Positions 1 to 64,000 of a DNA stretch of 64,000 bases are shown here, piece by piece; position 1 is the stretch's first letter; each line of letters opens with the position of its first letter. The stretch lies in NCBI RefSeq assembly GCF_007997385.1, contig NZ_VOSC01000012.1, positions 124,001 through 188,000 of the forward strand, read 5' to 3'. The DNA is from Seonamhaeicola algicola. Its GTDB lineage: Bacteria; Bacteroidota; Bacteroidia; Flavobacteriales; Flavobacteriaceae. The translations under genes were made by a program, and so were the position numbers. The notes below the pieces were generated by a model. The model worked only from the letters and a program-made list of their open reading frames with translations. It had not been told where the DNA came from and made no database searches.

Positions 1-216
1 CTTGAAGCCGAAGTAGTTACAAGAGCCGAAAAAAACATTGATAGCTTACTAGAAGTACTTCCAGATTTGTTTGAAGACTTAACCGATGATGGTGCTTACC
101 TAAAAAAACTAAAAGCCACTGCAAACCTTAACAAATCTAAAAAGGCATTAAAATATTGCTTAAAAACTGTAAAAGGTTACGCTGCTGGCACTAAAACCGA
201 AGAAGATGAAGAATAA
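1..216 (+). CDS. C-terminal part of an unidentified protein (5' end outside window)
   Basis: An open frame runs from base 1 to a TAA at 214-216 and gives the last 71 residues of a protein. The fragment is rich in Leu, Lys and Glu, looks helical, and ends in an acidic tail (TEEDEE). There is no stop in this frame and codon use matches the neighbours, so it is a real coding end rather than leader. It overlaps the next start by 11 bases, which suggests translational coupling. I do not recognise the family. Confidence 0.6.
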   Translation, partial: LEAEVVTRAEKNIDSLLEVLPDLFEDLTDDGAYLKKLKATANLNKSKKALKYCLKTVKGYAAGTKTEEDEE

Positions 217-1066
217 ATTACATGTAACAATAGCTGCCATATTATTAACTTTAATACTAAATAAAGTTAATGCTCAAAACTACAAAGACCAGTTTAAAAA
301 CGATATTTGTAACTGTTTTGAAAATAAAATAAACGAACTTAGAAATAGCAGAAGCGCTTATGAGCAATGTTTTAATAAAGCATTACCAAACCACGCTAGC
401 GCCATTGATGCCAGCATTAACGAAGAAAACCAACAACTTAAGTACAAAAAAGGGCAAGAATTAAGAAAAGAACTTAAGTTTAAATTTTTCTATGAGCTTG
501 TTAGTAGTTGCGATATGTATTATCAAATTCTTGAAGAAGAAAGACAACGCAAACTCATGTCTGCAAAATCTAGAGTATCTCGTTCGCACTTAGAACGATT
601 AAATCAACAAGTTGCAATGACTCCTAATTCCACTTCGTATTACAGGCGAGCTGAAACCTATTTTTATTTAGGTGAATTAAAATTAGCTGAAGCAGATATT
701 AGAGAAAGTTTAAAACTTCATAAAACAGGTTACAACGCTGCATACTTAAAAAAAGAACAAACACTTTTAGGTTGGATATTAGAAGAGCAAAAGCGCTACC
801 CTGAAGCTATTGAAATTTATAATAACGTTTACAACAACGGTTACAGTTACGGTTATTATTACTACCAAGACACCAAAATTTTAGCTGCTTTAGTAAAACG
901 AAAAGCCGGTATTAAAGGCAATACCACATCTCAACCAACTGTTGATAATGCTGCTAATGCCAATAATCAAAAACAAATTCCTGCTGTAAATACTTCTGGA
1001 AGCCAACCTAAAAAACCAACTACTGCAAAACCTAAGAAGGACTTAAAAAAGTTATTCAAACTATAA
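206..1066 (+). CDS. secreted TPR-like protein
   Basis: 286 residues. An N-terminal signal peptide (about 1-23, ending VNAQ) predicts export to the periplasm or beyond. Residues 145-210 form two tetratricopeptide-like helix pairs (YYRRAETYFYLGELKLAEAD and LGWILEEQKRYPEAIEIYNN), so a protein-protein interaction role is likely. The first part has close cysteines (C35, C37). The tail from about 235 is low-complexity, rich in Asn, Thr, Pro and Lys. It starts inside the preceding gene, so the two are probably co-transcribed. The exact function is not known; the TPR assignment is from pattern only. Confidence 0.75.
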   Translation: MKNKLHVTIAAILLTLILNKVNAQNYKDQFKNDICNCFENKINELRNSRSAYEQCFNKALPNHASAIDASINEENQQLKYKKGQELRKELKFKFFYELVSSCDMYYQILEEERQRKLMSAKSRVSRSHLERLNQQVAMTPNSTSYYRRAETYFYLGELKLAEADIRESLKLHKTGYNAAYLKKEQTLLGWILEEQKRYPEAIEIYNNVYNNGYSYGYYYYQDTKILAALVKRKAGIKGNTTSQPTVDNAANANNQKQIPAVNTSGSQPKKPTTAKPKKDLKKLFKL

Positions 1067-1104
1067 AATTTAGCTATTAATTAATCCTTTTAAACAAAAA
1101 CACA

Positions 1105-2127
1105 ATGACATCAAAAAACACGCTTTTGATTATGGCTTTGCTATGCATTTTTTTGCTAAAAGCCCAAAACACATTAACTGTTGACAATTCAGTTGGAGCA
1201 AACGCCCAATACAGTGATTTACAAAGTGCTATTAGCGCCGCAAGTAACGGAGACATTATATATGTACACGCCTCTGAAATAAATTATGGAGATATTGATA
1301 TTGATAAACCATTAACGCTCATTGGTTTTTCGCATAGTGATGCTGATAAAAAATCAATGATAAATGAAATTGATTTACTTAATAACGCATCAAATGTTAC
1401 AATAACAGGCTTTAATATTACAAATGATATTAACGCCTTAAACCCTACCACAGCAATAACAAATTTAATTATTGAAAACAATTATATTGAAGGTACTTTT
1501 TGGTCTAATAACAACAATGCTGGTGTAACCAATATGATTATTAGAGGTAATATTCTTTATAGAATAGCTAGCAACTCTGTAACGTATTCAAACTACACAA
1601 ATACAACTATTAGTAATAATGTTATTACAGACAATATTTACATTTATTACCACGAATCTGTAACTATAAAAAACAACATATTTATAGATGCTTCAGCCCC
1701 AATTAATGTAAATAACGCTACAGGAAATTTAGATGTTCAAAATTGTATATTTATAGAATCATCTAGTACAACATTAAACATAAACTCTACGGGTGTTAAC
1801 TTTGAAAATTGCCTAACCTATAATTTAGGTAGTGGTAACTACAGTAACTTATCTGGAAGTAATAATTTAAACAATCAAAATCCAAACTTTGTAAGTGCAA
1901 CTGGTAGCACTTTTAATGCTGAAACAGATGATTATCATTTACAAGCAGGTTCTCCAGCTATAGGTTCTGGTGCCAGTGGTGTAGATATGGGCCTTTATGA
2001 CGGTTCAAATGCATTTAATAATTTTGGATATACAAATGGTATTCCAACAGTAAAAATTACTGATATTACAGATAGAGTTTCCCCTGGAGCCAACCTAAGC
2101 GTTACTATAACCACAAACACCAATTAA
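1105..2127 (+). CDS. secreted right-handed parallel beta-helix protein
   Basis: 340 residues with a signal peptide (about 1-20). The N-terminal part (YSDLQSAISAASNGDIIYVH) is the usual opening of DUF1565/NosD-type beta-helix proteins. The body has many regularly spaced Asn-rich rungs such as IIENNYIEG, IRGNILYR, ISNNVITDN, IKNNIFIDA and VQNCIFIES. Such folds bind or cleave polysaccharide or act as surface adhesins; no catalytic residues can be assigned. It has no T9SS sorting domain, while the next gene, one base after its stop, has one. The two may be secreted together, which is inference. Confidence 0.75.
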   Translation: MTSKNTLLIMALLCIFLLKAQNTLTVDNSVGANAQYSDLQSAISAASNGDIIYVHASEINYGDIDIDKPLTLIGFSHSDADKKSMINEIDLLNNASNVTITGFNITNDINALNPTTAITNLIIENNYIEGTFWSNNNNAGVTNMIIRGNILYRIASNSVTYSNYTNTTISNNVITDNIYIYYHESVTIKNNIFIDASAPINVNNATGNLDVQNCIFIESSSTTLNINSTGVNFENCLTYNLGSGNYSNLSGSNNLNNQNPNFVSATGSTFNAETDDYHLQAGSPAIGSGASGVDMGLYDGSNAFNNFGYTNGIPTVKITDITDRVSPGANLSVTITTNTN

Positions 2128-2128
2128 C

Positions 2129-3109
2129 ATGAAAAAGTATATATTACTGTGCATTTTGGTGTTTTTTAGTAGTATTGCTATTGGCCAAAACATATCAAAC
2201 GCAGAGTATTTTTTTAATACAGACCCTGGTATTGGTAATGGCAATGCTCTTTCGGTTAATGCTAATACCGGTACATTAACTCAAACGTTTTCAATACCTA
2301 CAAATACTTTACCCGAAGGGTTTCATAGTTTATATGTTAGAACCCAACTAAGTAGTGGTAGTTGGAGTATGTATGACAAACAACTTTTTTACTTAAAAAA
2401 TGTAATTACCGGAAATATAGCCGCTGCTGAATATTTTTTTAATACAGACCCTGGTGTTGGAAATGGAACAGTACTATCTGTTGACAGTAATTCTGGTGTT
2501 TTAAATCAGGTTTTCAACATACCAACTGGAAGTTTACCCGAAGGGTTTCATAGTTTTTATTTGAGAACCCAAGACACCAATGGAACTTGGAGTTTATATG
2601 ACAGACAAATTATTTACATTAAAGAATTTGACTTTTCATTACACCAAGTTACAAATGCTGAGTACTTTATAGATACTGACCCTGGAGTGGGCAATGGAAC
2701 ACAAGTAGCCTTTGGTGATGCCTCACAAAATACGCAAGCACTAAATATTAACACCACAGGTTTAGCTGAAGGTGAACATGTTTTTTATGTTAGGGTTCAA
2801 GATACTAACGGTGACTGGTCTATTTATGATACTGCACTTTTTAACATTGATAACTCATTAAGTACAGAAACTAGCTTACTAAAAAATATTAGTTTATATC
2901 CTTCGCCATTCAAAAATCATGTTAATATTAACGTTCCTTCAAACACAAATATTAAAGCTATTAAAATTTACAATACCCTTGGCAAAACTGTGTTTTCAAC
3001 AATTAAAAACACAAAAACACTAGAGTTACATCAATTAAAAAGCGGCATGTATATTTTAAATTTACAAACTAACGTGGGCAACGCTTCATTCAAAATAATA
3101 AAAAAATAA
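2129..3109 (+). CDS. T9SS-secreted protein with three EYF-DTDPG repeats
   Basis: 326 residues: signal peptide (ends AIGQ), then three similar modules of about 70 residues starting near 22, 97 and 175. Each opens with AEYF(F/I)(N/D)TDPG(I/V)GNG and contains LPEGFHS(L/F)Y(V/L)RTQ...W S-Y-D. The last 75 residues form a type A T9SS sorting domain (LYPSPFKNHVNI ... LKSGMYILNL ... FKIIKK), which directs export through the type IX system and usually anchoring to the cell surface. It starts one base after the beta-helix gene, so both sit in one transcript. The repeat family is common in Flavobacteriia, but its function is not known to me. Confidence 0.85.
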   Translation: MKKYILLCILVFFSSIAIGQNISNAEYFFNTDPGIGNGNALSVNANTGTLTQTFSIPTNTLPEGFHSLYVRTQLSSGSWSMYDKQLFYLKNVITGNIAAAEYFFNTDPGVGNGTVLSVDSNSGVLNQVFNIPTGSLPEGFHSFYLRTQDTNGTWSLYDRQIIYIKEFDFSLHQVTNAEYFIDTDPGVGNGTQVAFGDASQNTQALNINTTGLAEGEHVFYVRVQDTNGDWSIYDTALFNIDNSLSTETSLLKNISLYPSPFKNHVNINVPSNTNIKAIKIYNTLGKTVFSTIKNTKTLELHQLKSGMYILNLQTNVGNASFKIIKK

Positions 3110-3136
3110 AACGATTATTTTAAAACACACCCAACA

Positions 3137-3670
3137 ATGAAAAAAATACAATTTTTAGTTCTTACAATATTTTCATTATGCTATTTAAGCTGTTCTAGCA
3201 GTGATGATAGTGATACATTAAAAACCAACGTTTTGGGTACAATACAGCTGTCTGGTGATGATACAGCTATGGTTGGCACATCATTAACCGTTGGAAACAT
3301 TAATTTAGATGGTTTAACTTCTACAGGCACTACAAAATCTGTTACCCTTTTAGATGAAAACACTACTATTAATGGTAATGAAGTAAACTCAAATAACGGT
3401 GCTACCAACGGCTTTGTAATAGTTGCTACGCAATTTAATACTGAAGATAATGCTGCTGTTAATAAAGTTATATCTATGGTAATAGTTAAAAACAGTACAG
3501 AATACAGGTATGTTTGCTCAACACCACCAACAACCTCAGCTTATGATACCGATTGTGGTAGCGGTTTTAGTGTTGATAAAACAAAAAAAGAAGTGGTTTT
3601 TAATAACACCACAGTTATAAACACAACTTCGGGTAAAATTTTAACTATGAATGGTACTATAACCTGGTAA
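3137..3670 (+). CDS. small lipoprotein, function unknown
   Basis: 177 residues with a lipoprotein signal: hydrophobic stretch, lipobox LSC (acylated Cys at about 19) and then a Ser/Asp-rich spacer (SSSDDSD). The mature part is Thr/Asn-rich and probably all-beta; it carries two Cys (CSTPP ... TDCGSG) that could form a disulphide. It follows the T9SS gene by 27 bases and is followed by a strong terminator, so it is the last gene of the secreted-protein block. I do not recognise the domain. Confidence 0.75.
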   Translation: MKKIQFLVLTIFSLCYLSCSSSDDSDTLKTNVLGTIQLSGDDTAMVGTSLTVGNINLDGLTSTGTTKSVTLLDENTTINGNEVNSNNGATNGFVIVATQFNTEDNAAVNKVISMVIVKNSTEYRYVCSTPPTTSAYDTDCGSGFSVDKTKKEVVFNNTTVINTTSGKILTMNGTITW

Positions 3671-3725
3671 AAACACATGTAAATTGCTATTTTAAATTGC
3701 TTGTAAATTAAGATAGTTAGTGGTA

Positions 3726-3756
3726 AGCGAACTTTTTTAAGTTCGCTTTTTTTTAT
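3726..3756 (+). terminator. Rho-independent terminator after the secreted-protein block
   Basis: AGCGAACTT and AAGTTCGCT form a perfect 9-bp stem with a TTTT loop, followed by a run of eight T. It ends the transcript of the genes at 206-3670. Confidence 0.85.
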
Positions 3757-3855
3757 TTGATACCACAGGCTTAAAACTAAAATTATTAAATAGTTAATTT
3801 CAGTATGAACCTATAAATAAACTATTCCATCTTTATAAATTGCACCATTAAACCA

Positions 3856-5532
3856 ATGCTAAAAATGGTATCTGTATTTAAAAAACAAGAATATAGTTTT
3901 TTATATATTCTTTTACTAATAGTTTATGTAATAGGCTTGTTTATTCCACTAATGGAAAACGACTCTGCACAACATGCTACCATGGCTATGCGCATGTACC
4001 TTGAAAACGATTTTTTAAATATTTACAGAGGCGAAAACCCTTATTTAGATAAACCACACTTACATTTTTGGCTATCAGCTTTAGCATTTAAAATTTTTGG
4101 GGTTTATCATTGGGCATACAGAATTCCTGCGTTGGTTTTTACATTTAGCGGTGCGTACGCATGTTATAAATTGGCTAATGAGTTATATAGAAAAGAAAGC
4201 GGACACTTTGCTGCTTTAATTTTTCTATCTGCTCAAGCTATATTTTTGGCAAACCATGATGTTAGAACTGATGCTGTTTTAACAGGCGCTGTAATTTTAA
4301 GCTTATGGCAACTAGTATGCTATATTAACCATGAAAAACTTAAACACTTAATTTTTGGTGCTTTTTTTGCTGCTTTAGCATTTTCAACCAAAGGGCTATT
4401 AGGGGTGTTTATTTTAGGGGTTTGCACTTTAAGTTATGTTTTATATAAACGTAAGCTTGTTTTGGTTTTTAATTGGAAATCTATCATTGGGCTATTGGTT
4501 TTTGTATTAAGTATTAGTCCTGTTTTATACGCGTATTATTATCAATTTGATTTACACCCCGAAAAGGTATTTAACGGACAAAAAAATGTTTCTGGTGTTA
4601 AATTCATTTTGTGGGATCAAAGTTTTAACCGTTTAACATCACATGGTTTTAAACCCACAAGCCCCGATTATTTATTCTTTTTTCACACTATTTTGTGGGC
4701 ATTTTTACCTTGGAGTTTACTTTTTTATGCAGCACTTTTTACTAGAATAAAACAACACATAAACGCTAAATTTAAGTATGTAAACATGCAGGAAACTTTA
4801 ACATCTGTTGGTGTATTAACAGCTCTAATTGTTATGAGTTTTTCAAAATTTAAATTACCACACTATTTAAACAGTATATTTCCTGTTGCAGCAGTTTTAG
4901 TAGCAGGTTACATACTTTTTTTAAAAGAAAATAATAAAACAAAAGCCTTAAGCATATTTTTAAAAACACAATACTTAACTCTTGGTTTAGGTAGTGTTTT
5001 TGTAGTTTTTTTAAGTATTTGGGCTTTTAATATTTCAAATAAGGTTTTTATAATAGGGCTTTTAGCTTTTGTTATTATTACCATATATTTTTTTAAAAAA
5101 AACTATGCTACGCATAAAAAGCTAATAATTGTATCGGTTTTATTTATGGTACTTATTAACTATTGCTTAAACTATCAATTTTATCCTAATTTATTAAACT
5201 ATCAAGCGGGCAATAATGCTTCAAAAATTATAACTTTAGAAAACATAAATAGTAATAATGTTTATATTTTAAAAGGAAAACAAAGTTGGTCTTTAGAGTT
5301 TTATGCGCAAAAAAATCTTCAAAGAATTTCAGCTAATAAATTAAACACACTAGAAAAAGGCACTTGGTTATTTGCCTATAAACAACAACTAGACACACTG
5401 AAAACACAGGTAAATTTTAGCAAAAAACATGAGTTTAAGCATTACCGTGTTACCAAATTAAAATTTGATTTTTTAAACCCTAAAACACGCCATAAAACAC
5501 TTAAAAAAGCGTATTTATTACAAATAAACTAA
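3856..5532 (+). CDS. ArnT/PMT-type membrane glycosyltransferase
   Basis: 558 residues with about ten to twelve membrane helices. The first periplasmic loop ([20 protein letters not shown], then [11 protein letters not shown]) matches the dolichyl-phosphate-mannose mannosyltransferase/ArnT superfamily, where the acidic residues of this loop are catalytic. Such enzymes move a sugar from a polyprenyl-phosphate donor to lipid A, protein or another acceptor at the periplasmic face. The acceptor cannot be told from sequence. The start could also be the ATG at 3865. It is convergent with fbp and the two stop codons overlap. Confidence 0.8.
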
Positions 5533-6545
5533 TGTTGTTTTTTGGCTTTAAGCATAAATGCTTCGGCTTTATCTACCATATTTTTGCTACCACAAATAAA
5601 CGGTACACGCTGGTGTAGTTCTGTAGGTTCAATATCCATAATTCTAGTAAAACCATCACTAGCTTTTCCGTTAGCCTGTTCTGCTAAAAATGCCATAGGA
5701 TTACACTCATAAAGCAACCTTAATTTTCCGTTTGGATTTTTTGAGCTTTGTGGATACAAATAAATACCTCCTTTTATCATGTTTCTATGAAAATCAGACA
5801 CTAAAGAACCAATGTATCTTGATGTGTAAGGCCTATCATCAACCTCTTCCTGACAGTATTTTATGTAGTTTTTTATACCCTGCGGAAAATGCACATAGTT
5901 ACCCTCATTAACCGAGTAAATATTACCATCTTCAGGAAATTCCATACAAGGGTGCGATAAGTAAAAAGAACCAATTGCTGGGTTTAATGTAAAACCGTTT
6001 ACACCATCGCCGGTGGTATACACTAACATGGTAGATGTACCGTAAACTACATAACCGGCGGCAACTTGCTCACTACCTTTTTGCAAAAAATCTTCTAATT
6101 GTACAGGTGTTCCAATAGGTGTAATACGCCTGTAAATTGAAAAAATAGTTCCTACCGATACATTTACATCAATGTTTGATGAACCATCTAACGGATCAAT
6201 TAATACTACATACTTATTCCCGTGGTTTTTATCTTGGCTGTTAATTGTAATAAAATCGTCTTCTTCTTCACTTGCAATACCACAAACAATATTACGTTTT
6301 GTAAGCGTTTGTATAAATTTAGTATTAGCATAAACATCAAGTTTTTGTTGGTCTTCACCTTGAATATTGGTATCTCCAACGGCGCCCAAAATATCAACTA
6401 AACCAGCTTTATTAACTTCATGATTAACTACTTTAGCTGCAAGCCTTATTGAGTTTAGTAAACTAGACAATTCACCCGAAGAATATTTAAAAGATGCTTG
6501 ATTCTTAATAATAAATTCACCTAGTGTTTGTTTTTGGTGGGTCAT
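5529..6545 (-). CDS. fbp: fructose-1,6-bisphosphatase, class I
   Basis: 338 residues, the normal class I length. It hydrolyses fructose-1,6-bisphosphate to fructose-6-phosphate, the committed step of gluconeogenesis. The metal-binding signature [10 protein letters not shown] is at 117-126, the acidic cluster SEEEDD at about 92-97, and the substrate-binding regions [12 protein letters not shown] and [14 protein letters not shown] are present. It is divergent from the acetyltransferase/aspartokinase pair, an arrangement frequent in Flavobacteriaceae. Confidence 0.95.
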
Positions 6546-6643
6546 AAATATTTAGTATTAAATTCTTTACAAATATCAATTAAATTTCTATTAACTACAA
6601 CGTTTTCGTTGCAGAATAACAAAAACTTTATTTTTCTTTAACT

Positions 6644-6651
6644 TATATTTG
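6644..6651 (+). promoter_or_regulatory. -7 element of a Bacteroidota promoter
   Basis: TATATTTG matches TAnnTTTG and lies 17 bases before the start at 6669. I see no clear TTG -33 element at the right distance, so the call rests on the -7 box alone. Confidence 0.4.
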
Positions 6652-6668
6652 AAAATATAAAATTTACT

Positions 6669-7148
6669 ATGCAATTTAATATTAGAAAAGCAACGCAACA
6701 TGATATGCCAGCAGTTTTATCTTTAATAAATGAACTGGCCGAATTTGAAAAAGAACCCGATGCTGTTGAAGTTACTGTTGAAGATTTAATTAATGATGGC
6801 TTTGGCAAACAACCGGCTTTTACATGCTTTGTTGCCGAAGTTGATAAGAACGTTGAAGGTATTGCTCTTGTGTATAACCGGTACTCTACTTGGAAAGGAA
6901 AAATAATTCATTTAGAAGATTTAATTGTAAGCAATAAATACCGTGGTGCTGGCATTGGCACCAAACTGCTTGATGAAGTAGTTAAATACGGGCATAGCTT
7001 GGGCGTAAAACGTATAAACTGGGAAGTGCTAGATTGGAATGAGCCTGCCATAAAATTTTACCAAAGTAAAGGTGCTAACGTAATGCGCGATTGGGATGTG
7101 GTACAAATGAACCAAGAAAGCATAAAAAACTATATAGCAAAACTTTAA
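6669..7148 (+). CDS. GNAT-family N-acetyltransferase
   Basis: 159 residues, a single GNAT domain similar to the diamine N-acetyltransferase group. The acetyl-CoA binding motif A is visible as LIVSNKYRGAGIGTKLLDEV (about 88-107: R/Q-x-x-G-x-G/A), and the C-terminal motif B as WNEPAIKFYQSKGA. It transfers an acetyl group from acetyl-CoA to an amine; polyamines are the likely substrate class by similarity, not proven. The gene ends one base before the aspartokinase start, so the two form an operon. Confidence 0.85.
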   Translation: MQFNIRKATQHDMPAVLSLINELAEFEKEPDAVEVTVEDLINDGFGKQPAFTCFVAEVDKNVEGIALVYNRYSTWKGKIIHLEDLIVSNKYRGAGIGTKLLDEVVKYGHSLGVKRINWEVLDWNEPAIKFYQSKGANVMRDWDVVQMNQESIKNYIAKL

Positions 7149-7149
7149 C

Positions 7150-8400
7150 ATGCAAATATTTAAGTTTGGTGGTGCATCAGTTAAAGATGCAAAAAGTGTT
7201 AAAAATTTAGCCAGCGTTTTAAAAACCGTTGGCTACAAAAACACTTTAATAGTAATATCTGCCATGGGTAAAGTTACCAATGCCTTAGAGGTTGTTATTA
7301 CCAATTATTTTAATAATAAAAGCGCGCTACAAAGCACCGTACAAGATATTATTAAATTTCATAATGATATTTTGTTTGATTTGTTTGAAAACGAAAATCA
7401 TCCTGTTTTTACACAAGTTAAACTATTGTTTAATGAGCTTAATGCATTTTTAAAAACAAATAAATCACCAAACTATAGTTTTGTATATGACCAAGTTGTA
7501 TGCTACGGCGAGCTTGTTTCAACCACCATTATAAGCCACTATTTAAACACCATTGGCATAAAAAACAATTGGATTGATGCCCGAAATTTCATAAAAACCG
7601 ATGATTATTACCGTAGCGCCAATGTTAACTGGCAAGCCACACAAACAGCCATTTCTGGTAATTTAAACACAAACATTTTAAATGTAACCCAAGGCTTTTT
7701 AGGTAGTGATGCCAATAACTTTACCACCACACTTGGGCGAGAAGGTAGTGATTATACAGCAGCTATTTTTGCTTATTGCTTAAATGCACAAAGTGTAACT
7801 ATTTGGAAAGATGTACCTGGTGTTTTAAATGCAGATCCGCGGTATTTTGAAAACACACAGCTACTTCATAAAATATCGTATACTGAGGCTATTGAACTTG
7901 CTTTTTATGGTGCCTCTGTTATTCACCCCAAAACATTACAACCATTACAAAAAAAGGAAATTACACTATACGTAAAATCGTTTTTAAATCCTACACTTGC
8001 TGGTACTTCAGTTAGCAAAGGTGTAGGTATAACACCTTTAATTCCTTGTTTTATTGCTAAAAAAAACTTGGTATTAATTTCATTGTCTACTTTAGATTTT
8101 TCGTATGTTGTTGAAGAAAACATAAGCGAAATTTTTGCGCTACTTCATCAACATAAAATGAAAGTAGATGTTATTCAAAATTCTGCCATTAGTTTTTCAG
8201 TATGCATTAACAATATGTATAATAATTTAGATAATTTACTGCAGCAACTTAAGGCAAAATTTAGTGTAACTTGCCATAAAAATGTATCATTATACACCAT
8301 TAGGCACTACAACCAAAATGCCATTAAACAATTAGAAACAGATAAAACCGTTTTACTTAAACAGTTAACACAAGAAACCGTTCAAATAGTTACTAAATAA
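7150..8400 (+). CDS. aspartate kinase (monofunctional)
   Basis: 416 residues. It phosphorylates aspartate, the first step to lysine, threonine, methionine and diaminopimelate. The kinase core starts at once with the substrate/ATP signature KFGGAS (5-10); TTLGREGSDYTA and WKDVPGVLNADPR are the conserved ATP-binding and catalytic segments, and ELAFYGASVIHPKTLQP is typical of the family. The C-terminal 120 residues are where the ACT regulatory domains should be, but match only weakly, so feedback control may differ. It is translationally close to the acetyltransferase (one base). Confidence 0.92.
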   Translation: MQIFKFGGASVKDAKSVKNLASVLKTVGYKNTLIVISAMGKVTNALEVVITNYFNNKSALQSTVQDIIKFHNDILFDLFENENHPVFTQVKLLFNELNAFLKTNKSPNYSFVYDQVVCYGELVSTTIISHYLNTIGIKNNWIDARNFIKTDDYYRSANVNWQATQTAISGNLNTNILNVTQGFLGSDANNFTTTLGREGSDYTAAIFAYCLNAQSVTIWKDVPGVLNADPRYFENTQLLHKISYTEAIELAFYGASVIHPKTLQPLQKKEITLYVKSFLNPTLAGTSVSKGVGITPLIPCFIAKKNLVLISLSTLDFSYVVEENISEIFALLHQHKMKVDVIQNSAISFSVCINNMYNNLDNLLQQLKAKFSVTCHKNVSLYTIRHYNQNAIKQLETDKTVLLKQLTQETVQIVTK

Positions 8401-8446
8401 TTATTTTTTTAAAGCATCAGATAGAAAATTTAGTACTTTTACAGTT

Positions 8447-10267
8447 ATGACTAAACAAGAAGATCAAGGATTAGTATCTGCCAAAGAAGTTGCAAAAGCC
8501 ATACAATTAAGCAAATACGGTTTTATTGGTACTTTTATAGGTTGGCTTTTAATGAAGGTGTTAAAAATTTCAACACTTAACCGCATTTATAATCGTAACA
8601 AACATTTAAACGACCTTGATTTTTTAAATGGTATTTTATCAGATTTTAGTATAAAATTTGAAATTCCTGAAGAAGACCTTAAACGCCTCCCTAAAGATGG
8701 CGCTTACATAACGGTATCAAATCATCCGCTTGGTGGTATTGATGGTATTTTACTTTTAAAACTAATGCTAGAACAGCGTAAAGATTTTAAAATAATAGCC
8801 AACTTTTTATTACACCGAATTGCCCCTTTAAAGCCTTACATAATGCCTGTTAATCCTTTTGAAGACAGAAAAGATGCAGCTTCAAGTATTGCAGGTTTTA
8901 AAAATGCTATTTTACACCTTCGCGAAGGGCATCCGTTAGGTATTTTTCCTGCAGGTGAAGTATCAACCTACAGAGATGGCAAATTAGTAGTAGATAAACC
9001 TTGGGAAGAAGCCGCTATGAAATTGGTTAAAAAAGCCGAAGTTCCTATTGTTCCTATTTATTTTCATGCTAAAAACAGCAAGTTATTTTATAAACTTTCA
9101 AAAATTAGTGATACGTTTCGCACTGCTAAACTACCTTCAGAATTACTAACTCAAAAACGTAGAACCATTAAGGTACGCATAGGCAAACCTATTTTAGTAA
9201 ACGACCAAAAAGAGCATAAAACATTAGAAGAATTTTCAGAATTTATTAGAAAAAAAACCTATATGCTTTCTAATGCTTTTGAAGATAAACCTAAAATATT
9301 AGATAAAATACCAACAACGCTTAAAACCGTTAAACCTCCAAAACGCATTGTAACACCAATTGATACTGATGTTATGGATGCCGAAGTTGACGCATTACGA
9401 AAAGCCGATGCGCGCTTATTAGAAAGTAAAAATTACGAAGTGTTTTTGGCTGCCGCCGATAAAATACCAAACATTTTAAGAGAAATTGGTCGCCTACGTG
9501 AAATAACCTTTAGAGAAGTAGGCGAAGGCACCAATGAAGCTATAGATTTAGACACCTTTGATACCTATTATCACCACATGTTTTTATGGGATAATGAAAG
9601 TAAACTTATTGCAGGTGCTTACCGCATGGGCTTAGGTTCAAAAATATTTGCAAAATATGGTATTGACGGCTTTTATTTACAAGATTTATTTAGGTTTGAG
9701 CCCGAACTTTATAAAATGATGAGCGAATCTATAGAAATGGGGCGTGCCTTTATAATAAAAGCTTATCAGCAAAAACCAATGCCTTTATTTTTACTTTGGA
9801 AAGGTATTGTACATACCACCCTGCGTTACCCAGAACACAATTACTTAATTGGTGGTGTTAGTATTAGTAATCAGTTTTCAAACTTCTCAAAATCATTAAT
9901 GATTGAGTTTATGAAATCACATTACTACGACCCGTATTTAGCACAATACGTACGCCCTAAAAAAGAATTTAAAGTAAAATTAAAAGATGCCGATAAAGAT
10001 TTTGTTTTTGATGAAACTGAAGCAGACCTCAATAAATTTGATAAAATTATTGATGAAATAGAACCTGGTGCATTAAGACTACCTGTTTTACTTAAAAAGT
10101 ATATAAAACAAAATGCACGTTTAGTTGCTTTTAATGTAGACCCACTATTTAACAATGCTGTTGATGGTTTAATGTACATTAAAATAGCCGATTTACCCGA
10201 AAGTACTGTACGCCCCGTAATGGAAGAATTTCAAGCAGAATTAGAGCGTAAGTTTATTGAAAAATAA
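8447..10267 (+). CDS. olsF: bifunctional acyltransferase (PlsC-like + OlsB-like), ornithine/glycine lipid synthase type
   Basis: 606 residues in two domains. Residues 60-280 are a PlsC-type lysolipid O-acyltransferase: the histidine-aspartate motif is NHPLGGID (H93, D99) and the FPxGE block is FPAGE (167-171). Residues about 310-520 resemble the OlsB-type GNAT N-acyltransferase (RLREITFREVGEGTNE ... FLWDNESKLIAGAYRMG ... ELYKMMSESIEMGRAFI). The same fusion is known as OlsF, which makes ornithine lipids from ornithine and acyl-ACP; in Bacteroides, separate GlsA/GlsB proteins make glycine lipids. Which amino acid is used here cannot be read from sequence. Note that H and D are five, not the usual four, residues apart. 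Confidence 0.8.
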   Translation: MTKQEDQGLVSAKEVAKAIQLSKYGFIGTFIGWLLMKVLKISTLNRIYNRNKHLNDLDFLNGILSDFSIKFEIPEEDLKRLPKDGAYITVSNHPLGGIDGILLLKLMLEQRKDFKIIANFLLHRIAPLKPYIMPVNPFEDRKDAASSIAGFKNAILHLREGHPLGIFPAGEVSTYRDGKLVVDKPWEEAAMKLVKKAEVPIVPIYFHAKNSKLFYKLSKISDTFRTAKLPSELLTQKRRTIKVRIGKPILVNDQKEHKTLEEFSEFIRKKTYMLSNAFEDKPKILDKIPTTLKTVKPPKRIVTPIDTDVMDAEVDALRKADARLLESKNYEVFLAAADKIPNILREIGRLREITFREVGEGTNEAIDLDTFDTYYHHMFLWDNESKLIAGAYRMGLGSKIFAKYGIDGFYLQDLFRFEPELYKMMSESIEMGRAFIIKAYQQKPMPLFLLWKGIVHTTLRYPEHNYLIGGVSISNQFSNFSKSLMIEFMKSHYYDPYLAQYVRPKKEFKVKLKDADKDFVFDETEADLNKFDKIIDEIEPGALRLPVLLKKYIKQNARLVAFNVDPLFNNAVDGLMYIKIADLPESTVRPVMEEFQAELERKFIEK

Positions 10268-10382
10268 CGCCTAAAACATAGGTAAAAACACTTCATTTTT
10301 ATTTCATTTTAACACTTTAACCTGTAAAAATTACCGTTAATCTTTTCTTAAAATTAATAATATAATAATTTTCTATACGTTT

Positions 10383-10398
10383 TGGTACGAAAATTGCT
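10383..10398 (+). promoter_or_regulatory. sigma-54-type (-24/-12) promoter
   Basis: TGGTACGAAAATTGCT fits the RpoN consensus TGGYACR-N4-TTGCW in full, with GG at 10384-10385 and GC at 10396-10397, exactly 12 bases apart. Transcription would start near 10409, about 98 bases before the small gene at 10507. The activator cannot be identified here. Confidence 0.55.
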
Positions 10399-10426
10399 TT
10401 ATTATGCAGAAAAAATAAATGCAAAA

Positions 10427-10460
10427 TAAAGGCGTTATTTTAATAAAACGCTTTGTTTTT
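10427..10460 (+). promoter_or_regulatory. hairpin in the leader of the two-helix protein gene
   Basis: AAAGGCGTT and AACGCTTT can pair (one bulged G) around an AT-rich loop, followed by TTTGTTTTT. It has the form of an intrinsic terminator and lies 20 bases after the expected start from the sigma-54 promoter. It could attenuate the downstream gene or end a short RNA. An eight-codon reading frame (MKRLIKSN, 10464-10490) follows. Confidence 0.4.
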
Positions 10461-10506
10461 GTTATGAAAAGATTAATAAAAAGCAACTAAACATCCCTAA
10501 TAAACT

Positions 10507-10707
10507 ATGAAGTTATTCAGAATTTTAACCCCAGAAATTATTTTATACATAGCCATTGCTACTGGTATTATTTTATACACTTTTTTAAGTGACATGAAAG
10601 ATGAAAGCCTAACAGATTTTGTTATTGCTATGTTTATTTTTATTGTAATTTGCACATTTACAGTAACTAAAATAAACGATAAAATACAAGGGCTTAAAAA
10701 AAATTAA
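10507..10707 (+). CDS. small membrane protein with two transmembrane helices
   Basis: 66 residues. Two hydrophobic helices (about 10-29 and 38-55) are joined by a short acidic loop (SDMKDESLTD), and the tail is basic (KINDKIQGLKKN). No known motif is seen. It stands alone behind a sigma-54-type promoter and a hairpin leader, and converges on arsC, with only three bases between stop codons. A regulated membrane or envelope-stress peptide is possible, but function is unknown. Confidence 0.65.
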   Translation: MKLFRILTPEIILYIAIATGIILYTFLSDMKDESLTDFVIAMFIFIVICTFTVTKINDKIQGLKKN

Positions 10708-10710
10708 TCT

Positions 10711-11331
10711 TTACAGTAAACTCCCAAACACATATTTCATTTCTGTAGCAATTTCTAAACTTCTATTAAAGTAAGTTTCGGTTTGTTGCGGTGTACCGTC
10801 AGACTGTTTTGGGTCTTCGTAGGTAACCGCCACACGTTTATCGCAGCCTAAAACCATAGGGCAACCTTGGTCTGCCGATGAACAAGTCATAATGGCTGCA
10901 AAGTTTGATGATGGGTTAAACGCATTTTCATAACGCTTAGAAAATGCAATTACTGCTGGTGCATTTTCTGAAAATTTCACGCTATAAACGGGGTTTGAAC
11001 CTTCAGATAATTGATTTATTTTAAAACCTTGGTTTTGCAGCGTTTCGCCTACTTTAGGAAACATTGCTGTTGCTTCTGTACCGCCAGAATAACAGTTTAC
11101 ATTATTAATATTAAAATGCGCTGCCATTGTTTGTGCCCAAATTTGCGATAAATGGCTTCGGCGTGAGTTGTGTGTACATATAAAATTTAACCTAATAGGT
11201 TGGTTTGCTTCTATTTTTTCTTTTACGTAATTAATTAATGGGGTTAAAACAGCTTTTCTTTCTTCACTAATTGTGTTTACGTTTAAAGCGTTTATAGTTT
11301 TATTTATGGTTTCAAATAATGTATTACTCAT
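10711..11331 (-). CDS. arsC: arsenate reductase / low-molecular-weight phosphatase-like protein
   Basis: 206 residues. The P-loop CTHNSRRS (C52-x5-R58) identifies the LMW tyrosine phosphatase/thioredoxin-coupled ArsC fold, and the later cysteines in MTCSSADQGCP (C150, C157) are placed as the redox cysteines that resolve the arsenate adduct in this ArsC type. It reduces arsenate to arsenite in the cytoplasm with thioredoxin. The N-terminal 45-residue helical extension is longer than in the staphylococcal enzyme. It is last in arsR/DUF6428/arsC, 53 bases after DUF6428. No arsenite pump follows. Confidence 0.85.
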   Translation of the reverse strand: MSNTLFETINKTINALNVNTISEERKAVLTPLINYVKEKIEANQPIRLNFICTHNSRRSHLSQIWAQTMAAHFNINNVNCYSGGTEATAMFPKVGETLQNQGFKINQLSEGSNPVYSVKFSENAPAVIAFSKRYENAFNPSSNFAAIMTCSSADQGCPMVLGCDKRVAVTYEDPKQSDGTPQQTETYFNRSLEIATEMKYVFGSLL

Positions 11332-11384
11332 ATTCGGGTTTTATTTTTAAATTCTAGCTAGTACAAAAATGATAAATGTGTTAA

Positions 11385-11897
11385 TTAACAACAATTACCG
11401 TCTGGCGAGCAACAAGGCTCGTTAGTATTGGCTGCATCGGTTTCATTAGTTAAAACTATGTTTTCTGGAACACCACAAATACCTTTGGCTTTGCAATCTG
11501 TTTTTTCTACAGCTAACTTAAAAATTAGGTTGTTGTTTTTAATTTCAAAATCGTTAACAAAAAGTTGTGCAGTGTGAAATGCTGCATTTCCGTATTCAAA
11601 TTTAACCTCAGCATTTAAGTTGTAAGGTTTTATTTTACCTACTTTTTTAAGTATGCCTTGGGCTTTTAAAACACTCATGTAATTAGGTTTACCCAATTCT
11701 GTTGGGCTTTCCCAAAGTTGTATAATTGTTTCTTTCCAACTATCAGTTTGAGCGCCACAATCAACAGAATCTACGGTTATGTGTTTAACTTCGGTTATAT
11801 GATAATTGGTGCCTACCAACATGTTTGGTGCATATTCAAAAAGTAATGCTTTGTCTTGGTTTTGCTCTAAAATGTTTAATAATTCTTGTGTTTTCAT
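11385..11897 (-). CDS. DUF6428 family protein of the arsenic cluster
   Basis: 170 residues, cytoplasmic. I recognise the family from LLNILEQNQDKALLFEYAPN and HITEVKHITVDSVDCG, seen beside arsR and arsC genes in Bacteroidota. It is rich in cysteine (VDCGAQTD, TDCKAKGICG) and ends with NEPCCSPDGNCC, a likely thiol ligand set for arsenite or another metalloid. The biochemical role is not known to me; binding or handing over As(III) is an inference from the cysteines and the operon. It starts 10 bases after arsR ends. Confidence 0.75.
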   Translation of the reverse strand: MKTQELLNILEQNQDKALLFEYAPNMLVGTNYHITEVKHITVDSVDCGAQTDSWKETIIQLWESPTELGKPNYMSVLKAQGILKKVGKIKPYNLNAEVKFEYGNAAFHTAQLFVNDFEIKNNNLIFKLAVEKTDCKAKGICGVPENIVLTNETDAANTNEPCCSPDGNCC

Positions 11898-11907
11898 AAT
11901 ATATGTT

Positions 11908-12231
11908 TTAACAACAATTTTGTTTTGTATTATTAAAAAATGAGTTTAAATGATTTTGAATATCATTCCAACGGTCAATATTTATACAATAACACATACT
12001 TTTTCCTTCAATTTCACCTTTAAGCAAGCCTATACTTTTTAATTCTTTTAAATGTTGTGAAATGGTAGCTTGTGCCAATCCAATTTCTTCAACCAAATCA
12101 TTACAAATACAACTGTTTTGCTCACTTATATATTGAAGAATTGCCACACGTGCAGGATGCCCTAACACTTTAAAAAACTGTGCTAAATCATTTTGCTGCT
12201 TTGTGAATATTTGCGATTTTGTAATGCCCAT
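11908..12231 (-). CDS. arsR: ArsR/SmtB-family metalloid-sensing repressor
   Basis: 107 residues with one winged helix-turn-helix. Recognition helix region: AQATISQHLKELKSIGLLKG. The sensor site is the CxC pair in NSCICNDLVEEIG (C41, C43), the equivalent of the ELCVCDL site of classical ArsR, and the protein ends in a vicinal NCC. It should repress the operon until arsenite or antimonite binds. A 12-bp palindrome 17 bases before the start is a plausible operator. Confidence 0.9.
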   Translation of the reverse strand: MGITKSQIFTKQQNDLAQFFKVLGHPARVAILQYISEQNSCICNDLVEEIGLAQATISQHLKELKSIGLLKGEIEGKSMCYCINIDRWNDIQNHLNSFFNNTKQNCC

Positions 12232-12247
12232 AACTCATATAAATTAT

Positions 12248-12259
12248 ATATTGCAATAT
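12248..12259. promoter_or_regulatory. candidate ArsR operator
   Basis: ATATTGCAATAT is a perfect 12-bp palindrome 17 bases upstream of arsR (minus strand). Position and symmetry fit autoregulation by a dimeric winged-helix repressor. In AT-rich DNA a palindrome of this size can occur by chance. Confidence 0.4.
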
Positions 12260-12278
12260 TACGATAATAGAGATTAAT

Positions 12279-12313
12279 AAAAAAGCCAAAATTATAAAAT
12301 TTTGACTTTTTTG
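12279..12313 (-). terminator. terminator after the DUF4870-like gene
   Basis: AAAAAAGCCAAAAT and ATTTTGACTTTTTT pair over 13-14 bases (one wobble pair) around TATAA, with a T-run on the minus strand. It separates the 12317-12760 gene from arsR. Confidence 0.7.
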
Positions 12314-12316
12314 TTT

Positions 12317-12760
12317 TTATAGAGACTTAAACCAATCTTGAAAAAACTTTCCAATAACTGGTGTTTCTTTCTTTTCTCCACCTAATGCACCTACTAAACT
12401 CATAATCCAGAAAACAATAAGTACAAGATTTAAAATCCAGCCAACTACAGGCACAAACCATAATACAAATGAGCATATTATAAGCCCTAACATTTGCCTA
12501 ATGTAGAATGAAGCAAATTCAGTTTTATTACCATTATTCATTACTAAAGCAATAATCCATCCTATTAAAGTAATATGTGCAATTATTGCTACATTTTTAC
12601 CATCACTTAATACTTCTTTGGCATCATTTGTAAATTCTTTAGCTGTTTCTTTGGCGTCATCAGCAAAATCTTCAGCTTTATCTGCTGCTTTTTTTACGCC
12701 TTCTTTAGCATCGCCTAACATATCGTTTAGGTCATCGCTTAAATTCTTTTCATCAGACAT
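12317..12760 (-). CDS. DUF4870-like membrane protein with a charged helical N-terminus
   Basis: 147 residues. Residues 1-52 are a charged amphipathic helix with 11-residue-like repeats (AKEGVKKAADKAEDFADDAK, then ETAKEFTNDAKE), as in stress-related lipid- or membrane-associated helices. Residues 58-130 hold three hydrophobic helices with the spacing of the Tic20/DUF4870 family (HITLIGWIIALVMN ... FYIRQMLGLIICS ... VVGWILNLVLIVFWI). A membrane-stress role is a guess. It stands as a single gene with its own terminator. Confidence 0.7.
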   Translation of the reverse strand: MSDEKNLSDDLNDMLGDAKEGVKKAADKAEDFADDAKETAKEFTNDAKEVLSDGKNVAIIAHITLIGWIIALVMNNGNKTEFASFYIRQMLGLIICSFVLWFVPVVGWILNLVLIVFWIMSLVGALGGEKKETPVIGKFFQDWFKSL

Positions 12761-12869
12761 GATATAAATTTGTTTAAATGGTTAGAGTATAAATTTATAA
12801 ATTAAAAATTTATTTGGCATCATACGTCTTTTATTTTTTTAACATAACTATTTACTAGGTTATTGTTTA

Positions 12870-13628
12870 TTAACTAAATAACATAACAAGGCCACCAATA
12901 GTAGTTATAACAATTATAAAACGCCTGTAGTTTGTGTTTGATATAAGCTTTACCAATTTTACACCCAAAAAGAAACCAATAACTACAGCCGGAAATAAGC
13001 ATGCGTTTAAAGTAAGTGTTTGTACAGATACGGTTTTCCATACAAAAAAGTGAAACGGTAGTTTAAACACATTTATAATAAAAAATAACCATGCAGCTGT
13101 ACCAATAAATTCATTTTTTGGCAAACGCATAGCTAAAAAATAAATATTTGAAATGGGGCCAGCCAAATTACCTATCATGGTTGTAAACCCAGCCATAAAA
13201 CCCATTGCATATGAAAATACTTTATTATTTGGCATGCTATTACTTTTTCGGTGTTCTAAAAACAGCATAATTCCAATAGAACCTATAATTATAAGTGCCA
13301 TTATGCGTTTAAAAACAATTTCAGAAATAGTATCACCTACCCAAACGCCTACTAAAACACCTAAAATCATTGAAGGTAAGAGCATTTTTATAAATTTCCA
13401 TTGGGTATGGCGGTTGTAATAACTTACTGCTAAAACATCTGCACTTATTAACATTGGTAATAATACGCCAGTTGAAGCTTTTTCGCCAAAAACAAATGCC
13501 AACATTATAACTATTACTATACCAATGCCTTTTATACCAGATTTTGAAGCACCTAAAACAAAGGCAGCAAGACCAATTGCTAACCACTTATAAACCGATA
13601 AATTATACTGCTGAAGAATATCTAGCAT
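12870..13628 (-). CDS. TauE/SafE-family anion exporter
   Basis: 252 residues with about eight membrane helices, the usual length of TauE/SafE permeases (sulfite, sulfoacetate and related anions). Family features: the glycine-rich first repeat (AAFVLGASKSGIKGIG) and the second repeat (MGFMAGFTTMIGNLAGPISN), with a conserved proline/glycine pair in each. The substrate is unknown; no sulfur genes are nearby. It lies 109 bases before the DUF4870-like gene on the same strand. Confidence 0.85.
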   Translation of the reverse strand: MLDILQQYNLSVYKWLAIGLAAFVLGASKSGIKGIGIVIVIMLAFVFGEKASTGVLLPMLISADVLAVSYYNRHTQWKFIKMLLPSMILGVLVGVWVGDTISEIVFKRIMALIIIGSIGIMLFLEHRKSNSMPNNKVFSYAMGFMAGFTTMIGNLAGPISNIYFLAMRLPKNEFIGTAAWLFFIINVFKLPFHFFVWKTVSVQTLTLNACLFPAVVIGFFLGVKLVKLISNTNYRRFIIVITTIGGLVMLFS

Positions 13629-13731
13629 ACTAAAATATGTAGTTGAAATGTATTACCATAGTTTTTATAAACTGTAAACAAATTTCATTAATTAATTTTA
13701 ACTATTAAAGTTATTGTTTTTCTATATATGT

Positions 13732-14187
13732 TTATTTTTTTATTGCAGACTCATAAATTTCAATCCACTCCTTACAGGTTATTTTTTTAGTTAATGCCGC
13801 AATTAATTCAAACGGAATATCATCAATATATTTAAAACGGATGCAACTTTTACCAATATCTAACTTGTGTTTACTGTGTTTGGCGTATTCTGCAACAAAC
13901 CAATTATATAATTCTTTTTTTGCATAAATACCGCTATGATAAAGGTTAATAGTATGTTTTTGTGAAGCAAAACTCATAAAAGGTAAGGGTTCTTTAGGGT
14001 TACAATGGTAACCATTTGGATATATTGTGTGTGGCACAAAATACCCTATCATTTTATATTGCATACCTTCTTTAAAACCTTCTGGCAAATTATCATTAAT
14101 TACTTGCCGTAACTTTTTTAAAGCAGCCTGACGTTCTTTAGGCACTTGGTTTATGTAGTCTTCGGGTGTGTTGGCGTTATATTGCAT
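13732..14187 (-). CDS. DUF1801 (YdhG-like) protein
   Basis: 151 residues, cytoplasmic. The opening (TPEDYINQVPKERQAALKKL, then LPEGFKEGMQYKMIGYFVP) and the sequence GKSCIRFKYIDDIPFELI are typical of DUF1801, an alpha/beta fold first described as an iron-chaperone-like family. Its activity is not established. It is 11 bases after the VOC gene and probably co-transcribed with it. Confidence 0.8.
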   Translation of the reverse strand: MQYNANTPEDYINQVPKERQAALKKLRQVINDNLPEGFKEGMQYKMIGYFVPHTIYPNGYHCNPKEPLPFMSFASQKHTINLYHSGIYAKKELYNWFVAEYAKHSKHKLDIGKSCIRFKYIDDIPFELIAALTKKITCKEWIEIYESAIKK

Positions 14188-14198
14188 TTTAAAAACTT

Positions 14199-14570
14199 TT
14201 AAACGTGCTGATCTAGCAAAATTGTGTTTCCATCAGGATCAATTAAAACAGCACTTGCTGGACCTTTTGTAGTTTCATCAGCTTCATTTATAAATGCTAT
14301 GCCATTATTTTTTAAATGCTTTTGAATGTTTCTTACATCAGTAAAATCTTTTAACGTATTAGCATTTTCATCCCAACCTGGATTAAAAGTTAAAATATTA
14401 TTTTCAAACATACCCTGAAAAAGGCCTACCAGCGCATTGCCATTTTTCATGATTAGGTAATTATTTGAAACAGCACCAGCAAAAACGGTAAACCCCAAAT
14501 GCTCATAAAAGTTTTTTGACTTTTGAATGTCTTTAACATTTAAACTCACAGAAAATGCACCTAGTTTCAT
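14199..14570 (-). CDS. VOC (glyoxalase/bleomycin-resistance) family protein
   Basis: 123 residues with the chosen start MKLGAFSVSLNVKDIQ. An in-frame ATG eight codons upstream (14594) is possible, but the family normally begins at this motif. Paired beta-alpha-beta-beta-beta modules are visible: KSKNFYEHLGFTVFAG in the first half and GPASAVLIDPDGNTILLDQH in the second, where the terminal Glu/Gln region would complete the metal site. The substrate (glyoxalase, dioxygenase or antibiotic binding) cannot be assigned. Confidence 0.8.
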   Translation of the reverse strand: MKLGAFSVSLNVKDIQKSKNFYEHLGFTVFAGAVSNNYLIMKNGNALVGLFQGMFENNILTFNPGWDENANTLKDFTDVRNIQKHLKNNGIAFINEADETTKGPASAVLIDPDGNTILLDQHV

Positions 14571-14683
14571 AATTATATTTTTTGAAGTAGGCATAAAAGC
14601 AGAAAATGGGTTGCTGTTAAAGTTAATAAATTATTTATGCGCTTTTACAACAAACCTATGCAAGCTATACTCCTTAAGGTTTA

Positions 14684-15622
14684 CTAAAAGGTAAAACGCG
14701 CTTTAATTTTATCTACAATAGTTTGGGCAAGTTTCTCATTACTTTCAACCGTCCATCCTGCTACATGTGGCGATAACAATACGTTTTTAGCTTGAATTAA
14801 ATATTGAAACGCTTCAGGCATTTCAGAAGAAAATAAACTTTCAAAAGATGCTTTTTCATACTCTAAAACATCTAAACCTGCGCCTAAAATTTTACCTGTT
14901 TTTAATGCCGAAACCAAATTATTTGTAACTACGCTTTTACCACGTGCTGTATTAATTAACCAAAATGGTTTTTTAAAGGCATTAATAAAATTGGTATTAA
15001 CCATGTTTAACGTTAGTGGTGTTTGTGGCGTATGTAAACTTAAAACATCAACTTTTTCTTGAAGTTCTTGTAAACTTACTTGTTTTGCGTTTTCATCGGC
15101 TATATTATCTTTAATATCGTAGCATAAAACCTCAACATCAAAACCTTTTAACTTTTTTGCAAAGGCTTTACCCATATTACCGTAACCAATAAGGCCAACG
15201 GTTTTTCCGTCTAACTCAATACCTCGGTTTTCTTCACGAAGCCATTTGCCAGATCTAACTTCTAAATCGGCTTTATTTAACTTATTAAATAATGATAATA
15301 GCATACCTAAGGCATGCTCGCCAACAGCATTTCTATTGCCTTCGGGTGCAGAAATTAGGTACACGCCTTTTTTTTCGGCATACTCACAATCTATATTTTC
15401 TAAACCGGCACCAACTCTACCAATAAACTTAAGGTTTGTGGCTGCATCTAAAAATTGTTTATCTATTGTAAATCTGCTTCTAATAATTAAACCATCATAA
15501 GCTGATATTTTACTTTCAATTTCAGATTTTGAAGCTGTATAATCTTCATGATTTGCAAACCCTAAGCTTTGTAATTGACTGATTAATAGCGGATGATTAG
15601 TATCTAAATGAAGAATTTTCAT
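14684..15622 (-). CDS. D-isomer-specific 2-hydroxyacid dehydrogenase
   Basis: 312 residues. NAD-binding Rossmann motif GLIGYGNMGKAFAKKL at about 143-158; catalytic Arg in INTARG, Glu in DVLEYE and the His/Trp pair in LSPHVAGWT. The overall match is to the phosphoglycerate-dehydrogenase-like branch (RVGAGLENIDCEYAEKKGV), without the C-terminal ACT domain of SerA. It may oxidise 3-phosphoglycerate or reduce another 2-keto acid; the substrate is not fixed by sequence. It is the last gene of the mgtE-side minus-strand cluster. Confidence 0.88.
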   Translation of the reverse strand: MKILHLDTNHPLLISQLQSLGFANHEDYTASKSEIESKISAYDGLIIRSRFTIDKQFLDAATNLKFIGRVGAGLENIDCEYAEKKGVYLISAPEGNRNAVGEHALGMLLSLFNKLNKADLEVRSGKWLREENRGIELDGKTVGLIGYGNMGKAFAKKLKGFDVEVLCYDIKDNIADENAKQVSLQELQEKVDVLSLHTPQTPLTLNMVNTNFINAFKKPFWLINTARGKSVVTNNLVSALKTGKILGAGLDVLEYEKASFESLFSSEMPEAFQYLIQAKNVLLSPHVAGWTVESNEKLAQTIVDKIKARFTF

Positions 15623-15677
15623 GACTAAAATTATAAGATAAATTTATGGTTTTTTAGAGTGTTTTATACTTAAAAAT

Positions 15678-17054
15678 TTAAAACCCTAAAATAAGTTTTG
15701 CTATGTAGAAAAACAGGAAAATACCAAAAATATCGTTACTTGTTGTAATAAAAGGACCTGTTGCTATGGCCGGATCAATACCGCGTTTATCTAAAATAAT
15801 GGGTACAAAAGTACCTATTAAAGCTGCAATAATAATTACAGACATCATAGAAATGGCAATAGTCATACTGAAATTAAATTGCATATCCATTACAAAACCA
15901 AAAAGTATTACCAAAATACCTAAAACAGCACCGTTTATAAGACTTAAACCAACTTCTTTTAATAACCTGCTTAATAGGCTGCCTTTTACAATATCATTAG
16001 CTAAACCCTGAACAATAATAGCGCTAGATTGTACACCAACATTACCCGCCATGGCCGCAATAAGTGGTGTGAAGAAAAAGAGTTCTTTATAACTGTTTAA
16101 GGCTTCTTCATAACTTTCCATAATAAACACACTTCCTAAACCACCAAACAAACCTAAAATTAACCATGGTAAGCGGGCACGTGTTAGTTGCCAGATACTA
16201 TCATCAGCCTCAACGTCTTTTGATATACCTGCTGCCAATTGGTAATCTTTATCAGCTTCTTCTTTTAAAACATCAACAATATCATCAATGGTAATACGGC
16301 CTAAAAGTACTTTGTTTTCATCGCTTTCAACTACCGGAATTGCCTCTAAATCATACTTTGCCATAATTTTGGCAACTTCTTCAGCATCTTCATTTACATT
16401 TACATAATCTACACTAGAAATATAAATGTCGGCTATTTTTTGTTCGCTTTTTGCTGTAATTAAATCTTTTAATGATAAACGCCCTATTAAACGTTCTTGT
16501 TTATCAACCACATAAATAGAATGTACACGTTTAACATCTTTGGCTTGCCCACGAATTCTGCGTAAACAGCCCGCAACCGTCCATGTTTCATATACTTTTA
16601 CAAGCTCTTTTGCCATTAAACCACCTGCAACATCTTCATCATAAGCTAAAAGTTCTGTAATTTCGGCTCTGTGGTCTTCATCTTCAATTTGATCAATAAC
16701 TGCTTTTTGGCGTTCTTCTGGTAATTCTGCAATCATATCTGCAGCATCATCAGTATCAAGCTCTTCAATTTCTTCAGCAATTTCTTTGGCCGAAAGGTTT
16801 TTTAATACCTTTTCACGGTTGTCTTCATCAAGTTCCATTAAAATATCTGAAGTAGTTTCAGAATCTAATAGTTTAATGACGTACATGGCCTGCTCTAAAT
16901 TAAGTTCATCTAGAATTTCGGCAATATCAGCATAATGGAAATCATCCATTAAGGTTTTAAGTTCTTTATCGTTTTTAGTTTCGATTAGTAACTCAACCTT
17001 CTCTAAAAGTTCATCGGTTAGCTGAAATTGTATGTTTTCTTTTTCCTCTTGCAT
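15678..17054 (-). CDS. mgtE: magnesium transporter MgtE
   Basis: 458 residues, normal length. N-terminal MgtE_N superhelical domain (about 30-135, Glu/Asp-rich repeats such as DAADMIAELPEERQ), two CBS domains (about 138-262), then five membrane helices. Conserved pore segments are PLIAAMAGNVGVQSSAI and GIDPAIATGPFITTSNDIFG. The cytosolic Mg2+ level is sensed by the acidic N/CBS part, which gates the channel. It follows rsmA by 38 bases in the same direction. Confidence 0.95.
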   Translation of the reverse strand: MQEEKENIQFQLTDELLEKVELLIETKNDKELKTLMDDFHYADIAEILDELNLEQAMYVIKLLDSETTSDILMELDEDNREKVLKNLSAKEIAEEIEELDTDDAADMIAELPEERQKAVIDQIEDEDHRAEITELLAYDEDVAGGLMAKELVKVYETWTVAGCLRRIRGQAKDVKRVHSIYVVDKQERLIGRLSLKDLITAKSEQKIADIYISSVDYVNVNEDAEEVAKIMAKYDLEAIPVVESDENKVLLGRITIDDIVDVLKEEADKDYQLAAGISKDVEADDSIWQLTRARLPWLILGLFGGLGSVFIMESYEEALNSYKELFFFTPLIAAMAGNVGVQSSAIIVQGLANDIVKGSLLSRLLKEVGLSLINGAVLGILVILFGFVMDMQFNFSMTIAISMMSVIIIAALIGTFVPIILDKRGIDPAIATGPFITTSNDIFGIFLFFYIAKLILGF

Positions 17055-17092
17055 ATAATTCTGATGAAAATAGAAATCACTTAGCGTGATAT

Positions 17093-17869
17093 TTATACTT
17101 GATCTTTTTCAATAAGCAGCGTAAGTTCTATAAACGCTTGTACTGGTAATTGCTCTGGCCGCTGGCCAAAGATACTATTTGCTTTTAAATTATTAGATAA
17201 ATTGAATGTTTTTAAACTGTTACGAAGTGTTTTTCGGCGTTGTTGAAATGCTTGTTTAACTACTTTAAAAAAGAGGGCTTCATTACAGGGTAATGTGAAT
17301 TCTTTTTTTCGGATAAGCCTTAAAACACCCGAATCTACTTTTGGTGGCGGATTAAACACCGTTGGCGGCACCGTAAACAAATACTCGGCATCGTAAAATG
17401 CTTGTGTTAAAACTGAAAGAATACCATAAACTTTACTACCTTCTTTTGAGCAAATACGTTGTGCTACTTCTTTTTGAAACATGCCTGTAAACTCTGGTAT
17501 TTGATGACGCTTTTCTAAAGTTTTAAACACTATTTGTGATGAAATATTATACGGAAAATTTCCTGTAATGGCATAAGGTTGGTTATTAAAAACCTCTGTT
17601 AAATCATATTTAAGAAAGTCTTTTTCTATAATTCTTGGCGCTAAATTTAGGTAGTTAGCTTGCAAATATTCTACTGATTCTGTATCAATTTCAATAACAT
17701 AAGTTTCAACATCTTTTTGTAATAAATACTTGGTAAGTACGCCCATGCCCGGACCAATTTCTAATACGTTTTTATAACCGTTTAAGGTTAGTGTATCGGC
17801 AATTTTTTTGGCAATATTTTCGTCTTTTAAAAAGTGCTGACCTAAATGTTTTTTTGCTTTTACCGTCAT
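17093..17869 (-). CDS. rsmA: 16S rRNA dimethyladenosine transferase RsmA (KsgA)
   Basis: 258 residues. It dimethylates two adjacent adenines in the 3'-terminal hairpin of 16S rRNA during 30S maturation. SAM motif I is [16 protein letters not shown] and the target-adenine motif IV is NFPYNISS. The start [16 protein letters not shown] is the family N-terminus. It lies 13 bases after the DUF4286 gene. Confidence 0.96.
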
Positions 17870-17882
17870 TGGCGTGGGGTAT

Positions 17883-18212
17883 TTAATTAGGAGTTATGTT
17901 TACAAAATACTCGTCTATCATTTCTAACTCGGTTCTAAAAGACAGCATTTTATCGGCAAAGCGCTTTAAGCCATCGGCTCTTAACCTTTGGGCATCTTCT
18001 TTGTAATAATCATTTAAAGCTTCGCGCGAATAGGCTCTGTATTGTATAGAATAGGTTATGCCTCCCATGTCTTCTTCTACTAAAACACGGGTTAGTGTGG
18101 CTTTATCAAATTTACCTGTTGCTAATACTTGTGGTATGTGTTCTTTTATCCATGTTAACCATTCGTCATGAATAGACGGATCTATATTTGCCGTTACGTT
18201 ATAAATTATCAT
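17883..18212 (-). CDS. DUF4286 family protein
   Basis: 109 residues, cytoplasmic. [20 protein letters not shown] and the C-terminal [19 protein letters not shown] define this family, a small alpha/beta (ferredoxin-like, antibiotic-monooxygenase-like) fold kept beside rsmA in flavobacteria. Function is unknown; the constant neighbourhood suggests a housekeeping role. Confidence 0.85.
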
Positions 18213-18334
18213 AATTGTAAAAAGTTCAAATTCTTATTAAAAAGCATCAAAAAAAACATTATGTTTTAACAACCTTTATTGAGGTACAAAGGTATGGTAT
18301 TGATTTTTGGAATTTGGTTTTTGAGTTTTGTATT

Positions 18335-20110
18335 TTAATTTATGGCATCACCACGTAAGGTTCTATACCGTTTTCGGGCTTCAACAAAGTAAATACTATC
18401 TGCATGATTAAATATAATTTGCTCATACAGGGTTTTTGCCTTTTCTGGTTGGTTTAGCTGCTTTTCATATATTTGAGCTAGGTGAAAATAGGCATCGTCA
18501 ACCAAAATACCATCACTGTAATTTTTTATTAAAGTTTCAAAATTTGCAACCGCTTTTTCTATTTGGTTTTTGTCTTTAAATAATTGCCCTTGTTTAAATA
18601 ATGTTTGAGCAATTATGGGCTCGGTTTTATGGTTGTTTAAAATTTTGTTTAAAACGGTTATTGCCTCATCTTTTTTATTTTGAAAGGCCAGCAAATCTGC
18701 CTTTGCATACAGTTTTAATGCTGTTTGAAGTGAATCTTCGTATTTATTATCTGATATTAACAACTTTAAATCTAGCGCATCATTAGCTATAAGCTGCGAT
18801 GTTGATGATTTTAGAATTTTTAATTGAGACTCTGCCCATTTGAAATCGCCTTTATAATAACTAGCCTTTGCAACCCTAAAACGCGCCTCTTGTGATATGG
18901 TACTATTTTTTAAATTGCGTTGTATTTGCGTGTAGTAAATAAGTGCTTGATTAAACTTTTCTTGTAACACTAAAATATCGCCTAACTGTAATTTTACCTC
19001 TGCTTTTTGTATTTGCGATATAGGCAACTCTAATGTTTCTTCTAAAAAACTAATGGCAGCATTGGTATCATTTTTATAAAAAGCTAAAAAATGGCCATAA
19101 GCAATTTGTAAGTTTAAGGTTTGTGAAAATTTACCAAACGTTTCAAATAATTTTAAATATTTATCATTTATAGCGCTGTAATTATTGGCATTACTCTGTT
19201 TGGTTTCTAACTGTAATAAGGTGTAATGAGCATTAAGCTTTGTGTCTGTATCTTGCGCGGTGGTTATTATGTAATTAAGTATTTGTGTGGCTATTTCTAT
19301 ATCGTTATCATTTACAGCAATTAAAGCGAGTTCTAAAATTCTATCTAAACTTTCGGGTTTTCTATTAAAAATGGCTTTTTCTTGTATAAACGCCTTGTTA
19401 AAATCTTTTTGCTGAATAAACAACCAACTTAATAACTGATTCCAAAGTACATTGGGCTCTTGTTGTAATTTTTTCAGCAATGTTTTTTTAAAAAGTATGT
19501 TATTTTCATGATTGCCACTTTCACCTAAAAATTCATTTATTCTACGTTTTATATCGGGTAAAGCGGCAGGGTTTATTTGAGTAAAATCTAAATAACTATT
19601 AAACATTTTTTCAATATGCCCTTGCTCTCCATACAACTGAGCTAATTGTATACTAAAATTATAACTACTGTTAAGCGCCATAGCTTTTTCGTAAGCGTTA
19701 ATGGCTTCATTTAATAAGGCATGATTTTGAAATGCTCTTGCCACAGCGTATACATGGCTTGGTCTTTCATTTATAAAATCTAGGGCTTCTTTGTAATATT
19801 GGTTGGCCTTATCTATATTGTTTTTTAGCTGAAAATTAAACCCTAATTCTACCAAAAATGCAGGATAATTTTTTTTGGTAATGAGTTTTAGTAAAAAAGC
19901 TTCAGCAGCATCAAACTGTTCTAACTGCTGGTGAGTTTCAATAATTTTATAAATGTAATTTATGTTTGATGTGCTTTGGGCATATAGCTTTTGGTATTCA
20001 TGTAAGGCTTTTTCATAATTGCCTTTTTCAAAATAGTTTAAAGCCAAGGTTTCATCTTGTGCAAACAAGCTGGCCGAAAACATTAAAAATAGTACCAAAA
20101 ACAATCTCAT
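18335..20110 (-). CDS. secreted or periplasmic multi-TPR protein
   Basis: 591 residues with a signal peptide (ends SLFAQ). Nearly the whole length is tetratricopeptide repeats, for example ALNYFEKGNYEKALHEYQKL, ALIYYTQIQRNLKNST, AVANFETLIKNYSDGILVDD and the C-terminal HLAQIYEKQLNQPEKAKTLY. Such proteins act as periplasmic or outer-membrane scaffolds; the C-terminal repeats resemble those of BamD/YbgF-like proteins. It is upstream of DUF4286 by 122 bases on the same strand. Conserved next to serS/rsmA in related bacteria as far as I recall; specific function unknown. Confidence 0.8.
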   Translation of the reverse strand: MRLFLVLFLMFSASLFAQDETLALNYFEKGNYEKALHEYQKLYAQSTSNINYIYKIIETHQQLEQFDAAEAFLLKLITKKNYPAFLVELGFNFQLKNNIDKANQYYKEALDFINERPSHVYAVARAFQNHALLNEAINAYEKAMALNSSYNFSIQLAQLYGEQGHIEKMFNSYLDFTQINPAALPDIKRRINEFLGESGNHENNILFKKTLLKKLQQEPNVLWNQLLSWLFIQQKDFNKAFIQEKAIFNRKPESLDRILELALIAVNDNDIEIATQILNYIITTAQDTDTKLNAHYTLLQLETKQSNANNYSAINDKYLKLFETFGKFSQTLNLQIAYGHFLAFYKNDTNAAISFLEETLELPISQIQKAEVKLQLGDILVLQEKFNQALIYYTQIQRNLKNSTISQEARFRVAKASYYKGDFKWAESQLKILKSSTSQLIANDALDLKLLISDNKYEDSLQTALKLYAKADLLAFQNKKDEAITVLNKILNNHKTEPIIAQTLFKQGQLFKDKNQIEKAVANFETLIKNYSDGILVDDAYFHLAQIYEKQLNQPEKAKTLYEQIIFNHADSIYFVEARKRYRTLRGDAIN

Positions 20111-20199
20111 GATGTAAATATAATAAATGGTGTGCTAGTACTTGTAAATATTATTATAAACCTTAACGTTTGTATGTTATTTGACCTTTAAAAACAAAA

Positions 20200-20226
20200 A
20201 TGCCCGAAAAATACATTTCGGGCATC
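20200..20226 (-). terminator. terminator of the 40-residue-protein transcript
   Basis: ATGCCCGAAA and TTTCGGGCAT form a perfect 10-bp stem. On the minus strand it is followed by TTTTTGTTTTT, the proper polarity for the small gene at 20341-20463. Just upstream on the same strand is TTTTTGGTTGGTTAGG (complement of 20227-20241). Confidence 0.8.
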
Positions 20227-20340
20227 CTAACCAACCAAAAATAAATGTTCCATTAACTACCGTTAAATTTAAAAACAACAGTTTGTTAAGATTCAGGACA
20301 TTTTAGTTATAAAAATTTTAAATCTTAGAAATAATAAAGC

Positions 20341-20463
20341 TTATTTTTCTGCGTAGGCCGTTACGTTATTTTCTGATTTATCAATTTTAAAATCTGAAAA
20401 CAACACCTTTCCTGCAAAAAATACTAAGGCTATTAAAATGATTATGCGCTTTAAATTTTTCAT
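20341..20463 (-). CDS. 40-residue membrane or exported peptide
   Basis: A complete frame from ATG (20463-20461) to TAA (20343-20341) encodes a basic start (MKNLKR), a hydrophobic helix (IIILIALVFFAGKVLF) and a polar tail (SDFKIDKSENNVTAYAEK). It would be a single-pass inner-membrane peptide or a very short exported peptide. Support comes from its position between two terminators: serS ends at the hairpin 20582-20612, and the minus-strand hairpin 20200-20226 follows it, so the segment is its own transcription unit. No family is recognised. Confidence 0.6.
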   Translation of the reverse strand: MKNLKRIIILIALVFFAGKVLFSDFKIDKSENNVTAYAEK

Positions 20464-20581
20464 GGTTAGTAGGTTGATAGATTTGGTATAGCTAACTTCT
20501 AAAATAAATGTAGAAAGACAAAAAAACCTACTAAAAAATCGTTAAACAACATGTTTAACATGCATTTAATCGATAAAAAAT

Positions 20582-20612
20582 AAAAAACCCACTATAAAAG
20601 TGAGTTTTTTAC
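20582..20612 (-). terminator. terminator after serS
   Basis: AAAAAACCCACT and AGTGAGTTTTTT pair over 12 bases with one wobble; on the minus strand a T-run follows. It lies 18 bases after the serS stop. Confidence 0.8.
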
Positions 20613-20629
20613 TTCAAAATATTTTGCTT

Positions 20630-21901
20630 TTAATTAATAATTTTAAAACCAGTATATGGTTGTAAAACATCAGGCACAACAATACCATCTTTAGTTTGGT
20701 AATTTTCTAAAATACCTGCCAACACTCTAGGCAATGCTAATGAACTACCGTTTAATGTGTGAGCCAGTTCATTTTTACCTTCGGCATTTTTAAATCTTAA
20801 CTTTAAACGATTGGCTTGAAAGGTTTCAAAATTAGAGACTGATGATATTTCCAACCACCTATCTTGTGCTGTTGAAAACACTTCAAAATCATATGTTAAA
20901 GCTGATGTAAATCCTAAATCTCCACCACAAAGTCTTAAAATTCTATATGGTAATTTAAGTTCTTGTAAAATGGTTTTAACATGTGCTACCATACCATCTA
21001 AAGCTTCATAAGATTTTGTTGGGTGTTCTACCCTAATAATTTCAACTTTATCAAATTGGTGTAACCTATTTAAACCTCTTACATGTGCACCGTAACTTCC
21101 TGCTTCGCGCCTAAAACATGGTGTGTAACCTGTAATGGCTACTGGTAATTCTGCTTCGTTTAAAACCACATCTCTAAAAATATTGGTTCCTGGTACCTCG
21201 GCAGTTGGTATTAAATATAAATTATCGGCGGTTACGTGGTACATTTGCCCTTCTTTATCAGGCAATTGCCCTGTACCTAGCCCTGAAGCTTCGTTTACCA
21301 AATGTGGCAACTGAAACTCTGTGTAACCTGCTTCGGTGTTTTTATCTAAAAAGTAACTAATTAAAGCACGTTGTAATCTGGCTCCTTTACCTTTATATAC
21401 CGGAAAACCAGCGCCTGTAATTTTATTACCAAGTTCAAAATCTATAATATCATATTTTTTGGCTAATTCCCAGTGCGGTAATGCGCCTTCATGTAAAACA
21501 GGAATATCACCTTCTTTAAACACCTCTTCATTATCTTCATCTGTATTTCCTTTAGGCACAATACTGTTTGGTACATTAGGAATTTTATACAGCAATTCAT
21601 TTAAAGCATTGGTAGCATTGTTTAAATCTTCGGTTAATTGTTTTGAAGCTTCTTTTAACTCACCTGTTTTAGCTTTTATTTCGTTGGCTTTTTCAACGTT
21701 TCCGGACTTAAAAAGCATGCCAATTTCTTTTGATAATGCGTTAGATTCGGCTAAGGTATTATCTAATTCAGTTTGAATGCGTCTTCTGTCTTCGTCAAAA
21801 GAGATTATTTGATTTATATCTTGCGTTGCATCAATATTTCGTTTTGTTAAACGCTCTATAACCAAATCTTTGTTTTCTCTAATAAATGGTACTTGTAACA
21901 T
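20630..21901 (-). CDS. serS: seryl-tRNA synthetase
   Basis: 423 residues, normal length. It charges tRNA-Ser. N-terminal antiparallel coiled-coil arm (about 25-100) and class II catalytic core: motif 2 FRREAGSYGAHVRGLNRLHQF and motif 3 NGSSLALPRVLAGILENYQ, where the last Arg binds ATP. Located 45 bases after the gamma-carboxylase-like gene and followed by its own terminator. Confidence 0.97.
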   Translation of the reverse strand: MLQVPFIRENKDLVIERLTKRNIDATQDINQIISFDEDRRRIQTELDNTLAESNALSKEIGMLFKSGNVEKANEIKAKTGELKEASKQLTEDLNNATNALNELLYKIPNVPNSIVPKGNTDEDNEEVFKEGDIPVLHEGALPHWELAKKYDIIDFELGNKITGAGFPVYKGKGARLQRALISYFLDKNTEAGYTEFQLPHLVNEASGLGTGQLPDKEGQMYHVTADNLYLIPTAEVPGTNIFRDVVLNEAELPVAITGYTPCFRREAGSYGAHVRGLNRLHQFDKVEIIRVEHPTKSYEALDGMVAHVKTILQELKLPYRILRLCGGDLGFTSALTYDFEVFSTAQDRWLEISSVSNFETFQANRLKLRFKNAEGKNELAHTLNGSSLALPRVLAGILENYQTKDGIVVPDVLQPYTGFKIIN

Positions 21902-21946
21902 ACGTTGAAAAATTTAAGCGACAAATTTAGGAAATTACTAATTTAT

Positions 21947-23263
21947 TTAGTCTTGTTTTGAAGGTAAAATCCAGTTGTTATGCTTAAACATTTGCCAATT
22001 GGTGTTTGCTAAATCTATTTCAGAATTTATTAATGGCTGTAAAGGTTTCCCATTTATACTTACTTTGCTGGTTACAAATACTGAAATATTTTGTCCTTCG
22101 TTTTTGTATTTCTTTTTTAAATATTGTGAAAACTGCCAAATAAAATCGGGCTTTGTAGTGGCACCATGTTTTTGTTTTCTTGTTAAGTAATCATTTAAAT
22201 TAACAATAGTGGTTGCGCCTGTATCATTGTTTTTAATACGGTAAGTGGCATATCCGCCGCGGCTACGAAGCATCATGCGCCATGATAATCTATGTCCTTC
22301 TTCTGTCCATAAAACATCATCTTCAATAAAATGATGACGTAATGGCAATGCTATTTGAAGTATAAAATAAATACTGAAAACTGCTAATAAACTATTTTTA
22401 TATGGTGGTACTTTTATGTTATTATCAGTATAAAACGGTTTCTTTTTTAAAAATAACTTCTGAATGGTTTTGGGCTCAAAAAAGAACAATGAAAATGCTA
22501 ACGATAAATACGGAAATATGCCTATTTGAAATATAAACGAATTAAATAAATGAAAGAAAATAGACACTACAAAAACATACTTTCTGGTTGGTTTAAACAG
22601 CAACAACGGAATAATGAACCCATCAAAAAAAATACCGCCATAACTCAACACGTAGTGCAACCATTTTTGTTGTAGAAAACTACCAACAATAGGGTAGTTT
22701 TCTTTAGATTTCATAAGCAATTCTAAAACACTAGTATTTAGCCAATCTGGATATAATTTAGCCACAGAGGCATAGGTATAAACTATTAAAAGCTGAATAA
22801 CAAAAACCCATTTACACCACAATGGCATTGAAAAGCTTTTTATACTTGGGTTTTGTTTTGCATCAAACGAAGCATACGTATTTGCTGGTAAAAAAATCAT
22901 AATACAACTTAATAGCATAAGCAAATAATAATGATTATTGTATGATGATTTTTGCATAAAATATGTGCCTGCCCACATTAGCGTAAAGGCTAACATACTA
23001 AACCTGTATTTATAACCAACCATTATGAGTAAACCAAAAACACCCATAATTATGTAATAAATATACATATCATTTCCGGGTAATGGTTGTAACCACTCAA
23101 AACCAATAAATGAAAATGTAAATTTAGGCTCTACAAGCGTGGTTTTTACCCAACCAGTAAAAACAGCACCAACAGACTCTAAAAAACATAATAACCCAAA
23201 TATTACTCTAAAAACTATAAGCGCACTGTTATCAATATGTTTAAATAACCACGAATTAACCAT
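21947..23263 (-). CDS. HTTM-domain protein, vitamin-K gamma-carboxylase-like
   Basis: 438 residues. About seven to eight membrane helices (roughly 10-300) then a soluble C-terminal domain of 130 residues. The HTTM domain is recognised from RVIFGLLCFLES, NHYYLLMLLSCIMIFLPAN and YTYASVAKLYPDWL; the last segment aligns by eye with the catalytic-base lysine region of animal gamma-glutamyl carboxylase, which would make K169 that residue. Bacterial relatives are widespread and their substrates mostly unknown. It overlaps the ribF stop region by eight bases, so translation is probably coupled. Confidence 0.8.
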   Translation of the reverse strand: MVNSWLFKHIDNSALIVFRVIFGLLCFLESVGAVFTGWVKTTLVEPKFTFSFIGFEWLQPLPGNDMYIYYIIMGVFGLLIMVGYKYRFSMLAFTLMWAGTYFMQKSSYNNHYYLLMLLSCIMIFLPANTYASFDAKQNPSIKSFSMPLWCKWVFVIQLLIVYTYASVAKLYPDWLNTSVLELLMKSKENYPIVGSFLQQKWLHYVLSYGGIFFDGFIIPLLLFKPTRKYVFVVSIFFHLFNSFIFQIGIFPYLSLAFSLFFFEPKTIQKLFLKKKPFYTDNNIKVPPYKNSLLAVFSIYFILQIALPLRHHFIEDDVLWTEEGHRLSWRMMLRSRGGYATYRIKNNDTGATTIVNLNDYLTRKQKHGATTKPDFIWQFSQYLKKKYKNEGQNISVFVTSKVSINGKPLQPLINSEIDLANTNWQMFKHNNWILPSKQD

Positions 23264-24191
23264 GTTTTAATGCTATATAATCTTGTGCTATTTTTTTGTC
23301 TTTATTTAATTGTGCTTTTAGCGCTTCTACAGACTCAAACTTTTGCTCATCTCTTAAGCGTTTTAACAGTTCAATTTTTATAGCTGTGTTGTAAATATCT
23401 TTATTAAAATTAAAAAAATGTACCTCAATGGTTTCTTTACTACCATTTACTGTTGGGTTTGTACCAATATTCATCATACCAAAAACCGTTGTGCTTTCAA
23501 TAGTTGCTTTCACAATGTAAGCACCTTGTTTTGGTATTAGTTTGTAGTTTTCTTCAATGTGTAAATTAGCTGTAGGATAGTTTAGTTGCCTACCTAAGCC
23601 TTTACCTTTTGTTACTGTGCCAGTAAGCATGTAATTATAGCCTAAGTATAGGTTTGCCTTTTCAATATGGCCTTCAACAAGTGCTTTTCTAATTTTTGTT
23701 GAACTTACTGCAACATCGTCAATATCTTGTACTGATATTTCTTCAACATCAAAATTATATTGTTCGCCAAAAGTTTTTAGGTCGTTAATATCCGCTCTTC
23801 TATTTCTTCCAAAACGGTGGTCATAGCCAATAATAACTTTTTTAGCGTTTAATTTGTCTAGTAATAACTTCACAACAAAATCTTCGGCACTAAGTCTAGA
23901 AAACTCATGTGTAAACTCTTTTACAAGTAAATGGTCTATGCCTGCAGCTTCTAAAATACTACGTCTTTCTTCAATAGTATTAATTAATTTTATGTTGGCA
24001 TCTTTTTGTAACACCATTCTTGGATGCGGAAAAAATGTTAAAATAACCGATTTTAACCCTTCTATTTTACCCGTATTAACCAGCCTATTTATAATTTTTT
24101 TATGGCCAATATGCACCCCATCAAAAGTACCAATAGTAACCACTGTTGGCTCATTAGATTTGTATGCTGTTATATTTTTTACTTCACTCAT
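23256..24191 (-). CDS. ribF: bifunctional riboflavin kinase / FMN adenylyltransferase
   Basis: 311 residues. It makes FMN and then FAD. The N-terminal adenylyltransferase has the nucleotidyltransferase HIGH-type motif GTFDGVHIGHKKII (about 21-34) and the conserved VIGYDHRFGRNR and SSTKIRKAL segments. The C-terminal kinase domain has GTVTKGKGLGRQLNYPTAN with the PTAN metal/ATP motif. First gene of the minus-strand run toward serS, divergent from the metalloprotease. Confidence 0.96.
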   Translation of the reverse strand: MSEVKNITAYKSNEPTVVTIGTFDGVHIGHKKIINRLVNTGKIEGLKSVILTFFPHPRMVLQKDANIKLINTIEERRSILEAAGIDHLLVKEFTHEFSRLSAEDFVVKLLLDKLNAKKVIIGYDHRFGRNRRADINDLKTFGEQYNFDVEEISVQDIDDVAVSSTKIRKALVEGHIEKANLYLGYNYMLTGTVTKGKGLGRQLNYPTANLHIEENYKLIPKQGAYIVKATIESTTVFGMMNIGTNPTVNGSKETIEVHFFNFNKDIYNTAIKIELLKRLRDEQKFESVEALKAQLNKDKKIAQDYIALKHG

Positions 24192-24204
24192 TTATAGAGC
24201 TTAA

Positions 24205-24235
24205 TTGTTATATTAATTTAAAAAGGCTAGATTTG
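24205..24235 (+). promoter_or_regulatory. Bacteroidota housekeeping promoter for the metalloprotease
   Basis: TTG at 24205-24207, 20 bases, then TAGATTTG at 24228-24235, a full match to TTG-N17-23-TAnnTTTG. The start codon is 26 bases after the -7 box. Confidence 0.65.
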
Positions 24236-24261
24236 TTTAAAAAATTGCCCTGTACAACCTT

Positions 24262-27200
24262 ATGAAAACAAAACTACATTATGTTTTTTCAATAGCAATG
24301 GTTTTAACAGCATTTTCAGGATTTGCGCAAACATATTCTTGGAAAAAATTAAAAAACATTGAAAATACCTCAGCCCTTTCTAAGTTAGAAATACAAAGAG
24401 ATAATGCCCATTTTTTCACTTTAAATATAAATCACTTTAATACAAGCATTGCTAATGCTTCTTTAAGGTTTTCTGCTAAAAATTCACATAAAACAACCAT
24501 ATTTATTCCTGGAATACATGGCCATTTAGAAGCTTTCAATATTTTTGAAGCGCCTGTTTTTGCACCAGAATTGGCTGCTAAATTTCCTAATATTAAATCG
24601 TATATTGGTTTTAGTGCTAATAATTCTGGAGCCAGATTACGCATGAGTGTTTCCCCTAGTGGTGTACAAACCATGATTACTTACATTGATAAGCCTAATG
24701 TGTTTATGCAACCTGTTACAAAAAACGCTAACCAATATGTATTATACAGCAAAAATGATCATGAAGGGTTATCAAACCACATGGAATGTAAAACCTTTAG
24801 TGCTTTAAATAAATTAGCAAAATCTAAAAATACAACTTCAAAAGTAAATGAAGGTGGAGCCAACAATCAAACGCTTCAAAAATTTAGAATTGCTATTTCT
24901 GTAACTGGCGAATATACCGCATACCACGGTGGCACTGTAGCCAATGCCTTAGCAGCAATAAACACAACACTAAATAGAGTTAATGAAGTTTTTGAAACCG
25001 ATATGGCTGTAAGGTTTGAACTTATTGCTAACAATGATCAAATAATTTACACCAATGCTAACACAGATCCATATTCAGAGTCTAACACTGGTGTTGATGG
25101 TGCTTGGACCTCTGAAATTCAAAACACACTAACAAGTGTTATTGGAGAAGCTAATTACGATATTGGCCATCTTTTTGGAGCCTCGGGTGGTGGCGGAAAC
25201 GCAGGTTGTATTGGTTGTGTTTGTGTGAATAATGAAAAAGGAAGTGCATTTACATCGCCATCAAATAATGTTCCTGAAGGCGATTTGTTTGATATAGATT
25301 TTGTAGCACATGAAATTGGGCATCAAATGGGTGCTAACCACACATGGGCTTTTGAAAGCGAAGGCACAGGCGTAAACTCTGAACCTGGTAGCGGCTCTAC
25401 CATTATGGGTTATGCGGGTTTAGAAGGTGCAAATAATGTTGAACTTAGTGGCGATGACTACTTTCATTACCACAGTATAAAACAAATTCTTGATAATATT
25501 GCCACTAAAAGCTGCCAAACCACTGAAGGTATTACTAACAATCCACCAAGTGCAAACGCCGGTAACAATTACAACATACCCAAAAGCACACCATATGTTT
25601 TAAAAGGAAATGCCACTGATGCCAACAGCACCGATAACCTAACTTTTTGCTGGGAACAAATAGATAATGGTGTTACTAATTTTTTAAACTTTGGGCCTTC
25701 ATTAACCACAGGTTCTATGAATAGATCTTTGCCTCCAAGCAGCTCTTCTAATAGATATATTCCTAATTTTAATAGTGTTTTAGCAGGAAATATTGAGCAA
25801 ACAGACCCAACACTTGGTAGCGATTGGGAAACAGTTGCCAATGTTGCGCGTACTTTAAATTGGGCTTTAACCGTAAGAGACCGCGCACCAAATAATGCTA
25901 CTGGTGGGCAATCAAGTTACGATACCATGCAAATTACTGTAGAAGATGTTACACCTTTTAGTGTTATAAACCCAATATCCTGGGCGCAAGGTAGCACACA
26001 AACAATAGAATGGGTGGTTGGTGAAACTAATAACGCTACCATTAATTGCCAAAATGTTAATATTCTTTTGTCTACTAACGGCGGCGTTACTTTTGATACT
26101 GTTATAGCAACAAACACCCCTAATACTGGTTCATTTACTTATAATGTTCCTGCTTTTGCAGATACTGACAATGCTAGAATTTTAATTGAAGCAGCAGATA
26201 ATATTTTTTATGATGTATCTGATTTTAACTTTTCAATATCAACTAACCCAGACTTTTTTATTGTAAATGAAACTTTAGCACCTATTGAGTGTAACGCCAC
26301 AAGTGTAACCTATACTTTTGATTATGAAGCCGCAAACGGCTTTAATGAAACTACAACCTTTAGTGCATCAAACAATCCTGCTGGTAGCACCGTAAGTTTT
26401 TCACCAACAAACATGACAAACTCTGGCAGCGTTACCATGACCGTTACTAATTTAAACAATACACCGCAAGGCAATTACACTATAACAGTTACAGGTGCAT
26501 CAAACTCTATTACAAAAAACACCAATTTTAACTTACCCTTTTATAATGGTTTGTGTGAATCTGTAGCCAATACAGAATACAATACAAGTACCACATTTGT
26601 ACAATTTAATACTATAAATCAAACATCTGCAAAACCCAGTGGTTATAGCAATTACACTAACGTATCAACAGATGTAAACAGAAACGACACGTATAATTTA
26701 ACCGTAAGAGTTAACACCGATGGTGATTTTACCACTAACACACGTGTGTGGATAGATTGGAACCAAAACTGTAGTTTTGATGATGCTGGCGAAACATACA
26801 ATTTAGGCGATGCAACCAATGTAGCTAATGGTGCAACCCAAAACAGTAGCCTACCTATTTTAGTGCCTAATAACGCTGTAATAGGCAATACAATTATGCG
26901 TGTATCTACTAAATTTAAAGATGATGGTTTGCCAACAACTTGTGAAAATGGTTTTGATGGTGAAGTTGAAGATTACACCATTAATATTGTTGGCTCAAGT
27001 GATTCGTATGATACATCAATTACGTTAGTTAACTTTAATACTATTAACCAAGTATCAGGAAAAACATCAAACTATTCTGATTTTACTGATGTTTCAACCA
27101 CTGTTAATCGTGATTCAGAATACCAACTAACGGTAAATGTTAGCACCGAAAGAAACTTTTCTAGCATAACAAAAGCATGGATAGATTGGAACCAAGATAC

Positions 27201-27702
27201 TATGTTTTCAGAAGACGAAGCTTATAATTTAGGCGCTGCTACCAATGCCTCAAATACAGCAACAAGCAATTCGCCTTTCACAATACAAATTCCTATTAAT
27301 GCTGTTTTAGGAAATACCATAATGCGTGTTGCAACAAGTTATGCTGGAAGTTCTGGCACTATTGAACCTAGTGCAACAAATAATGATACAGATGGAGAAA
27401 CCGAAGATTATACAATACAAGTAGCACCCACAATAAGTATTGAAAACAATGGTTTTGAAAACCTAATTTTATACCCTAACCCTAATGATGGTGCGTTTAC
27501 TATAAGGCTTAACGGTGCGCTTTCAAGACCTATTACTGTTGAAATATTTGATATTAGAAACCGCTTTATTTACAAAAAAACTTATAACACTGGTGCCGAT
27601 TTTGAAGAAAATACGTTGTTACAATATCCGCTAGCAGGTGTTTATTTTGTAAATATTTCAGATGGTATAAAAAAAGAAACTAAAAAAATTATTGTTAAAT
27701 AA
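24262..27702 (+). CDS. T9SS-secreted reprolysin-like metalloprotease with two GEVED domains
   Basis: 1146 residues. Signal peptide (ends GFAQ), propeptide-like region to about 205, then a zinc protease domain with HEIGHQMGANH (H350, E351, H354, H360) and the Met-turn TIMGYAG, as in metzincins of the M12B/reprolysin-like kind. Middle region is beta-sandwich (Ig/fibronectin-like). Two GEVED modules follow near 780-910 and 920-1055 (WIDWNQ ... GEVEDYTI and WIDWNQ ... GETEDYTI). The last 75 residues are a type A T9SS sorting domain (LYPNPNDGAFTI ... LAGVYFVNISDG ... KKIIVK). A secreted or surface-held protease for protein scavenging is likely. Confidence 0.9.
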   Translation: MKTKLHYVFSIAMVLTAFSGFAQTYSWKKLKNIENTSALSKLEIQRDNAHFFTLNINHFNTSIANASLRFSAKNSHKTTIFIPGIHGHLEAFNIFEAPVFAPELAAKFPNIKSYIGFSANNSGARLRMSVSPSGVQTMITYIDKPNVFMQPVTKNANQYVLYSKNDHEGLSNHMECKTFSALNKLAKSKNTTSKVNEGGANNQTLQKFRIAISVTGEYTAYHGGTVANALAAINTTLNRVNEVFETDMAVRFELIANNDQIIYTNANTDPYSESNTGVDGAWTSEIQNTLTSVIGEANYDIGHLFGASGGGGNAGCIGCVCVNNEKGSAFTSPSNNVPEGDLFDIDFVAHEIGHQMGANHTWAFESEGTGVNSEPGSGSTIMGYAGLEGANNVELSGDDYFHYHSIKQILDNIATKSCQTTEGITNNPPSANAGNNYNIPKSTPYVLKGNATDANSTDNLTFCWEQIDNGVTNFLNFGPSLTTGSMNRSLPPSSSSNRYIPNFNSVLAGNIEQTDPTLGSDWETVANVARTLNWALTVRDRAPNNATGGQSSYDTMQITVEDVTPFSVINPISWAQGSTQTIEWVVGETNNATINCQNVNILLSTNGGVTFDTVIATNTPNTGSFTYNVPAFADTDNARILIEAADNIFYDVSDFNFSISTNPDFFIVNETLAPIECNATSVTYTFDYEAANGFNETTTFSASNNPAGSTVSFSPTNMTNSGSVTMTVTNLNNTPQGNYTITVTGASNSITKNTNFNLPFYNGLCESVANTEYNTSTTFVQFNTINQTSAKPSGYSNYTNVSTDVNRNDTYNLTVRVNTDGDFTTNTRVWIDWNQNCSFDDAGETYNLGDATNVANGATQNSSLPILVPNNAVIGNTIMRVSTKFKDDGLPTTCENGFDGEVEDYTINIVGSSDSYDTSITLVNFNTINQVSGKTSNYSDFTDVSTTVNRDSEYQLTVNVSTERNFSSITKAWIDWNQDTMFSEDEAYNLGAATNASNTATSNSPFTIQIPINAVLGNTIMRVATSYAGSSGTIEPSATNNDTDGETEDYTIQVAPTISIENNGFENLILYPNPNDGAFTIRLNGALSRPITVEIFDIRNRFIYKKTYNTGADFEENTLLQYPLAGVYFVNISDGIKKETKKIIVK

Positions 27703-27722
27703 AAACACTCATTTACCATTAA

Positions 27723-28358
27723 CTACTTTCCGTTGAAAGTATTCATAGTATTGCTTACGCCAGCCAAAACAAATGATTGTATTAATTGGGTAGATTTTTG
27801 TAGGCGCTCTTTTAGTTTACTCATTTCATCATCATTCCATTCACCTAAAACATAATCTACTTGCCTGCCTTTACTAAAAGTATCACTTATGCCAAACCTA
27901 AAACGATTATAGGCTGTTGTATTTAGTTTTGCTTGTATGTCTTTTAAACCATTATGGCCACCATCACTTCCTTTAGTTTTTAACCTTAAGCTACCAAAGG
28001 GTAAGTTTAAATCATCTGTAATGATTAATAAATTTTCTAAAGGCACTTTTTCTTTTGTTAACCAATATTGCACAGCTTTTCCGCTTAAATTCATGTATGT
28101 GCTAGGTTTTAAAAAAATAATGGTACGCCCTTTTAATTTGTGTGATGTTACATCGCCCAATTTATCGGTTTGAAATGTTAGGTCTTCATTTTTTGCATAT
28201 GTATCTAACACTTTAAAGCCAATATTGTGGCGTGTATTTTCATATTTTTCTCCTATATTTCCTAAGCCTACTACTAAAAATTTTTTCATCTCGTTTTGTT
28301 CTTCAACACTAAAAGCACTTTGTCTTTTTTTTAATAAATTGAAAATAAATTTACACAT
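27723..28358 (-). CDS. pth: peptidyl-tRNA hydrolase
   Basis: 211 residues from the first ATG. The catalytic domain begins at an internal Met (codon 24, base 28289: MKKFLVVGLGNIGEKYENTR), which would give the usual 188 residues; the extra 23 residues (MCKFIFNLLKKRQ...) are basic-hydrophobic. Active-site His is in NTRHNIGF, and KPSTYMNLSGKAV and DDLNLPFGSLR are the other family motifs. It releases peptides from prematurely dropped peptidyl-tRNA. It follows rplY by 77 bases with a hairpin in between. Confidence 0.93.
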   Translation of the reverse strand: MCKFIFNLLKKRQSAFSVEEQNEMKKFLVVGLGNIGEKYENTRHNIGFKVLDTYAKNEDLTFQTDKLGDVTSHKLKGRTIIFLKPSTYMNLSGKAVQYWLTKEKVPLENLLIITDDLNLPFGSLRLKTKGSDGGHNGLKDIQAKLNTTAYNRFRFGISDTFSKGRQVDYVLGEWNDDEMSKLKERLQKSTQLIQSFVLAGVSNTMNTFNGK

Positions 28359-28385
28359 TGCATGTTACAAATTTGTGTAAAAATA

Positions 28386-28416
28386 AAAAAGCATCCTGAA
28401 AACAGAATGCTTTTTG
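28386..28416 (-). terminator. hairpin between rplY and pth
   Basis: AAAAAGCATTCTG and CAGGATGCTTTTTT (minus strand) pair over about 13 bases around TTTT and run into TTTTTTATTTTT. It should end or reduce rplY transcripts before pth. Confidence 0.7.
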
Positions 28417-28435
28417 TTATTTATAAGTTTGCTAC

Positions 28436-29053
28436 TTATGCTTCAGCTGCTGGTGCTTCTGCATCAGTTGTTTCATCTTCATCATCTTCATCTTCAACGT
28501 TCATAGAAGCTCTAGAACGTCTTACTTGACATACAACTGTGTTATCTGGGTGCATAAATTTGTATGCATCATTTTCTAAAGTAGTAATGTATAATTTACC
28601 CCCAATTTTTAAAGGCGTAATATCTGCCTCAATAAAATCTGGTAAGTTTGCTGGTAAAGCTTTTACTCTTAAGCTACGTTTGTTTTTACGTAAAACACCA
28701 CCATTTTTAACACCTCTAGAGTTACCTACAAATGATACTGGAATATCCATAGTAATTTCTTTATCATCAAATAACTGATAGAAATCTATGTGTAAAATTC
28801 TATCTGTTACAGGGTGAAACTGGATATCTTGTAAAATAGCATTGTAAGTTTCGCCGTTTTCTAAAGTAATTACAACTGTATGCGCATTTGGTGTGTAAAC
28901 CAAGTTAGAGAAGTCTAACTCTTGTGCTGCAAAATGCACTGGCTTGTCTCCTCCGTATAATACGCAAGGAACCTGTCCAGCATTACGTAAGGCTTTAGTT
29001 GCTTTTTTGCCCACGCTTTCTCTTTGAGATCCGTTGATTGTAATCGATTTCAT
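28436..29053 (-). CDS. rplY: 50S ribosomal protein L25 (Ctc type)
   Basis: 205 residues. N-terminal 5S rRNA-binding L25 domain (about 1-92: [28 protein letters not shown]), then the CTC beta domain (about 98-180: [20 protein letters not shown]), and an acidic tail rich in Asp, Glu and Ala. Length is as expected for the general-stress CTC type. It lies 50 bases downstream of prs, a conserved pairing. Confidence 0.96.
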
Positions 29054-29103
29054 TTTCTATTTAAAATTTAATTAATATTCTATTTTTATAATGCCAACTA
29101 GCA

Positions 29104-30045
29104 TTACATTACAAATGTTGAACTAATAGAACTGTTGTTGTGTACTTTTTTCATAACATCGGCAAACAAATCTGCACAACTTAACACTCTAATTTTTTCG
29201 CTTTCTTGCGTTAGTGGTATAGAGTCTGTTACTATTAATTCTTCTAATTTAGATTTCTTTAAATTATCATACGCTTTACCCGATAATATTGGGTGTGTAC
29301 AAATTGCTCTTACACTTAAAGCGCCACGTTCCATCATTAAATCGGCTGCTTTAGTTAGCGTTCCTGCTGTATCAACCATATCATCAACAAGTACTACATT
29401 TTTTCCTGTAACATCACCTATTAATTCCATATGAGAAATTACATTGGCTTTTGCACGTTGCTTATAACATATAACAACATCACTTTTTAATGCTTTAGAA
29501 TATGAATATGCTCTTTTTGAACCTCCCATATCTGGCGATGCTATTGTTAGGTTATCTAAATTTAAACTTTGTAAGTATGGTAAAAATATGGTAGATGCAA
29601 ACAAATGATCAACTGGCTTTTCAAAAAAACCTTGTATTTGATCTGCATGTAAATCCATGGTAATTATACGGGTTGCACCTGCTGCTTCTAACATTTTAGC
29701 TACCAATTTTGCGGCAATTGGCACTCTTGGTTTGTCTTTTCTATCTTGTCTTGCCCAACCAAAATACGGCATAACAGCAGTTATATGTCTTGCTGAAGCA
29801 CGTTTAGCAGCATCAATCATTAACAACATTTCCATGAGGTTTTGTGGCCCTGGATTTGTTGAACCTATTATAAATATTCTGGCACCACGTATAGATTCTT
29901 CATATGATGGTTGAAACTCTCCATCACTGTATGTAGAAGTTATTACGTTACCTAAATCTTCGCCAAAAGCTTTAGCTATTTTCTTACCAAGAACTTCGCT
30001 TTGTGTACAGGCAAATATTTTAGCTTCGGTATTTACAGTAGGCAT
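29104..30045 (-). CDS. prs: ribose-phosphate pyrophosphokinase
   Basis: 313 residues. It makes PRPP from ribose-5-phosphate and ATP for nucleotide, His and Trp synthesis. Signature DLHADQIQGFF (about 130-140), the ATP flexible-loop region MPYFGWARQDRKDKPR and the PRPP-binding loop VVLVDDMVDTAGT are all present. The -7 box TAAATTTG lies 52 bases upstream on the minus strand. Confidence 0.97.
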   Translation of the reverse strand: MPTVNTEAKIFACTQSEVLGKKIAKAFGEDLGNVITSTYSDGEFQPSYEESIRGARIFIIGSTNPGPQNLMEMLLMIDAAKRASARHITAVMPYFGWARQDRKDKPRVPIAAKLVAKMLEAAGATRIITMDLHADQIQGFFEKPVDHLFASTIFLPYLQSLNLDNLTIASPDMGGSKRAYSYSKALKSDVVICYKQRAKANVISHMELIGDVTGKNVVLVDDMVDTAGTLTKAADLMMERGALSVRAICTHPILSGKAYDNLKKSKLEELIVTDSIPLTQESEKIRVLSCADLFADVMKKVHNNSSISSTFVM

Positions 30046-30096
30046 AGTTAATGTGTTGTTTTTTAGTATTTAAGCTACCCGTTTTTTAACGAGGTG

Positions 30097-30104
30097 CAAA
30101 TTTA
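30097..30104 (-). promoter_or_regulatory. -7 element upstream of prs
   Basis: On the minus strand the bases read TAAATTTG, matching TAnnTTTG, 52 bases before the prs start. No convincing TTG element is seen upstream. Confidence 0.4.
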
Positions 30105-30141
30105 TACATTTATTTTAACCTATAAAGTATTATGACTATAA

Positions 30142-30177
30142 TTTTTGTGCTTAATATTGAAAAAAAAACTATTTTTG
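30142..30177 (+). promoter_or_regulatory. promoter of tRNA-Leu
   Basis: TTTTTG (TTG at 30145-30147), 22 bases, then TATTTTTG at 30170-30177, fitting TTG-N17-23-TAnnTTTG. The tRNA begins 14 bases after the -7 box. Confidence 0.6.
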
Positions 30178-30190
30178 CTGTCCTTTAAAT

Positions 30191-30272
30191 GCTCAAGTGG
30201 CGGAATTGGTAGACGCGCTGGATTCAAAATCCAGTTTCTTCGGAAGTGTGGGTTCGATTCCCACCTTGAGTA
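30191..30272 (+). tRNA. tRNA-Leu (anticodon CAA)
   Basis: A full class II cloverleaf: acceptor arms GCTCAAG / CTTGAGT with a G-U first pair, D loop GGCGGAATTGGTAGACGC, anticodon stem CTGGA / TCCAG with loop TTCAAAA (anticodon CAA), variable arm TTC-TTCG-GAA, and T arm GTGGG-TTCGATT-CCCAC. CCA is not encoded. It reads UUG codons and is followed at once by a terminator. Confidence 0.95.
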
Positions 30273-30280
30273 CATATCTT

Positions 30281-30318
30281 AAAAAAGCTTCATTTTAACA
30301 ATGGAGCTTTTTCTTTTT
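30281..30318 (+). terminator. terminator after tRNA-Leu
   Basis: AAAAAGCTTCATT and AATGGAGCTTTTT form a 13-bp stem with one wobble pair around TTAAC, followed by TTCTTTTTT. Confidence 0.85.
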
Positions 30319-30591
30319 TAAGCAACTTTTAAAAACTTACTTAAAGGTTTAAGTTGCACTAAGCAACAACAAAACCTTAAAATAAATTCTGTTAAAACCC
30401 TTTATTTTACTGTAGTTTCAGCGCTTTAAAACAGTATACTATTTACCCAAAATTAAAAAAACAAAACACATAGAATACGCCATAAAAAACATTATTTTGT
30501 AAAAATTACCAATAAATAAATACTTTTAAGTTTACAAAACCATATTAAACCAAATCTCAACAGGTTTAATTTACCAACTAAACACTAAATT
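30319..30591 (+). promoter_or_regulatory. control region of the xylose operon
   Basis: 273 bases without a gene between the tRNA terminator and xylB. It holds two dyads that could bind a LacI-type dimer: ACTTAAA-GG-TTTAAGT (30339-30354) and an imperfect GTTTCAGCGCTTTAAAAC with a central CG (30415-30432). A possible promoter is TTG at 30497-30499, 21 bases, then TACTTTTA at 30521-30528 (seven of eight consensus bases). The operator calls are by symmetry only. Confidence 0.35.
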
Positions 30592-32076
30592 TTGTATTAC
30601 ATAGGATTAGATATTGGCAGTTCGTCTGTTAAAGTAGCACTGGTTAATGCCGCTTCTGGCAAGAACATTTTAAGCTTAAACGAGCCCGAAAATGAAATGG
30701 AAATTTTGGCGCTTCAAAATGATTGGGCAGAACAAGACCCCAATATGTGGTGGCAATATGCCTGTAAAGCTATAAAACGTGTTATTGTAGAAACTAATAT
30801 TGATGCCTCAAAAATATCGGGTATTGGTATTTCATACCAAATGCACGGTTTGGTTATTGTTAATAAAGATGGTAATCCGCTAAGAAATTCAATAATTTGG
30901 TGCGATAGTAGAGCCGTTGCCATAGGAAACGATGCCCATAAAGGTTTAGGCGAAGATTTTTGCGCAGAACATTTACTAAATTCTCCAGGGAATTTTACAG
31001 CTTCAAAATTAAAATGGGTAAAAGAAAATGAACCTGAAATTTATAAGCAAATTTATAAATACATGTTACCAGGTGATTATATTGCATATAAATTAACCGG
31101 CAATATTGTTACCACAAAAAACAGTTTATCTGAAGGTATTTTATGGGATTATAAAAATAACACATTAGCTGAATCTTTATTGAACTATTATGGTATTGAT
31201 AAAGATTTAACTCCAGCAATAGTTGATAATTTTACCAACCAAGGCGTAACTAATAAAAAAGCTTTTGAAGATACAGGAATACCCGAAGGTGTACCCGTAA
31301 ACTATAGGTCTGGAGACCAACCAAACAATGCACTATCGCTAAACATTTTTAACAATGGTGAAGTTGCTGCTACTGGTGGCACATCGGGCGTATTGTATGC
31401 GGTTTCAAACACCTTAAAATCTAAAGAATCTTCAAGAATTAATCATTTTACACACGTAAATTACACCAAAAACAACACTACTGTTGGTAAGCTTTTATGC
31501 ATTAACGGTTGCGGTATTATGTACCGCTGGCTCAAAGATAATATTGGCATAAATTCGTATGAAGCTATGAATAAAAAAGCTGCCGAGGTAGCTATTGGGT
31601 CTAATGGTGTTGCTATTATTCCTTTTGGAAATGGTGCTGAGCGCATGCTAAACAACAAAAATGTAGGCGCACATTTTTTAAATTTCAACCTAAATCTTCA
31701 TAATAATGCACATTTATGTAGGGCAGCTTTAGAAGGTATTGCCTTTGCCTTTGTATACGGAATGGAAATTTTAAAAAATGACAATGCCGAAATAAATGTA
31801 ATTAGAGCAGGTAACGACAACCTATTTAGAGCCGAAATTTTCTCAAATACTGTAGCCACTTTAATTGGCCATGACATTGAAATTTACAACACCACTGGAG
31901 CCGTTGGTGCCGCAAGAGCCGCAGGTTTAACCGATGGTGATTTTGAAAAATTTGGCGCTAATATTACTAATAACGATTATGTAATGACGTTTAAACCTTC
32001 TGAAAACAAAACGCCATACCTGCAAGCATATAAAAACTGGAAAAAAGAATTAGAAATTATATTAAAGAATAAATAA
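30592..32076 (+). CDS. xylB: xylulokinase
   Basis: 494 residues, FGGY family. It phosphorylates D-xylulose to xylulose-5-phosphate for the pentose phosphate pathway. N-terminal phosphate-binding motif [12 protein letters not shown] (8-19), substrate region [12 protein letters not shown], and the catalytic Asp in [10 protein letters not shown]. The start is a TTG, giving MYYIGLDIG; no ATG fits the family N-terminus. First gene of xylB-xylA-symporter, two bases before xylA. Confidence 0.93.
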
Positions 32077-32078
32077 CA

Positions 32079-33386
32079 ATGGAATACTTTAAAGGCATTG
32101 ATGCTATTAAATACGAAGGAAAAGAATCTGATAACCCTTTAGCGTTTAAATATTATAACCCAGACCAAGTTGTGGCAGGAAAAACCATGCGCGAGCATTT
32201 TAAATTTGCCATTGCCTACTGGCATACGTTTTGCGGGCAAGGTGCAGACCCATTTGGTCCTGGAACACAAAATTTTGCTTGGGATAAAGCTTCAGACCCT
32301 ATTCAGGCTGCAAAAGATAAAGCTGATGCTGCTTTTGAATTCATTTCTAAAATGGGATTTGATTATTTCTGTTTTCATGATTTTGATTTAGTACAAGAGG
32401 CACCAACTTTAGCGGAATCTGAAAAAAGGCTTCAAACCATTGTTGAATATATCAAAGAGAAAAAAGCCGAAACAGGCAAAAAACTACTTTGGGGTACTGC
32501 CAACTGTTTTTCTAATCCAAGATACATGAACGGTGCTGCTACCAACCCAGATTTTAATGTGGTTGCCAGAGCAGGCGCACAAATAAAATTAGCTTTAGAT
32601 GCTACCATTGCATTAAACGGTGAAAACTATGTGTTTTGGGGCGGTCGTGAAGGCTATATGTCTTTATTAAATACAGACATGAAACGTGAGTTAGACCACA
32701 TGGCGCAGCTCCTTACAATGGCTAGAGATTATGCTAGAGGTCAAGGGTTTAATGGTACTTTCTTTATTGAACCAAAACCTATGGAACCAATGAAACATCA
32801 GTATGATTTTGATGCTGCAACAGCTATCGGGTTCTTGAAAGAATATGGTTTAGATAAAGATTTCAAAATGAATATTGAAGTTAACCATGCTACATTAGCA
32901 CAACACACATTTCAGCATGAATTAGAAGTATCTGCCGCTGCAGGCATGTTAGGAAGTATTGATGCTAACCGAGGTGATTACCAAAATGGTTGGGATACAG
33001 ACCAGTTCCCAAACAACATCCAAGAAACTACCGAGGCTATGTTAGTATTCCTAAAAGCAGGTGGTTTACAAGGTGGAGGTGTTAATTTTGATGCTAAAAT
33101 TAGAAGAAACTCAACAGATTTAGAAGATGTTTTCTTAGCTCATATTGGTGGTGCCGATACCTTTGCACGTGCTTTAATTACTGCAGATAAAATCATATCT
33201 TCTTCACAATATAACAACTTAAGAACTGAACGTTATAGTTCTTTTGACACTGGAAAAGGCAAAGATTTTGAAGCTGGAAAATTAGATTTAAAAGCGCTTT
33301 ATAATATTGCTAATGATAATGGTGAGTTGCCTTTAACTAGTGGTAAGCAAGAGTTATTCGAAAATATTATTAACCAATACATTTAA
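32079..33386 (+). CDS. xylA: xylose isomerase
   Basis: 435 residues, the long class II type. It converts D-xylose to D-xylulose in the cytoplasm. The catalytic His is in FCFHDFD (H100), metal ligands are in FIEPKPMEP and [10 protein letters not shown], and the second metal site is in [20 protein letters not shown]. The lid Trp is in [10 protein letters not shown]. It is flanked by two-base gaps on both sides within the operon. Confidence 0.97.
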
Positions 33387-33388
33387 TT

Positions 33389-35041
33389 ATGAGTTCGGTA
33401 TTAGAAGGATTAGATTGGGTTGTTTTAGGTATCTATTTTTTAGCCCTTGTAGCTGTTGCCGTTTGGGTAGTGCTTCAAAAAAACAAAAACACCGAAGATT
33501 ATTTTTTAGCAGGTAGAAACGTTGGCTGGTTTGTAATTGGTGCTTCAATTTTTGCTTCTAATATTGGCTCCGAACATGTTGTAGGGCTTGCGGGCACAGG
33601 GTTTGAATCTGGTACACCCATGGCTCACTACGAGTTACATGCTTGGATAGTTTTACTTCTTGGCTGGTTATTCTTGCCATTTTACATAAGAAGTGGGGCT
33701 TTTACAATGCCTGAATTTTTAGAGAAACGATTTGACGCACGTTCTCGTTGGTTTTTATCCGTTTTCTCATTAGTTGCTTATGTGCTTACAAAAGTATCTG
33801 TAACCATATATGCCGGTGGTATTGTGGTTTCTGAATTATTAGGAATTCCTTTCTGGTATGGTGCCATTGGCATTGTAGTTTTTACAGGTATTTACACTGT
33901 AGTTGGCGGTATGAAGGCTGTAATTTATACTGAAACTTTACAAACTGTTATACTCATTTTAGGCTCTATAATCATTACTTTTTTAGGGTTACAAGAAGTT
34001 GGTGGATGGGGACAATTGCGTGAAACTGTAACATCTGTAAGTCCTGATCATTTTAATATGTGGCGCCCCATGAGCGATCCGCAATTTCCATGGACAGGCT
34101 TACTCATTGGAGGCACTATTGTAGGTATTTGGTATTGGTGTACAGACCAATATATTGTACAACGCACATTGGCCGCTAACAACATTAAAATTGGTAGACG
34201 AGGCGCTATTTTTGGCGCTTATTTAAAACTATTACCTATTTTAATTTTCTTAATACCTGGTATTATTGCTTTTGCTTTATCAATTCAAAATCCTGAAATG
34301 TTTTCGGTTGAAAAGGCAGATAGAGCGTTCCCAATGCTTGTAAAAACACTTTTACCTGTTGGTTTAAAAGGTTTGGTAGCTGGAGGTTTAATGGCTGCTT
34401 TAATGAGTTCGTTAGCATCTGTTTTTAACTCGTGCTCTACAATTTTCACAATAGACATTTATAAGAAGCTAAAACCTAATATGACCGAAGCTAAACTGGT
34501 TAAAATAGGACAAATAGCAACGGGATTCATTGTTATCTTAGGAATTATTTGGATTCCTATAATGGAAAAAATTGGTGGAGGTGTTATGTATCAATACCTT
34601 CAAAATGTACAATCATACATTGCACCACCTGTAACAGCTGTTTTTCTTTTAGGTATTATTTGGAAACGCGTAAACGCCAAAGCTGCTATTACAACGCTTT
34701 TAGCTGGGTTATTTTTATTAATTCTTCGTTTAGGTTCTGAAATTTATTTTCAACCACAAATTGCTGCTGGCGAAGAATTGAACAACTTAATGTATGGTTT
34801 TGCAACTATTAATTTTGCGCACATGGCCATATTTATGTTTATCTTTTCTGTAATACTTTGTATCTCGGTAAGTTTAGCAACAAACGCTCCTGATTATAAA
34901 GCTATTGTTGGCCTATCATTTGGAACACTTACTGAAGAGCAAAAACAAGAAAACAAAGGAAGTTATGATACAATTGATATTGTGTTATCTATAATATTAG
35001 TTATTCTGGTAATTGGTGTTTTAAGCTATTTTACAGGATAA
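33389..35041 (+). CDS. sodium:solute symporter, probable xylose transporter
   Basis: 550 residues with about 14 membrane helices. Family features: FLAGRNVGWFVIGASIFASN (sodium-coupled SSS N-terminal signature), TVVGGMKAVIYTETLQ and MAALMSSLASVFNSCST. The SGLT-type subset carries sugars, and its place two bases after xylA makes D-xylose the likely substrate, by context. It is in the inner membrane; the operon ends at the terminator behind it. Confidence 0.9.
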   Translation: MSSVLEGLDWVVLGIYFLALVAVAVWVVLQKNKNTEDYFLAGRNVGWFVIGASIFASNIGSEHVVGLAGTGFESGTPMAHYELHAWIVLLLGWLFLPFYIRSGAFTMPEFLEKRFDARSRWFLSVFSLVAYVLTKVSVTIYAGGIVVSELLGIPFWYGAIGIVVFTGIYTVVGGMKAVIYTETLQTVILILGSIIITFLGLQEVGGWGQLRETVTSVSPDHFNMWRPMSDPQFPWTGLLIGGTIVGIWYWCTDQYIVQRTLAANNIKIGRRGAIFGAYLKLLPILIFLIPGIIAFALSIQNPEMFSVEKADRAFPMLVKTLLPVGLKGLVAGGLMAALMSSLASVFNSCSTIFTIDIYKKLKPNMTEAKLVKIGQIATGFIVILGIIWIPIMEKIGGGVMYQYLQNVQSYIAPPVTAVFLLGIIWKRVNAKAAITTLLAGLFLLILRLGSEIYFQPQIAAGEELNNLMYGFATINFAHMAIFMFIFSVILCISVSLATNAPDYKAIVGLSFGTLTEEQKQENKGSYDTIDIVLSIILVILVIGVLSYFTG

Positions 35042-35065
35042 TTATTTTTTGTTAATTAAGTTTTT

Positions 35066-35104
35066 AAAAAGCCCTGTTAATATTATTCTAACAGGGCTTT
35101 TTAT
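35066..35104. terminator. bidirectional terminator between the xylose operon and its regulator
   Basis: AAAAAGCCCTGTTA and TAACAGGGCTTTTT form a perfect 14-bp stem with a nine-base loop and T-runs on both strands, suited to stop both convergent transcripts. Confidence 0.9.
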
Positions 35105-35110
35105 TTAGTT

Positions 35111-36133
35111 TTATGCTAACTTTTTAGTGCTTTCGCGTTCAATTAAGCTCGTTTTAACCACTTTTGTTTCAAAAGGGATTTCAGTGGTGCTTTCCAATCT
35201 TTTTATTAGCATTGTTGCAGCTGTTTCACCAATGTATTTAGCATGCTGACTAATGGTTGTTATTTTAGGCGATACATATTGTGGTAATGGCCCATTTGTA
35301 AAACAGATTATAGATAAATTTTCTGGTATTTGGTATTTCATACGTTTTACCAATTCTAATGATTGTACCGCGCTACTTTCTTCTAAACACAACAACCCAT
35401 CAATAGTTTTATCGGCTAAAACAATTTTCATAGCTGTTTCAAAGTCTTCATTTTTGCCAATTTTCACAATATGCTTAGGGTTAATAGTTATGTTATTTTC
35501 AATTAATGCCTGTTCATAACCTTGTGCTCTTAGTTTTCCAACGCTTAAATTATCAATTACAGATATTAAAGCAATACGCTTGCAACCTGTTTTTATTAAA
35601 TGGTTGGTAGCATGACGCGCACCTTCAAAATCATCAACAATAACTTTATCGCATGTAATTTCATCAGTAACACGGTCAAACATTACCAAAGGCACCCCTT
35701 CATTTATAGCATTTTTTAAGTGCTGATATTGTTCTTTTTCTTGTGTTTCTTCGGCTAATGAAATTATAAAACCATCTAACGTGCCATTTTTTAAAAGCTC
35801 CATAGTTTTAAGTTCTTTTTCATGTGATTCGTTTGAAATACACGAAATTAAACTATACCCTTTTTCAGCAGCTTTTTCCTCAATACCTACAAATACTTTA
35901 GCAAAAAAGTTATTCATAATATTGGGTATAATAACACCAATAGTTTTAGTTTTTTTATTAAGCAAACTAAGAGCTACGCTGTTGGGCTTATAGTTATGAG
36001 CCCTAGCATATTGTTGTATTTTTTCTTTAGTTTTAACACTAATTTCATAGCTATCATTTAATGCTTTTGATACTGTTGCTATAGATACTTCAAACTCATT
36101 AGCTATATGCTTAAGTGTTATACGCTTCTTCAT
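35111..36133 (-). CDS. LacI-family transcriptional regulator (probable xylose regulator)
   Basis: 340 residues. N-terminal LacI helix-turn-helix (TLKHIANEFEVSIATVSKAL, about 4-23) with the hinge KPNSVALSLL, then a periplasmic-binding-protein-like effector domain (TIGVIIPNIMNNFFAKVFVG ...) . It sits tail to tail with the xylose operon, so control of that operon by a xylose-derived ligand is likely but inferred. CcpA-like or other sugar roles cannot be excluded. Confidence 0.88.
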   Translation of the reverse strand: MKKRITLKHIANEFEVSIATVSKALNDSYEISVKTKEKIQQYARAHNYKPNSVALSLLNKKTKTIGVIIPNIMNNFFAKVFVGIEEKAAEKGYSLISCISNESHEKELKTMELLKNGTLDGFIISLAEETQEKEQYQHLKNAINEGVPLVMFDRVTDEITCDKVIVDDFEGARHATNHLIKTGCKRIALISVIDNLSVGKLRAQGYEQALIENNITINPKHIVKIGKNEDFETAMKIVLADKTIDGLLCLEESSAVQSLELVKRMKYQIPENLSIICFTNGPLPQYVSPKITTISQHAKYIGETAATMLIKRLESTTEIPFETKVVKTSLIERESTKKLA

Positions 36134-36223
36134 TTTTAAAATAGAAAAGTAGGCTAATTTAGGTATTTATTAAATTTATTTATTACTTATGCTTAGTATT
36201 TTATGCGCTTTACTTGTTTTAAT

Positions 36224-36231
36224 TACCTTTG
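36224..36231 (+). promoter_or_regulatory. -7 element upstream of yicC
   Basis: TACCTTTG matches TAnnTTTG, 21 bases before the start at 36253. No clear TTG at the expected distance. Confidence 0.45.
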
Positions 36232-36252
36232 TAGAACTTAATACACACGTTT

Positions 36253-37110
36253 ATGATTTATTCAATGACAGGTTACGGAAAATCTGTTTTGCAACTGCCT
36301 ACCAAAAAAATTACTATAGAGCTAAAATCTCTAAACAGTAAAAATCTTGATTTAAACGCAAGAATGCCTTCTATTTACAGAGAAAAAGAATTGGCCATTA
36401 GAAAACAATTAGCCGATGCTTTGGTGCGTGGAAAAATAGATTTTTCAATTTATGTTGAAGTTACAGGCGAAGACACCTCATCTCAAATTAACAAACCTGT
36501 TGTAAAACAATACATAAACCAATTAAAAGACGTTGTTGATGGTGATGCCATTGAACTATTAAAAATGGCCGTAAGGTTTCCCGATGCCTTAAATACTGTA
36601 AGAGAAGAAATTGATGATAACGAATGGAAAGCCATACAAACCGAAATTAACAATGCCGTTACTAAACTAACAGCATACAGGTTAGATGAAGGAAATGTTT
36701 TAGAAAAAGACTTTACAGAACGTGTTAGCACAATTGAAAATATTCTTGAAAAAGTAATTGAAATGGACCCGCTTCGTGTTGAAGCCGTTAGAGAACGTTT
36801 ACTTAAAGGTGTTGAAGAATTAAAAGAAAAATACGACGAAAACCGTTTTGAGCAAGAATTGGTGTATTACATTGAAAAGTTTGATATTACCGAAGAAAAA
36901 GTCCGTTTAAAAAACCACTTAAACTATTTTATTGAAACTTTAAAAACTAAAGATTCTAACGGAAAAAAATTAGGATTTATTAGCCAAGAAATAGGCCGAG
37001 AAATAAACACCATTGGCTCTAAAAGTAATTATGCACCCATGCAACAATTGGTTGTACAAATGAAAGATGAGCTTGAAAAAATTAAAGAACAATTATTAAA
37101 TGTGCTTTAA
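36253..37110 (+). CDS. YicC/YloC family endoribonuclease
   Basis: 285 residues. The opening MIYSMTGYGKS and LKSLNSKNLDLNARMP, and the C-terminal GKKLGFISQEIGREINTIGSKSNY-type DUF1732 region, define the YicC family. E. coli YicC and its Clostridium relative are reported as endoribonucleases. It heads the conserved yicC-gmk-nadD group, 75 bases before gmk. Confidence 0.92.
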   Translation: MIYSMTGYGKSVLQLPTKKITIELKSLNSKNLDLNARMPSIYREKELAIRKQLADALVRGKIDFSIYVEVTGEDTSSQINKPVVKQYINQLKDVVDGDAIELLKMAVRFPDALNTVREEIDDNEWKAIQTEINNAVTKLTAYRLDEGNVLEKDFTERVSTIENILEKVIEMDPLRVEAVRERLLKGVEELKEKYDENRFEQELVYYIEKFDITEEKVRLKNHLNYFIETLKTKDSNGKKLGFISQEIGREINTIGSKSNYAPMQQLVVQMKDELEKIKEQLLNVL

Positions 37111-37185
37111 TTTTAAGCAAACCTTTTTTAGTAAAACAATAAAAAGGTTAAACTTATTTAAACCTCAATTCAAAAAACATAACTT

Positions 37186-37773
37186 TTGGAAAACAACACA
37201 ACAAAACAAGGTAAACTCATAGTATTTTCAGCACCATCAGGTTCAGGAAAAACAACCATTGTTAGGCATTTATTAAGCAAACCAGAATTAAATTTAGAAT
37301 TTTCAATATCGGCAACCTCTCGTGATAAACGTGGCACTGAGGTAAACGGAAAAGATTATTATTTTCTTTCGGCAAAAGATTTTAAAACCAAAATTAAAAA
37401 CGAAGAATTTTTAGAGTGGGAAGAAGTGTATAGAGATAACTTTTACGGCACTTTAAAAACCGAAGTAGAGCGTATTTGGGCCATGGGCAAACATGTTATT
37501 TTTGATATTGACGTATCTGGTGGCTTGCGTATAAAACGCAAATACCCTGAACAAACTTTAGCTATTTTTGTTAAACCACCAAGTATTGATGAGCTTAAAA
37601 TAAGACTAAAAAAACGCAAAACTGAAAGCCCAGAAAAAATAAGCATGCGTGTTGCTAAAGCCTCGGCCGAATTAGCAACAGCACCTCTATTTGATGAAAT
37701 TGTTATTAATGATAATTTAGAAAGCGCCTTTAAAGATGCACATACACTGGTAAGTAATTTTATAAATTCATAA
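37186..37773 (+). CDS. gmk: guanylate kinase
   Basis: 195 residues from a TTG start; no ATG lies before the P-loop. It converts GMP to GDP. P-loop SAPSGSGKTTIV (about 15-26), GMP-binding segments SATSRDKRGTEVNGKDY and WEEVYRDNFYGT, and the DIDVSGGLRIKRKYP region are all present. Upstream is an alternative non-ATG frame only. It is two bases before nadD. Confidence 0.95.
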   Translation: MENNTTKQGKLIVFSAPSGSGKTTIVRHLLSKPELNLEFSISATSRDKRGTEVNGKDYYFLSAKDFKTKIKNEEFLEWEEVYRDNFYGTLKTEVERIWAMGKHVIFDIDVSGGLRIKRKYPEQTLAIFVKPPSIDELKIRLKKRKTESPEKISMRVAKASAELATAPLFDEIVINDNLESAFKDAHTLVSNFINS

Positions 37774-37775
37774 AC

Positions 37776-38357
37776 ATGAACATTGGGTTGTACTTTGGGT
37801 CCTTTAATCCCATTCATATTGGGCACTTGGTTATTGCTAACCATATGGCCGAATATAGTAATTTAGATGAAATTTGGTTTGTAGTAACACCACACAATCC
37901 GTTTAAAAAGAAAAGCTCATTACTTGATAACTACCAACGTTTAGAACTCGTATTTAGAGCTACCGAAACCTATTCAAAACTAAAACCAAGTGACATTGAG
38001 TTTAATTTACCACAACCAAACTACACCATTAACACCTTAGCGCATTTAGAAGAAAAATATCCACAGCATACATTTAGTTTAATTATGGGCGAAGACAATT
38101 TGAACCATTTTCATAAATGGAAAAACGCCAATGTTATTTTAGAAAACTACCACATGTATGTGTATCCAAGAATTTCTAATGACAAAAGTACTTCGCAATA
38201 CAACAACCACCCTAAAATACACATGGTAAATGCGCCTATTATGGAAATATCATCAACCTTTATACGTAACGCCATAAAAGAAGGCAAAAATGTACAGCCA
38301 CTACTATCAAAATCTGTTTGGCAATATATAGATGAGATGAATTTTTATAAAAACTAG
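37776..38357 (+). CDS. nadD: nicotinate-nucleotide adenylyltransferase
   Basis: 193 residues. It makes deamido-NAD from nicotinate mononucleotide and ATP. HxGH motif in FGSFNPIHIGHLVIAN (8-23), conserved VVTPHNPFKKK and the ISSTFIR signature near the C-terminus. It ends the yicC-gmk-nadD group; 110 bases separate it from the kinase gene. Confidence 0.96.
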   Translation: MNIGLYFGSFNPIHIGHLVIANHMAEYSNLDEIWFVVTPHNPFKKKSSLLDNYQRLELVFRATETYSKLKPSDIEFNLPQPNYTINTLAHLEEKYPQHTFSLIMGEDNLNHFHKWKNANVILENYHMYVYPRISNDKSTSQYNNHPKIHMVNAPIMEISSTFIRNAIKEGKNVQPLLSKSVWQYIDEMNFYKN

Positions 38358-38467
38358 CAATAAATAAGTGTGAAAGAATTTTTTTCAAACTTAACCTTTG
38401 AAACTGGCATTTAAACCGAAAAAAACAGTATTTTAGCTCGTGTAATCTCGAGTTCAGCACTAAAATA

Positions 38468-41400
38468 ATGAAAAGTAAAAATTCCAACTTCTATGTTGTT
38501 GGTATAGGTGCATCGGCAGGCGGTTTGGATGCTATACAAACCTTGTTTGATCACATACCAAATGACACTGGGATGGCATTTATAATCATTCAACATCTCT
38601 CGCCTGATTTTAAAAGCTTAATGCCAGAATTGCTTAGTAAGCACACCAACATGCCTATTTTTACGGCTGAGGATAAGCAAACTATTAAACCTAACGCCAT
38701 TTATTTAAATCAGAGAAATAAAAACCTACATATAAAGGGTAATAAACTCTATTTATTAAATAAAGGCCCTAAGCAAAGCTTAAATTTACCAATAGATATT
38801 TTTTTTCACACCTTAGGTGAAGAGTTTAAAGAAAAAGCCATTGGTGTTATATTATCTGGCACAGGGTCAGATGGTTCTAGAGGCATAAAAACCATTAAAG
38901 AAGGCAACGGTACAACCATTGTGCAAGACCCAACAACTACGCAGTTTGATGGCATGCCCAACTCTGCCATACATACTAATGCTATTGATTATGTTTTAAG
39001 CCCTAGAAAAATTGCTGAACTTTTTCAAAAACAAACAATAGACAAACAAATTATTACTAAAGAATTTCATAAAAGCAAATCAAACGAATCTATCGTTAAT
39101 GATATATTAACCATAATTTACAGGCATTCTGGTATAGATTTTAGAGAATACAAACGCAACACATTACTACGCAGGCTAGAAAAACGCATGAATATTAACA
39201 ACATTGAACAGTTGTTTGATTATGCATCGTTTATTGCTGGTAATGAAGAAGAAAAACGAATTTTAAAAGAAGACTTTTTAATTGGCGTAACCCGTTTTTT
39301 TAGAGACAGTGAAGCTTTTAAAATATTAAAAGAAAATGTAATACCAGATATATGTAAAAACAAACCAGAACATGAAACCGTTAGAGTTTGGGTTGCTGGT
39401 TGTTCTACTGGCGAAGAAGTGTATTCTATTGCTATTTTACTTGATGATTATATACGCACCAACCAGTTAAAAATAGACTATAAAATATTTGCCACAGATA
39501 TTGATACTAAAGCTTTGGCTATTGCAGGTATAGGCTCATATCACATTAATATTATTAATGAAATTGAACAAAAATACCTTGAAAACTATTTTTTAAAAAC
39601 CGGCGATAAAATTCGTATTTTAAAACGCATAAGAGAGCGTATTGTGTTTTCTAACCATAACTTAATAAAAGATCCACCTTTTATTAGAATGGATTTAATT
39701 TCATGCAGAAACCTACTTATTTATTTAGATAATAAAATTCAAAATAAGGTAACTAATAGTTTTCAGTTTGCGCTAAACAAATCTGGCTATTTGTTTTTAG
39801 GTAACAGTGAATCTTTAGGTGATATTGCTAAATATTTTAAACCTGTTGATGTAAAATGGAAAATTTATCAAAACGTATCTGAAAACAAGAAGTTTTCACC
39901 TTCAAAAAACAACTTATCAGAGCGTATTAGTACTTATGCATATAAAACACCAACCAAAATAACAGAACCTGCAAAATATATTTCATCGCCAGAGGCTCCC
40001 GATGTTGTGTTTCATAAATACTTAAGCAAAAAGTTCAGTCCGTCTGCCATATTTATAGATGGAAGTTATAACATTCTATTCATTAAAGGTGATGCTGGCA
40101 AGAAATTATCACATCAAGAGGGCGTTTTTCAAAATAACTTATTAAAAATTGTAAACCCTGAAATAGCCTCAATAATTAGAAGCGGTATTAGGCGACTAAA
40201 AACTGAGAAAAAAGATATAATAATTAAAGATGTTATTAATGAAGTTAATGGCAATAACTATACATTTAACCTAACATTTCATATACCAAATGATAAATTT
40301 AACTTACAAGATTGCTATTTAATAGAATTTAGCGAAGAAGTTGAAATAAACCACAACAACCCTTTATTAATAAGCAACATAACTGCTGATGAAATTTCAA
40401 ATCATCGTTTAGAAGATTTAGAAAATGAATTAGCTATTGTAAAAACAGAATTACAAAACACCGTTGAAGAACTAGAAACTAGTAATGAAGAATTACAGTC
40501 TTCAAACGAAGAACTTATGGCTTCAAACGAAGAACTTCAAAGCACCAATGAAGAGCTTCAATCTGTTAACGAAGAGTTGTATACTGTAAATTCTGAACTT
40601 CAAGAAAAAAATAAAGAACTCACAAACTTAAGTAATGATGTAACCAACCTTTTAGACAATACGGATATTGGAACCCTATTTTTAGATACCGACTTACGTA
40701 TTAGAAAATTTACACCAGAACTTACCGACGTTTTTAATTTAAGAGAGTCTGACTACGGAAGAACACTTTCAAGTTTTACATCAAATTTTGATGAAACCAT
40801 TAGAAATCAAATCATTGAAGACTCTAAACTTGTACTATCAAAACTTATAACCATTGAAAAACAAGTACAAGACAAAGACAATAATTTCTATTTAAAAAGA
40901 ATAAGCCCGTTTATTACAACCACCAAAACTATTGATGGTGTAGTAATAACGTTTAACAACATTAACAAACTAAAAGAAACCGAAAAAGAATTAGCACAAA
41001 CAGATTTAAAATACCAAATGCTGTTTGAAAACTTAACTGAAGGTTTTTTTCACTGTAGAATAATAACAGATAATAAAGGAACACCCATAGATTGGGAATA
41101 CATTACTGTAAATCCAGCTTATAAAAAAATTACAGGTATTAAAGTTGCTGATGTTAAAGGGAAAAAAGTATCAGAATTTTTCCCTCAACTAGTTAATGAA
41201 CCTAATAAATGGATTCAAAATTATGCCGAAATAGCTTTTTCTGGCGAAAAACGAACCATTGAAGGCAATGTTAACGCCCTAGGAAAATACTTTGTTGTAA
41301 ATGCCTTTTCACCTAGAAGAGGCGAATTTGCTGGTACAATTTCAGATTTAACAGCAGTAAAAAGAAGTGAAATTGAGCTTAGAAAAAGTACTGAAGAATT

Positions 41401-42907
41401 AAAACGCATACAAGAAATAACCCAAATTGGTAGTTGGTATTTAAATTTAAATACTGATGAAGTTACCTGGACTATAGAACTTTATAAAATTTTTGATTGC
41501 GACCCTAATTTACCCGCACCAACATTTACCGAAAGTAGAGACTTTTTTACTGATGAAAGCTGGAAAATACTTGAAAATGCGGTTGCCGAAACTACCAAAA
41601 CAGGCATACCATACGAAATAGAATTAAACATAATTACAAAAAAAGGCCATAAACGCTGGCTTTGGGCACGTGGAGAAACTGTTTTAGATGACGATGGTAA
41701 TGTAATTGGCTTAAGAGGTGCTGCACAAAATATAACAGACCAAAAAACCACTGAAACCGAACTTATAAAAGCTAAAAAAGTGGCTGAACTTGCAAACGCA
41801 CACAAAAGTCATTTTCTAGCCAATATGAGCCATGAAATTAGAACACCTATGAATGGTGTTTTAGGCTTTTCTGAGTTGCTTAAAAACGATCAGTTATCAA
41901 CAAACGACAGGCTTAAATACCTTGAAATCATAGACAACAACTCTAAACAACTTTTAAATTTAATTGATGATATTATTGATATTGCCAAAATTGAATCAAA
42001 CGAAATTAAAATTGTAACCAAAGAGTGTCATTTACCAAAACTTATTAATAATTTAGAAATAACCTACAACCAACTTAAGCGCACTAGGTATAAAAAAGAG
42101 GTTACTTTTAAATCTTATATACCTGAGCAGCATAAAGATTTAATTATTTTAACAGATCCGCAAAGGCTGCAACAAATACTTTCTAATTTACTAAACAACG
42201 CGCTTAAATTTTCTAACAAAGGCGAAATTTCATTTGGCTTTACCGTTGAAAAAAATAACATTAACTTTTTTGTTAAAGACCAAGGTATTGGCATACAAAA
42301 AAGTAAGCAAATGGAAATTTTTGAACGCTTTAAACAAGTTAATTATAATGATAATGCAAATTATGGTGGCACTGGTTTAGGGTTAGCTATTTGTAAAGGT
42401 CTTGTAACCTTATTGGGTGGTGATATTACAGTAAATTCAGAGTTTAATGTTGGTACAACCTTTAAATTTTATATACCTTTAAAAGTTGGAAAAATTTTAC
42501 CAGACAAAAAAGAAGCCGTTGATTTTGAAACGGTTAAATCTTTAAACGGAAAAACCATTTTAATTGCTGAAGATGACTCTTTAATTAGGCTGTTATTTAA
42601 AATTGTACTTAAAAACACAGGTGCCAATTTACTTTTTGCAAATAATGGTAAAGCCGCAGTAAAAGCACACAAAGAAAACCCTAAAATAGATATTTCTTTG
42701 CTAGATATAAGAATGCCACAAATGAATGGTATTGATGCCTTAGACGAAATAATAAAAATAAATCCAAAAGCTAAGGTTATCATGCAATCTGCTTACGTTA
42801 TGCCAGAAGAAAAAGAAAAATGCTACAGCAAAGGTTGTGTTGGCTTTTTAACAAAACCTGTTGTAAAAGAAGAATTGTTTGAACTTTTAAATAAATGGGC
42901 AAATTAA
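38468..42907 (+). CDS. CheB-CheR-PAS hybrid histidine kinase
   Basis: 1479 residues, no signal peptide or membrane helix seen, so cytoplasmic. Order: CheB methylesterase domain (about 8-190; S16 in GIGASAGG, H43, D135 in GTGSDG) without its own receiver; CheR methyltransferase (about 210-475; SAM motif AGCSTGEEVYSIA and DLISCRNLLIYL); a heptad coiled coil (about 650-720, repeats of SNEELQ); three PAS-like domains (about 730-1105); HisKA with H1122 in MSHEIRTPMNG; HATPase (N box NLLNNALKFS, GTGLGLAI); and a C-terminal receiver with D1413 in LLDIRMPQ. Its targets are unknown; no chemoreceptors or CheA are in the window. Its stop abuts the mgsA start. Confidence 0.93.
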   Translation: MKSKNSNFYVVGIGASAGGLDAIQTLFDHIPNDTGMAFIIIQHLSPDFKSLMPELLSKHTNMPIFTAEDKQTIKPNAIYLNQRNKNLHIKGNKLYLLNKGPKQSLNLPIDIFFHTLGEEFKEKAIGVILSGTGSDGSRGIKTIKEGNGTTIVQDPTTTQFDGMPNSAIHTNAIDYVLSPRKIAELFQKQTIDKQIITKEFHKSKSNESIVNDILTIIYRHSGIDFREYKRNTLLRRLEKRMNINNIEQLFDYASFIAGNEEEKRILKEDFLIGVTRFFRDSEAFKILKENVIPDICKNKPEHETVRVWVAGCSTGEEVYSIAILLDDYIRTNQLKIDYKIFATDIDTKALAIAGIGSYHINIINEIEQKYLENYFLKTGDKIRILKRIRERIVFSNHNLIKDPPFIRMDLISCRNLLIYLDNKIQNKVTNSFQFALNKSGYLFLGNSESLGDIAKYFKPVDVKWKIYQNVSENKKFSPSKNNLSERISTYAYKTPTKITEPAKYISSPEAPDVVFHKYLSKKFSPSAIFIDGSYNILFIKGDAGKKLSHQEGVFQNNLLKIVNPEIASIIRSGIRRLKTEKKDIIIKDVINEVNGNNYTFNLTFHIPNDKFNLQDCYLIEFSEEVEINHNNPLLISNITADEISNHRLEDLENELAIVKTELQNTVEELETSNEELQSSNEELMASNEELQSTNEELQSVNEELYTVNSELQEKNKELTNLSNDVTNLLDNTDIGTLFLDTDLRIRKFTPELTDVFNLRESDYGRTLSSFTSNFDETIRNQIIEDSKLVLSKLITIEKQVQDKDNNFYLKRISPFITTTKTIDGVVITFNNINKLKETEKELAQTDLKYQMLFENLTEGFFHCRIITDNKGTPIDWEYITVNPAYKKITGIKVADVKGKKVSEFFPQLVNEPNKWIQNYAEIAFSGEKRTIEGNVNALGKYFVVNAFSPRRGEFAGTISDLTAVKRSEIELRKSTEELKRIQEITQIGSWYLNLNTDEVTWTIELYKIFDCDPNLPAPTFTESRDFFTDESWKILENAVAETTKTGIPYEIELNIITKKGHKRWLWARGETVLDDDGNVIGLRGAAQNITDQKTTETELIKAKKVAELANAHKSHFLANMSHEIRTPMNGVLGFSELLKNDQLSTNDRLKYLEIIDNNSKQLLNLIDDIIDIAKIESNEIKIVTKECHLPKLINNLEITYNQLKRTRYKKEVTFKSYIPEQHKDLIILTDPQRLQQILSNLLNNALKFSNKGEISFGFTVEKNNINFFVKDQGIGIQKSKQMEIFERFKQVNYNDNANYGGTGLGLAICKGLVTLLGGDITVNSEFNVGTTFKFYIPLKVGKILPDKKEAVDFETVKSLNGKTILIAEDDSLIRLLFKIVLKNTGANLLFANNGKAAVKAHKENPKIDISLLDIRMPQMNGIDALDEIIKINPKAKVIMQSAYVMPEEKEKCYSKGCVGFLTKPVVKEELFELLNKWAN

Positions 42908-43270
42908 ATGGAAATAGCAATAATAGCGCATGATGGTAAAAAGGCTGAAATGGTTCAGTTTTTAAACCAATATAAAACAAAATTTCAAGAAAAAAACATT
43001 ACCATAATTTCTACAGGCACAACCGGTAGCAAAGTTGAAAACGCAGGCATTGAGGTTACCAAAATGCTTTCTGGCCCATTAGGTGGCGATGCTCAAATTG
43101 CTGCCAGAGTTGCTGAGGGTAAATGTAACATGGTTATTTTTTTTAGAGACCCACTTGAAAAACACCCACACGAGCCTGATGTAAATATGCTTATGCGTTT
43201 ATGTGATGTTCATGATGTGCCACTAGCTACAAACCCAGCTACCGCAGAATTATTGGTTAGAGGTCTTTAA
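42908..43270 (+). CDS. mgsA: methylglyoxal synthase
   Basis: 120 residues. It turns dihydroxyacetone phosphate into methylglyoxal and phosphate, a bypass of lower glycolysis under phosphate limitation or sugar excess. The phosphate-binding and catalytic segments IAIIAHDGKK, STGTTG, SGPLGGDAQIAARV (catalytic Asp), FFRDPLEKHPHEPD and VPLATNPATAE are intact. Shorter than the E. coli enzyme (about 152) but complete. Its ATG follows the kinase TAA with no gap, so translation is coupled. Confidence 0.95.
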   Translation: MEIAIIAHDGKKAEMVQFLNQYKTKFQEKNITIISTGTTGSKVENAGIEVTKMLSGPLGGDAQIAARVAEGKCNMVIFFRDPLEKHPHEPDVNMLMRLCDVHDVPLATNPATAELLVRGL

Positions 43271-43285
43271 TTTTTAATATAACTT

Positions 43286-44119
43286 ATGAAGTTTATAAAA
43301 ACATTATTACCTTTTTTAAGTGTAATGTTTTGCACGCTATTATACGCCCAAAACATAAATATTTCCAGTAAATCATCAGAACTTGTAATTGGTGAGAAAA
43401 TAGATTTACACTCAAACATTCTCAACGAAAATAGAGTTTTAAACATTTATTTACCTAACGGATATTCTAAAAATAAATCAAAAAAGTATCCTGTTATTTA
43501 TCTTTTAGACGGCTCAATTGATGAAGATTTTATTCATATAACGGGGCTTGTTCAATTTGGGGCTTTCTCATGGATAAATATACTACCAGAATCAATTGTT
43601 GTAGGAATTTCAAATGTTGATAGGAAAAGAGATTTTACATATCCTTCAAAAAACAAATTAGATTTAAAGGAACTACCAACATCAGGAAAATCAGAACAAT
43701 TTATCAAGTTTATACAAACCGAATTACAACCTTTTATAGACCAAAATTACAATACCAATGCAACAAAAACATTAATTGGGCAATCTTTAGGCGGGCTTTT
43801 AGCTACCGAAATTCTGTTTAAACACCCCAACTTATTTAATAATTACATTATTGCAAGCCCTAGCTTATGGTGGGACGATGCGTCATTGCTAAAATATAAA
43901 CCAACGCCTTACAACTCGAAAAAATCTATATATATAGCTGTTGGTAAAGAAGGCCCAACTATGGAGCGTGTTGCTAATGAATTATTTATCAAACTAAACA
44001 CCGAAAAAACAACAAACACAAAACTTTTTTTTGAGTTTTTTGAGAAACAAAACCATGGCGATGTTTTACATTTAGCAGTGTATGATGCCTTTGAAAAAAT
44101 TTTTAACAAAGAAGAATAA
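43286..44119 (+). CDS. secreted alpha/beta hydrolase (esterase, Fes/IroE-like)
   Basis: 277 residues with a signal peptide (ends LLYAQ). Putative esterase fold: oxyanion region VIYLLDGSIDED, nucleophile elbow GQSLGG (Ser at about 165), and the catalytic His in NHGDVLH. Relatives include esterase D and siderophore-ester hydrolases, so the substrate may be a trilactone siderophore or another ester. It follows mgsA by 15 bases, and may be in the same transcript. Confidence 0.85.
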   Translation: MKFIKTLLPFLSVMFCTLLYAQNINISSKSSELVIGEKIDLHSNILNENRVLNIYLPNGYSKNKSKKYPVIYLLDGSIDEDFIHITGLVQFGAFSWINILPESIVVGISNVDRKRDFTYPSKNKLDLKELPTSGKSEQFIKFIQTELQPFIDQNYNTNATKTLIGQSLGGLLATEILFKHPNLFNNYIIASPSLWWDDASLLKYKPTPYNSKKSIYIAVGKEGPTMERVANELFIKLNTEKTTNTKLFFEFFEKQNHGDVLHLAVYDAFEKIFNKEE

Positions 44120-44122
44120 ATA

Positions 44123-44162
44123 AAGAAACCGCCTAAAGTAACAACACTTTAAACGGTTTCTT
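44123..44162. terminator. terminator hairpin between convergent genes
   Basis: AAGAAACCG / CGGTTTCTT and AAAGT / ACTTT form a two-part stem. It serves the esterase on the plus strand and could serve the lipoprotein gene on the minus strand, where TTTTTTGGTTGGTT precedes it by eight bases. Confidence 0.7.
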
Positions 44163-44190
44163 AACTAAATAACCAACCAAAAAATTTGTG

Positions 44191-44221
44191 AAACTACGTT
44201 TGGTGTTAATGCAAACTAGTT
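44191..44221 (-). repeat. small inverted repeat in the 3' region of the lipoprotein gene
   Basis: AAACTA-C-GTTTG and CAAACTAGTTT can pair with one bulge around GTGTTAATG. It lies between the lipoprotein stop and the TTTTTTGGTTGGTT motif, resembling the layout at 20227-20327 and 49490-49533. Confidence 0.4.
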
Positions 44222-44233
44222 TTTACTTATATT

Positions 44234-45172
44234 TTAAATACTTCTTTTACTTTCTCTAGGGTTATCTACCCTTTTATTTTTAAACTTTCGTTTCTTTTCT
44301 ATTTTTATTTTACTTGTACTATCAGCATTTTTTAAATACTGTATGTAACCTCTTCCTTTAAACTCATATACCGTTTCAGATGATGGGTGATATAGCTCTA
44401 TAGTTACATCATTAATAACGCTTAATTCAAAGTATTCATTGTTGAAGAAATCATAATCTAATGTTAAAGTTTTTAAGTACATGTTTCCTGCCACATTTCC
44501 AACACCATAAACCCCAGTATAATCCCACTGTAAATTATTTACGTTTGTACCCGAAGGATCTTGTGAACTCCAGAATTCAGAGTCATTTCCACTAGCTAAA
44601 AACGCTAAAAAGTTTTCGTTATCAAACTCATTAATGGCTCCAAAATCACTGGTATATGTTTTTTCCCAAGCTTCATATTCTTGTAAGAAGTAGTGAATAT
44701 TGTCATAAAACACAAAATCATAATCAAAATTACTACGCTGGTATCCATCTAAAAAGTACGATGTATCATTATCTGGGTTATATAACTCAATAGTATTTCC
44801 ATCTATTTGATATACATCAAAGGTTGAAAACCCATCAATATCATGTTGTACATCTAAAATCATATTGTAAGCATCGTATTCAGCTACATCAATTCCAAAG
44901 CCATTTCCGCTATTGCCCAAACCAACTATATTATTGTTTGCATAAACTACACCACCTCTAAATGATATTGTAAAAGCCTTTTGTAAAAACGGTGTTTCAC
45001 CATAACCTTGGGTTGCATTAATATCTACATACCATAATTCATAAGAGCTTAATAATTGATGTATTGAAATTGGTGGTTCTTCAACATAATCATCAACATG
45101 AACTTCGGTATAACATGATGTAAATACGCTGGCAATTAAAACAAAGCTTAAAAGTAATTTTACAGTCTTCAT
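44234..45172 (-). CDS. lipoprotein with two similar tandem domains
   Basis: 312 residues. Lipoprotein signal with lipobox TSC (Cys at about 20). The mature protein has two related modules: one from about 37 to 150 (LLSSYELWYVDI ... NTIELYNPDNDTSYFLDGYQ) and one from about 165 to 278 (FLQEYEAWEKTY ... VTIELYHPSSETVYEFKGRG). The C-terminal 35 residues are strongly basic (KIKIEKKRKFKNKR). It is rich in Tyr and Asp, probably beta-structured and at the outer membrane. Function unknown. Confidence 0.75.
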   Translation of the reverse strand: MKTVKLLLSFVLIASVFTSCYTEVHVDDYVEEPPISIHQLLSSYELWYVDINATQGYGETPFLQKAFTISFRGGVVYANNNIVGLGNSGNGFGIDVAEYDAYNMILDVQHDIDGFSTFDVYQIDGNTIELYNPDNDTSYFLDGYQRSNFDYDFVFYDNIHYFLQEYEAWEKTYTSDFGAINEFDNENFLAFLASGNDSEFWSSQDPSGTNVNNLQWDYTGVYGVGNVAGNMYLKTLTLDYDFFNNEYFELSVINDVTIELYHPSSETVYEFKGRGYIQYLKNADSTSKIKIEKKRKFKNKRVDNPRESKRSI

Positions 45173-45251
45173 AATCTCGTTATTTTAGGGTTTACATGTA
45201 ATTGGTTTTCAAAACCTGTGCCAAAAAAATGTTATTAATACATTAAGCTGC

Positions 45252-45281
45252 TTTTGCCTTTAATAATTTTATGTACTTTTG
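45252..45281 (+). promoter_or_regulatory. promoter of gpsA
   Basis: TTTTG (TTG at 45254-45256), 17 bases, then TACTTTTG at 45274-45281; both boxes match. The start codon is 25 bases on. Confidence 0.6.
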
Positions 45282-45306
45282 AACAGCTAAAAAAGACAAA
45301 CTTTTT

Positions 45307-46308
45307 ATGGAAAAGCCTTTAAAATATGCGGTTTTTGGTGGTGGAAGTTGGGCAACAGCTATTGTAAAAATGCTGTGTGAAAATATTAATGAAGTTGGTT
45401 GGTATATGCGAAGTGTTTATACCAAAGAACATATTTTAAAAGAACAACACAACCCCAATTATTTAAGTTCAGTAGAGTTTCATTTAGAACAATTAAAGCT
45501 TAGTAATGATATAAATGAAATTGCAGAATGGGCCGATGTTTTGTTTTTTGTTATTCCTTCAGCATTTATTCATACTGAATTAGAAAAACTGCATGTTGAT
45601 ATTTCAAATAAAATAATAGTATCGGCTGTTAAAGGTATTATGCCAGAGTCTGGTTTATTAGTAGGTGAACATTTTCATCAGGTTTACAAAATACCCTATG
45701 AAAATATTGCGGTTATTGCTGGCCCATGCCATGCCGAAGAAGTGGCTTTAGAACGCTTATCATACCTTACTATTTCATGTTCTGATACCCTGAAAGCTAA
45801 AATAATTGCTAAAAGCCTATCTTCAGACTATATAAAAACTAAAATTAGTGATGATATTATAGGTGTTGAATATGCCGTAATGCTTAAAAACATTTATGCC
45901 ATTGCTGCCGGTATTGCTCATGGTTTAGGCTATGGTGATAATTTTCAAAGTGTTTTAATGAGCAATGCCATTAGAGAAATGCGCCGTTTTATTAAAAAAA
46001 TGCATAAAATGAAACGTAACATTAATAACTCTGCTTATTTAGGTGATTTATTAGTTACGGGCTACTCAACGTTTTCACGTAACCGTATGTTTGGTAACAT
46101 GATTGGTAAAGGCTACACTGTAAAATCTGCTCAAATGGAAATGAATATGGTAGCCGAAGGTTACTACGCCGCAAAAAGCGCACAGCTTTTAAACCAAAAA
46201 AACCTTAAAAAAACCCGTTTGCCAATTATTAATGCAGTTTATGAAATACTTTACGAAAACAAAAACCCCAAAAAAGTATTTAAAAAACTTACCGAAAAAT
46301 TAGATTAA
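45307..46308 (+). CDS. gpsA: glycerol-3-phosphate dehydrogenase [NAD(P)+]
   Basis: 333 residues. It reduces dihydroxyacetone phosphate to sn-glycerol-3-phosphate for phospholipid synthesis. Rossmann motif AVFGGGSWATAIVKML (8-23), conserved AGPCHAEEV, the catalytic Lys in YAVMLKNIYAIAAGIAHGL, and GDLLVTGYSTFSRNR. As in other Bacteroidota, the second half is intact and the length normal. Confidence 0.95.
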   Translation: MEKPLKYAVFGGGSWATAIVKMLCENINEVGWYMRSVYTKEHILKEQHNPNYLSSVEFHLEQLKLSNDINEIAEWADVLFFVIPSAFIHTELEKLHVDISNKIIVSAVKGIMPESGLLVGEHFHQVYKIPYENIAVIAGPCHAEEVALERLSYLTISCSDTLKAKIIAKSLSSDYIKTKISDDIIGVEYAVMLKNIYAIAAGIAHGLGYGDNFQSVLMSNAIREMRRFIKKMHKMKRNINNSAYLGDLLVTGYSTFSRNRMFGNMIGKGYTVKSAQMEMNMVAEGYYAAKSAQLLNQKNLKKTRLPIINAVYEILYENKNPKKVFKKLTEKLD

Positions 46309-46347
46309 AATTAACATTTACAACGTATGGTGTAATTTAGTTTAAAC

Positions 46348-46355
46348 TACATTTG
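46348..46355 (+). promoter_or_regulatory. -7 element placed almost at the start codon
   Basis: TACATTTG matches TAnnTTTG and ends only four bases before the ATG at 46360. If used, the mRNA would be leaderless or have a leader of a few bases. Confidence 0.45.
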
Positions 46356-46359
46356 CACC

Positions 46360-46734
46360 ATGAAAAAGTTAATTTTCTTTTTATTAACGCTTAGTTGCTT
46401 TACAAGCCTTAACACCTTTGCTGTAAATACTAATAGCAAAGATGTAGCTGTTATTGCTAATATTACTAATACCAATAATAACGCGTATTTAAGTAATGTT
46501 TCTCAGCCAAACAAAGTAGCTATTCATGCTAATAATGCAGAAAACATTGTATTTAACCTAGTTGATACGGTTAGGCACACACAACCAAATATTGCTTTTG
46601 GTGGTTTTACAAACTTGCAATATCAGGTTACTTTTTTTTCATTAGCATGTGGTGTTATTTTAAAAACACAAAACCAAGTATTTGTACCGTTTAAAAAAAC
46701 GGACATAATCTTTCCTTTTCACAACCATTTTTAA
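46360..46734 (+). CDS. small exported protein, unknown
   Basis: 124 residues with a clear signal peptide (KKLIFFLLTLSCFTSLNTFA). The mature part is Asn-rich in its first half and has a hydrophobic stretch near 88-105 (YQVTFFSLACGVIL). No family recognised. It is 51 bases after gpsA but has its own -7 box. Confidence 0.55.
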   Translation: MKKLIFFLLTLSCFTSLNTFAVNTNSKDVAVIANITNTNNNAYLSNVSQPNKVAIHANNAENIVFNLVDTVRHTQPNIAFGGFTNLQYQVTFFSLACGVILKTQNQVFVPFKKTDIIFPFHNHF

Positions 46735-46831
46735 GTTACGTGTTCTTTTTACATTGTATGTTATTTGGTTTAAAAACAATTAGACCAAAATAACCTCTTA
46801 CACACTTATTTTAACTTAAAAACATAAAAAA

Positions 46832-47284
46832 ATGGACATACAAAACACCATTATTGGCGTTGTTTTAGCCTTAATTTGCGCTATACCTTTTATACTTTTT
46901 TACATATCTAAAAAAAAGCAAAAACAAACATTATTAAATACATTAAATACCGTTGCACAAAAACATAATGCAACAATTACAACATTTGAAATTTTTAACA
47001 CATCAATAATTGCTATTGATACGGTAAATAATTTAGCATTTTATATTAAAAATAATGAAAGTACTGTTGTAAACCTTAAAGAAACAGAGCATTGTTTTTT
47101 AAATGTAAAACACAATAATAAAAATGTTATAATTTCGGCAGATATTTGTTTTAAACACCTATCAAACCAAGAAGGTAGTTTTAATGTTTATGATGAAGCA
47201 CAAGACCCACCTTTAAATGGCGAAACTATTTTCTCTAAAAAATGGGTTAACACTTTTAATAAACACATTAAAATAGCAGCCTAA
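46832..47284 (+). CDS. membrane-anchored small protein, unknown
   Basis: 150 residues. One N-terminal membrane helix (about 6-26: TIIGVVLALICAIPFILFYI), a basic stop-transfer segment (SKKKQKQ), then a soluble domain of about 120 residues with alternating beta-strand pattern (NATITTFEIFNTSIIAIDTV ... AFYIKNN). Cytoplasmic orientation is likely. No family recognised. Ends before a convergent terminator. Confidence 0.6.
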   Translation: MDIQNTIIGVVLALICAIPFILFYISKKKQKQTLLNTLNTVAQKHNATITTFEIFNTSIIAIDTVNNLAFYIKNNESTVVNLKETEHCFLNVKHNNKNVIISADICFKHLSNQEGSFNVYDEAQDPPLNGETIFSKKWVNTFNKHIKIAA

Positions 47285-47294
47285 TTTAAAAAAC

Positions 47295-47351
47295 GTGTCT
47301 GTTTGATAGTAACATTATTTATCAAGAAAATTAAAACTTTCAAACAGGCAC
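47295..47351. terminator. convergent terminator, long loop
   Basis: GTGTCTGTTTGA and TCAAACAGGCAC pair over 12 bases (one wobble) with a 33-base loop. T-rich tails follow on both strands (CTTTTACTTT on plus; GTTTTTT on minus). Confidence 0.65.
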
Positions 47352-47353
47352 TT

Positions 47354-47749
47354 TTACTTTACCAAAACACCTTTTACATCCATTAATGGAATAGGCTGTA
47401 AAGCATTTAAGTTTATGGTGTTTTTTCTAAACAAATACGTTTTATCAAACATTTTATTACCTTCAAAAAACGATACTTTGAACGTATTATTTATTTCAAA
47501 CAAAGCCTCTTGCATCAACTCTATTTTAGCATAGCTTTTTTTAGGTAGTTTATCTATTTTTTTTCTAAAAACCGATGTTGTTTTACCTTCAGCATAACCA
47601 CTGGTAACAATAATTACCATTTCTAAATCTACCGTTTTATCATTTATAATATAAGCATTCCAATCTTGGGTTTTATAGGTTTCGTTATACTCATTAACAA
47701 CCGCCACATAAACACCTTCAACCTTTGGTATTTCAATATCCTTTTTCAT
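47354..47749 (-). CDS. conserved cytoplasmic protein, unknown
   Basis: 131 residues, no signal or membrane helix. The sequence is beta-rich with charged turns (GVYVAVVNEYNETYKTQDWN, AYIINDKTVDLEMVIIVTSG). It looks like a complete small-domain protein of a type seen in other flavobacteria, but I cannot name it. Monocistronic, convergent with the preceding small gene. Confidence 0.65.
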   Translation of the reverse strand: MKKDIEIPKVEGVYVAVVNEYNETYKTQDWNAYIINDKTVDLEMVIIVTSGYAEGKTTSVFRKKIDKLPKKSYAKIELMQEALFEINNTFKVSFFEGNKMFDKTYLFRKNTINLNALQPIPLMDVKGVLVK

Positions 47750-47851
47750 GTTAAATTCAGTTTTTACAGGTGCAAAAATAGTAGTTTAAACATTTAATGT
47801 TTTAAATAAAAACTTTAATTTAGTTGTATATCAGCTATTCAACATTAAACT

Positions 47852-49438
47852 ATGCCTTTTTTAAAACCTATATTCAGTGTACTTACAATATCATTATGCT
47901 TAATTTCTTGTAAATCTGAACCTTCTAAAACCACAAAAAAACCCAATGTACTTTTTATTTTAGTTGATGATTTAGGTTTGAATGATTTAAGCTATACCGG
48001 TAGTAATTTTTATGAAACACCACACATAGATAATTTAGCTGAAAACGCAACCGTATTCACTCAAGGCTATGCCAATTGCCGCGTTTGTAGCCCATCTAGA
48101 GCTAGTATTTTTACTGGAAAATTTACTGCTAGACACGGAATTACAGACTGGATTGGAGCCAAAAGCGGCGAAGCTTGGAGAGACCGTAAACGCCATGACA
48201 AGCTGCTACCTGCTGAATACAAACATCAATTACCACACAACGATATATCTTTAGCCGAAGCCATGAAAAATGCCGGATACAATACATTTTTTGCCGGAAA
48301 ATGGCACTTAGGCAGCACCGGATCATTACCTGAAGATCATGGATTTAACATTAATATTGGCGGTTATGAAGCTGGTGGCCCAAGAGGTGGTTATTTTTCA
48401 CCTTGGAAAAACCCGAAACTTCCAAATTCATATGATGGCGAAAACCTAACTATGCGCTTAGCAAAAGAAACTTCAAACTTCATAAAAAATAATACAGAAC
48501 AGCCATTTTTTGCGTTTTTATCATTTTATGCTGTTCATGGGCCTATTGAAACTACGCAACAAAAATGGCAAAAATACCGAGATAAAGCTGCTAGATTAGG
48601 CATTGATAGTACTGGATATATTATGGAACGCGTGCTACCAATTCGCCAAAAACAAGATAATCCTATTTATGCCGGTTTAGTAGAAAGTACTGATGATGCA
48701 GTTGGCGAGGTATTAAATACATTAAAAACATTAGGTATTGATGATAACACTATTGTTATTTTTACTTCAGATAACGGAGGTGTGTCTTCAGGAGATTCAT
48801 TTTCAACCTCAAATTTACCTTTAAGAGGCGGTAAAGGATATCAATGGGAAGGTGGTATTAGAGAGCCGTATTTTATTAAAGTACCAGGTATTAAGGCATC
48901 ACAAATACATTATCCTGTTATGGGTTCTGATTTTTATCCTACAATTTTAGATTTAGCTGGTATAAATTTATTGCCCAAACAACATATTGATGGTATTAGC
49001 TTAAAACCTATTATAAAAGATAACACCTTTAAAATGGCCAACCGCCCACTGTATTGGCATTATCCGCACTACGGGAATCAAGGAGGCGAACCTTCTTCAA
49101 TAATTAGAAACGGCAACTGGAAATTAATCTATTATTGGGAAGACAACCGTAATGAGTTGTATGATTTAGAAACAGACCCTTATGAAAAAAACAATTTGGC
49201 CAAAGCGCAAACTACTTTAACCACAAAACTAGAAAAACAGTTGCTAAATTGGCTAGATGAAGTGCAGGCTAAGTTTCCTAAAAAAGATACTTTATACGAT
49301 GCTGAAAAAGATCAACAACGTGATAACGATATTATAAACACCTTATTACCTAACAAGGAAAAAGAGCGTTTAAAAGTACTATCGGAAGATTTTGAACCTA
49401 ACGCTAATTGGTGGAACAGTAAAGTAACTAACGACTAA
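47852..49438 (+). CDS. sulfatase (arylsulfatase family S1), lipoprotein
   Basis: 528 residues. Lipobox LISC (C20). Sulfatase motif CSPSR (79-83), where C79 is matured to formylglycine; metal ligands D39-D40 (VDDLG) and DNGG (near 309-312); GKWHLG motif near 150. It hydrolyses a sulfate ester, probably of an algal or host polysaccharide, outside the inner membrane. No SusC/D pair or formylglycine-generating enzyme is in the window, so it is an orphan sulfatase here. The C-terminal region (WHYPHYGNQGGEPSSIIRNG) fits the S1 subgroup acting on glycans. Confidence 0.92.
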   Translation: MPFLKPIFSVLTISLCLISCKSEPSKTTKKPNVLFILVDDLGLNDLSYTGSNFYETPHIDNLAENATVFTQGYANCRVCSPSRASIFTGKFTARHGITDWIGAKSGEAWRDRKRHDKLLPAEYKHQLPHNDISLAEAMKNAGYNTFFAGKWHLGSTGSLPEDHGFNINIGGYEAGGPRGGYFSPWKNPKLPNSYDGENLTMRLAKETSNFIKNNTEQPFFAFLSFYAVHGPIETTQQKWQKYRDKAARLGIDSTGYIMERVLPIRQKQDNPIYAGLVESTDDAVGEVLNTLKTLGIDDNTIVIFTSDNGGVSSGDSFSTSNLPLRGGKGYQWEGGIREPYFIKVPGIKASQIHYPVMGSDFYPTILDLAGINLLPKQHIDGISLKPIIKDNTFKMANRPLYWHYPHYGNQGGEPSSIIRNGNWKLIYYWEDNRNELYDLETDPYEKNNLAKAQTTLTTKLEKQLLNWLDEVQAKFPKKDTLYDAEKDQQRDNDIINTLLPNKEKERLKVLSEDFEPNANWWNSKVTND

Positions 49439-49451
49439 TATTAAAAAAGAA

Positions 49452-49485
49452 AGAGGATTTAAATATTAACTATTTAAACCCTCTC
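49452..49485 (-). terminator. terminator between sulfatase and the efflux operon
   Basis: On the minus strand AGAGGGTTTAAATA and TATTTAAATCCTCT pair (one wobble), followed by TTCTTTTTT. TTTTGGTTTGTGA is directly before it on that strand. Confidence 0.7.
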
Positions 49486-49512
49486 TCACAAACCAAAACA
49501 ACAATCAAACCT

Positions 49513-49533
49513 AAATCATAGTAACTATGATTT
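49513..49533. repeat. perfect 9-bp inverted repeat
   Basis: AAATCATAG-TAA-CTATGATTT. It lies between the outer-membrane-factor stop codon and the terminator, so on the minus strand it is a 3'-UTR hairpin. Confidence 0.6.
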
Positions 49534-49559
49534 AACTTTTGCTTTCTGCTTTTTTAATA

Positions 49560-50984
49560 TTATTTCCAACCACCACCAAGTGCTTCGTATAAAGTTACCG
49601 CACTTAGCAATTGTTGTAATTTGTTGTCTATAACGTTTAACTCAGCATTAAGCGCACTTTCTCTTGCTGTTAATAGATCTAGATAATTAGCTAAACCGTT
49701 TTGCAATAATTCCTCTGAGTTTGCTTCGGCTTGACGTAGCGCTTCAACTTCATTTTTACGGTATTCAAATTTTTCGGTTTCAGCATTGTAAACGTAAAGT
49801 GCGTTCGACACTTCGTTTCCTGCAGTTAACAAGGTTTTCTTAAAGTTTAAAAGCGCTTGTTCTTGCTGTGCTTTGGCTACTTCGTGTTGTGTTTTTATTT
49901 TACGCTGATTAAAAATTGGCTGTGTTAAACCACCAACAACTGTTGCAAATAATGAATTAGCATTAAATAATTTATCTAATTCTAAACTTTGAAATCCGCC
50001 ACTTGCCGTTAAAGTTAACGATGGATAAAAGTTACTTTTTGCCACATTGGTTAGCTCAAACGCATTGATTAAATTATATTCTGAAGCAATAACGTCTGGT
50101 CTGTTTCTCAACAAGGTTGCTGGCACGCCAAGTGTAATGTTTTCATTTAACTGTTGCTCGGTTAACTTACTACGTTCAATCGGTTCTGCAGGTCTTCCTA
50201 ATAAAAAATTCAACGTATTTTCTGTTCTAAAAATGGCTGCTTGTAAATCTACTTTTAACGCTTTGGCGTTGTTAAACTGCGCTATGTATTGGTCTACTGC
50301 AACTTGTGTTACGTTTCCGGCATCTTTTAATGCTTTAATAGTGTAAACACTACTATCTCTGGTGGCAATAGTTCTTTCAGTAATTTCTAATTGTTCATCT
50401 AACGCTAATAACTGATAATAGGTTGAGGCTATTGCCGAAATTAATTCGGTTTTTACAGCTTTATGCGCTGCTACTGTTTGTAAATAACTAGCTTCACCTG
50501 CGCGTTTATTACTTCTTATTTTACCCCAAATATCGGCTTCCCAAGATAAACTTCCTGATAATTCATATTGATCTACAGACGAGAAAAAACCACCAAACTG
50601 ACTGTTTTCAGACAGTTCTTGATGTGTTGCTTGGGCTGTACCAGTTAACGTTGGTAAATAACCTGCTTTACCTTGTTTCATATAGGCATTAGCAATAGCA
50701 ATTTGCTGAATAGCCACACGAATATCTAAGTTGTTTTGAAGACCTTCTTCAATATATTGCGCTAAATATTGGTCTTTAAACATATCTTTCCACGATACAT
50801 CTGCTAACGAGATACTGTCTTGTGGTAAGTTATCGGTTCTGTACAAATGTTCTGTTTCTTCTAATTCAGGACGTGTGTAATCCTTCGCCACAAAACAACT
50901 TTGCAGTGTTAGCGCCAGCATTAAAACTAATGCGCCTTTACTAAAATTTTTATTTATAGTTGATTTCATTTTTTTAAGCTTCAA
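49560..50984 (-). CDS. RND efflux outer-membrane factor (TolC/OprM type)
   Basis: 474 residues, lipoprotein (LQSCF). Two OEP repeats with the periplasmic coiled coils (AIASTYYQLLALDEQLEITE and KKTLLTAGNEVSNALYVYN) and the conserved RPDV in LLRNRPDVIASEYNL. It forms the trimeric exit duct of the pump. Start overlaps the pump gene by 11 bases, so it is translated in tandem. Confidence 0.93.
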   Translation of the reverse strand: MKLKKMKSTINKNFSKGALVLMLALTLQSCFVAKDYTRPELEETEHLYRTDNLPQDSISLADVSWKDMFKDQYLAQYIEEGLQNNLDIRVAIQQIAIANAYMKQGKAGYLPTLTGTAQATHQELSENSQFGGFFSSVDQYELSGSLSWEADIWGKIRSNKRAGEASYLQTVAAHKAVKTELISAIASTYYQLLALDEQLEITERTIATRDSSVYTIKALKDAGNVTQVAVDQYIAQFNNAKALKVDLQAAIFRTENTLNFLLGRPAEPIERSKLTEQQLNENITLGVPATLLRNRPDVIASEYNLINAFELTNVAKSNFYPSLTLTASGGFQSLELDKLFNANSLFATVVGGLTQPIFNQRKIKTQHEVAKAQQEQALLNFKKTLLTAGNEVSNALYVYNAETEKFEYRKNEVEALRQAEANSEELLQNGLANYLDLLTARESALNAELNVIDNKLQQLLSAVTLYEALGGGWK

Positions 50985-53900
50985 TTGTTTCTACTTCTGG
51001 TTTACGCGATACTTTTTCTTGTAACCATTGGAAAAAGATGAATAAAATTGGGATAACAAATACACCTAAAATGGTTCCTATTAACATTCCGCCAGCTGCA
51101 CCTGTACCAATAGAATTATTTCCTTCGGCACCAACACCTTTGGCTAATACAAGTGGCATTAACCCAAGTATAAAGGCGAACGATGTCATTAAAATTGGTC
51201 GTAAACGAGACTTAGCGCCATCTATTGCGGCATTTACAATACTTTCACCTTGTTTACGTCGTTGCAATGCAAACTCAACAATAAGTATGGCGTTTTTAGC
51301 CAACAGACCAACCAGCATTATCAGTGCAATTTGGAAGTAGATATTGTTTTCCAATCCGAAGAATTTCGTGCTTATATACGCACCAAATACACCAAATGGC
51401 AGCGATAATAATACCGAAAATGGTAAAATATAACTCTCATACTGCGCACTTAATAAGAAATACACAAACAGAATACTTAAGATGAAAATAAACGTAGTTT
51501 GGTTACCTGCATTTACCTCTTCTCGTGTTAAACCAGAATATGCAACGGTGTAATTACTTGGTAGTTTTGCCACTTCTTCTTCAATCACTCTAATAGCATC
51601 ACCTGTACTAAATCCAGGATTAGTTGCACCTGTTATATTTGTTGAATTAAATAGGTTGAAACGCGTTACCGATTGCGGACCATACACACGTTTTAAAGTT
51701 ACAAACTGTGTAATTGGTGTCATTTCACCAGAACTAGTTCTCACATACATACTGTTTAGGTCGTTTTCATCAGCTCTGTCTTCTGGTAGCGACTGAATGT
51801 ATACACGATACTGTTTACCAAATCGGCTAAAATCTGACGCGTAAATTCCACCAATATAACCTTGAAGCGTCCCGAAAATGCTGTTAATAGCGACACCTTT
51901 TTCTTTAGCTAAAGGCACATTAACTTCCATTTCGTATTGTGGATAATTAGTATTGAATGCTGATTGCGCATACTGAATTTCTGGATGACTCATTAAGGCT
52001 GCTGCAAACTCTTTATTTGCTTTATCTAAATCGGTAAATTCACCACCGAATTTGTCTAATAAATTCACCTCAAAACCAGCTGAGTTACCGAAACCACGAA
52101 TACTTGGTGGCGAGAAGAAAATAATTTTTGCTTCTGGAATAGTTGCCGCAATACCAAATAATTTTCCTGTTATGGCTTGTGCAGATAAGGCTTCAGATTC
52201 TCTTTCAGACCAATCATCTAACTTCACGAAACCAATACCAAAATTACTACCAGCACCACTAATTAAACTTCGTCCTTTAATAAAACTAGCATCCGTTACA
52301 CCATCAAGGTCTTTAATTTTTGCGTATAATTCTTTAGTTACTGCTTCGGTACGGTCTAATGATGCACCTGCAGGTAATTCTATATTTGCGAAAATAATTC
52401 CTCTATCTTCATTTGGCACAAATCCTGTTGGTGTTGTTGTTGCAGCCCAATAAATACCTACACCAGCAATGATTAATAACATTACTGATACAAACTTGTT
52501 TTTATATAAAAACTGTAATGACTTACCGTATTTATTTACCGTTGCATCAAATCCTCTGTTAAATACAGTATAGAATTTTTGAAGTGCATTTTTTCCTTTT
52601 AATTCTTCATCGTCTTTATGTTCTTTTAATAACAATGCACATAATGCCGGACTTAACGTTAAGGCATTTACTGCCGAAATTAAAATGGCTATAATTAAAG
52701 TAACGCCAAACTGCTCGTAGAATACACCTGTTGGACCAGTTACAAAAGTTACCGGAATAAATACCGCTGCCATTACAAGCGTAATAGAAATAATAGCACC
52801 CGAAATTTCACTCATAGCCTTTAATGTGGCGCTTTTCGGTTTTTTCTCACCTTCATCCATTTTGGCGTGTACAGCTTCTACAACAACAATAGCATCATCT
52901 ACCACAATACCAATAGCCAGCACTAATGCGAAAAGTGTTAATAGGTTTATGGAATAGCCAAAAACATTTAAGAAAAAGAAAGTACCAATAATAGAAACCG
53001 GTACTGCAATTGCAGGAATTAATGTAGAACGGAAATCTTGCAAGAAGATAAACACCACTAAGAACACCAATAAAAAGGCTTCTAAAAGTGTGCTAATTAC
53101 CTTGTCTATAGATGCGTTTAAGAATAAACTTGTATCGTAAGGTACAAAGAAGTTTAAGCCATCAGGCAAACCTTGTTCAACATCTGCTAAGGTGGTTTTT
53201 ATGTTTTCAATAATTTCGGCAGCGTTAGATCCTTTGGTTTGGAAAATTCCCATAAATACCGCTGGATGTCCTAAACTTGTGGCGTTAGATGAATACGATT
53301 GCGCATCTAACTCGATATCTGCGACATCTTTTAATCGTAAATATTCGCCATTTCCTAAAGCTTTAATTACGATGTCTGCATACTGTCCTTCTTCTTTAAA
53401 TCTTCCGCTATACTTTAAAATATAAGAGAACGACTCACCATTATTTTCACCTAAAGAACCAGCTGCAGCTTCTAAATTCTGCTCGTTTAAAGCAGCTGTA
53501 ATATCTGATGGAATTAAATTATAAGCTGCTAGTTTTTCAGGTTTTAACCAAACACGCATAGCGTAATCTTGTTGAGAAAATACAGATACATCACCAACAC
53601 CTTTAATACGCTGCATTGCAGGAATTACGTTTATTTTTAAGTAATTCTGAATAAAAGTAGCATCATAATCTTCGCTATCAGAATACATAGCAATAAACAT
53701 TAATGCACTGGTTTCTTGTTTTTGCGTTACAATACCAGTTTGGATAACTTCTGAAGGTAACAACGGATTTGCACGTGCTACACGGTTTTGAACGTTTACC
53801 GCAGCAATATCGGCATCCATAGTTTGGTCGAAATACACGGTAATTTCGGCAGTACCATTATTTGATGCTGTAGATGTAATATACGTCATACCTTCTACAC

Positions 53901-54111
53901 CATTAATTTGCTCTTCAATAGGTACAATTACACTCTCTAAAACAGTCTCTGCATTTGCACCTGTATAGTTAGCCGTAACCTTAATAGTTGGCGGCGCAAT
54001 ATCTGGATATTCCTCTATAGGTAAGGATGTTATACTGATAACACCTAGTATAACTATGATAATAGAGATTACTGTTGAAAGCACTGGTCTTTCAATAAAT
54101 GTTTTTAACAT
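50974..54111 (-). CDS. RND multidrug transporter (HAE1, AcrB/MexB type)
   Basis: 1045 residues, full length. Twelve membrane helices in two halves; opening MLKTFIERPVLSTVISIIIV; proton-relay aspartates in GIVVDDAIVVVEAV; porter and docking domains between helices 1-2 and 7-8. It pumps amphiphilic drugs, dyes or bile-like compounds from periplasm and inner membrane, driven by protons. It is 27 bases after the adaptor gene and overlaps the outer-membrane factor. Confidence 0.95.
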   Translation of the reverse strand: MLKTFIERPVLSTVISIIIVILGVISITSLPIEEYPDIAPPTIKVTANYTGANAETVLESVIVPIEEQINGVEGMTYITSTASNNGTAEITVYFDQTMDADIAAVNVQNRVARANPLLPSEVIQTGIVTQKQETSALMFIAMYSDSEDYDATFIQNYLKINVIPAMQRIKGVGDVSVFSQQDYAMRVWLKPEKLAAYNLIPSDITAALNEQNLEAAAGSLGENNGESFSYILKYSGRFKEEGQYADIVIKALGNGEYLRLKDVADIELDAQSYSSNATSLGHPAVFMGIFQTKGSNAAEIIENIKTTLADVEQGLPDGLNFFVPYDTSLFLNASIDKVISTLLEAFLLVFLVVFIFLQDFRSTLIPAIAVPVSIIGTFFFLNVFGYSINLLTLFALVLAIGIVVDDAIVVVEAVHAKMDEGEKKPKSATLKAMSEISGAIISITLVMAAVFIPVTFVTGPTGVFYEQFGVTLIIAILISAVNALTLSPALCALLLKEHKDDEELKGKNALQKFYTVFNRGFDATVNKYGKSLQFLYKNKFVSVMLLIIAGVGIYWAATTTPTGFVPNEDRGIIFANIELPAGASLDRTEAVTKELYAKIKDLDGVTDASFIKGRSLISGAGSNFGIGFVKLDDWSERESEALSAQAITGKLFGIAATIPEAKIIFFSPPSIRGFGNSAGFEVNLLDKFGGEFTDLDKANKEFAAALMSHPEIQYAQSAFNTNYPQYEMEVNVPLAKEKGVAINSIFGTLQGYIGGIYASDFSRFGKQYRVYIQSLPEDRADENDLNSMYVRTSSGEMTPITQFVTLKRVYGPQSVTRFNLFNSTNITGATNPGFSTGDAIRVIEEEVAKLPSNYTVAYSGLTREEVNAGNQTTFIFILSILFVYFLLSAQYESYILPFSVLLSLPFGVFGAYISTKFFGLENNIYFQIALIMLVGLLAKNAILIVEFALQRRKQGESIVNAAIDGAKSRLRPILMTSFAFILGLMPLVLAKGVGAEGNNSIGTGAAGGMLIGTILGVFVIPILFIFFQWLQEKVSRKPEVETIEA

Positions 54112-54138
54112 AACTAATAAATATGTTTAAGGAATAAT

Positions 54139-55278
54139 TTAGTTTTTAAATAAAGTAGCTACTTTTTTAGTGGCTTCGTTAAACGGAATTTCTTGTGGCG
54201 CAATTGGCATACCATCGCGTAATTTTGAAACACCAGATGCCACAATTTTGGTACTAGCATCAATGCCCGATTTTACCACATATAGATTATCTACTTTAGC
54301 TTCAACTTCAATAATTTTACTGCTTACTTTATTGTCTTCGCCTAACGTATAAATCATCACTTTACCTTGTTGCTCAAAGGTTGACGATTGTGGTACAACT
54401 ACTGCATTTTCATAAGTTGAAGGAATACGTATTTTACCGCTGTTTCCGTTAGTTAAAAGCTCGTTTGGATTATCAAAAGCTGCTCTTACTTTAATGGTAC
54501 CAGTTGTTTCGCTAATTTGACCAGTACTGGTTTGAATACGACCTTTTTCAGCATATATATCGCCATTTGCCAATACCAAACTTACGTCTGGCGAATTTTT
54601 AATACGTTCTGCTTTGGTTTTACCTGTCATTCGTTTTAAATGGTCTATGTATTGCGCTTCGTTTAAGGTGAAAAACGCATATACTTGACTAATATCGCTA
54701 ACCGTAGTTAATGGTGTTGCGTCGGCAGCACTTACTAAAGCACCTTCTCTAAAATTAATAGAACCTACGTAACCATCAACCGGACTTTTTACGGTTGCGT
54801 AACCAATATTTGCAGCAATACTGCTGTAAGCCGCTTTGGCTTGTGCTAAATTGGCTTTTGCAGTTTCTAGTTGTACAGGACTAATAATGTTTTTTTCTAC
54901 TAAAGGTTTTAACTTATCAACCTCAACTTGAGCCACGTTAACTTGTGCTTTTGCCGCTTCGGCATCTTGACTTAGCGATTGCGTTTCTAACCTAAAAAGC
55001 GGTTGACCTTTGCGTACTCTAGCGCCTTCGTCTACCAATACTTTTTGAATGTATCCCGAAGTTTTTGCACGCACATCACTGTTTACAATACCTTCTATAT
55101 TTACAGGATATTCGTTAAAACCTTGTACTGTTTGGGTTTGAATTTGAGTTACCGGAAATGGCAACACTTGCTGTTGTTGTGCTGCAGCTGCTTGCGCATT
55201 GTCTTTATTACCACAGCTAACCACGACTAGAAAAACACTAGCTATGGTTAATATTGAAATTAATTTATTTGTTGTCAT
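54139..55278 (-). CDS. RND periplasmic adaptor (membrane fusion protein)
   Basis: 379 residues, lipoprotein (VVSCGNKD). Order: beta-barrel/lipoyl N-part (VRAKTSGYIQKVLVDEGARV), helical hairpin (about 95-160), second lipoyl half (VKSPVDGYVGSINFREGALV), beta-barrel and membrane-proximal domain. It joins the pump to the outer-membrane factor. Four bases after the regulator gene. Confidence 0.94.
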   Translation of the reverse strand: MTTNKLISILTIASVFLVVVSCGNKDNAQAAAAQQQQVLPFPVTQIQTQTVQGFNEYPVNIEGIVNSDVRAKTSGYIQKVLVDEGARVRKGQPLFRLETQSLSQDAEAAKAQVNVAQVEVDKLKPLVEKNIISPVQLETAKANLAQAKAAYSSIAANIGYATVKSPVDGYVGSINFREGALVSAADATPLTTVSDISQVYAFFTLNEAQYIDHLKRMTGKTKAERIKNSPDVSLVLANGDIYAEKGRIQTSTGQISETTGTIKVRAAFDNPNELLTNGNSGKIRIPSTYENAVVVPQSSTFEQQGKVMIYTLGEDNKVSSKIIEVEAKVDNLYVVKSGIDASTKIVASGVSKLRDGMPIAPQEIPFNEATKKVATLFKN

Positions 55279-55282
55279 TATT

Positions 55283-55783
55283 TTAAAGGTTGAATTTGTT
55301 TTTAATTAGGTTTTCTTTTAAGTTTTCTATTGAAGCTGAAGCATCTCTAACAAACTTCAAATAATCGTTATGAAACGTTAAATCGAATTTTTCTTCTTCA
55401 TCTGTAATATGTTCGTTAATGGCTTCTTTGTATGCTTTCATTTCTTTGTGAAGTGTAGCAACTTCTTCCCATTCTTTAATCATTTCATTAATATGATGTA
55501 AAACAGAATCTTTATTAATGATGAAATACTTTTTCCTGTCACCAGTTTTAGTGAAGTATTCTAACTTCTTTAAATCTTGCAAGTGGTTTAAATGCGTAGA
55601 AATGGTGCTTTTACTTGCTTGAAGTACCGTAACCATTTCATCAAACGTAGTGCCACGTTTACCTGTTAAAATTACATATGCCATAATACGCGCAGCAACA
55701 GGTGCTAGGTTTTCTCTGCTTTCTAAATGCACACCAAGTTTTTCAACTAGTGCCATTTTTTTGCTACATATATCTTTCGTCAT
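55283..55783 (-). CDS. GbsR/MarR-type winged-helix regulator of the efflux operon
   Basis: 166 residues. N-terminal winged helix (about 20-95) with LQASKSTISTHLNHLQDLKK as recognition region and GDRKKYFIINKD as wing, followed by a helical dimerisation tail. The LESRENLAPVAARIMAYVIL start is typical of the GbsR branch. As first gene of the operon it is likely an autoregulated local repressor released by a pump substrate. Confidence 0.88.
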   Translation of the reverse strand: MTKDICSKKMALVEKLGVHLESRENLAPVAARIMAYVILTGKRGTTFDEMVTVLQASKSTISTHLNHLQDLKKLEYFTKTGDRKKYFIINKDSVLHHINEMIKEWEEVATLHKEMKAYKEAINEHITDEEEKFDLTFHNDYLKFVRDASASIENLKENLIKNKFNL

Positions 55784-55807
55784 AAATTATTTTAAAAAAT
55801 TATGCTG

Positions 55808-55839
55808 CAAAAATACATTAGGTTCGGAACAAACCGAAC
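55808..55839 (-). promoter_or_regulatory. promoter and operator of the efflux operon
   Basis: On the minus strand a perfect dyad GTTCGG-N6-CCGAAC (55822-55839) lies just before TATTTTTG (55808-55815), which matches the -7 box. A further TTCG half-site follows at 55844-55848. A dimer bound to the dyad would cover the -33 region and block transcription. The -7 box is 25 bases before the regulator start. Confidence 0.65.
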
Positions 55840-55880
55840 TAAACGAAGTTAAAGTGTTGTTAAATATATTATAACAAATC

Positions 55881-58325
55881 TTAAAACGCGCTATTTAACT
55901 CATTTAGAATGAGTTTAATTTCACCATAGCTATATTTATCGTCTAATTGCGATTTTAAATCGGAAAGATTTTCGAATGTTATTGTGGGTATAAGCTCTTT
56001 TAACTCGGTGTAATGTTCTAAAGAAACTAAATCGGTTATTTTTATTTCACCTGAAGGAATAAAACTAGCCAAATGCCCAAAAACAGTGTTTTCATTAAGT
56101 TCACGTATATTGGCTATTTCTTCAATAGATTTTCCTTTTTTAAAGAGTTTTAATGATTCTTTTTGAGTATCTCCTTTTTGGCGTTTTAGTTTTTTAGGTA
56201 CTTCTTCTAACTCAACTTGGTTGGTAACTTCAATATCGTTTTCTTCAACAAATTTGGTAATAACCTTTAAAATTTCTTTGCCATATTTATCTACTCTGGT
56301 TTTACCCATGCCATGAATAGCCAGTAATTCTTTTGTATTGGTTGGCAATAGTTCGCACATGGCATACAGCGATTTTTGTGTAAAAACCTGAAAATGTACC
56401 AAACCTTCGCGTTCAGCAATTTCGTTTCTTAGCACACGTAACAATTCAAAAAGATCGACATTTACAGTACCATCAATAACTTGTTTGCGTTGTTTTTTAG
56501 GTTGCTTTTTGGCAATAAACACGGCATCGGTTCGTAATTTTAAATAAAAACTTACACTAAAAGCGTGCGGTAAGCCTTTAAAATACAGTTGTTTTTCGGT
56601 TAAAAGTTCTTCTAAAATGTCAAGTTGTTTTTCTAAATCTTTTTCTATGGCTTTATTATCGGTTGTAAAATTTAAAGCTTTTAAAGATGCTTCAATATTG
56701 GTTTTAGTTTGTTCGTTAAAATAGTGAATGGCTTTTGCAAAACGTTCTTGTAATGATTCGCTGGTTTCTGGTATTTCGTTTTTTTCAACTAAATGTTGCA
56801 ATTGACTTTTAAAAGCATTACCAACTTTTAGCAAATTTGCAACGGTATCTTTTATTGTAATTGCTGACGTTTCAACGTTACCTTCAATACTGCCTCTGTT
56901 TTTGTAAAAAATATCTAAAACACGATTTGTTGGATACAAAAAGGGATAAAAATTAAAAAGTTCGGCAATTAAATCAAGTTGAAAATCGCGCTCAGAAGCC
57001 AATAAAACTTCTTCATCTGGCTCATTATTTGCGGCTTCTTCGTTAAAGGTTAGCACATGGCTATCGGTTATAAGCTGTTGCGGAGAAATTTTACTTTTTA
57101 GCACCAAACCTTCTAACGATTTACAACGGCTTAACGCCACATAAGTTTGCCCATGCGCAAAGGCAGATTCGGCATCAATTATAGCTTTTTCGAAGGTTAA
57201 ACCTTGACTTTTATGAATGGTGATAGACCACGCTAATCGCAACGGTATTTGCGAGAAACTGCCTATTCTATCTTCGGTAATTTCTTTAGTTTCTTTATTT
57301 ACGGTGTATTTTATATTTTCCCAAGTTTCAAATTTGGTGGTAATATCAAAATTATCTTGCGGACAACGCACTACAACTTCGTCTTTATTTAAAGCAATAA
57401 CTTTGCCTATTTTTCCATTAAAATATTCCTTTTCTTGAGAGCTATCGTTTTTTATAAACATAACTTGCGCACCTACTTTCAACTCTAAAACAGCGTCGTT
57501 TGGGTAAGCATGCTCCGGAAAGTTACCATCAATAGATGCTTTGTAGATTTTGGGCTTTTCTTTTAAATCAGAAAGTTTTTGCTCGTTGGTGGCAATAGCT
57601 TTTCGGTTGTGAGTAGTTAAAGAAATGTAACCTTCTTCCTCGTTTGGTATAAAATTAGGCTGATATCTTTTATTGAGTTCATCGGCCGATTGTTGCGTTA
57701 ATTTATTATTCCTAATTTCATTTAAAATAGTAATAAAAACGGGATTCTCTTGTCTGTAAATGTGTTTTAACTCTATGGTTATGGCTTTACTTTGCTGATA
57801 CGCCAAACTACTAAAGAAAAAAGCATTTTTGTAATAAGGTTGCAACAGTTGCCACTCATTTTCTTTAATTACTGGTGATAGCTGTTGCAAATCTCCAATC
57901 ATGAGTAATTGTGTGCCACCAAATGGTAACATTTTGTTTTTAAAACGACGTAAAACTTTATCGATGCCATCCAGTAAATCGGCACGAACCATACTTATTT
58001 CATCAATAACCAAAAGGTCTAACGACTTAATAATATTGATTTTTGTTTTACTAAATTTTCGGCTGAATTTAGAACTACTTTGCAAGTTATCATTTGGCAA
58101 AATTGGACCAAAAGGCATTTGAAAAAATGAATGAATAGTAACACCTTTGGCATTAATGGCAGCCACACCTGTTGGCGCCACAACAACCATACGCTTATGG
58201 CATTCTTTTTTTAATTTATGAAGAAACGTAGTTTTACCTGTACCTGCTTTACCAGTTAAAAATATATTACGATTGGTTTTGGTAACAAAACTCCAAGCAA
58301 GGTCAAGTTCTTTATTTTCCTTCAT
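55881..58325 (-). CDS. Pif1-like SF1 helicase fused to HRDC and HTH domains
   Basis: 814 residues. Residues 10-430 are a Pif1/RecD-like helicase: Walker A GKAGTGKTT, APTGVAAINAKGVTIHSF, Walker B LLVIDEISMVRADLLDG, and motifs V/VI (AWSITIHKSQGLTFEKAIID, YVALSRCKSLEGLVL). About 645-710 is an HRDC domain (LFELLRVLRNEIAEREG), and 730-814 a RecQ-type helix-turn-helix domain (KGKSIEEIANIRELNENTVF). The middle 430-640 is a poorly known helical linker. It unwinds DNA 5' to 3', probably at G-quadruplex, fork or repair structures. Two enzymes joined; known in other Bacteroidota. Confidence 0.88.
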   Translation of the reverse strand: MKENKELDLAWSFVTKTNRNIFLTGKAGTGKTTFLHKLKKECHKRMVVVAPTGVAAINAKGVTIHSFFQMPFGPILPNDNLQSSSKFSRKFSKTKINIIKSLDLLVIDEISMVRADLLDGIDKVLRRFKNKMLPFGGTQLLMIGDLQQLSPVIKENEWQLLQPYYKNAFFFSSLAYQQSKAITIELKHIYRQENPVFITILNEIRNNKLTQQSADELNKRYQPNFIPNEEEGYISLTTHNRKAIATNEQKLSDLKEKPKIYKASIDGNFPEHAYPNDAVLELKVGAQVMFIKNDSSQEKEYFNGKIGKVIALNKDEVVVRCPQDNFDITTKFETWENIKYTVNKETKEITEDRIGSFSQIPLRLAWSITIHKSQGLTFEKAIIDAESAFAHGQTYVALSRCKSLEGLVLKSKISPQQLITDSHVLTFNEEAANNEPDEEVLLASERDFQLDLIAELFNFYPFLYPTNRVLDIFYKNRGSIEGNVETSAITIKDTVANLLKVGNAFKSQLQHLVEKNEIPETSESLQERFAKAIHYFNEQTKTNIEASLKALNFTTDNKAIEKDLEKQLDILEELLTEKQLYFKGLPHAFSVSFYLKLRTDAVFIAKKQPKKQRKQVIDGTVNVDLFELLRVLRNEIAEREGLVHFQVFTQKSLYAMCELLPTNTKELLAIHGMGKTRVDKYGKEILKVITKFVEENDIEVTNQVELEEVPKKLKRQKGDTQKESLKLFKKGKSIEEIANIRELNENTVFGHLASFIPSGEIKITDLVSLEHYTELKELIPTITFENLSDLKSQLDDKYSYGEIKLILNELNSAF

Positions 58326-58391
58326 AATTAAAAATTGGTTATGAAGATAGTTTTAGTTTTATGAAAAAACAAGATGTGATACTTTCTGCAT

Positions 58392-58421
58392 AAAAAAACC
58401 CTGATAGTTTCAAGGTTTTTT
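58392..58421 (-). terminator. terminator after pheS
   Basis: AAAAAACC and GGTTTTTTT pair around a 13-base loop that has a further TGA/TCA pairing, with a T-run on the minus strand, 51 bases after the pheS stop. Confidence 0.65.
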
Positions 58422-58436
58422 AGTTTGGTATCTATT

Positions 58437-58462
58437 TCATCTTGAAATTAATTCAGGATGAC
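58437..58462 (-). repeat. degenerate REP-like repeat
   Basis: TCATCTTGAA and TTCAGGATGA are inverted copies (one mismatch) around ATTAA. Read on the minus strand it begins GTCATCCTGAATTAATTTCA, which I recognise as the left end of the common GTCATCCTGAA-type interspersed palindrome found in many flavobacterial genomes; the right end is decayed. Confidence 0.45.
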
Positions 58463-58471
58463 AATTTTGTT

Positions 58472-59491
58472 TTAAAGTGCCGATTTAAACTGCTCTAAAA
58501 AGCGCACATCATTTTCGCTTAATAAACGAATATCACCTATTTGGTGTAATAACATGGCAATACGGTCTATACCCATACCGAATGCAAAACCAGAGTATTC
58601 TTTAGAATCTATACCACAGTTTTCTAAAACGTTAGGATCTACCATACCACAACCCATAATTTCTAACCAACCTGTACCTTTTGTAATGCGGTAATCGGTT
58701 TCTGTTTTTAAACCCCAATACACATCAACCTCTGCACTTGGTTCTGTAAATGGGAAGTATGACGGGCGTAACCTAATTTCAGATTTGCCAAACATTTCGG
58801 TTGTAAAATATTGCAGCGTTTGTTTTAAATCTGCAAAACTTACATCTTTATCAATATACAAGCCTTCTACTTGGTGGAAAAAACAGTGTGAACGCGCTGA
58901 AATAGCTTCGTTTCTGTACACACGACCCGGTGAAATTGTACGAATTGGTGGTTTATTATTTTCCATGTAACGCACCTGTACTGAACTGGTGTGCGTACGT
59001 AATAAAATATCTGGATTTGTTTGAATGAAAAACGTATCCTGCATATCACGTGCTGGGTGATATTCAGGTAAATTTAAAGCTGTAAAATTATGCCAGTCGT
59101 CTTCAATTTCAGGTCCTTCGCTTACGTTAAACCCAATACGCGAAAAGATATCAATAATTTGATTTTTAACAATTGAAATAGGATGACGGGCACCTATTTG
59201 AATGGGCTCGCCTGGGCGCGATAAATCGCCATATATGCCTTTTACCTCTTCGTTGCTTTCTAATTCTTCTTTTAAGGCTTTTACTTTATCTTCAGCCGTT
59301 TTTTTAAGCTGGTTTATGGTTTGACCAAATTCACGTTTTTGTTCGTTGGCCACATTTTTAAACTCTGCAAAATATTCATTTAACAATCCTTTTTTACCTA
59401 AGTATTTAATACGGAATGTTTCAACTTCATCTTTTGTTTGTGCTTTAAAAGCTTCGGCTTCGGCTATAAGTTCTTTTAATTTATCAATCAT
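58472..59491 (-). CDS. pheS: phenylalanyl-tRNA synthetase alpha subunit
   Basis: 339 residues, normal length. Helical N-terminal arm (about 1-85), then the class II core: motif 2 [19 protein letters not shown] with [10 protein letters not shown], motif 3 [20 protein letters not shown], and the Phe-binding region. It pairs with PheT, which is not in the window. The -7 box TAAATTTG (59511-59518, minus) lies 19 bases upstream. Confidence 0.97.
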
Positions 59492-59510
59492 GATGTTTAA
59501 AAATAGGTAG

Positions 59511-59518
59511 CAAATTTA
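59511..59518 (-). promoter_or_regulatory. -7 element of pheS
   Basis: The minus strand reads TAAATTTG, fitting TAnnTTTG, 19 bases before the start. No clear -33 box. Confidence 0.45.
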
Positions 59519-59585
59519 ATTAAAAAATTGGCATTAGTGGGCTGAAACTACCAAAGTAATATATAAAATTGCTGCGAACTGGTTT

Positions 59586-59682
59586 GCGTTAGGGATTGAG
59601 CTATTTGTTTGAAATCCTTTTTACTTTTTTAAAAAAGTAAAAAGATTGAGTAGTGAAAGCCCGACCTGTAAGGGAACGCCCT
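59586..59682 (+). repeat. structured flavobacterial intergenic element
   Basis: About 97 bases with three constant-looking blocks: GCGTTAGGGATTGAG, AATCCTTTTTACTTTTTT and its exact mirror, and AAAGCCCGACC with GGGAACGCCC at the end. The centre (59617-59644) is a perfect 28-bp palindrome, extendable by AATC/GATT. I recognise the order of GTTAGGGAT, ATCC-hairpin-GAT, AGCCCGACC and GGGAACGCCC from intergenic elements scattered in Flavobacteriaceae genomes; this is memory, not a search. It ends on the stop codon of the minus-strand gene at 59681. Confidence 0.6.
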
Positions 59683-60037
59683 AGTTTATATATGCGGTTT
59701 CTAAAAAATAGTTTACTATGGCTTCTTTCATTAAAATGCTTTGTTCTCCTGCTTTTAGGTTGGGTAATTGTTCTAGCATTTTGTAGTGTGGCCACCCGTC
59801 TTCATCTACAAAATCTAACTGGTAATAGCCATAGGGTGTTAATAATTTGCAAATGGCAATGTGCATGAGGTCTAGCTTTTGGTCTTTTTTAAAGCTACGG
59901 TTAAGTTGCCCAAGTTCTTGTACGCCAATAAGGTAAATTATGGCATCAAGATCTAAAGTATCTCCATCTGCAAACTGATTAGATAGTTTTTGTACTACCT
60001 GCTCCCAACGTTCTTTTAGTTCTTGGTCTCTAGACAT
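59681..60037 (-). CDS. conserved cytoplasmic protein, unknown
   Basis: 118 residues, no signal or membrane helix. Mostly helical with a short beta part (GYYQLDFVDEDGWPHYKML). It looks like a conserved single-copy protein of flavobacteria but I know no function. Divergent from the cvpA-like gene; a minus-strand TAACTTTG (60067-60074) is its candidate -7 box. Its stop codon lies within the last base of the intergenic element. Confidence 0.7.
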   Translation of the reverse strand: MSRDQELKERWEQVVQKLSNQFADGDTLDLDAIIYLIGVQELGQLNRSFKKDQKLDLMHIAICKLLTPYGYYQLDFVDEDGWPHYKMLEQLPNLKAGEQSILMKEAIVNYFLETAYIN

Positions 60038-60055
60038 GTAAGTTAAAGGTATAAG

Positions 60056-60085
60056 TTTGAAAGTTGCAAAGTTAGTTTATATTTG
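60056..60085 (+). promoter_or_regulatory. promoter of the cvpA-like gene, overlapping a divergent promoter
   Basis: TTTG (TTG at 60057-60059), 18 bases, then TATATTTG at 60078-60085. The leader is under 20 bases. A minus-strand TAACTTTG (60067-60074) for the divergent gene lies between the two boxes, so the two polymerases would compete. Confidence 0.6.
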
Positions 60086-60101
60086 TTGAAATTGTATTAT
60101 T

Positions 60102-60638
60102 ATGGCTGTTATTGATATTGTTTTAGGTGCATTAATTTTATTTGGTTTAATACGCGGTTTAATGAAAGGGTTATTTGTTGAAGTAGCCTCATTAATTGCA
60201 TTGGTTGCTGGTGTTTATGGTGCTATTCATTTTAGTAATTTTGCTGCCGAATTTTTAACTGAAAAGGTTGATTGGAACGAAAAAACTATAAATATTGTGG
60301 CCTTTGCCATTACTTTTGTGGTTATTGTATTAGCTATTGCCCTTGCTGGTAAAGCATTAACTAAATTGGCAGATTTTGCTGCTTTAGGCATTATTAATAA
60401 AATTTTGGGTGCTGCTTTTGGGGCGCTTAAAATTGCTGCCATTTTAAGTGTTGTTCTTATAATTTTTGATAGGTTTAACAAGACCATTCCGTTTGCTGAT
60501 GCGGAAGATTTAGAATCGTCTGTTTTATACCAACCTGTTAAAAACTTAGTGCCTACTATTTTTCCGAGTATTTTAGGTGATAAAACAAGTGATAGTAATA
60601 CTGAAGCAGACGAAAATGGATTGCATTTAGAGGCATAA
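60102..60638 (+). CDS. CvpA family membrane protein
   Basis: 178 residues with four membrane helices. Start MAVIDIVLGALILFGLIRGL and the glycine pattern GLMKGLFVEVASLIALVAGV define the CvpA family (colicin V production protein); E. coli CvpA is also linked to bile-salt and envelope stress tolerance. The C-terminal 40 residues are acidic and soluble. Monocistronic, ending at a bidirectional terminator. Confidence 0.9.
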   Translation: MAVIDIVLGALILFGLIRGLMKGLFVEVASLIALVAGVYGAIHFSNFAAEFLTEKVDWNEKTINIVAFAITFVVIVLAIALAGKALTKLADFAALGIINKILGAAFGALKIAAILSVVLIIFDRFNKTIPFADAEDLESSVLYQPVKNLVPTIFPSILGDKTSDSNTEADENGLHLEA

Positions 60639-60666
60639 AAAAAGCCGCTTATAGCGACTTTTATTT
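60637..60666. terminator. bidirectional terminator between cvpA-like gene and SulP
   Basis: AAAAGCCGCT and AGCGACTTTT form a 10-bp stem with one wobble, TAT loop and T-runs on both sides. Confidence 0.8.
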
Positions 60667-60696
60667 CTTTCCACCTAATAAATAATTATATATTAT

Positions 60697-62562
60697 TTAC
60701 TGATATTTGTTTTCTACGTGCTGCTTTATCCATTGTAAACAGTCATCAAATGTTTTAAATATGTGTTCATTAGGTATTAAATCTGGTATAATATCAATAC
60801 GCTCCATTAAATAACGGGGTTGTGGCAATAAATCTACTATTAAAAATTGCACACCGTTTTTTCTTAAATCTAGTAAAATATCTTCTAAAACATACAGGCC
60901 AGATTGATCCATGTATTGCATTCTACCAAACCTTAAAATAACTGTTTTGGCTGTGGCAGGAATTTGTGTTGCTAGTTGCTGAAAATCGTTAGTTGAGCCA
61001 AAAAACAAGGGCCCTTTTATGTGTTTTATAAACACCTCTTCTTTTAAGTTTTCAGGAAACCCTATTTCATCATCCCAAGCCTCTTCTTTTAAAGGTTTCA
61101 CATCAGACATTTGTGCTGTTACATGACCTATTTTTTTCATGAACATTAATGACGATATCACTAAACCAATACCAACAGCAAATATTAAATCCCAAAAGGT
61201 TGAAAGCACCAATACAATGAGCATGATTAATACTTCTGAACTCAATTTTATTGGTCCAATTTTTATGTCTTTGGGCATGCTGGGTATGGCTTTTAAACCT
61301 TTATAATCCATAACACCAATACCAACAGTTAGTAATATACCTGCTAAAACGGCGGTAGGTATTTTTGATGCTATACCGCTAAACCCTAAAAGGATAATTA
61401 GTAATAATACACCAGCAATCATGCCTGATAATTTAGTTTTTCCGCCAGATTGAATATTTACAACCGTTCTAATGGTAGCGCCTGCTCCTGGAATACCACC
61501 AAATACCGATGCAATGGTATTACCAATACCTTGCCCTACTAGTTCTCTGTTGGGTTTGTGTTTGGTTTTAGTCATATTATCGGCTACCACACTAGTTAGC
61601 AGCGAGTCTATGGCGCCTAACAATGCTAATGTTAATGCCGTAAAAAAATAGGGCATAATACTGCCTATTTTAAAATTGGTAAATATTTCTAAATTTGGCA
61701 CCGGAAAACCACTTGGTATAGCTTCTATTGGTCTGTAATTAAGTTTAAAACCAAGTGCAATTGCCGTCATTACCACCAAAGCAACTAACGTACTTGGCAC
61801 TGCTTTTGTAATACGTTTAAAACCGTAAATTATAATTATTGTGCCCAAGGCTAATGCTAATTCTAACCAATTTATATTTGATAGCGCCCTTGGCAAAAGC
61901 ATAATAACACTTTGAGGTTTTTTTGCTTTACTTTTGGCTATATTTTTAGCCTCATTAATTACATTGTTTTGTGTAATACTTTCGGCATCTGCAATGGTTT
62001 CGTTTAAAGCATCTAAAACTAATGTTTTTTCACTAACGTTTTCTTCTAAAACATTGCTTAATAAGTTTGTTTTGGCTTGCGCTTCAAAGGTTTTTACAAA
62101 TGCCTCATCTTCATTAGGATAGTAGCCAATTGCTGGTAAAATTTGCGTTAATAAAATTATAACTCCAATAGCCGTCATGAACCCAGATACTACAGGATAA
62201 GGAATGTATCTAATGTATTTTCCTAAGCCTAAAACACCTAAACCTATTTGCATTAAACCTGCTAAAAAGAACACCATTAAAATGGCTGGTAATGCTTTTT
62301 CAATATTGCCATCGTTTACAGCAATTATACTTGCAATAACTACCATGCTTACGGCAGTCATTGGAGCTGTAGGACCAGAAATTTGTGTATTTGTGCCACC
62401 AAAAAGTGCTGCAAAAAAACTGATGAAAATAGCACCATATAATCCTGCACTAGGCCCTAAACCAGATGATACACCAAAAGCTAAAGCTAAGGGTAAAGCA
62501 ACAATTCCGGCAGTTATTCCGCCAAAAGCATCACCTTTTATATTTGAAAATAGATTTTTCAT
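60697..62562 (-). CDS. SulP-family anion transporter with STAS domain
   Basis: 621 residues. Ten to twelve membrane helices (GITAGIVALPLALAFGVSSG and GGIPGAGATIRTVVNIQSGG are family signatures) and a C-terminal STAS domain (about 510-610; RFGRMQYMDQSGLYVLEDIL). A polar helical segment of about 60 residues (about 155-215), rich in Asn and Glu, is inserted between membrane segments. With a carbonic anhydrase gene in the same cluster, bicarbonate is the likely substrate, though sulfate cannot be excluded. Last gene of the cluster. Confidence 0.9.
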   Translation of the reverse strand: MKNLFSNIKGDAFGGITAGIVALPLALAFGVSSGLGPSAGLYGAIFISFFAALFGGTNTQISGPTAPMTAVSMVVIASIIAVNDGNIEKALPAILMVFFLAGLMQIGLGVLGLGKYIRYIPYPVVSGFMTAIGVIILLTQILPAIGYYPNEDEAFVKTFEAQAKTNLLSNVLEENVSEKTLVLDALNETIADAESITQNNVINEAKNIAKSKAKKPQSVIMLLPRALSNINWLELALALGTIIIIYGFKRITKAVPSTLVALVVMTAIALGFKLNYRPIEAIPSGFPVPNLEIFTNFKIGSIMPYFFTALTLALLGAIDSLLTSVVADNMTKTKHKPNRELVGQGIGNTIASVFGGIPGAGATIRTVVNIQSGGKTKLSGMIAGVLLLIILLGFSGIASKIPTAVLAGILLTVGIGVMDYKGLKAIPSMPKDIKIGPIKLSSEVLIMLIVLVLSTFWDLIFAVGIGLVISSLMFMKKIGHVTAQMSDVKPLKEEAWDDEIGFPENLKEEVFIKHIKGPLFFGSTNDFQQLATQIPATAKTVILRFGRMQYMDQSGLYVLEDILLDLRKNGVQFLIVDLLPQPRYLMERIDIIPDLIPNEHIFKTFDDCLQWIKQHVENKYQ

Positions 62563-62578
62563 GAGGTTATTAAATTAG

Positions 62579-63247
62579 TTATAAATTAACAAATGCAATA
62601 ATATTAAATTGATCTCTGCCTGAGGTTTCAAAAAACTGATTCATGTAACCAGCCTCTAACCTTACATTTTTGTTTAAGGTATAACCTAAACCTCCGTAAA
62701 CCCTATTTCTATCAAAAACTGATGATTCAGTATTTAAAAATATTTCGTTATAGGCCGATACGTATAGCTTACTTTGGTTGCCTTCTTTTGTTTTAAATGG
62801 TATTTTAAATGCTAAAAAATATCGAAATCTCATTTTGAAATCGTCTTCAACAAAGCGTTGTTCAAAACGATATCTATGACTTAAACCTACGCTTCCTATA
62901 TGCTGTTTTGATATAAATTGCTGAAAAATTCGGTGTTCATTTACAGATTCTTTAGTATCAGTATCACCTAAATAGTTTTCTGAAAGTATGTAGCCATAAC
63001 CTAAAAGCACGTTGCTTTTTCCTTGGTTAAAGGTGTAGCCTAGGCCTGTTCTTAATAATAATTGTTCTAAATCTCCTACTGCATTATAATTTCGGTATTG
63101 TACTTCGTTGTGAATATTCCATTTACTATTAAGTTTTTTATTACCTATGTAAATTAACCAATTACCAAAATTACTGTCTTGTGCGCTTATAAATAGAGGT
63201 AGCATTAACGTTAAGGTTAATGCTACTCTAAATGCTTTATTTTTCAT
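62579..63247 (-). CDS. DUF2490 outer-membrane beta-barrel-like protein
   Basis: 222 residues with a signal peptide (ends LFISAQ). The rest alternates amphipathic strands (NWLIYIGNKKLNSKWNIHNE, LRTGLGYTFNQGK, RLEAGYMNQFFETSG) as in a small outer-membrane barrel, and matches DUF2490. It lies between the carbonic anhydrase and SulP genes (9 and 16 bases), so a role in the same anion pathway, for example as an outer-membrane channel, is a reasonable inference. Confidence 0.82.
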   Translation of the reverse strand: MKNKAFRVALTLTLMLPLFISAQDSNFGNWLIYIGNKKLNSKWNIHNEVQYRNYNAVGDLEQLLLRTGLGYTFNQGKSNVLLGYGYILSENYLGDTDTKESVNEHRIFQQFISKQHIGSVGLSHRYRFEQRFVEDDFKMRFRYFLAFKIPFKTKEGNQSKLYVSAYNEIFLNTESSVFDRNRVYGGLGYTLNKNVRLEAGYMNQFFETSGRDQFNIIAFVNL

Positions 63248-63256
63248 GTTAACTTT

Positions 63257-63886
63257 TTATTCGTAGAAATTAACAGCTCCTGTGTTAATATCATACATGG
63301 CACCAATTATTTTAATGTCTCCATTTTTTTCCATTTCGCTTAAAATTGGGCTTTCATTATGTATTCTTTCAATAGTAAGTTCTACATTCTTTTTTGAAAC
63401 GCTGTCAACAAAATCTAGGTTTTTGGAGTTACGTAAGCTTTCATCTTTAGGTTCTGTTGTTGCGTTTACTGCTGGTGTAATTTTTTGAATTAGCTTTGTT
63501 AAGTTACCCATTTCGGCATGATCACAAGCGCCTTTTACAGCTCCGCAACTTGTGTGACCTAAAACTACTATTAGTTTTGTTCCTGCAAGTTTACAGGCAA
63601 ATTCCATACTGCCTAAAATGTCTTCGTTTACAAAGTTTCCTGCTATTCTTACACTAAAAATATCACCTAAACCTTGATCAAAAACCAATTCTGCCGATAC
63701 TCTTGAGTCTATACAACTTAAAATGGTTGCAAAGGGAAATTGCCCTTCTTTTGTATCATTTACCTGTTCTAAAAGGTTACGGTTTGCTTTTAAGTTTTGA
63801 ACAAATCTTTGGTTGCCTTCTTTTAAAAATTGCAATGACTTATCTGGTGTCATTGTTGCTTGTGTTTCTTGTGTATGTGCTTTCAT
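63257..63886 (-). CDS. beta-class carbonic anhydrase
   Basis: 209 residues from the chosen start MKAHTQETQ; an ATG five codons earlier (63901) is less likely, as the family begins like this. Zinc ligands: Cys and Asp/Arg dyad in SCIDSR, and His/Cys in LGHTSCGA. It interconverts CO2 and bicarbonate. First complete gene of the CA-DUF2490-SulP cluster, consistent with bicarbonate supply for anaplerotic carboxylases. No signal peptide, so cytoplasmic. Confidence 0.95.
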   Translation of the reverse strand: MKAHTQETQATMTPDKSLQFLKEGNQRFVQNLKANRNLLEQVNDTKEGQFPFATILSCIDSRVSAELVFDQGLGDIFSVRIAGNFVNEDILGSMEFACKLAGTKLIVVLGHTSCGAVKGACDHAEMGNLTKLIQKITPAVNATTEPKDESLRNSKNLDFVDSVSKKNVELTIERIHNESPILSEMEKNGDIKIIGAMYDINTGAVNFYE

Positions 63887-63917
63887 ATGTATTTTTTTCA
63901 ATATTGTTATTAGTATT

Positions 63918-64000
63918 CTAATTCTTGTATTTAGGTTTTAATTCTTGTTTAAAAAACTCAATGTAACTTTCTGGGTTTTCTTCTTCGCCTCTTTGTGATA
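63918..64000 (-). CDS. C-terminal end of a further protein (5' end outside window)
   Basis: The minus strand is open from the window edge to a TAG at 63920-63918, giving 26 residues, SQRGEEENPESYIEFFKQEL then KPKYKN. The amphipathic, charged composition and the 31-base distance to the carbonic anhydrase start fit a real gene end in the same transcript. Too short to name. Confidence 0.45.
   Translation of the reverse strand, partial: SQRGEEENPESYIEFFKQELKPKYKN

Follow-up and report, generated by a model that had tools for sequence, protein, structure and literature searches.

What is the short folded element that lies between pheS and a small gene in Seonamhaeicola algicola and touches that gene's stop codon? 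The window analyzed here (64,000 nucleotides of the S. algicola genome) contains, at positions 59586-59682, an ordered, foldable element for which an earlier note had offered three readings: an RNA motif, a non-autonomous mobile repeat, or a processing site. The same note had described about 97 bases made of four named blocks, and all of these were found in place: GCGTTAGGGATTGAG at 59586-59600, ATCC-hairpin-GAT inside 59614-59647, AGCCCGACC at 59658-59666, and GGGAACGCCC at 59672-59681. The four blocks are the arms of the element's stems. The perfect 28-bp palindrome that it had reported, at 59617-59644, is the longest of the window (the runner-up has 18 bp), and a chance origin was ruled out, as 60 first-order random sequences of window length contained none longer than 24. 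Contact with the neighboring stop codon was also confirmed; the stop codon of the 118-aa gene starts one base past the end of the outer stem, P1. The features of the locus are as follows.

59586-59682, + strand: whole element, a divergent relative of Flavo-1 (Rfam, 28.2 bits; match to our extended model R1 at 59586-59679 with 57.3 bits, a score that is not independent because this copy is among the 17 sequences from which R1 was built)
59586-59591, + strand: 5' arm of P1, GCGTTA, with the last base unpaired here (fold; two-sided changes in other copies)
59592-59594, + strand: 5' arm of P2, GGG (GC/AT/CG exchanges with the 3' arm in other copies)
59595-59598, + strand: 5' side of the internal loop, ATTG (covarying pair TA/AT/GC; A.G to G.A exchange with the 3' side)
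59600-59606, + strand: 5' arm of P3, in the subtype of this copy (fold; same module type by eye in L026, L027, and L030 of the same genome)
59613-59647, + strand: central hairpin P4, part of the exchangeable module and containing the palindrome at 59617-59644 (fold; module exchange in other copies)
59648-59654, + strand: 3' arm of P3 (fold)
59656-59659, + strand: 3' side of the internal loop, AAAG (covariation with the ATTG side)
59660-59662, + strand: 3' arm of P2, CCC (GC/AT/CG exchanges with the 5' arm in other copies)
59665-59674, + strand: side hairpin P5 (fold; pairs counted in other copies)
59674-59679, + strand: 3' arm of P1, GAACGC (fold; two-sided changes in other copies)
59681-60037, - strand: neighboring 118-aa gene, to which the element is antisense (no Pfam family at E ≤ 0.001)
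58472-59491, - strand: pheS, the next gene, on the same strand as the 118-aa gene (ORF and Pfam)

In the predicted fold, P1 pairs 59586-59590 with 59675-59679, and in the RNA fold P5 pairs 59665-59667 with 59672-59674. RNA and DNA parameters gave the same architecture on the + strand, with small differences in P5, and the minimum-energy fold of this strand is the family consensus. Compared with dinucleotide shuffles, the + strand scored z -3.05 as RNA (-25.8 kcal/mol) and z -4.00 as DNA (-14.5 kcal/mol). The opposite strand also beat its shuffles (z -3.03 as RNA and -2.89 as DNA); it was less stable (-20.2 kcal/mol as RNA and -11.6 as DNA) and did not form the full consensus. The 28-bp palindrome is this copy's form of a variable central hairpin and no hallmark of the family.

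At the curated level of Rfam only a tRNA was reported in the window. At a relaxed level, Flavo-1 (RF01705) aligned with this copy at 28.2 bits, below the gathering cut-off of 42, over its full length (model positions 1-76), with the consensus structure, and on the same strand. A comparison with the Bacteroidetes motifs of Rfam had been proposed in the earlier note, which knew of no agreed name for such elements; in this it was mistaken, the name being Flavo-1. The S. algicola genome gave 35 Flavo-1 matches at E ≤ 10, with 17 above the cut-off and this copy ranked 24th, and when seven loci of the 118-aa-gene site were run against Rfam, three (L374, L401, and L043, each from a relative) exceeded the cut-off. 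By the cut-off this copy falls outside Flavo-1; by full-length structural alignment and orthology it falls inside, and, judged from its sequence, it is a divergent, sub-threshold homologue. The gathering level alone was rejected as a detector, as it passes over this copy. P2, the UU/AA pairs, P3, and P4 are common to Flavo-1 and to the elements described here, whereas no pairs are drawn at either end of the structure line in Rfam. The outer stem P1 and the side hairpin P5, which surround this core in the copies of R1, are new to Flavo-1 here.

Weak Rfam matches as sole evidence were likewise rejected, since 10 of 14 control genomes also gave them (none above the cut-off). R1 was therefore built, from 17 complete copies, of which 16 (this copy included) came from the S. 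algicola genome and one from a relative. R1 gave at least 43 matches in the S. algicola genome at E ≤ 1 and at least 39 at E < 1e-3 (150 of 5527 first-look candidates scored), with a single clear match in the window, as had been noted earlier, the only other match up to E 10 having an E value of 1.1. A wider covariance-model search, suggested earlier for Flavobacteriia, was run on the family and found R1 matches in 207 of 299 genomes (15 candidates scored per genome). In a sample of the phylum, matches occurred in 47 of 296 genomes and were patchy. Copy number of the Flavo-1 type ranged from one to at least 118 per genome. Two genomes of the same genus had at least 86 (G044) and at least 118 copies (G265; 150 candidates scored in each), and five single-contig genomes had 56, 29, 75, 34, and 56; 150 of these 250 matches were listed. 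Outside the family, G418 had at least 15 copies and G577 had 11, one of these genomes being from the same class and the other from the same phylum only, and most genomes sampled there had no listed match. At positions 15080-15430 of L230 (S. algicola contig C29, near 543.4 kb), an element missed by R1 was seen whose P4 loop holds an inserted repeat (GGCATTACGAGGAGGTACAACGAAGTAATATC...). This repeat presumably resembles the CGTC-type REPs of Bacteroidetes. A single intergenic region of G294 (L269:9961-10245) holds a pair of oppositely oriented copies separated by about 110 bp.

The fold of the family is under selection, with its frame and hairpins kept by complementary change. Two-sided changes were found at 10 of 20 pairs among the 17 copies (0 of 500 shuffles; 0-3 pairs in slid controls), and again at 10 of 20 pairs at the orthologous 118-aa-gene site (47 cells, 0 of 500 shuffles), where the 23 rows comprised 21 counted copies plus the weak L399 and L378. 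The earlier note had held that a lack of further copies in this genome, or of compensatory changes among copies, would count against its proposal; other copies were present, and such changes were many. Over 186 distinct copies (one duplicate row removed), 3293 Watson-Crick, 53 G-U, 19 A-C, and 119 other pairs were counted. Mutual information in 134 of the 186 copies added one pair that stands alone within the internal loop (TA 103, AT 18, GC 6), and in both copies in which the A of the A.G pair had turned to G, the exchange was from A.G to G.A.

G-U accounted for 53 of 3346 standard pairs (1.6%), a proportion low for an RNA, although the few G-U pairs of R1 itself may bias the figure. For comparison, the proportion was 8.9% (21 of 236) when acceptor and T stems were counted in 21 distinct tRNAs of the same regions and relatives. 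One strand seems favored, because G-U outnumbered A-C on the + strand over all copies (53 vs 19), which an RNA would explain too. The counts were 22 vs 11 (p 0.08) with P3 and the base of P4, the worst-aligned parts, removed, 16 vs 4 where the + strand is antisense to both neighbors, and 11 vs 3 at the 118-aa-gene site. This modest excess argues against the mRNA strand as the selected strand, and purine-purine mismatches also favor the + strand and not the mRNA strand of the adjoining gene.

Genomic context was available for 107 of 133 matches (41 of the 43 own-genome matches plus 92 of those listed for G294, G209, and G168), a set that omits copies without flanks or two flanking ORFs and the listed matches of G071 and G175. 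By a simple ORF caller 105 of the 107 were intergenic. The earlier note was right that such structured, interspersed elements are common in flavobacteria. Relative to the element's direction, both neighbors were antisense for 49 of the 105 copies and both sense for 26, and the gap was convergent for 23 and divergent for 7. Copies avoid divergent promoter regions (7 of 105, vs 116 of the 423 other gaps that measure 120 nt or more; p 1e-6). Orientation was mapped against gene ends, as the earlier note had advised: of the 49 copies with both neighbors antisense, 28 have their 3' end no more than 14 nt from a stop codon, and of the 26 with both sense, 4 have the 5' end equally close (p 0.0006 between these classes). 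In the flanks of 182 copies, a tail of C, C or A, A, A, A (CCAAA) is conserved 3' of P1, and a T(A/G/T)GC box starts exactly 12 nt upstream of P1 in 30. The promoter box TAnnTTTG was not enriched in the 60 nt upstream of these 182 copies (12 sense and 14 antisense, 11.2 expected). The folding strand had lagging-strand polarity in 59 of the 92 listed copies of the three genomes (p 0.009), with replication origins guessed from sparse GC skew, and this bias is weak because gene direction is partly confounded with it (27/7 vs 7/8, p 0.04). On contig C1 of G294, all but one of the listed copies from 0.4 to 2.0 Mb lie on the minus strand and those elsewhere on the plus strand, and these strand blocks disagree with the replichores guessed from GC skew.

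A typical copy consists of a frame (P1, P2 with its A.G/U-A/U-A/G.A internal loop, and P5) and a central module, P3/P4. In the congener G213, 19 copies were found at E ≤ 0.1, and ten could be compared with orthologous S. algicola sequence, the loci L177, L183, and L189 being left out for a single or weak match. Six of the ten sites were occupied in both genomes, a fraction that overstates sharing because the compared stretches were chosen around S. algicola copies; one of the six S. algicola copies was found by eye, R1 having overlooked it. Frame and orientation were kept at all six sites, and the central module type differed in all six. At the remaining four compared sites no S. algicola copy was recognised. 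The central hairpin also differed in three of seven orthologous pairs between G044 and G265. For the close pair G053/G273, all 13 of the G053 copies found were shared and had the same module type, with identities of 0.94 in the elements vs 0.87 and 0.88 in the 60-nt flanks, even with L357/L366 included, whose unequal match lengths lower the element figure. The greater likeness of elements than of flanks suggests constraint in place.

Among 234 distinct copies there were 134 cross-genome pairs with identical segments of at least 34 nt, some of them orthologous. The S. algicola copy L229 is identical to L383 of G044 over 63 nt and to L294 of G209 over 61 nt, and the S. algicola copy L222 to L151 of G044 over 63 nt; in each case the flanks are unrelated, sharing at most 7-9 nt. 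The module of L229 also occurs in a type-A frame, in L277 of G209. One P5 sequence was common to 8 of the 15 best-scoring sampled copies of G265 and to none of 15 in G044. Shared sites carry different central modules, and identical modules turn up at unrelated loci in different genera.

The site of the present copy was followed across genomes. The 118-aa protein, for which no Pfam family was found at E ≤ 0.001, is present in 279 of 298 family genomes. In 21 of the 30 best-matching genomes (S. algicola included) an element lies behind its stop codon (R1, E < 1e-3), all 21 in one orientation, at a distance of 1 to 31 nt (at most 14 nt in 19 of 21) and with at least six central module types by eye; the congener G213 and eight others of the 30 had no clear copy there. 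Among 80 named pheS loci, R1 found the element behind the 118-aa gene in L043, L040, L044, and L037 (E ≤ 0.01) and, as a weak match only, in L047 and L045. The element goes with the 118-aa gene, since L044:970-1410 keeps both together away from pheS. In Flavobacterium, type-A-like copies were found behind pheS itself in seven named loci (L070, L090, L110, L083, L075, L085, and L081; R1 E 2e-6 to 0.015), six antisense and one, L070, in the opposite, sense orientation. The four element-free Flavobacterium pheS loci inspected by eye (L077, L064, L087, and L093) all have a terminator or a different palindrome there.

Based upon these observations, the element probably belongs to a Flavo-1-related family of interspersed repeats that fold and that behave as non-autonomous DNA elements. 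A spreading DNA repeat is likelier than an ordinary RNA gene because of the siting at stop codons, the preserved fold, and the occurrence of the same hairpin across genera, and the family behaves like a DNA repeat in that G-U pairs are rare, no promoter box shows an excess, and the strand that folds often lies antisense to its neighbors. Of the three earlier readings, the non-autonomous mobile repeat is thus best supported, with the RNA motif a possible reading ranked below it. In the mechanism that we propose, the + strand would fold while single-stranded, and the central hairpin would stall or be cut during replication; repair from a resident or incoming copy, to which the frame anneals, would then overwrite the middle. 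Occasional copying to new gene ends would spread the element, and gene 3' ends may be favored because insertions are tolerated or useful there. For the family, the analysis found neither a transposase nor a target duplication, and no precise empty site. MITEs of the DDE-transposase type have terminal inverted repeats of fixed sequence and a target-site duplication; in the present family the arms of P1 are complementary and vary in sequence, and no compared locus offered a clean empty site from which to read a duplication. An autonomous version with its own enzyme was considered and rejected, as no transposase was recognised by eye in the gaps between neighboring copies, for which a single stretch was inspected in each of G071, G168, G294, and G209. 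Searches of phages and plasmids gave no match with one query copy and, with a second, a single 27-nt match to a Persicobacter plasmid record; viral contigs gave no match for two patterns. Against the DNA-repeat reading stand the G053/G273 copies, which are not merely decaying, and the 118-aa-gene site, occupied in 21 of 30 genomes in one orientation, as a host function would also predict.

The leading alternative, which we regard as fairly unlikely, is that Flavo-1 is a functional small or cis-acting RNA, its + strand being transcribed and folding to bind a protein or ligand. Rfam types Flavo-1 as an sRNA, whereas the evidence here leans to a DNA-level repeat. The strong covariation, to which the internal loop adds a non-canonical change of A.G to G.A, would suit an RNA, as would the constraint in place in G053/G273 and the excess of G-U over A-C both where copies are antisense to their two neighbors (16 vs 4) and at the 118-aa-gene site (11 vs 3). 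The table entry for Flavo-1 (Weinberg 2010, PMC2864571) reads RNA 'y', cis-reg 'n', switch 'n'. In F. psychrophilum, several transcribed 5' regions overlap Flavo-1 matches, according to a transcriptome study (PMC9723704); the same study describes the matches as indistinctly sense or antisense to transcribed regions, with many outside them. Less readily explained by an RNA are the lack of any excess of the upstream box TAnnTTTG, the position of the 3' end of many copies within about 14 nt of an antisense coding region, the spread of copy number from one to at least 118, and the long modules that different genera share, letter for letter, at unrelated loci.

Could the element instead serve the adjoining gene as a 3'-end element, acting as a terminator, an mRNA stabiliser, or a ribosome-slowing hairpin? 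In E. coli, REPs that lie within 15 nt of a stop codon reportedly slow ribosomes (PMC12306157), and the closeness to stop codons seen here (28 of 49 antisense-class copies and 19 of 21 at the 118-aa-gene site within 14 nt) would fit, together with the avoidance of divergent gaps and the terminator or other palindrome seen by eye at the four element-free Flavobacterium pheS loci. However, the strand favored by G-U pairs and purine-purine mismatches is not the gene's mRNA, inspection by eye shows no T-run on the mRNA strand past the outer stem, and nine of the 30 genomes, G213 among them, lack a clear copy behind this gene. We consider this role improbable. It is very improbable that the element is of the REP type and moved by a Y1 (RAYT/TnpA) transposase. 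The element is folded, intergenic, and repeated, and R1 matches and Y1 genes are associated across the 299 family genomes (98/109/18/74, p 5e-6, uncorrected for genome size and relatedness), yet the S. algicola genome has no match to Y1_Tnp (PF01797), Y1 genes occur in 20 of 51 high-copy genomes, a share no greater than the 116 of 299 for the whole family, and flank composition in 182 copies shows no GTAG or CGTC tag by the outer stem.

A speculative extension of the preferred reading as a folded DNA repeat, to which we give little credence at present, is that Flavo-1 represents modular exchange at the DNA level, in which the frame would be a single-strand recombination site and the hairpin a cassette swapped between loci and genera by a putative enzyme. 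If the constant frame with exchanged hairpins and the siting behind stop codons hold, a widely annotated 'sRNA' family of Bacteroidota would largely be a horizontally spreading DNA repeat, its automatic annotation as sRNA would mislead, and Flavo-1 elements would offer a natural system for the overwriting of hairpin DNA from ectopic copies. Flavo-1 has been a candidate RNA since 2010, and a flavobacterial transcriptome of 2021 yielded no real clue to its function. No account of Flavo-1 as a DNA repeat or with module exchange was found in the literature covered, which lay mostly outside subscription papers and preprints.

Several known repeat systems invite comparison. REP/BIME, ERIC, and BOX elements are likewise short, non-coding, folded, intergenic, present in many copies, and often near stop codons; BOX repeats are modular in build, and ERIC elements carry internal insertions. 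Flavo-1 copies differ from these in being longer and multi-stemmed with variable stem sequence, and the S. algicola genome has no RAYT; no Y1 gene was recognised by eye between the neighboring copies inspected. Integron attC sites share one-strand folding, a structure kept over variable sequence, and a variable terminal hairpin. The core order of attC is RYYYAAC/GTTRRRY, which the outer stem of the present element, GCGTTA/TAACGC, does not follow, and no cassette genes were seen between the copies inspected. Modular exchange in Flavo-1 would have an attC/integron-like logic, but dispersed over chromosomes and behind stop codons. What the comparison adds to Flavo-1 is the architecture of P1 and P5, a behavior of module exchange, and an address behind stop codons, in antisense.
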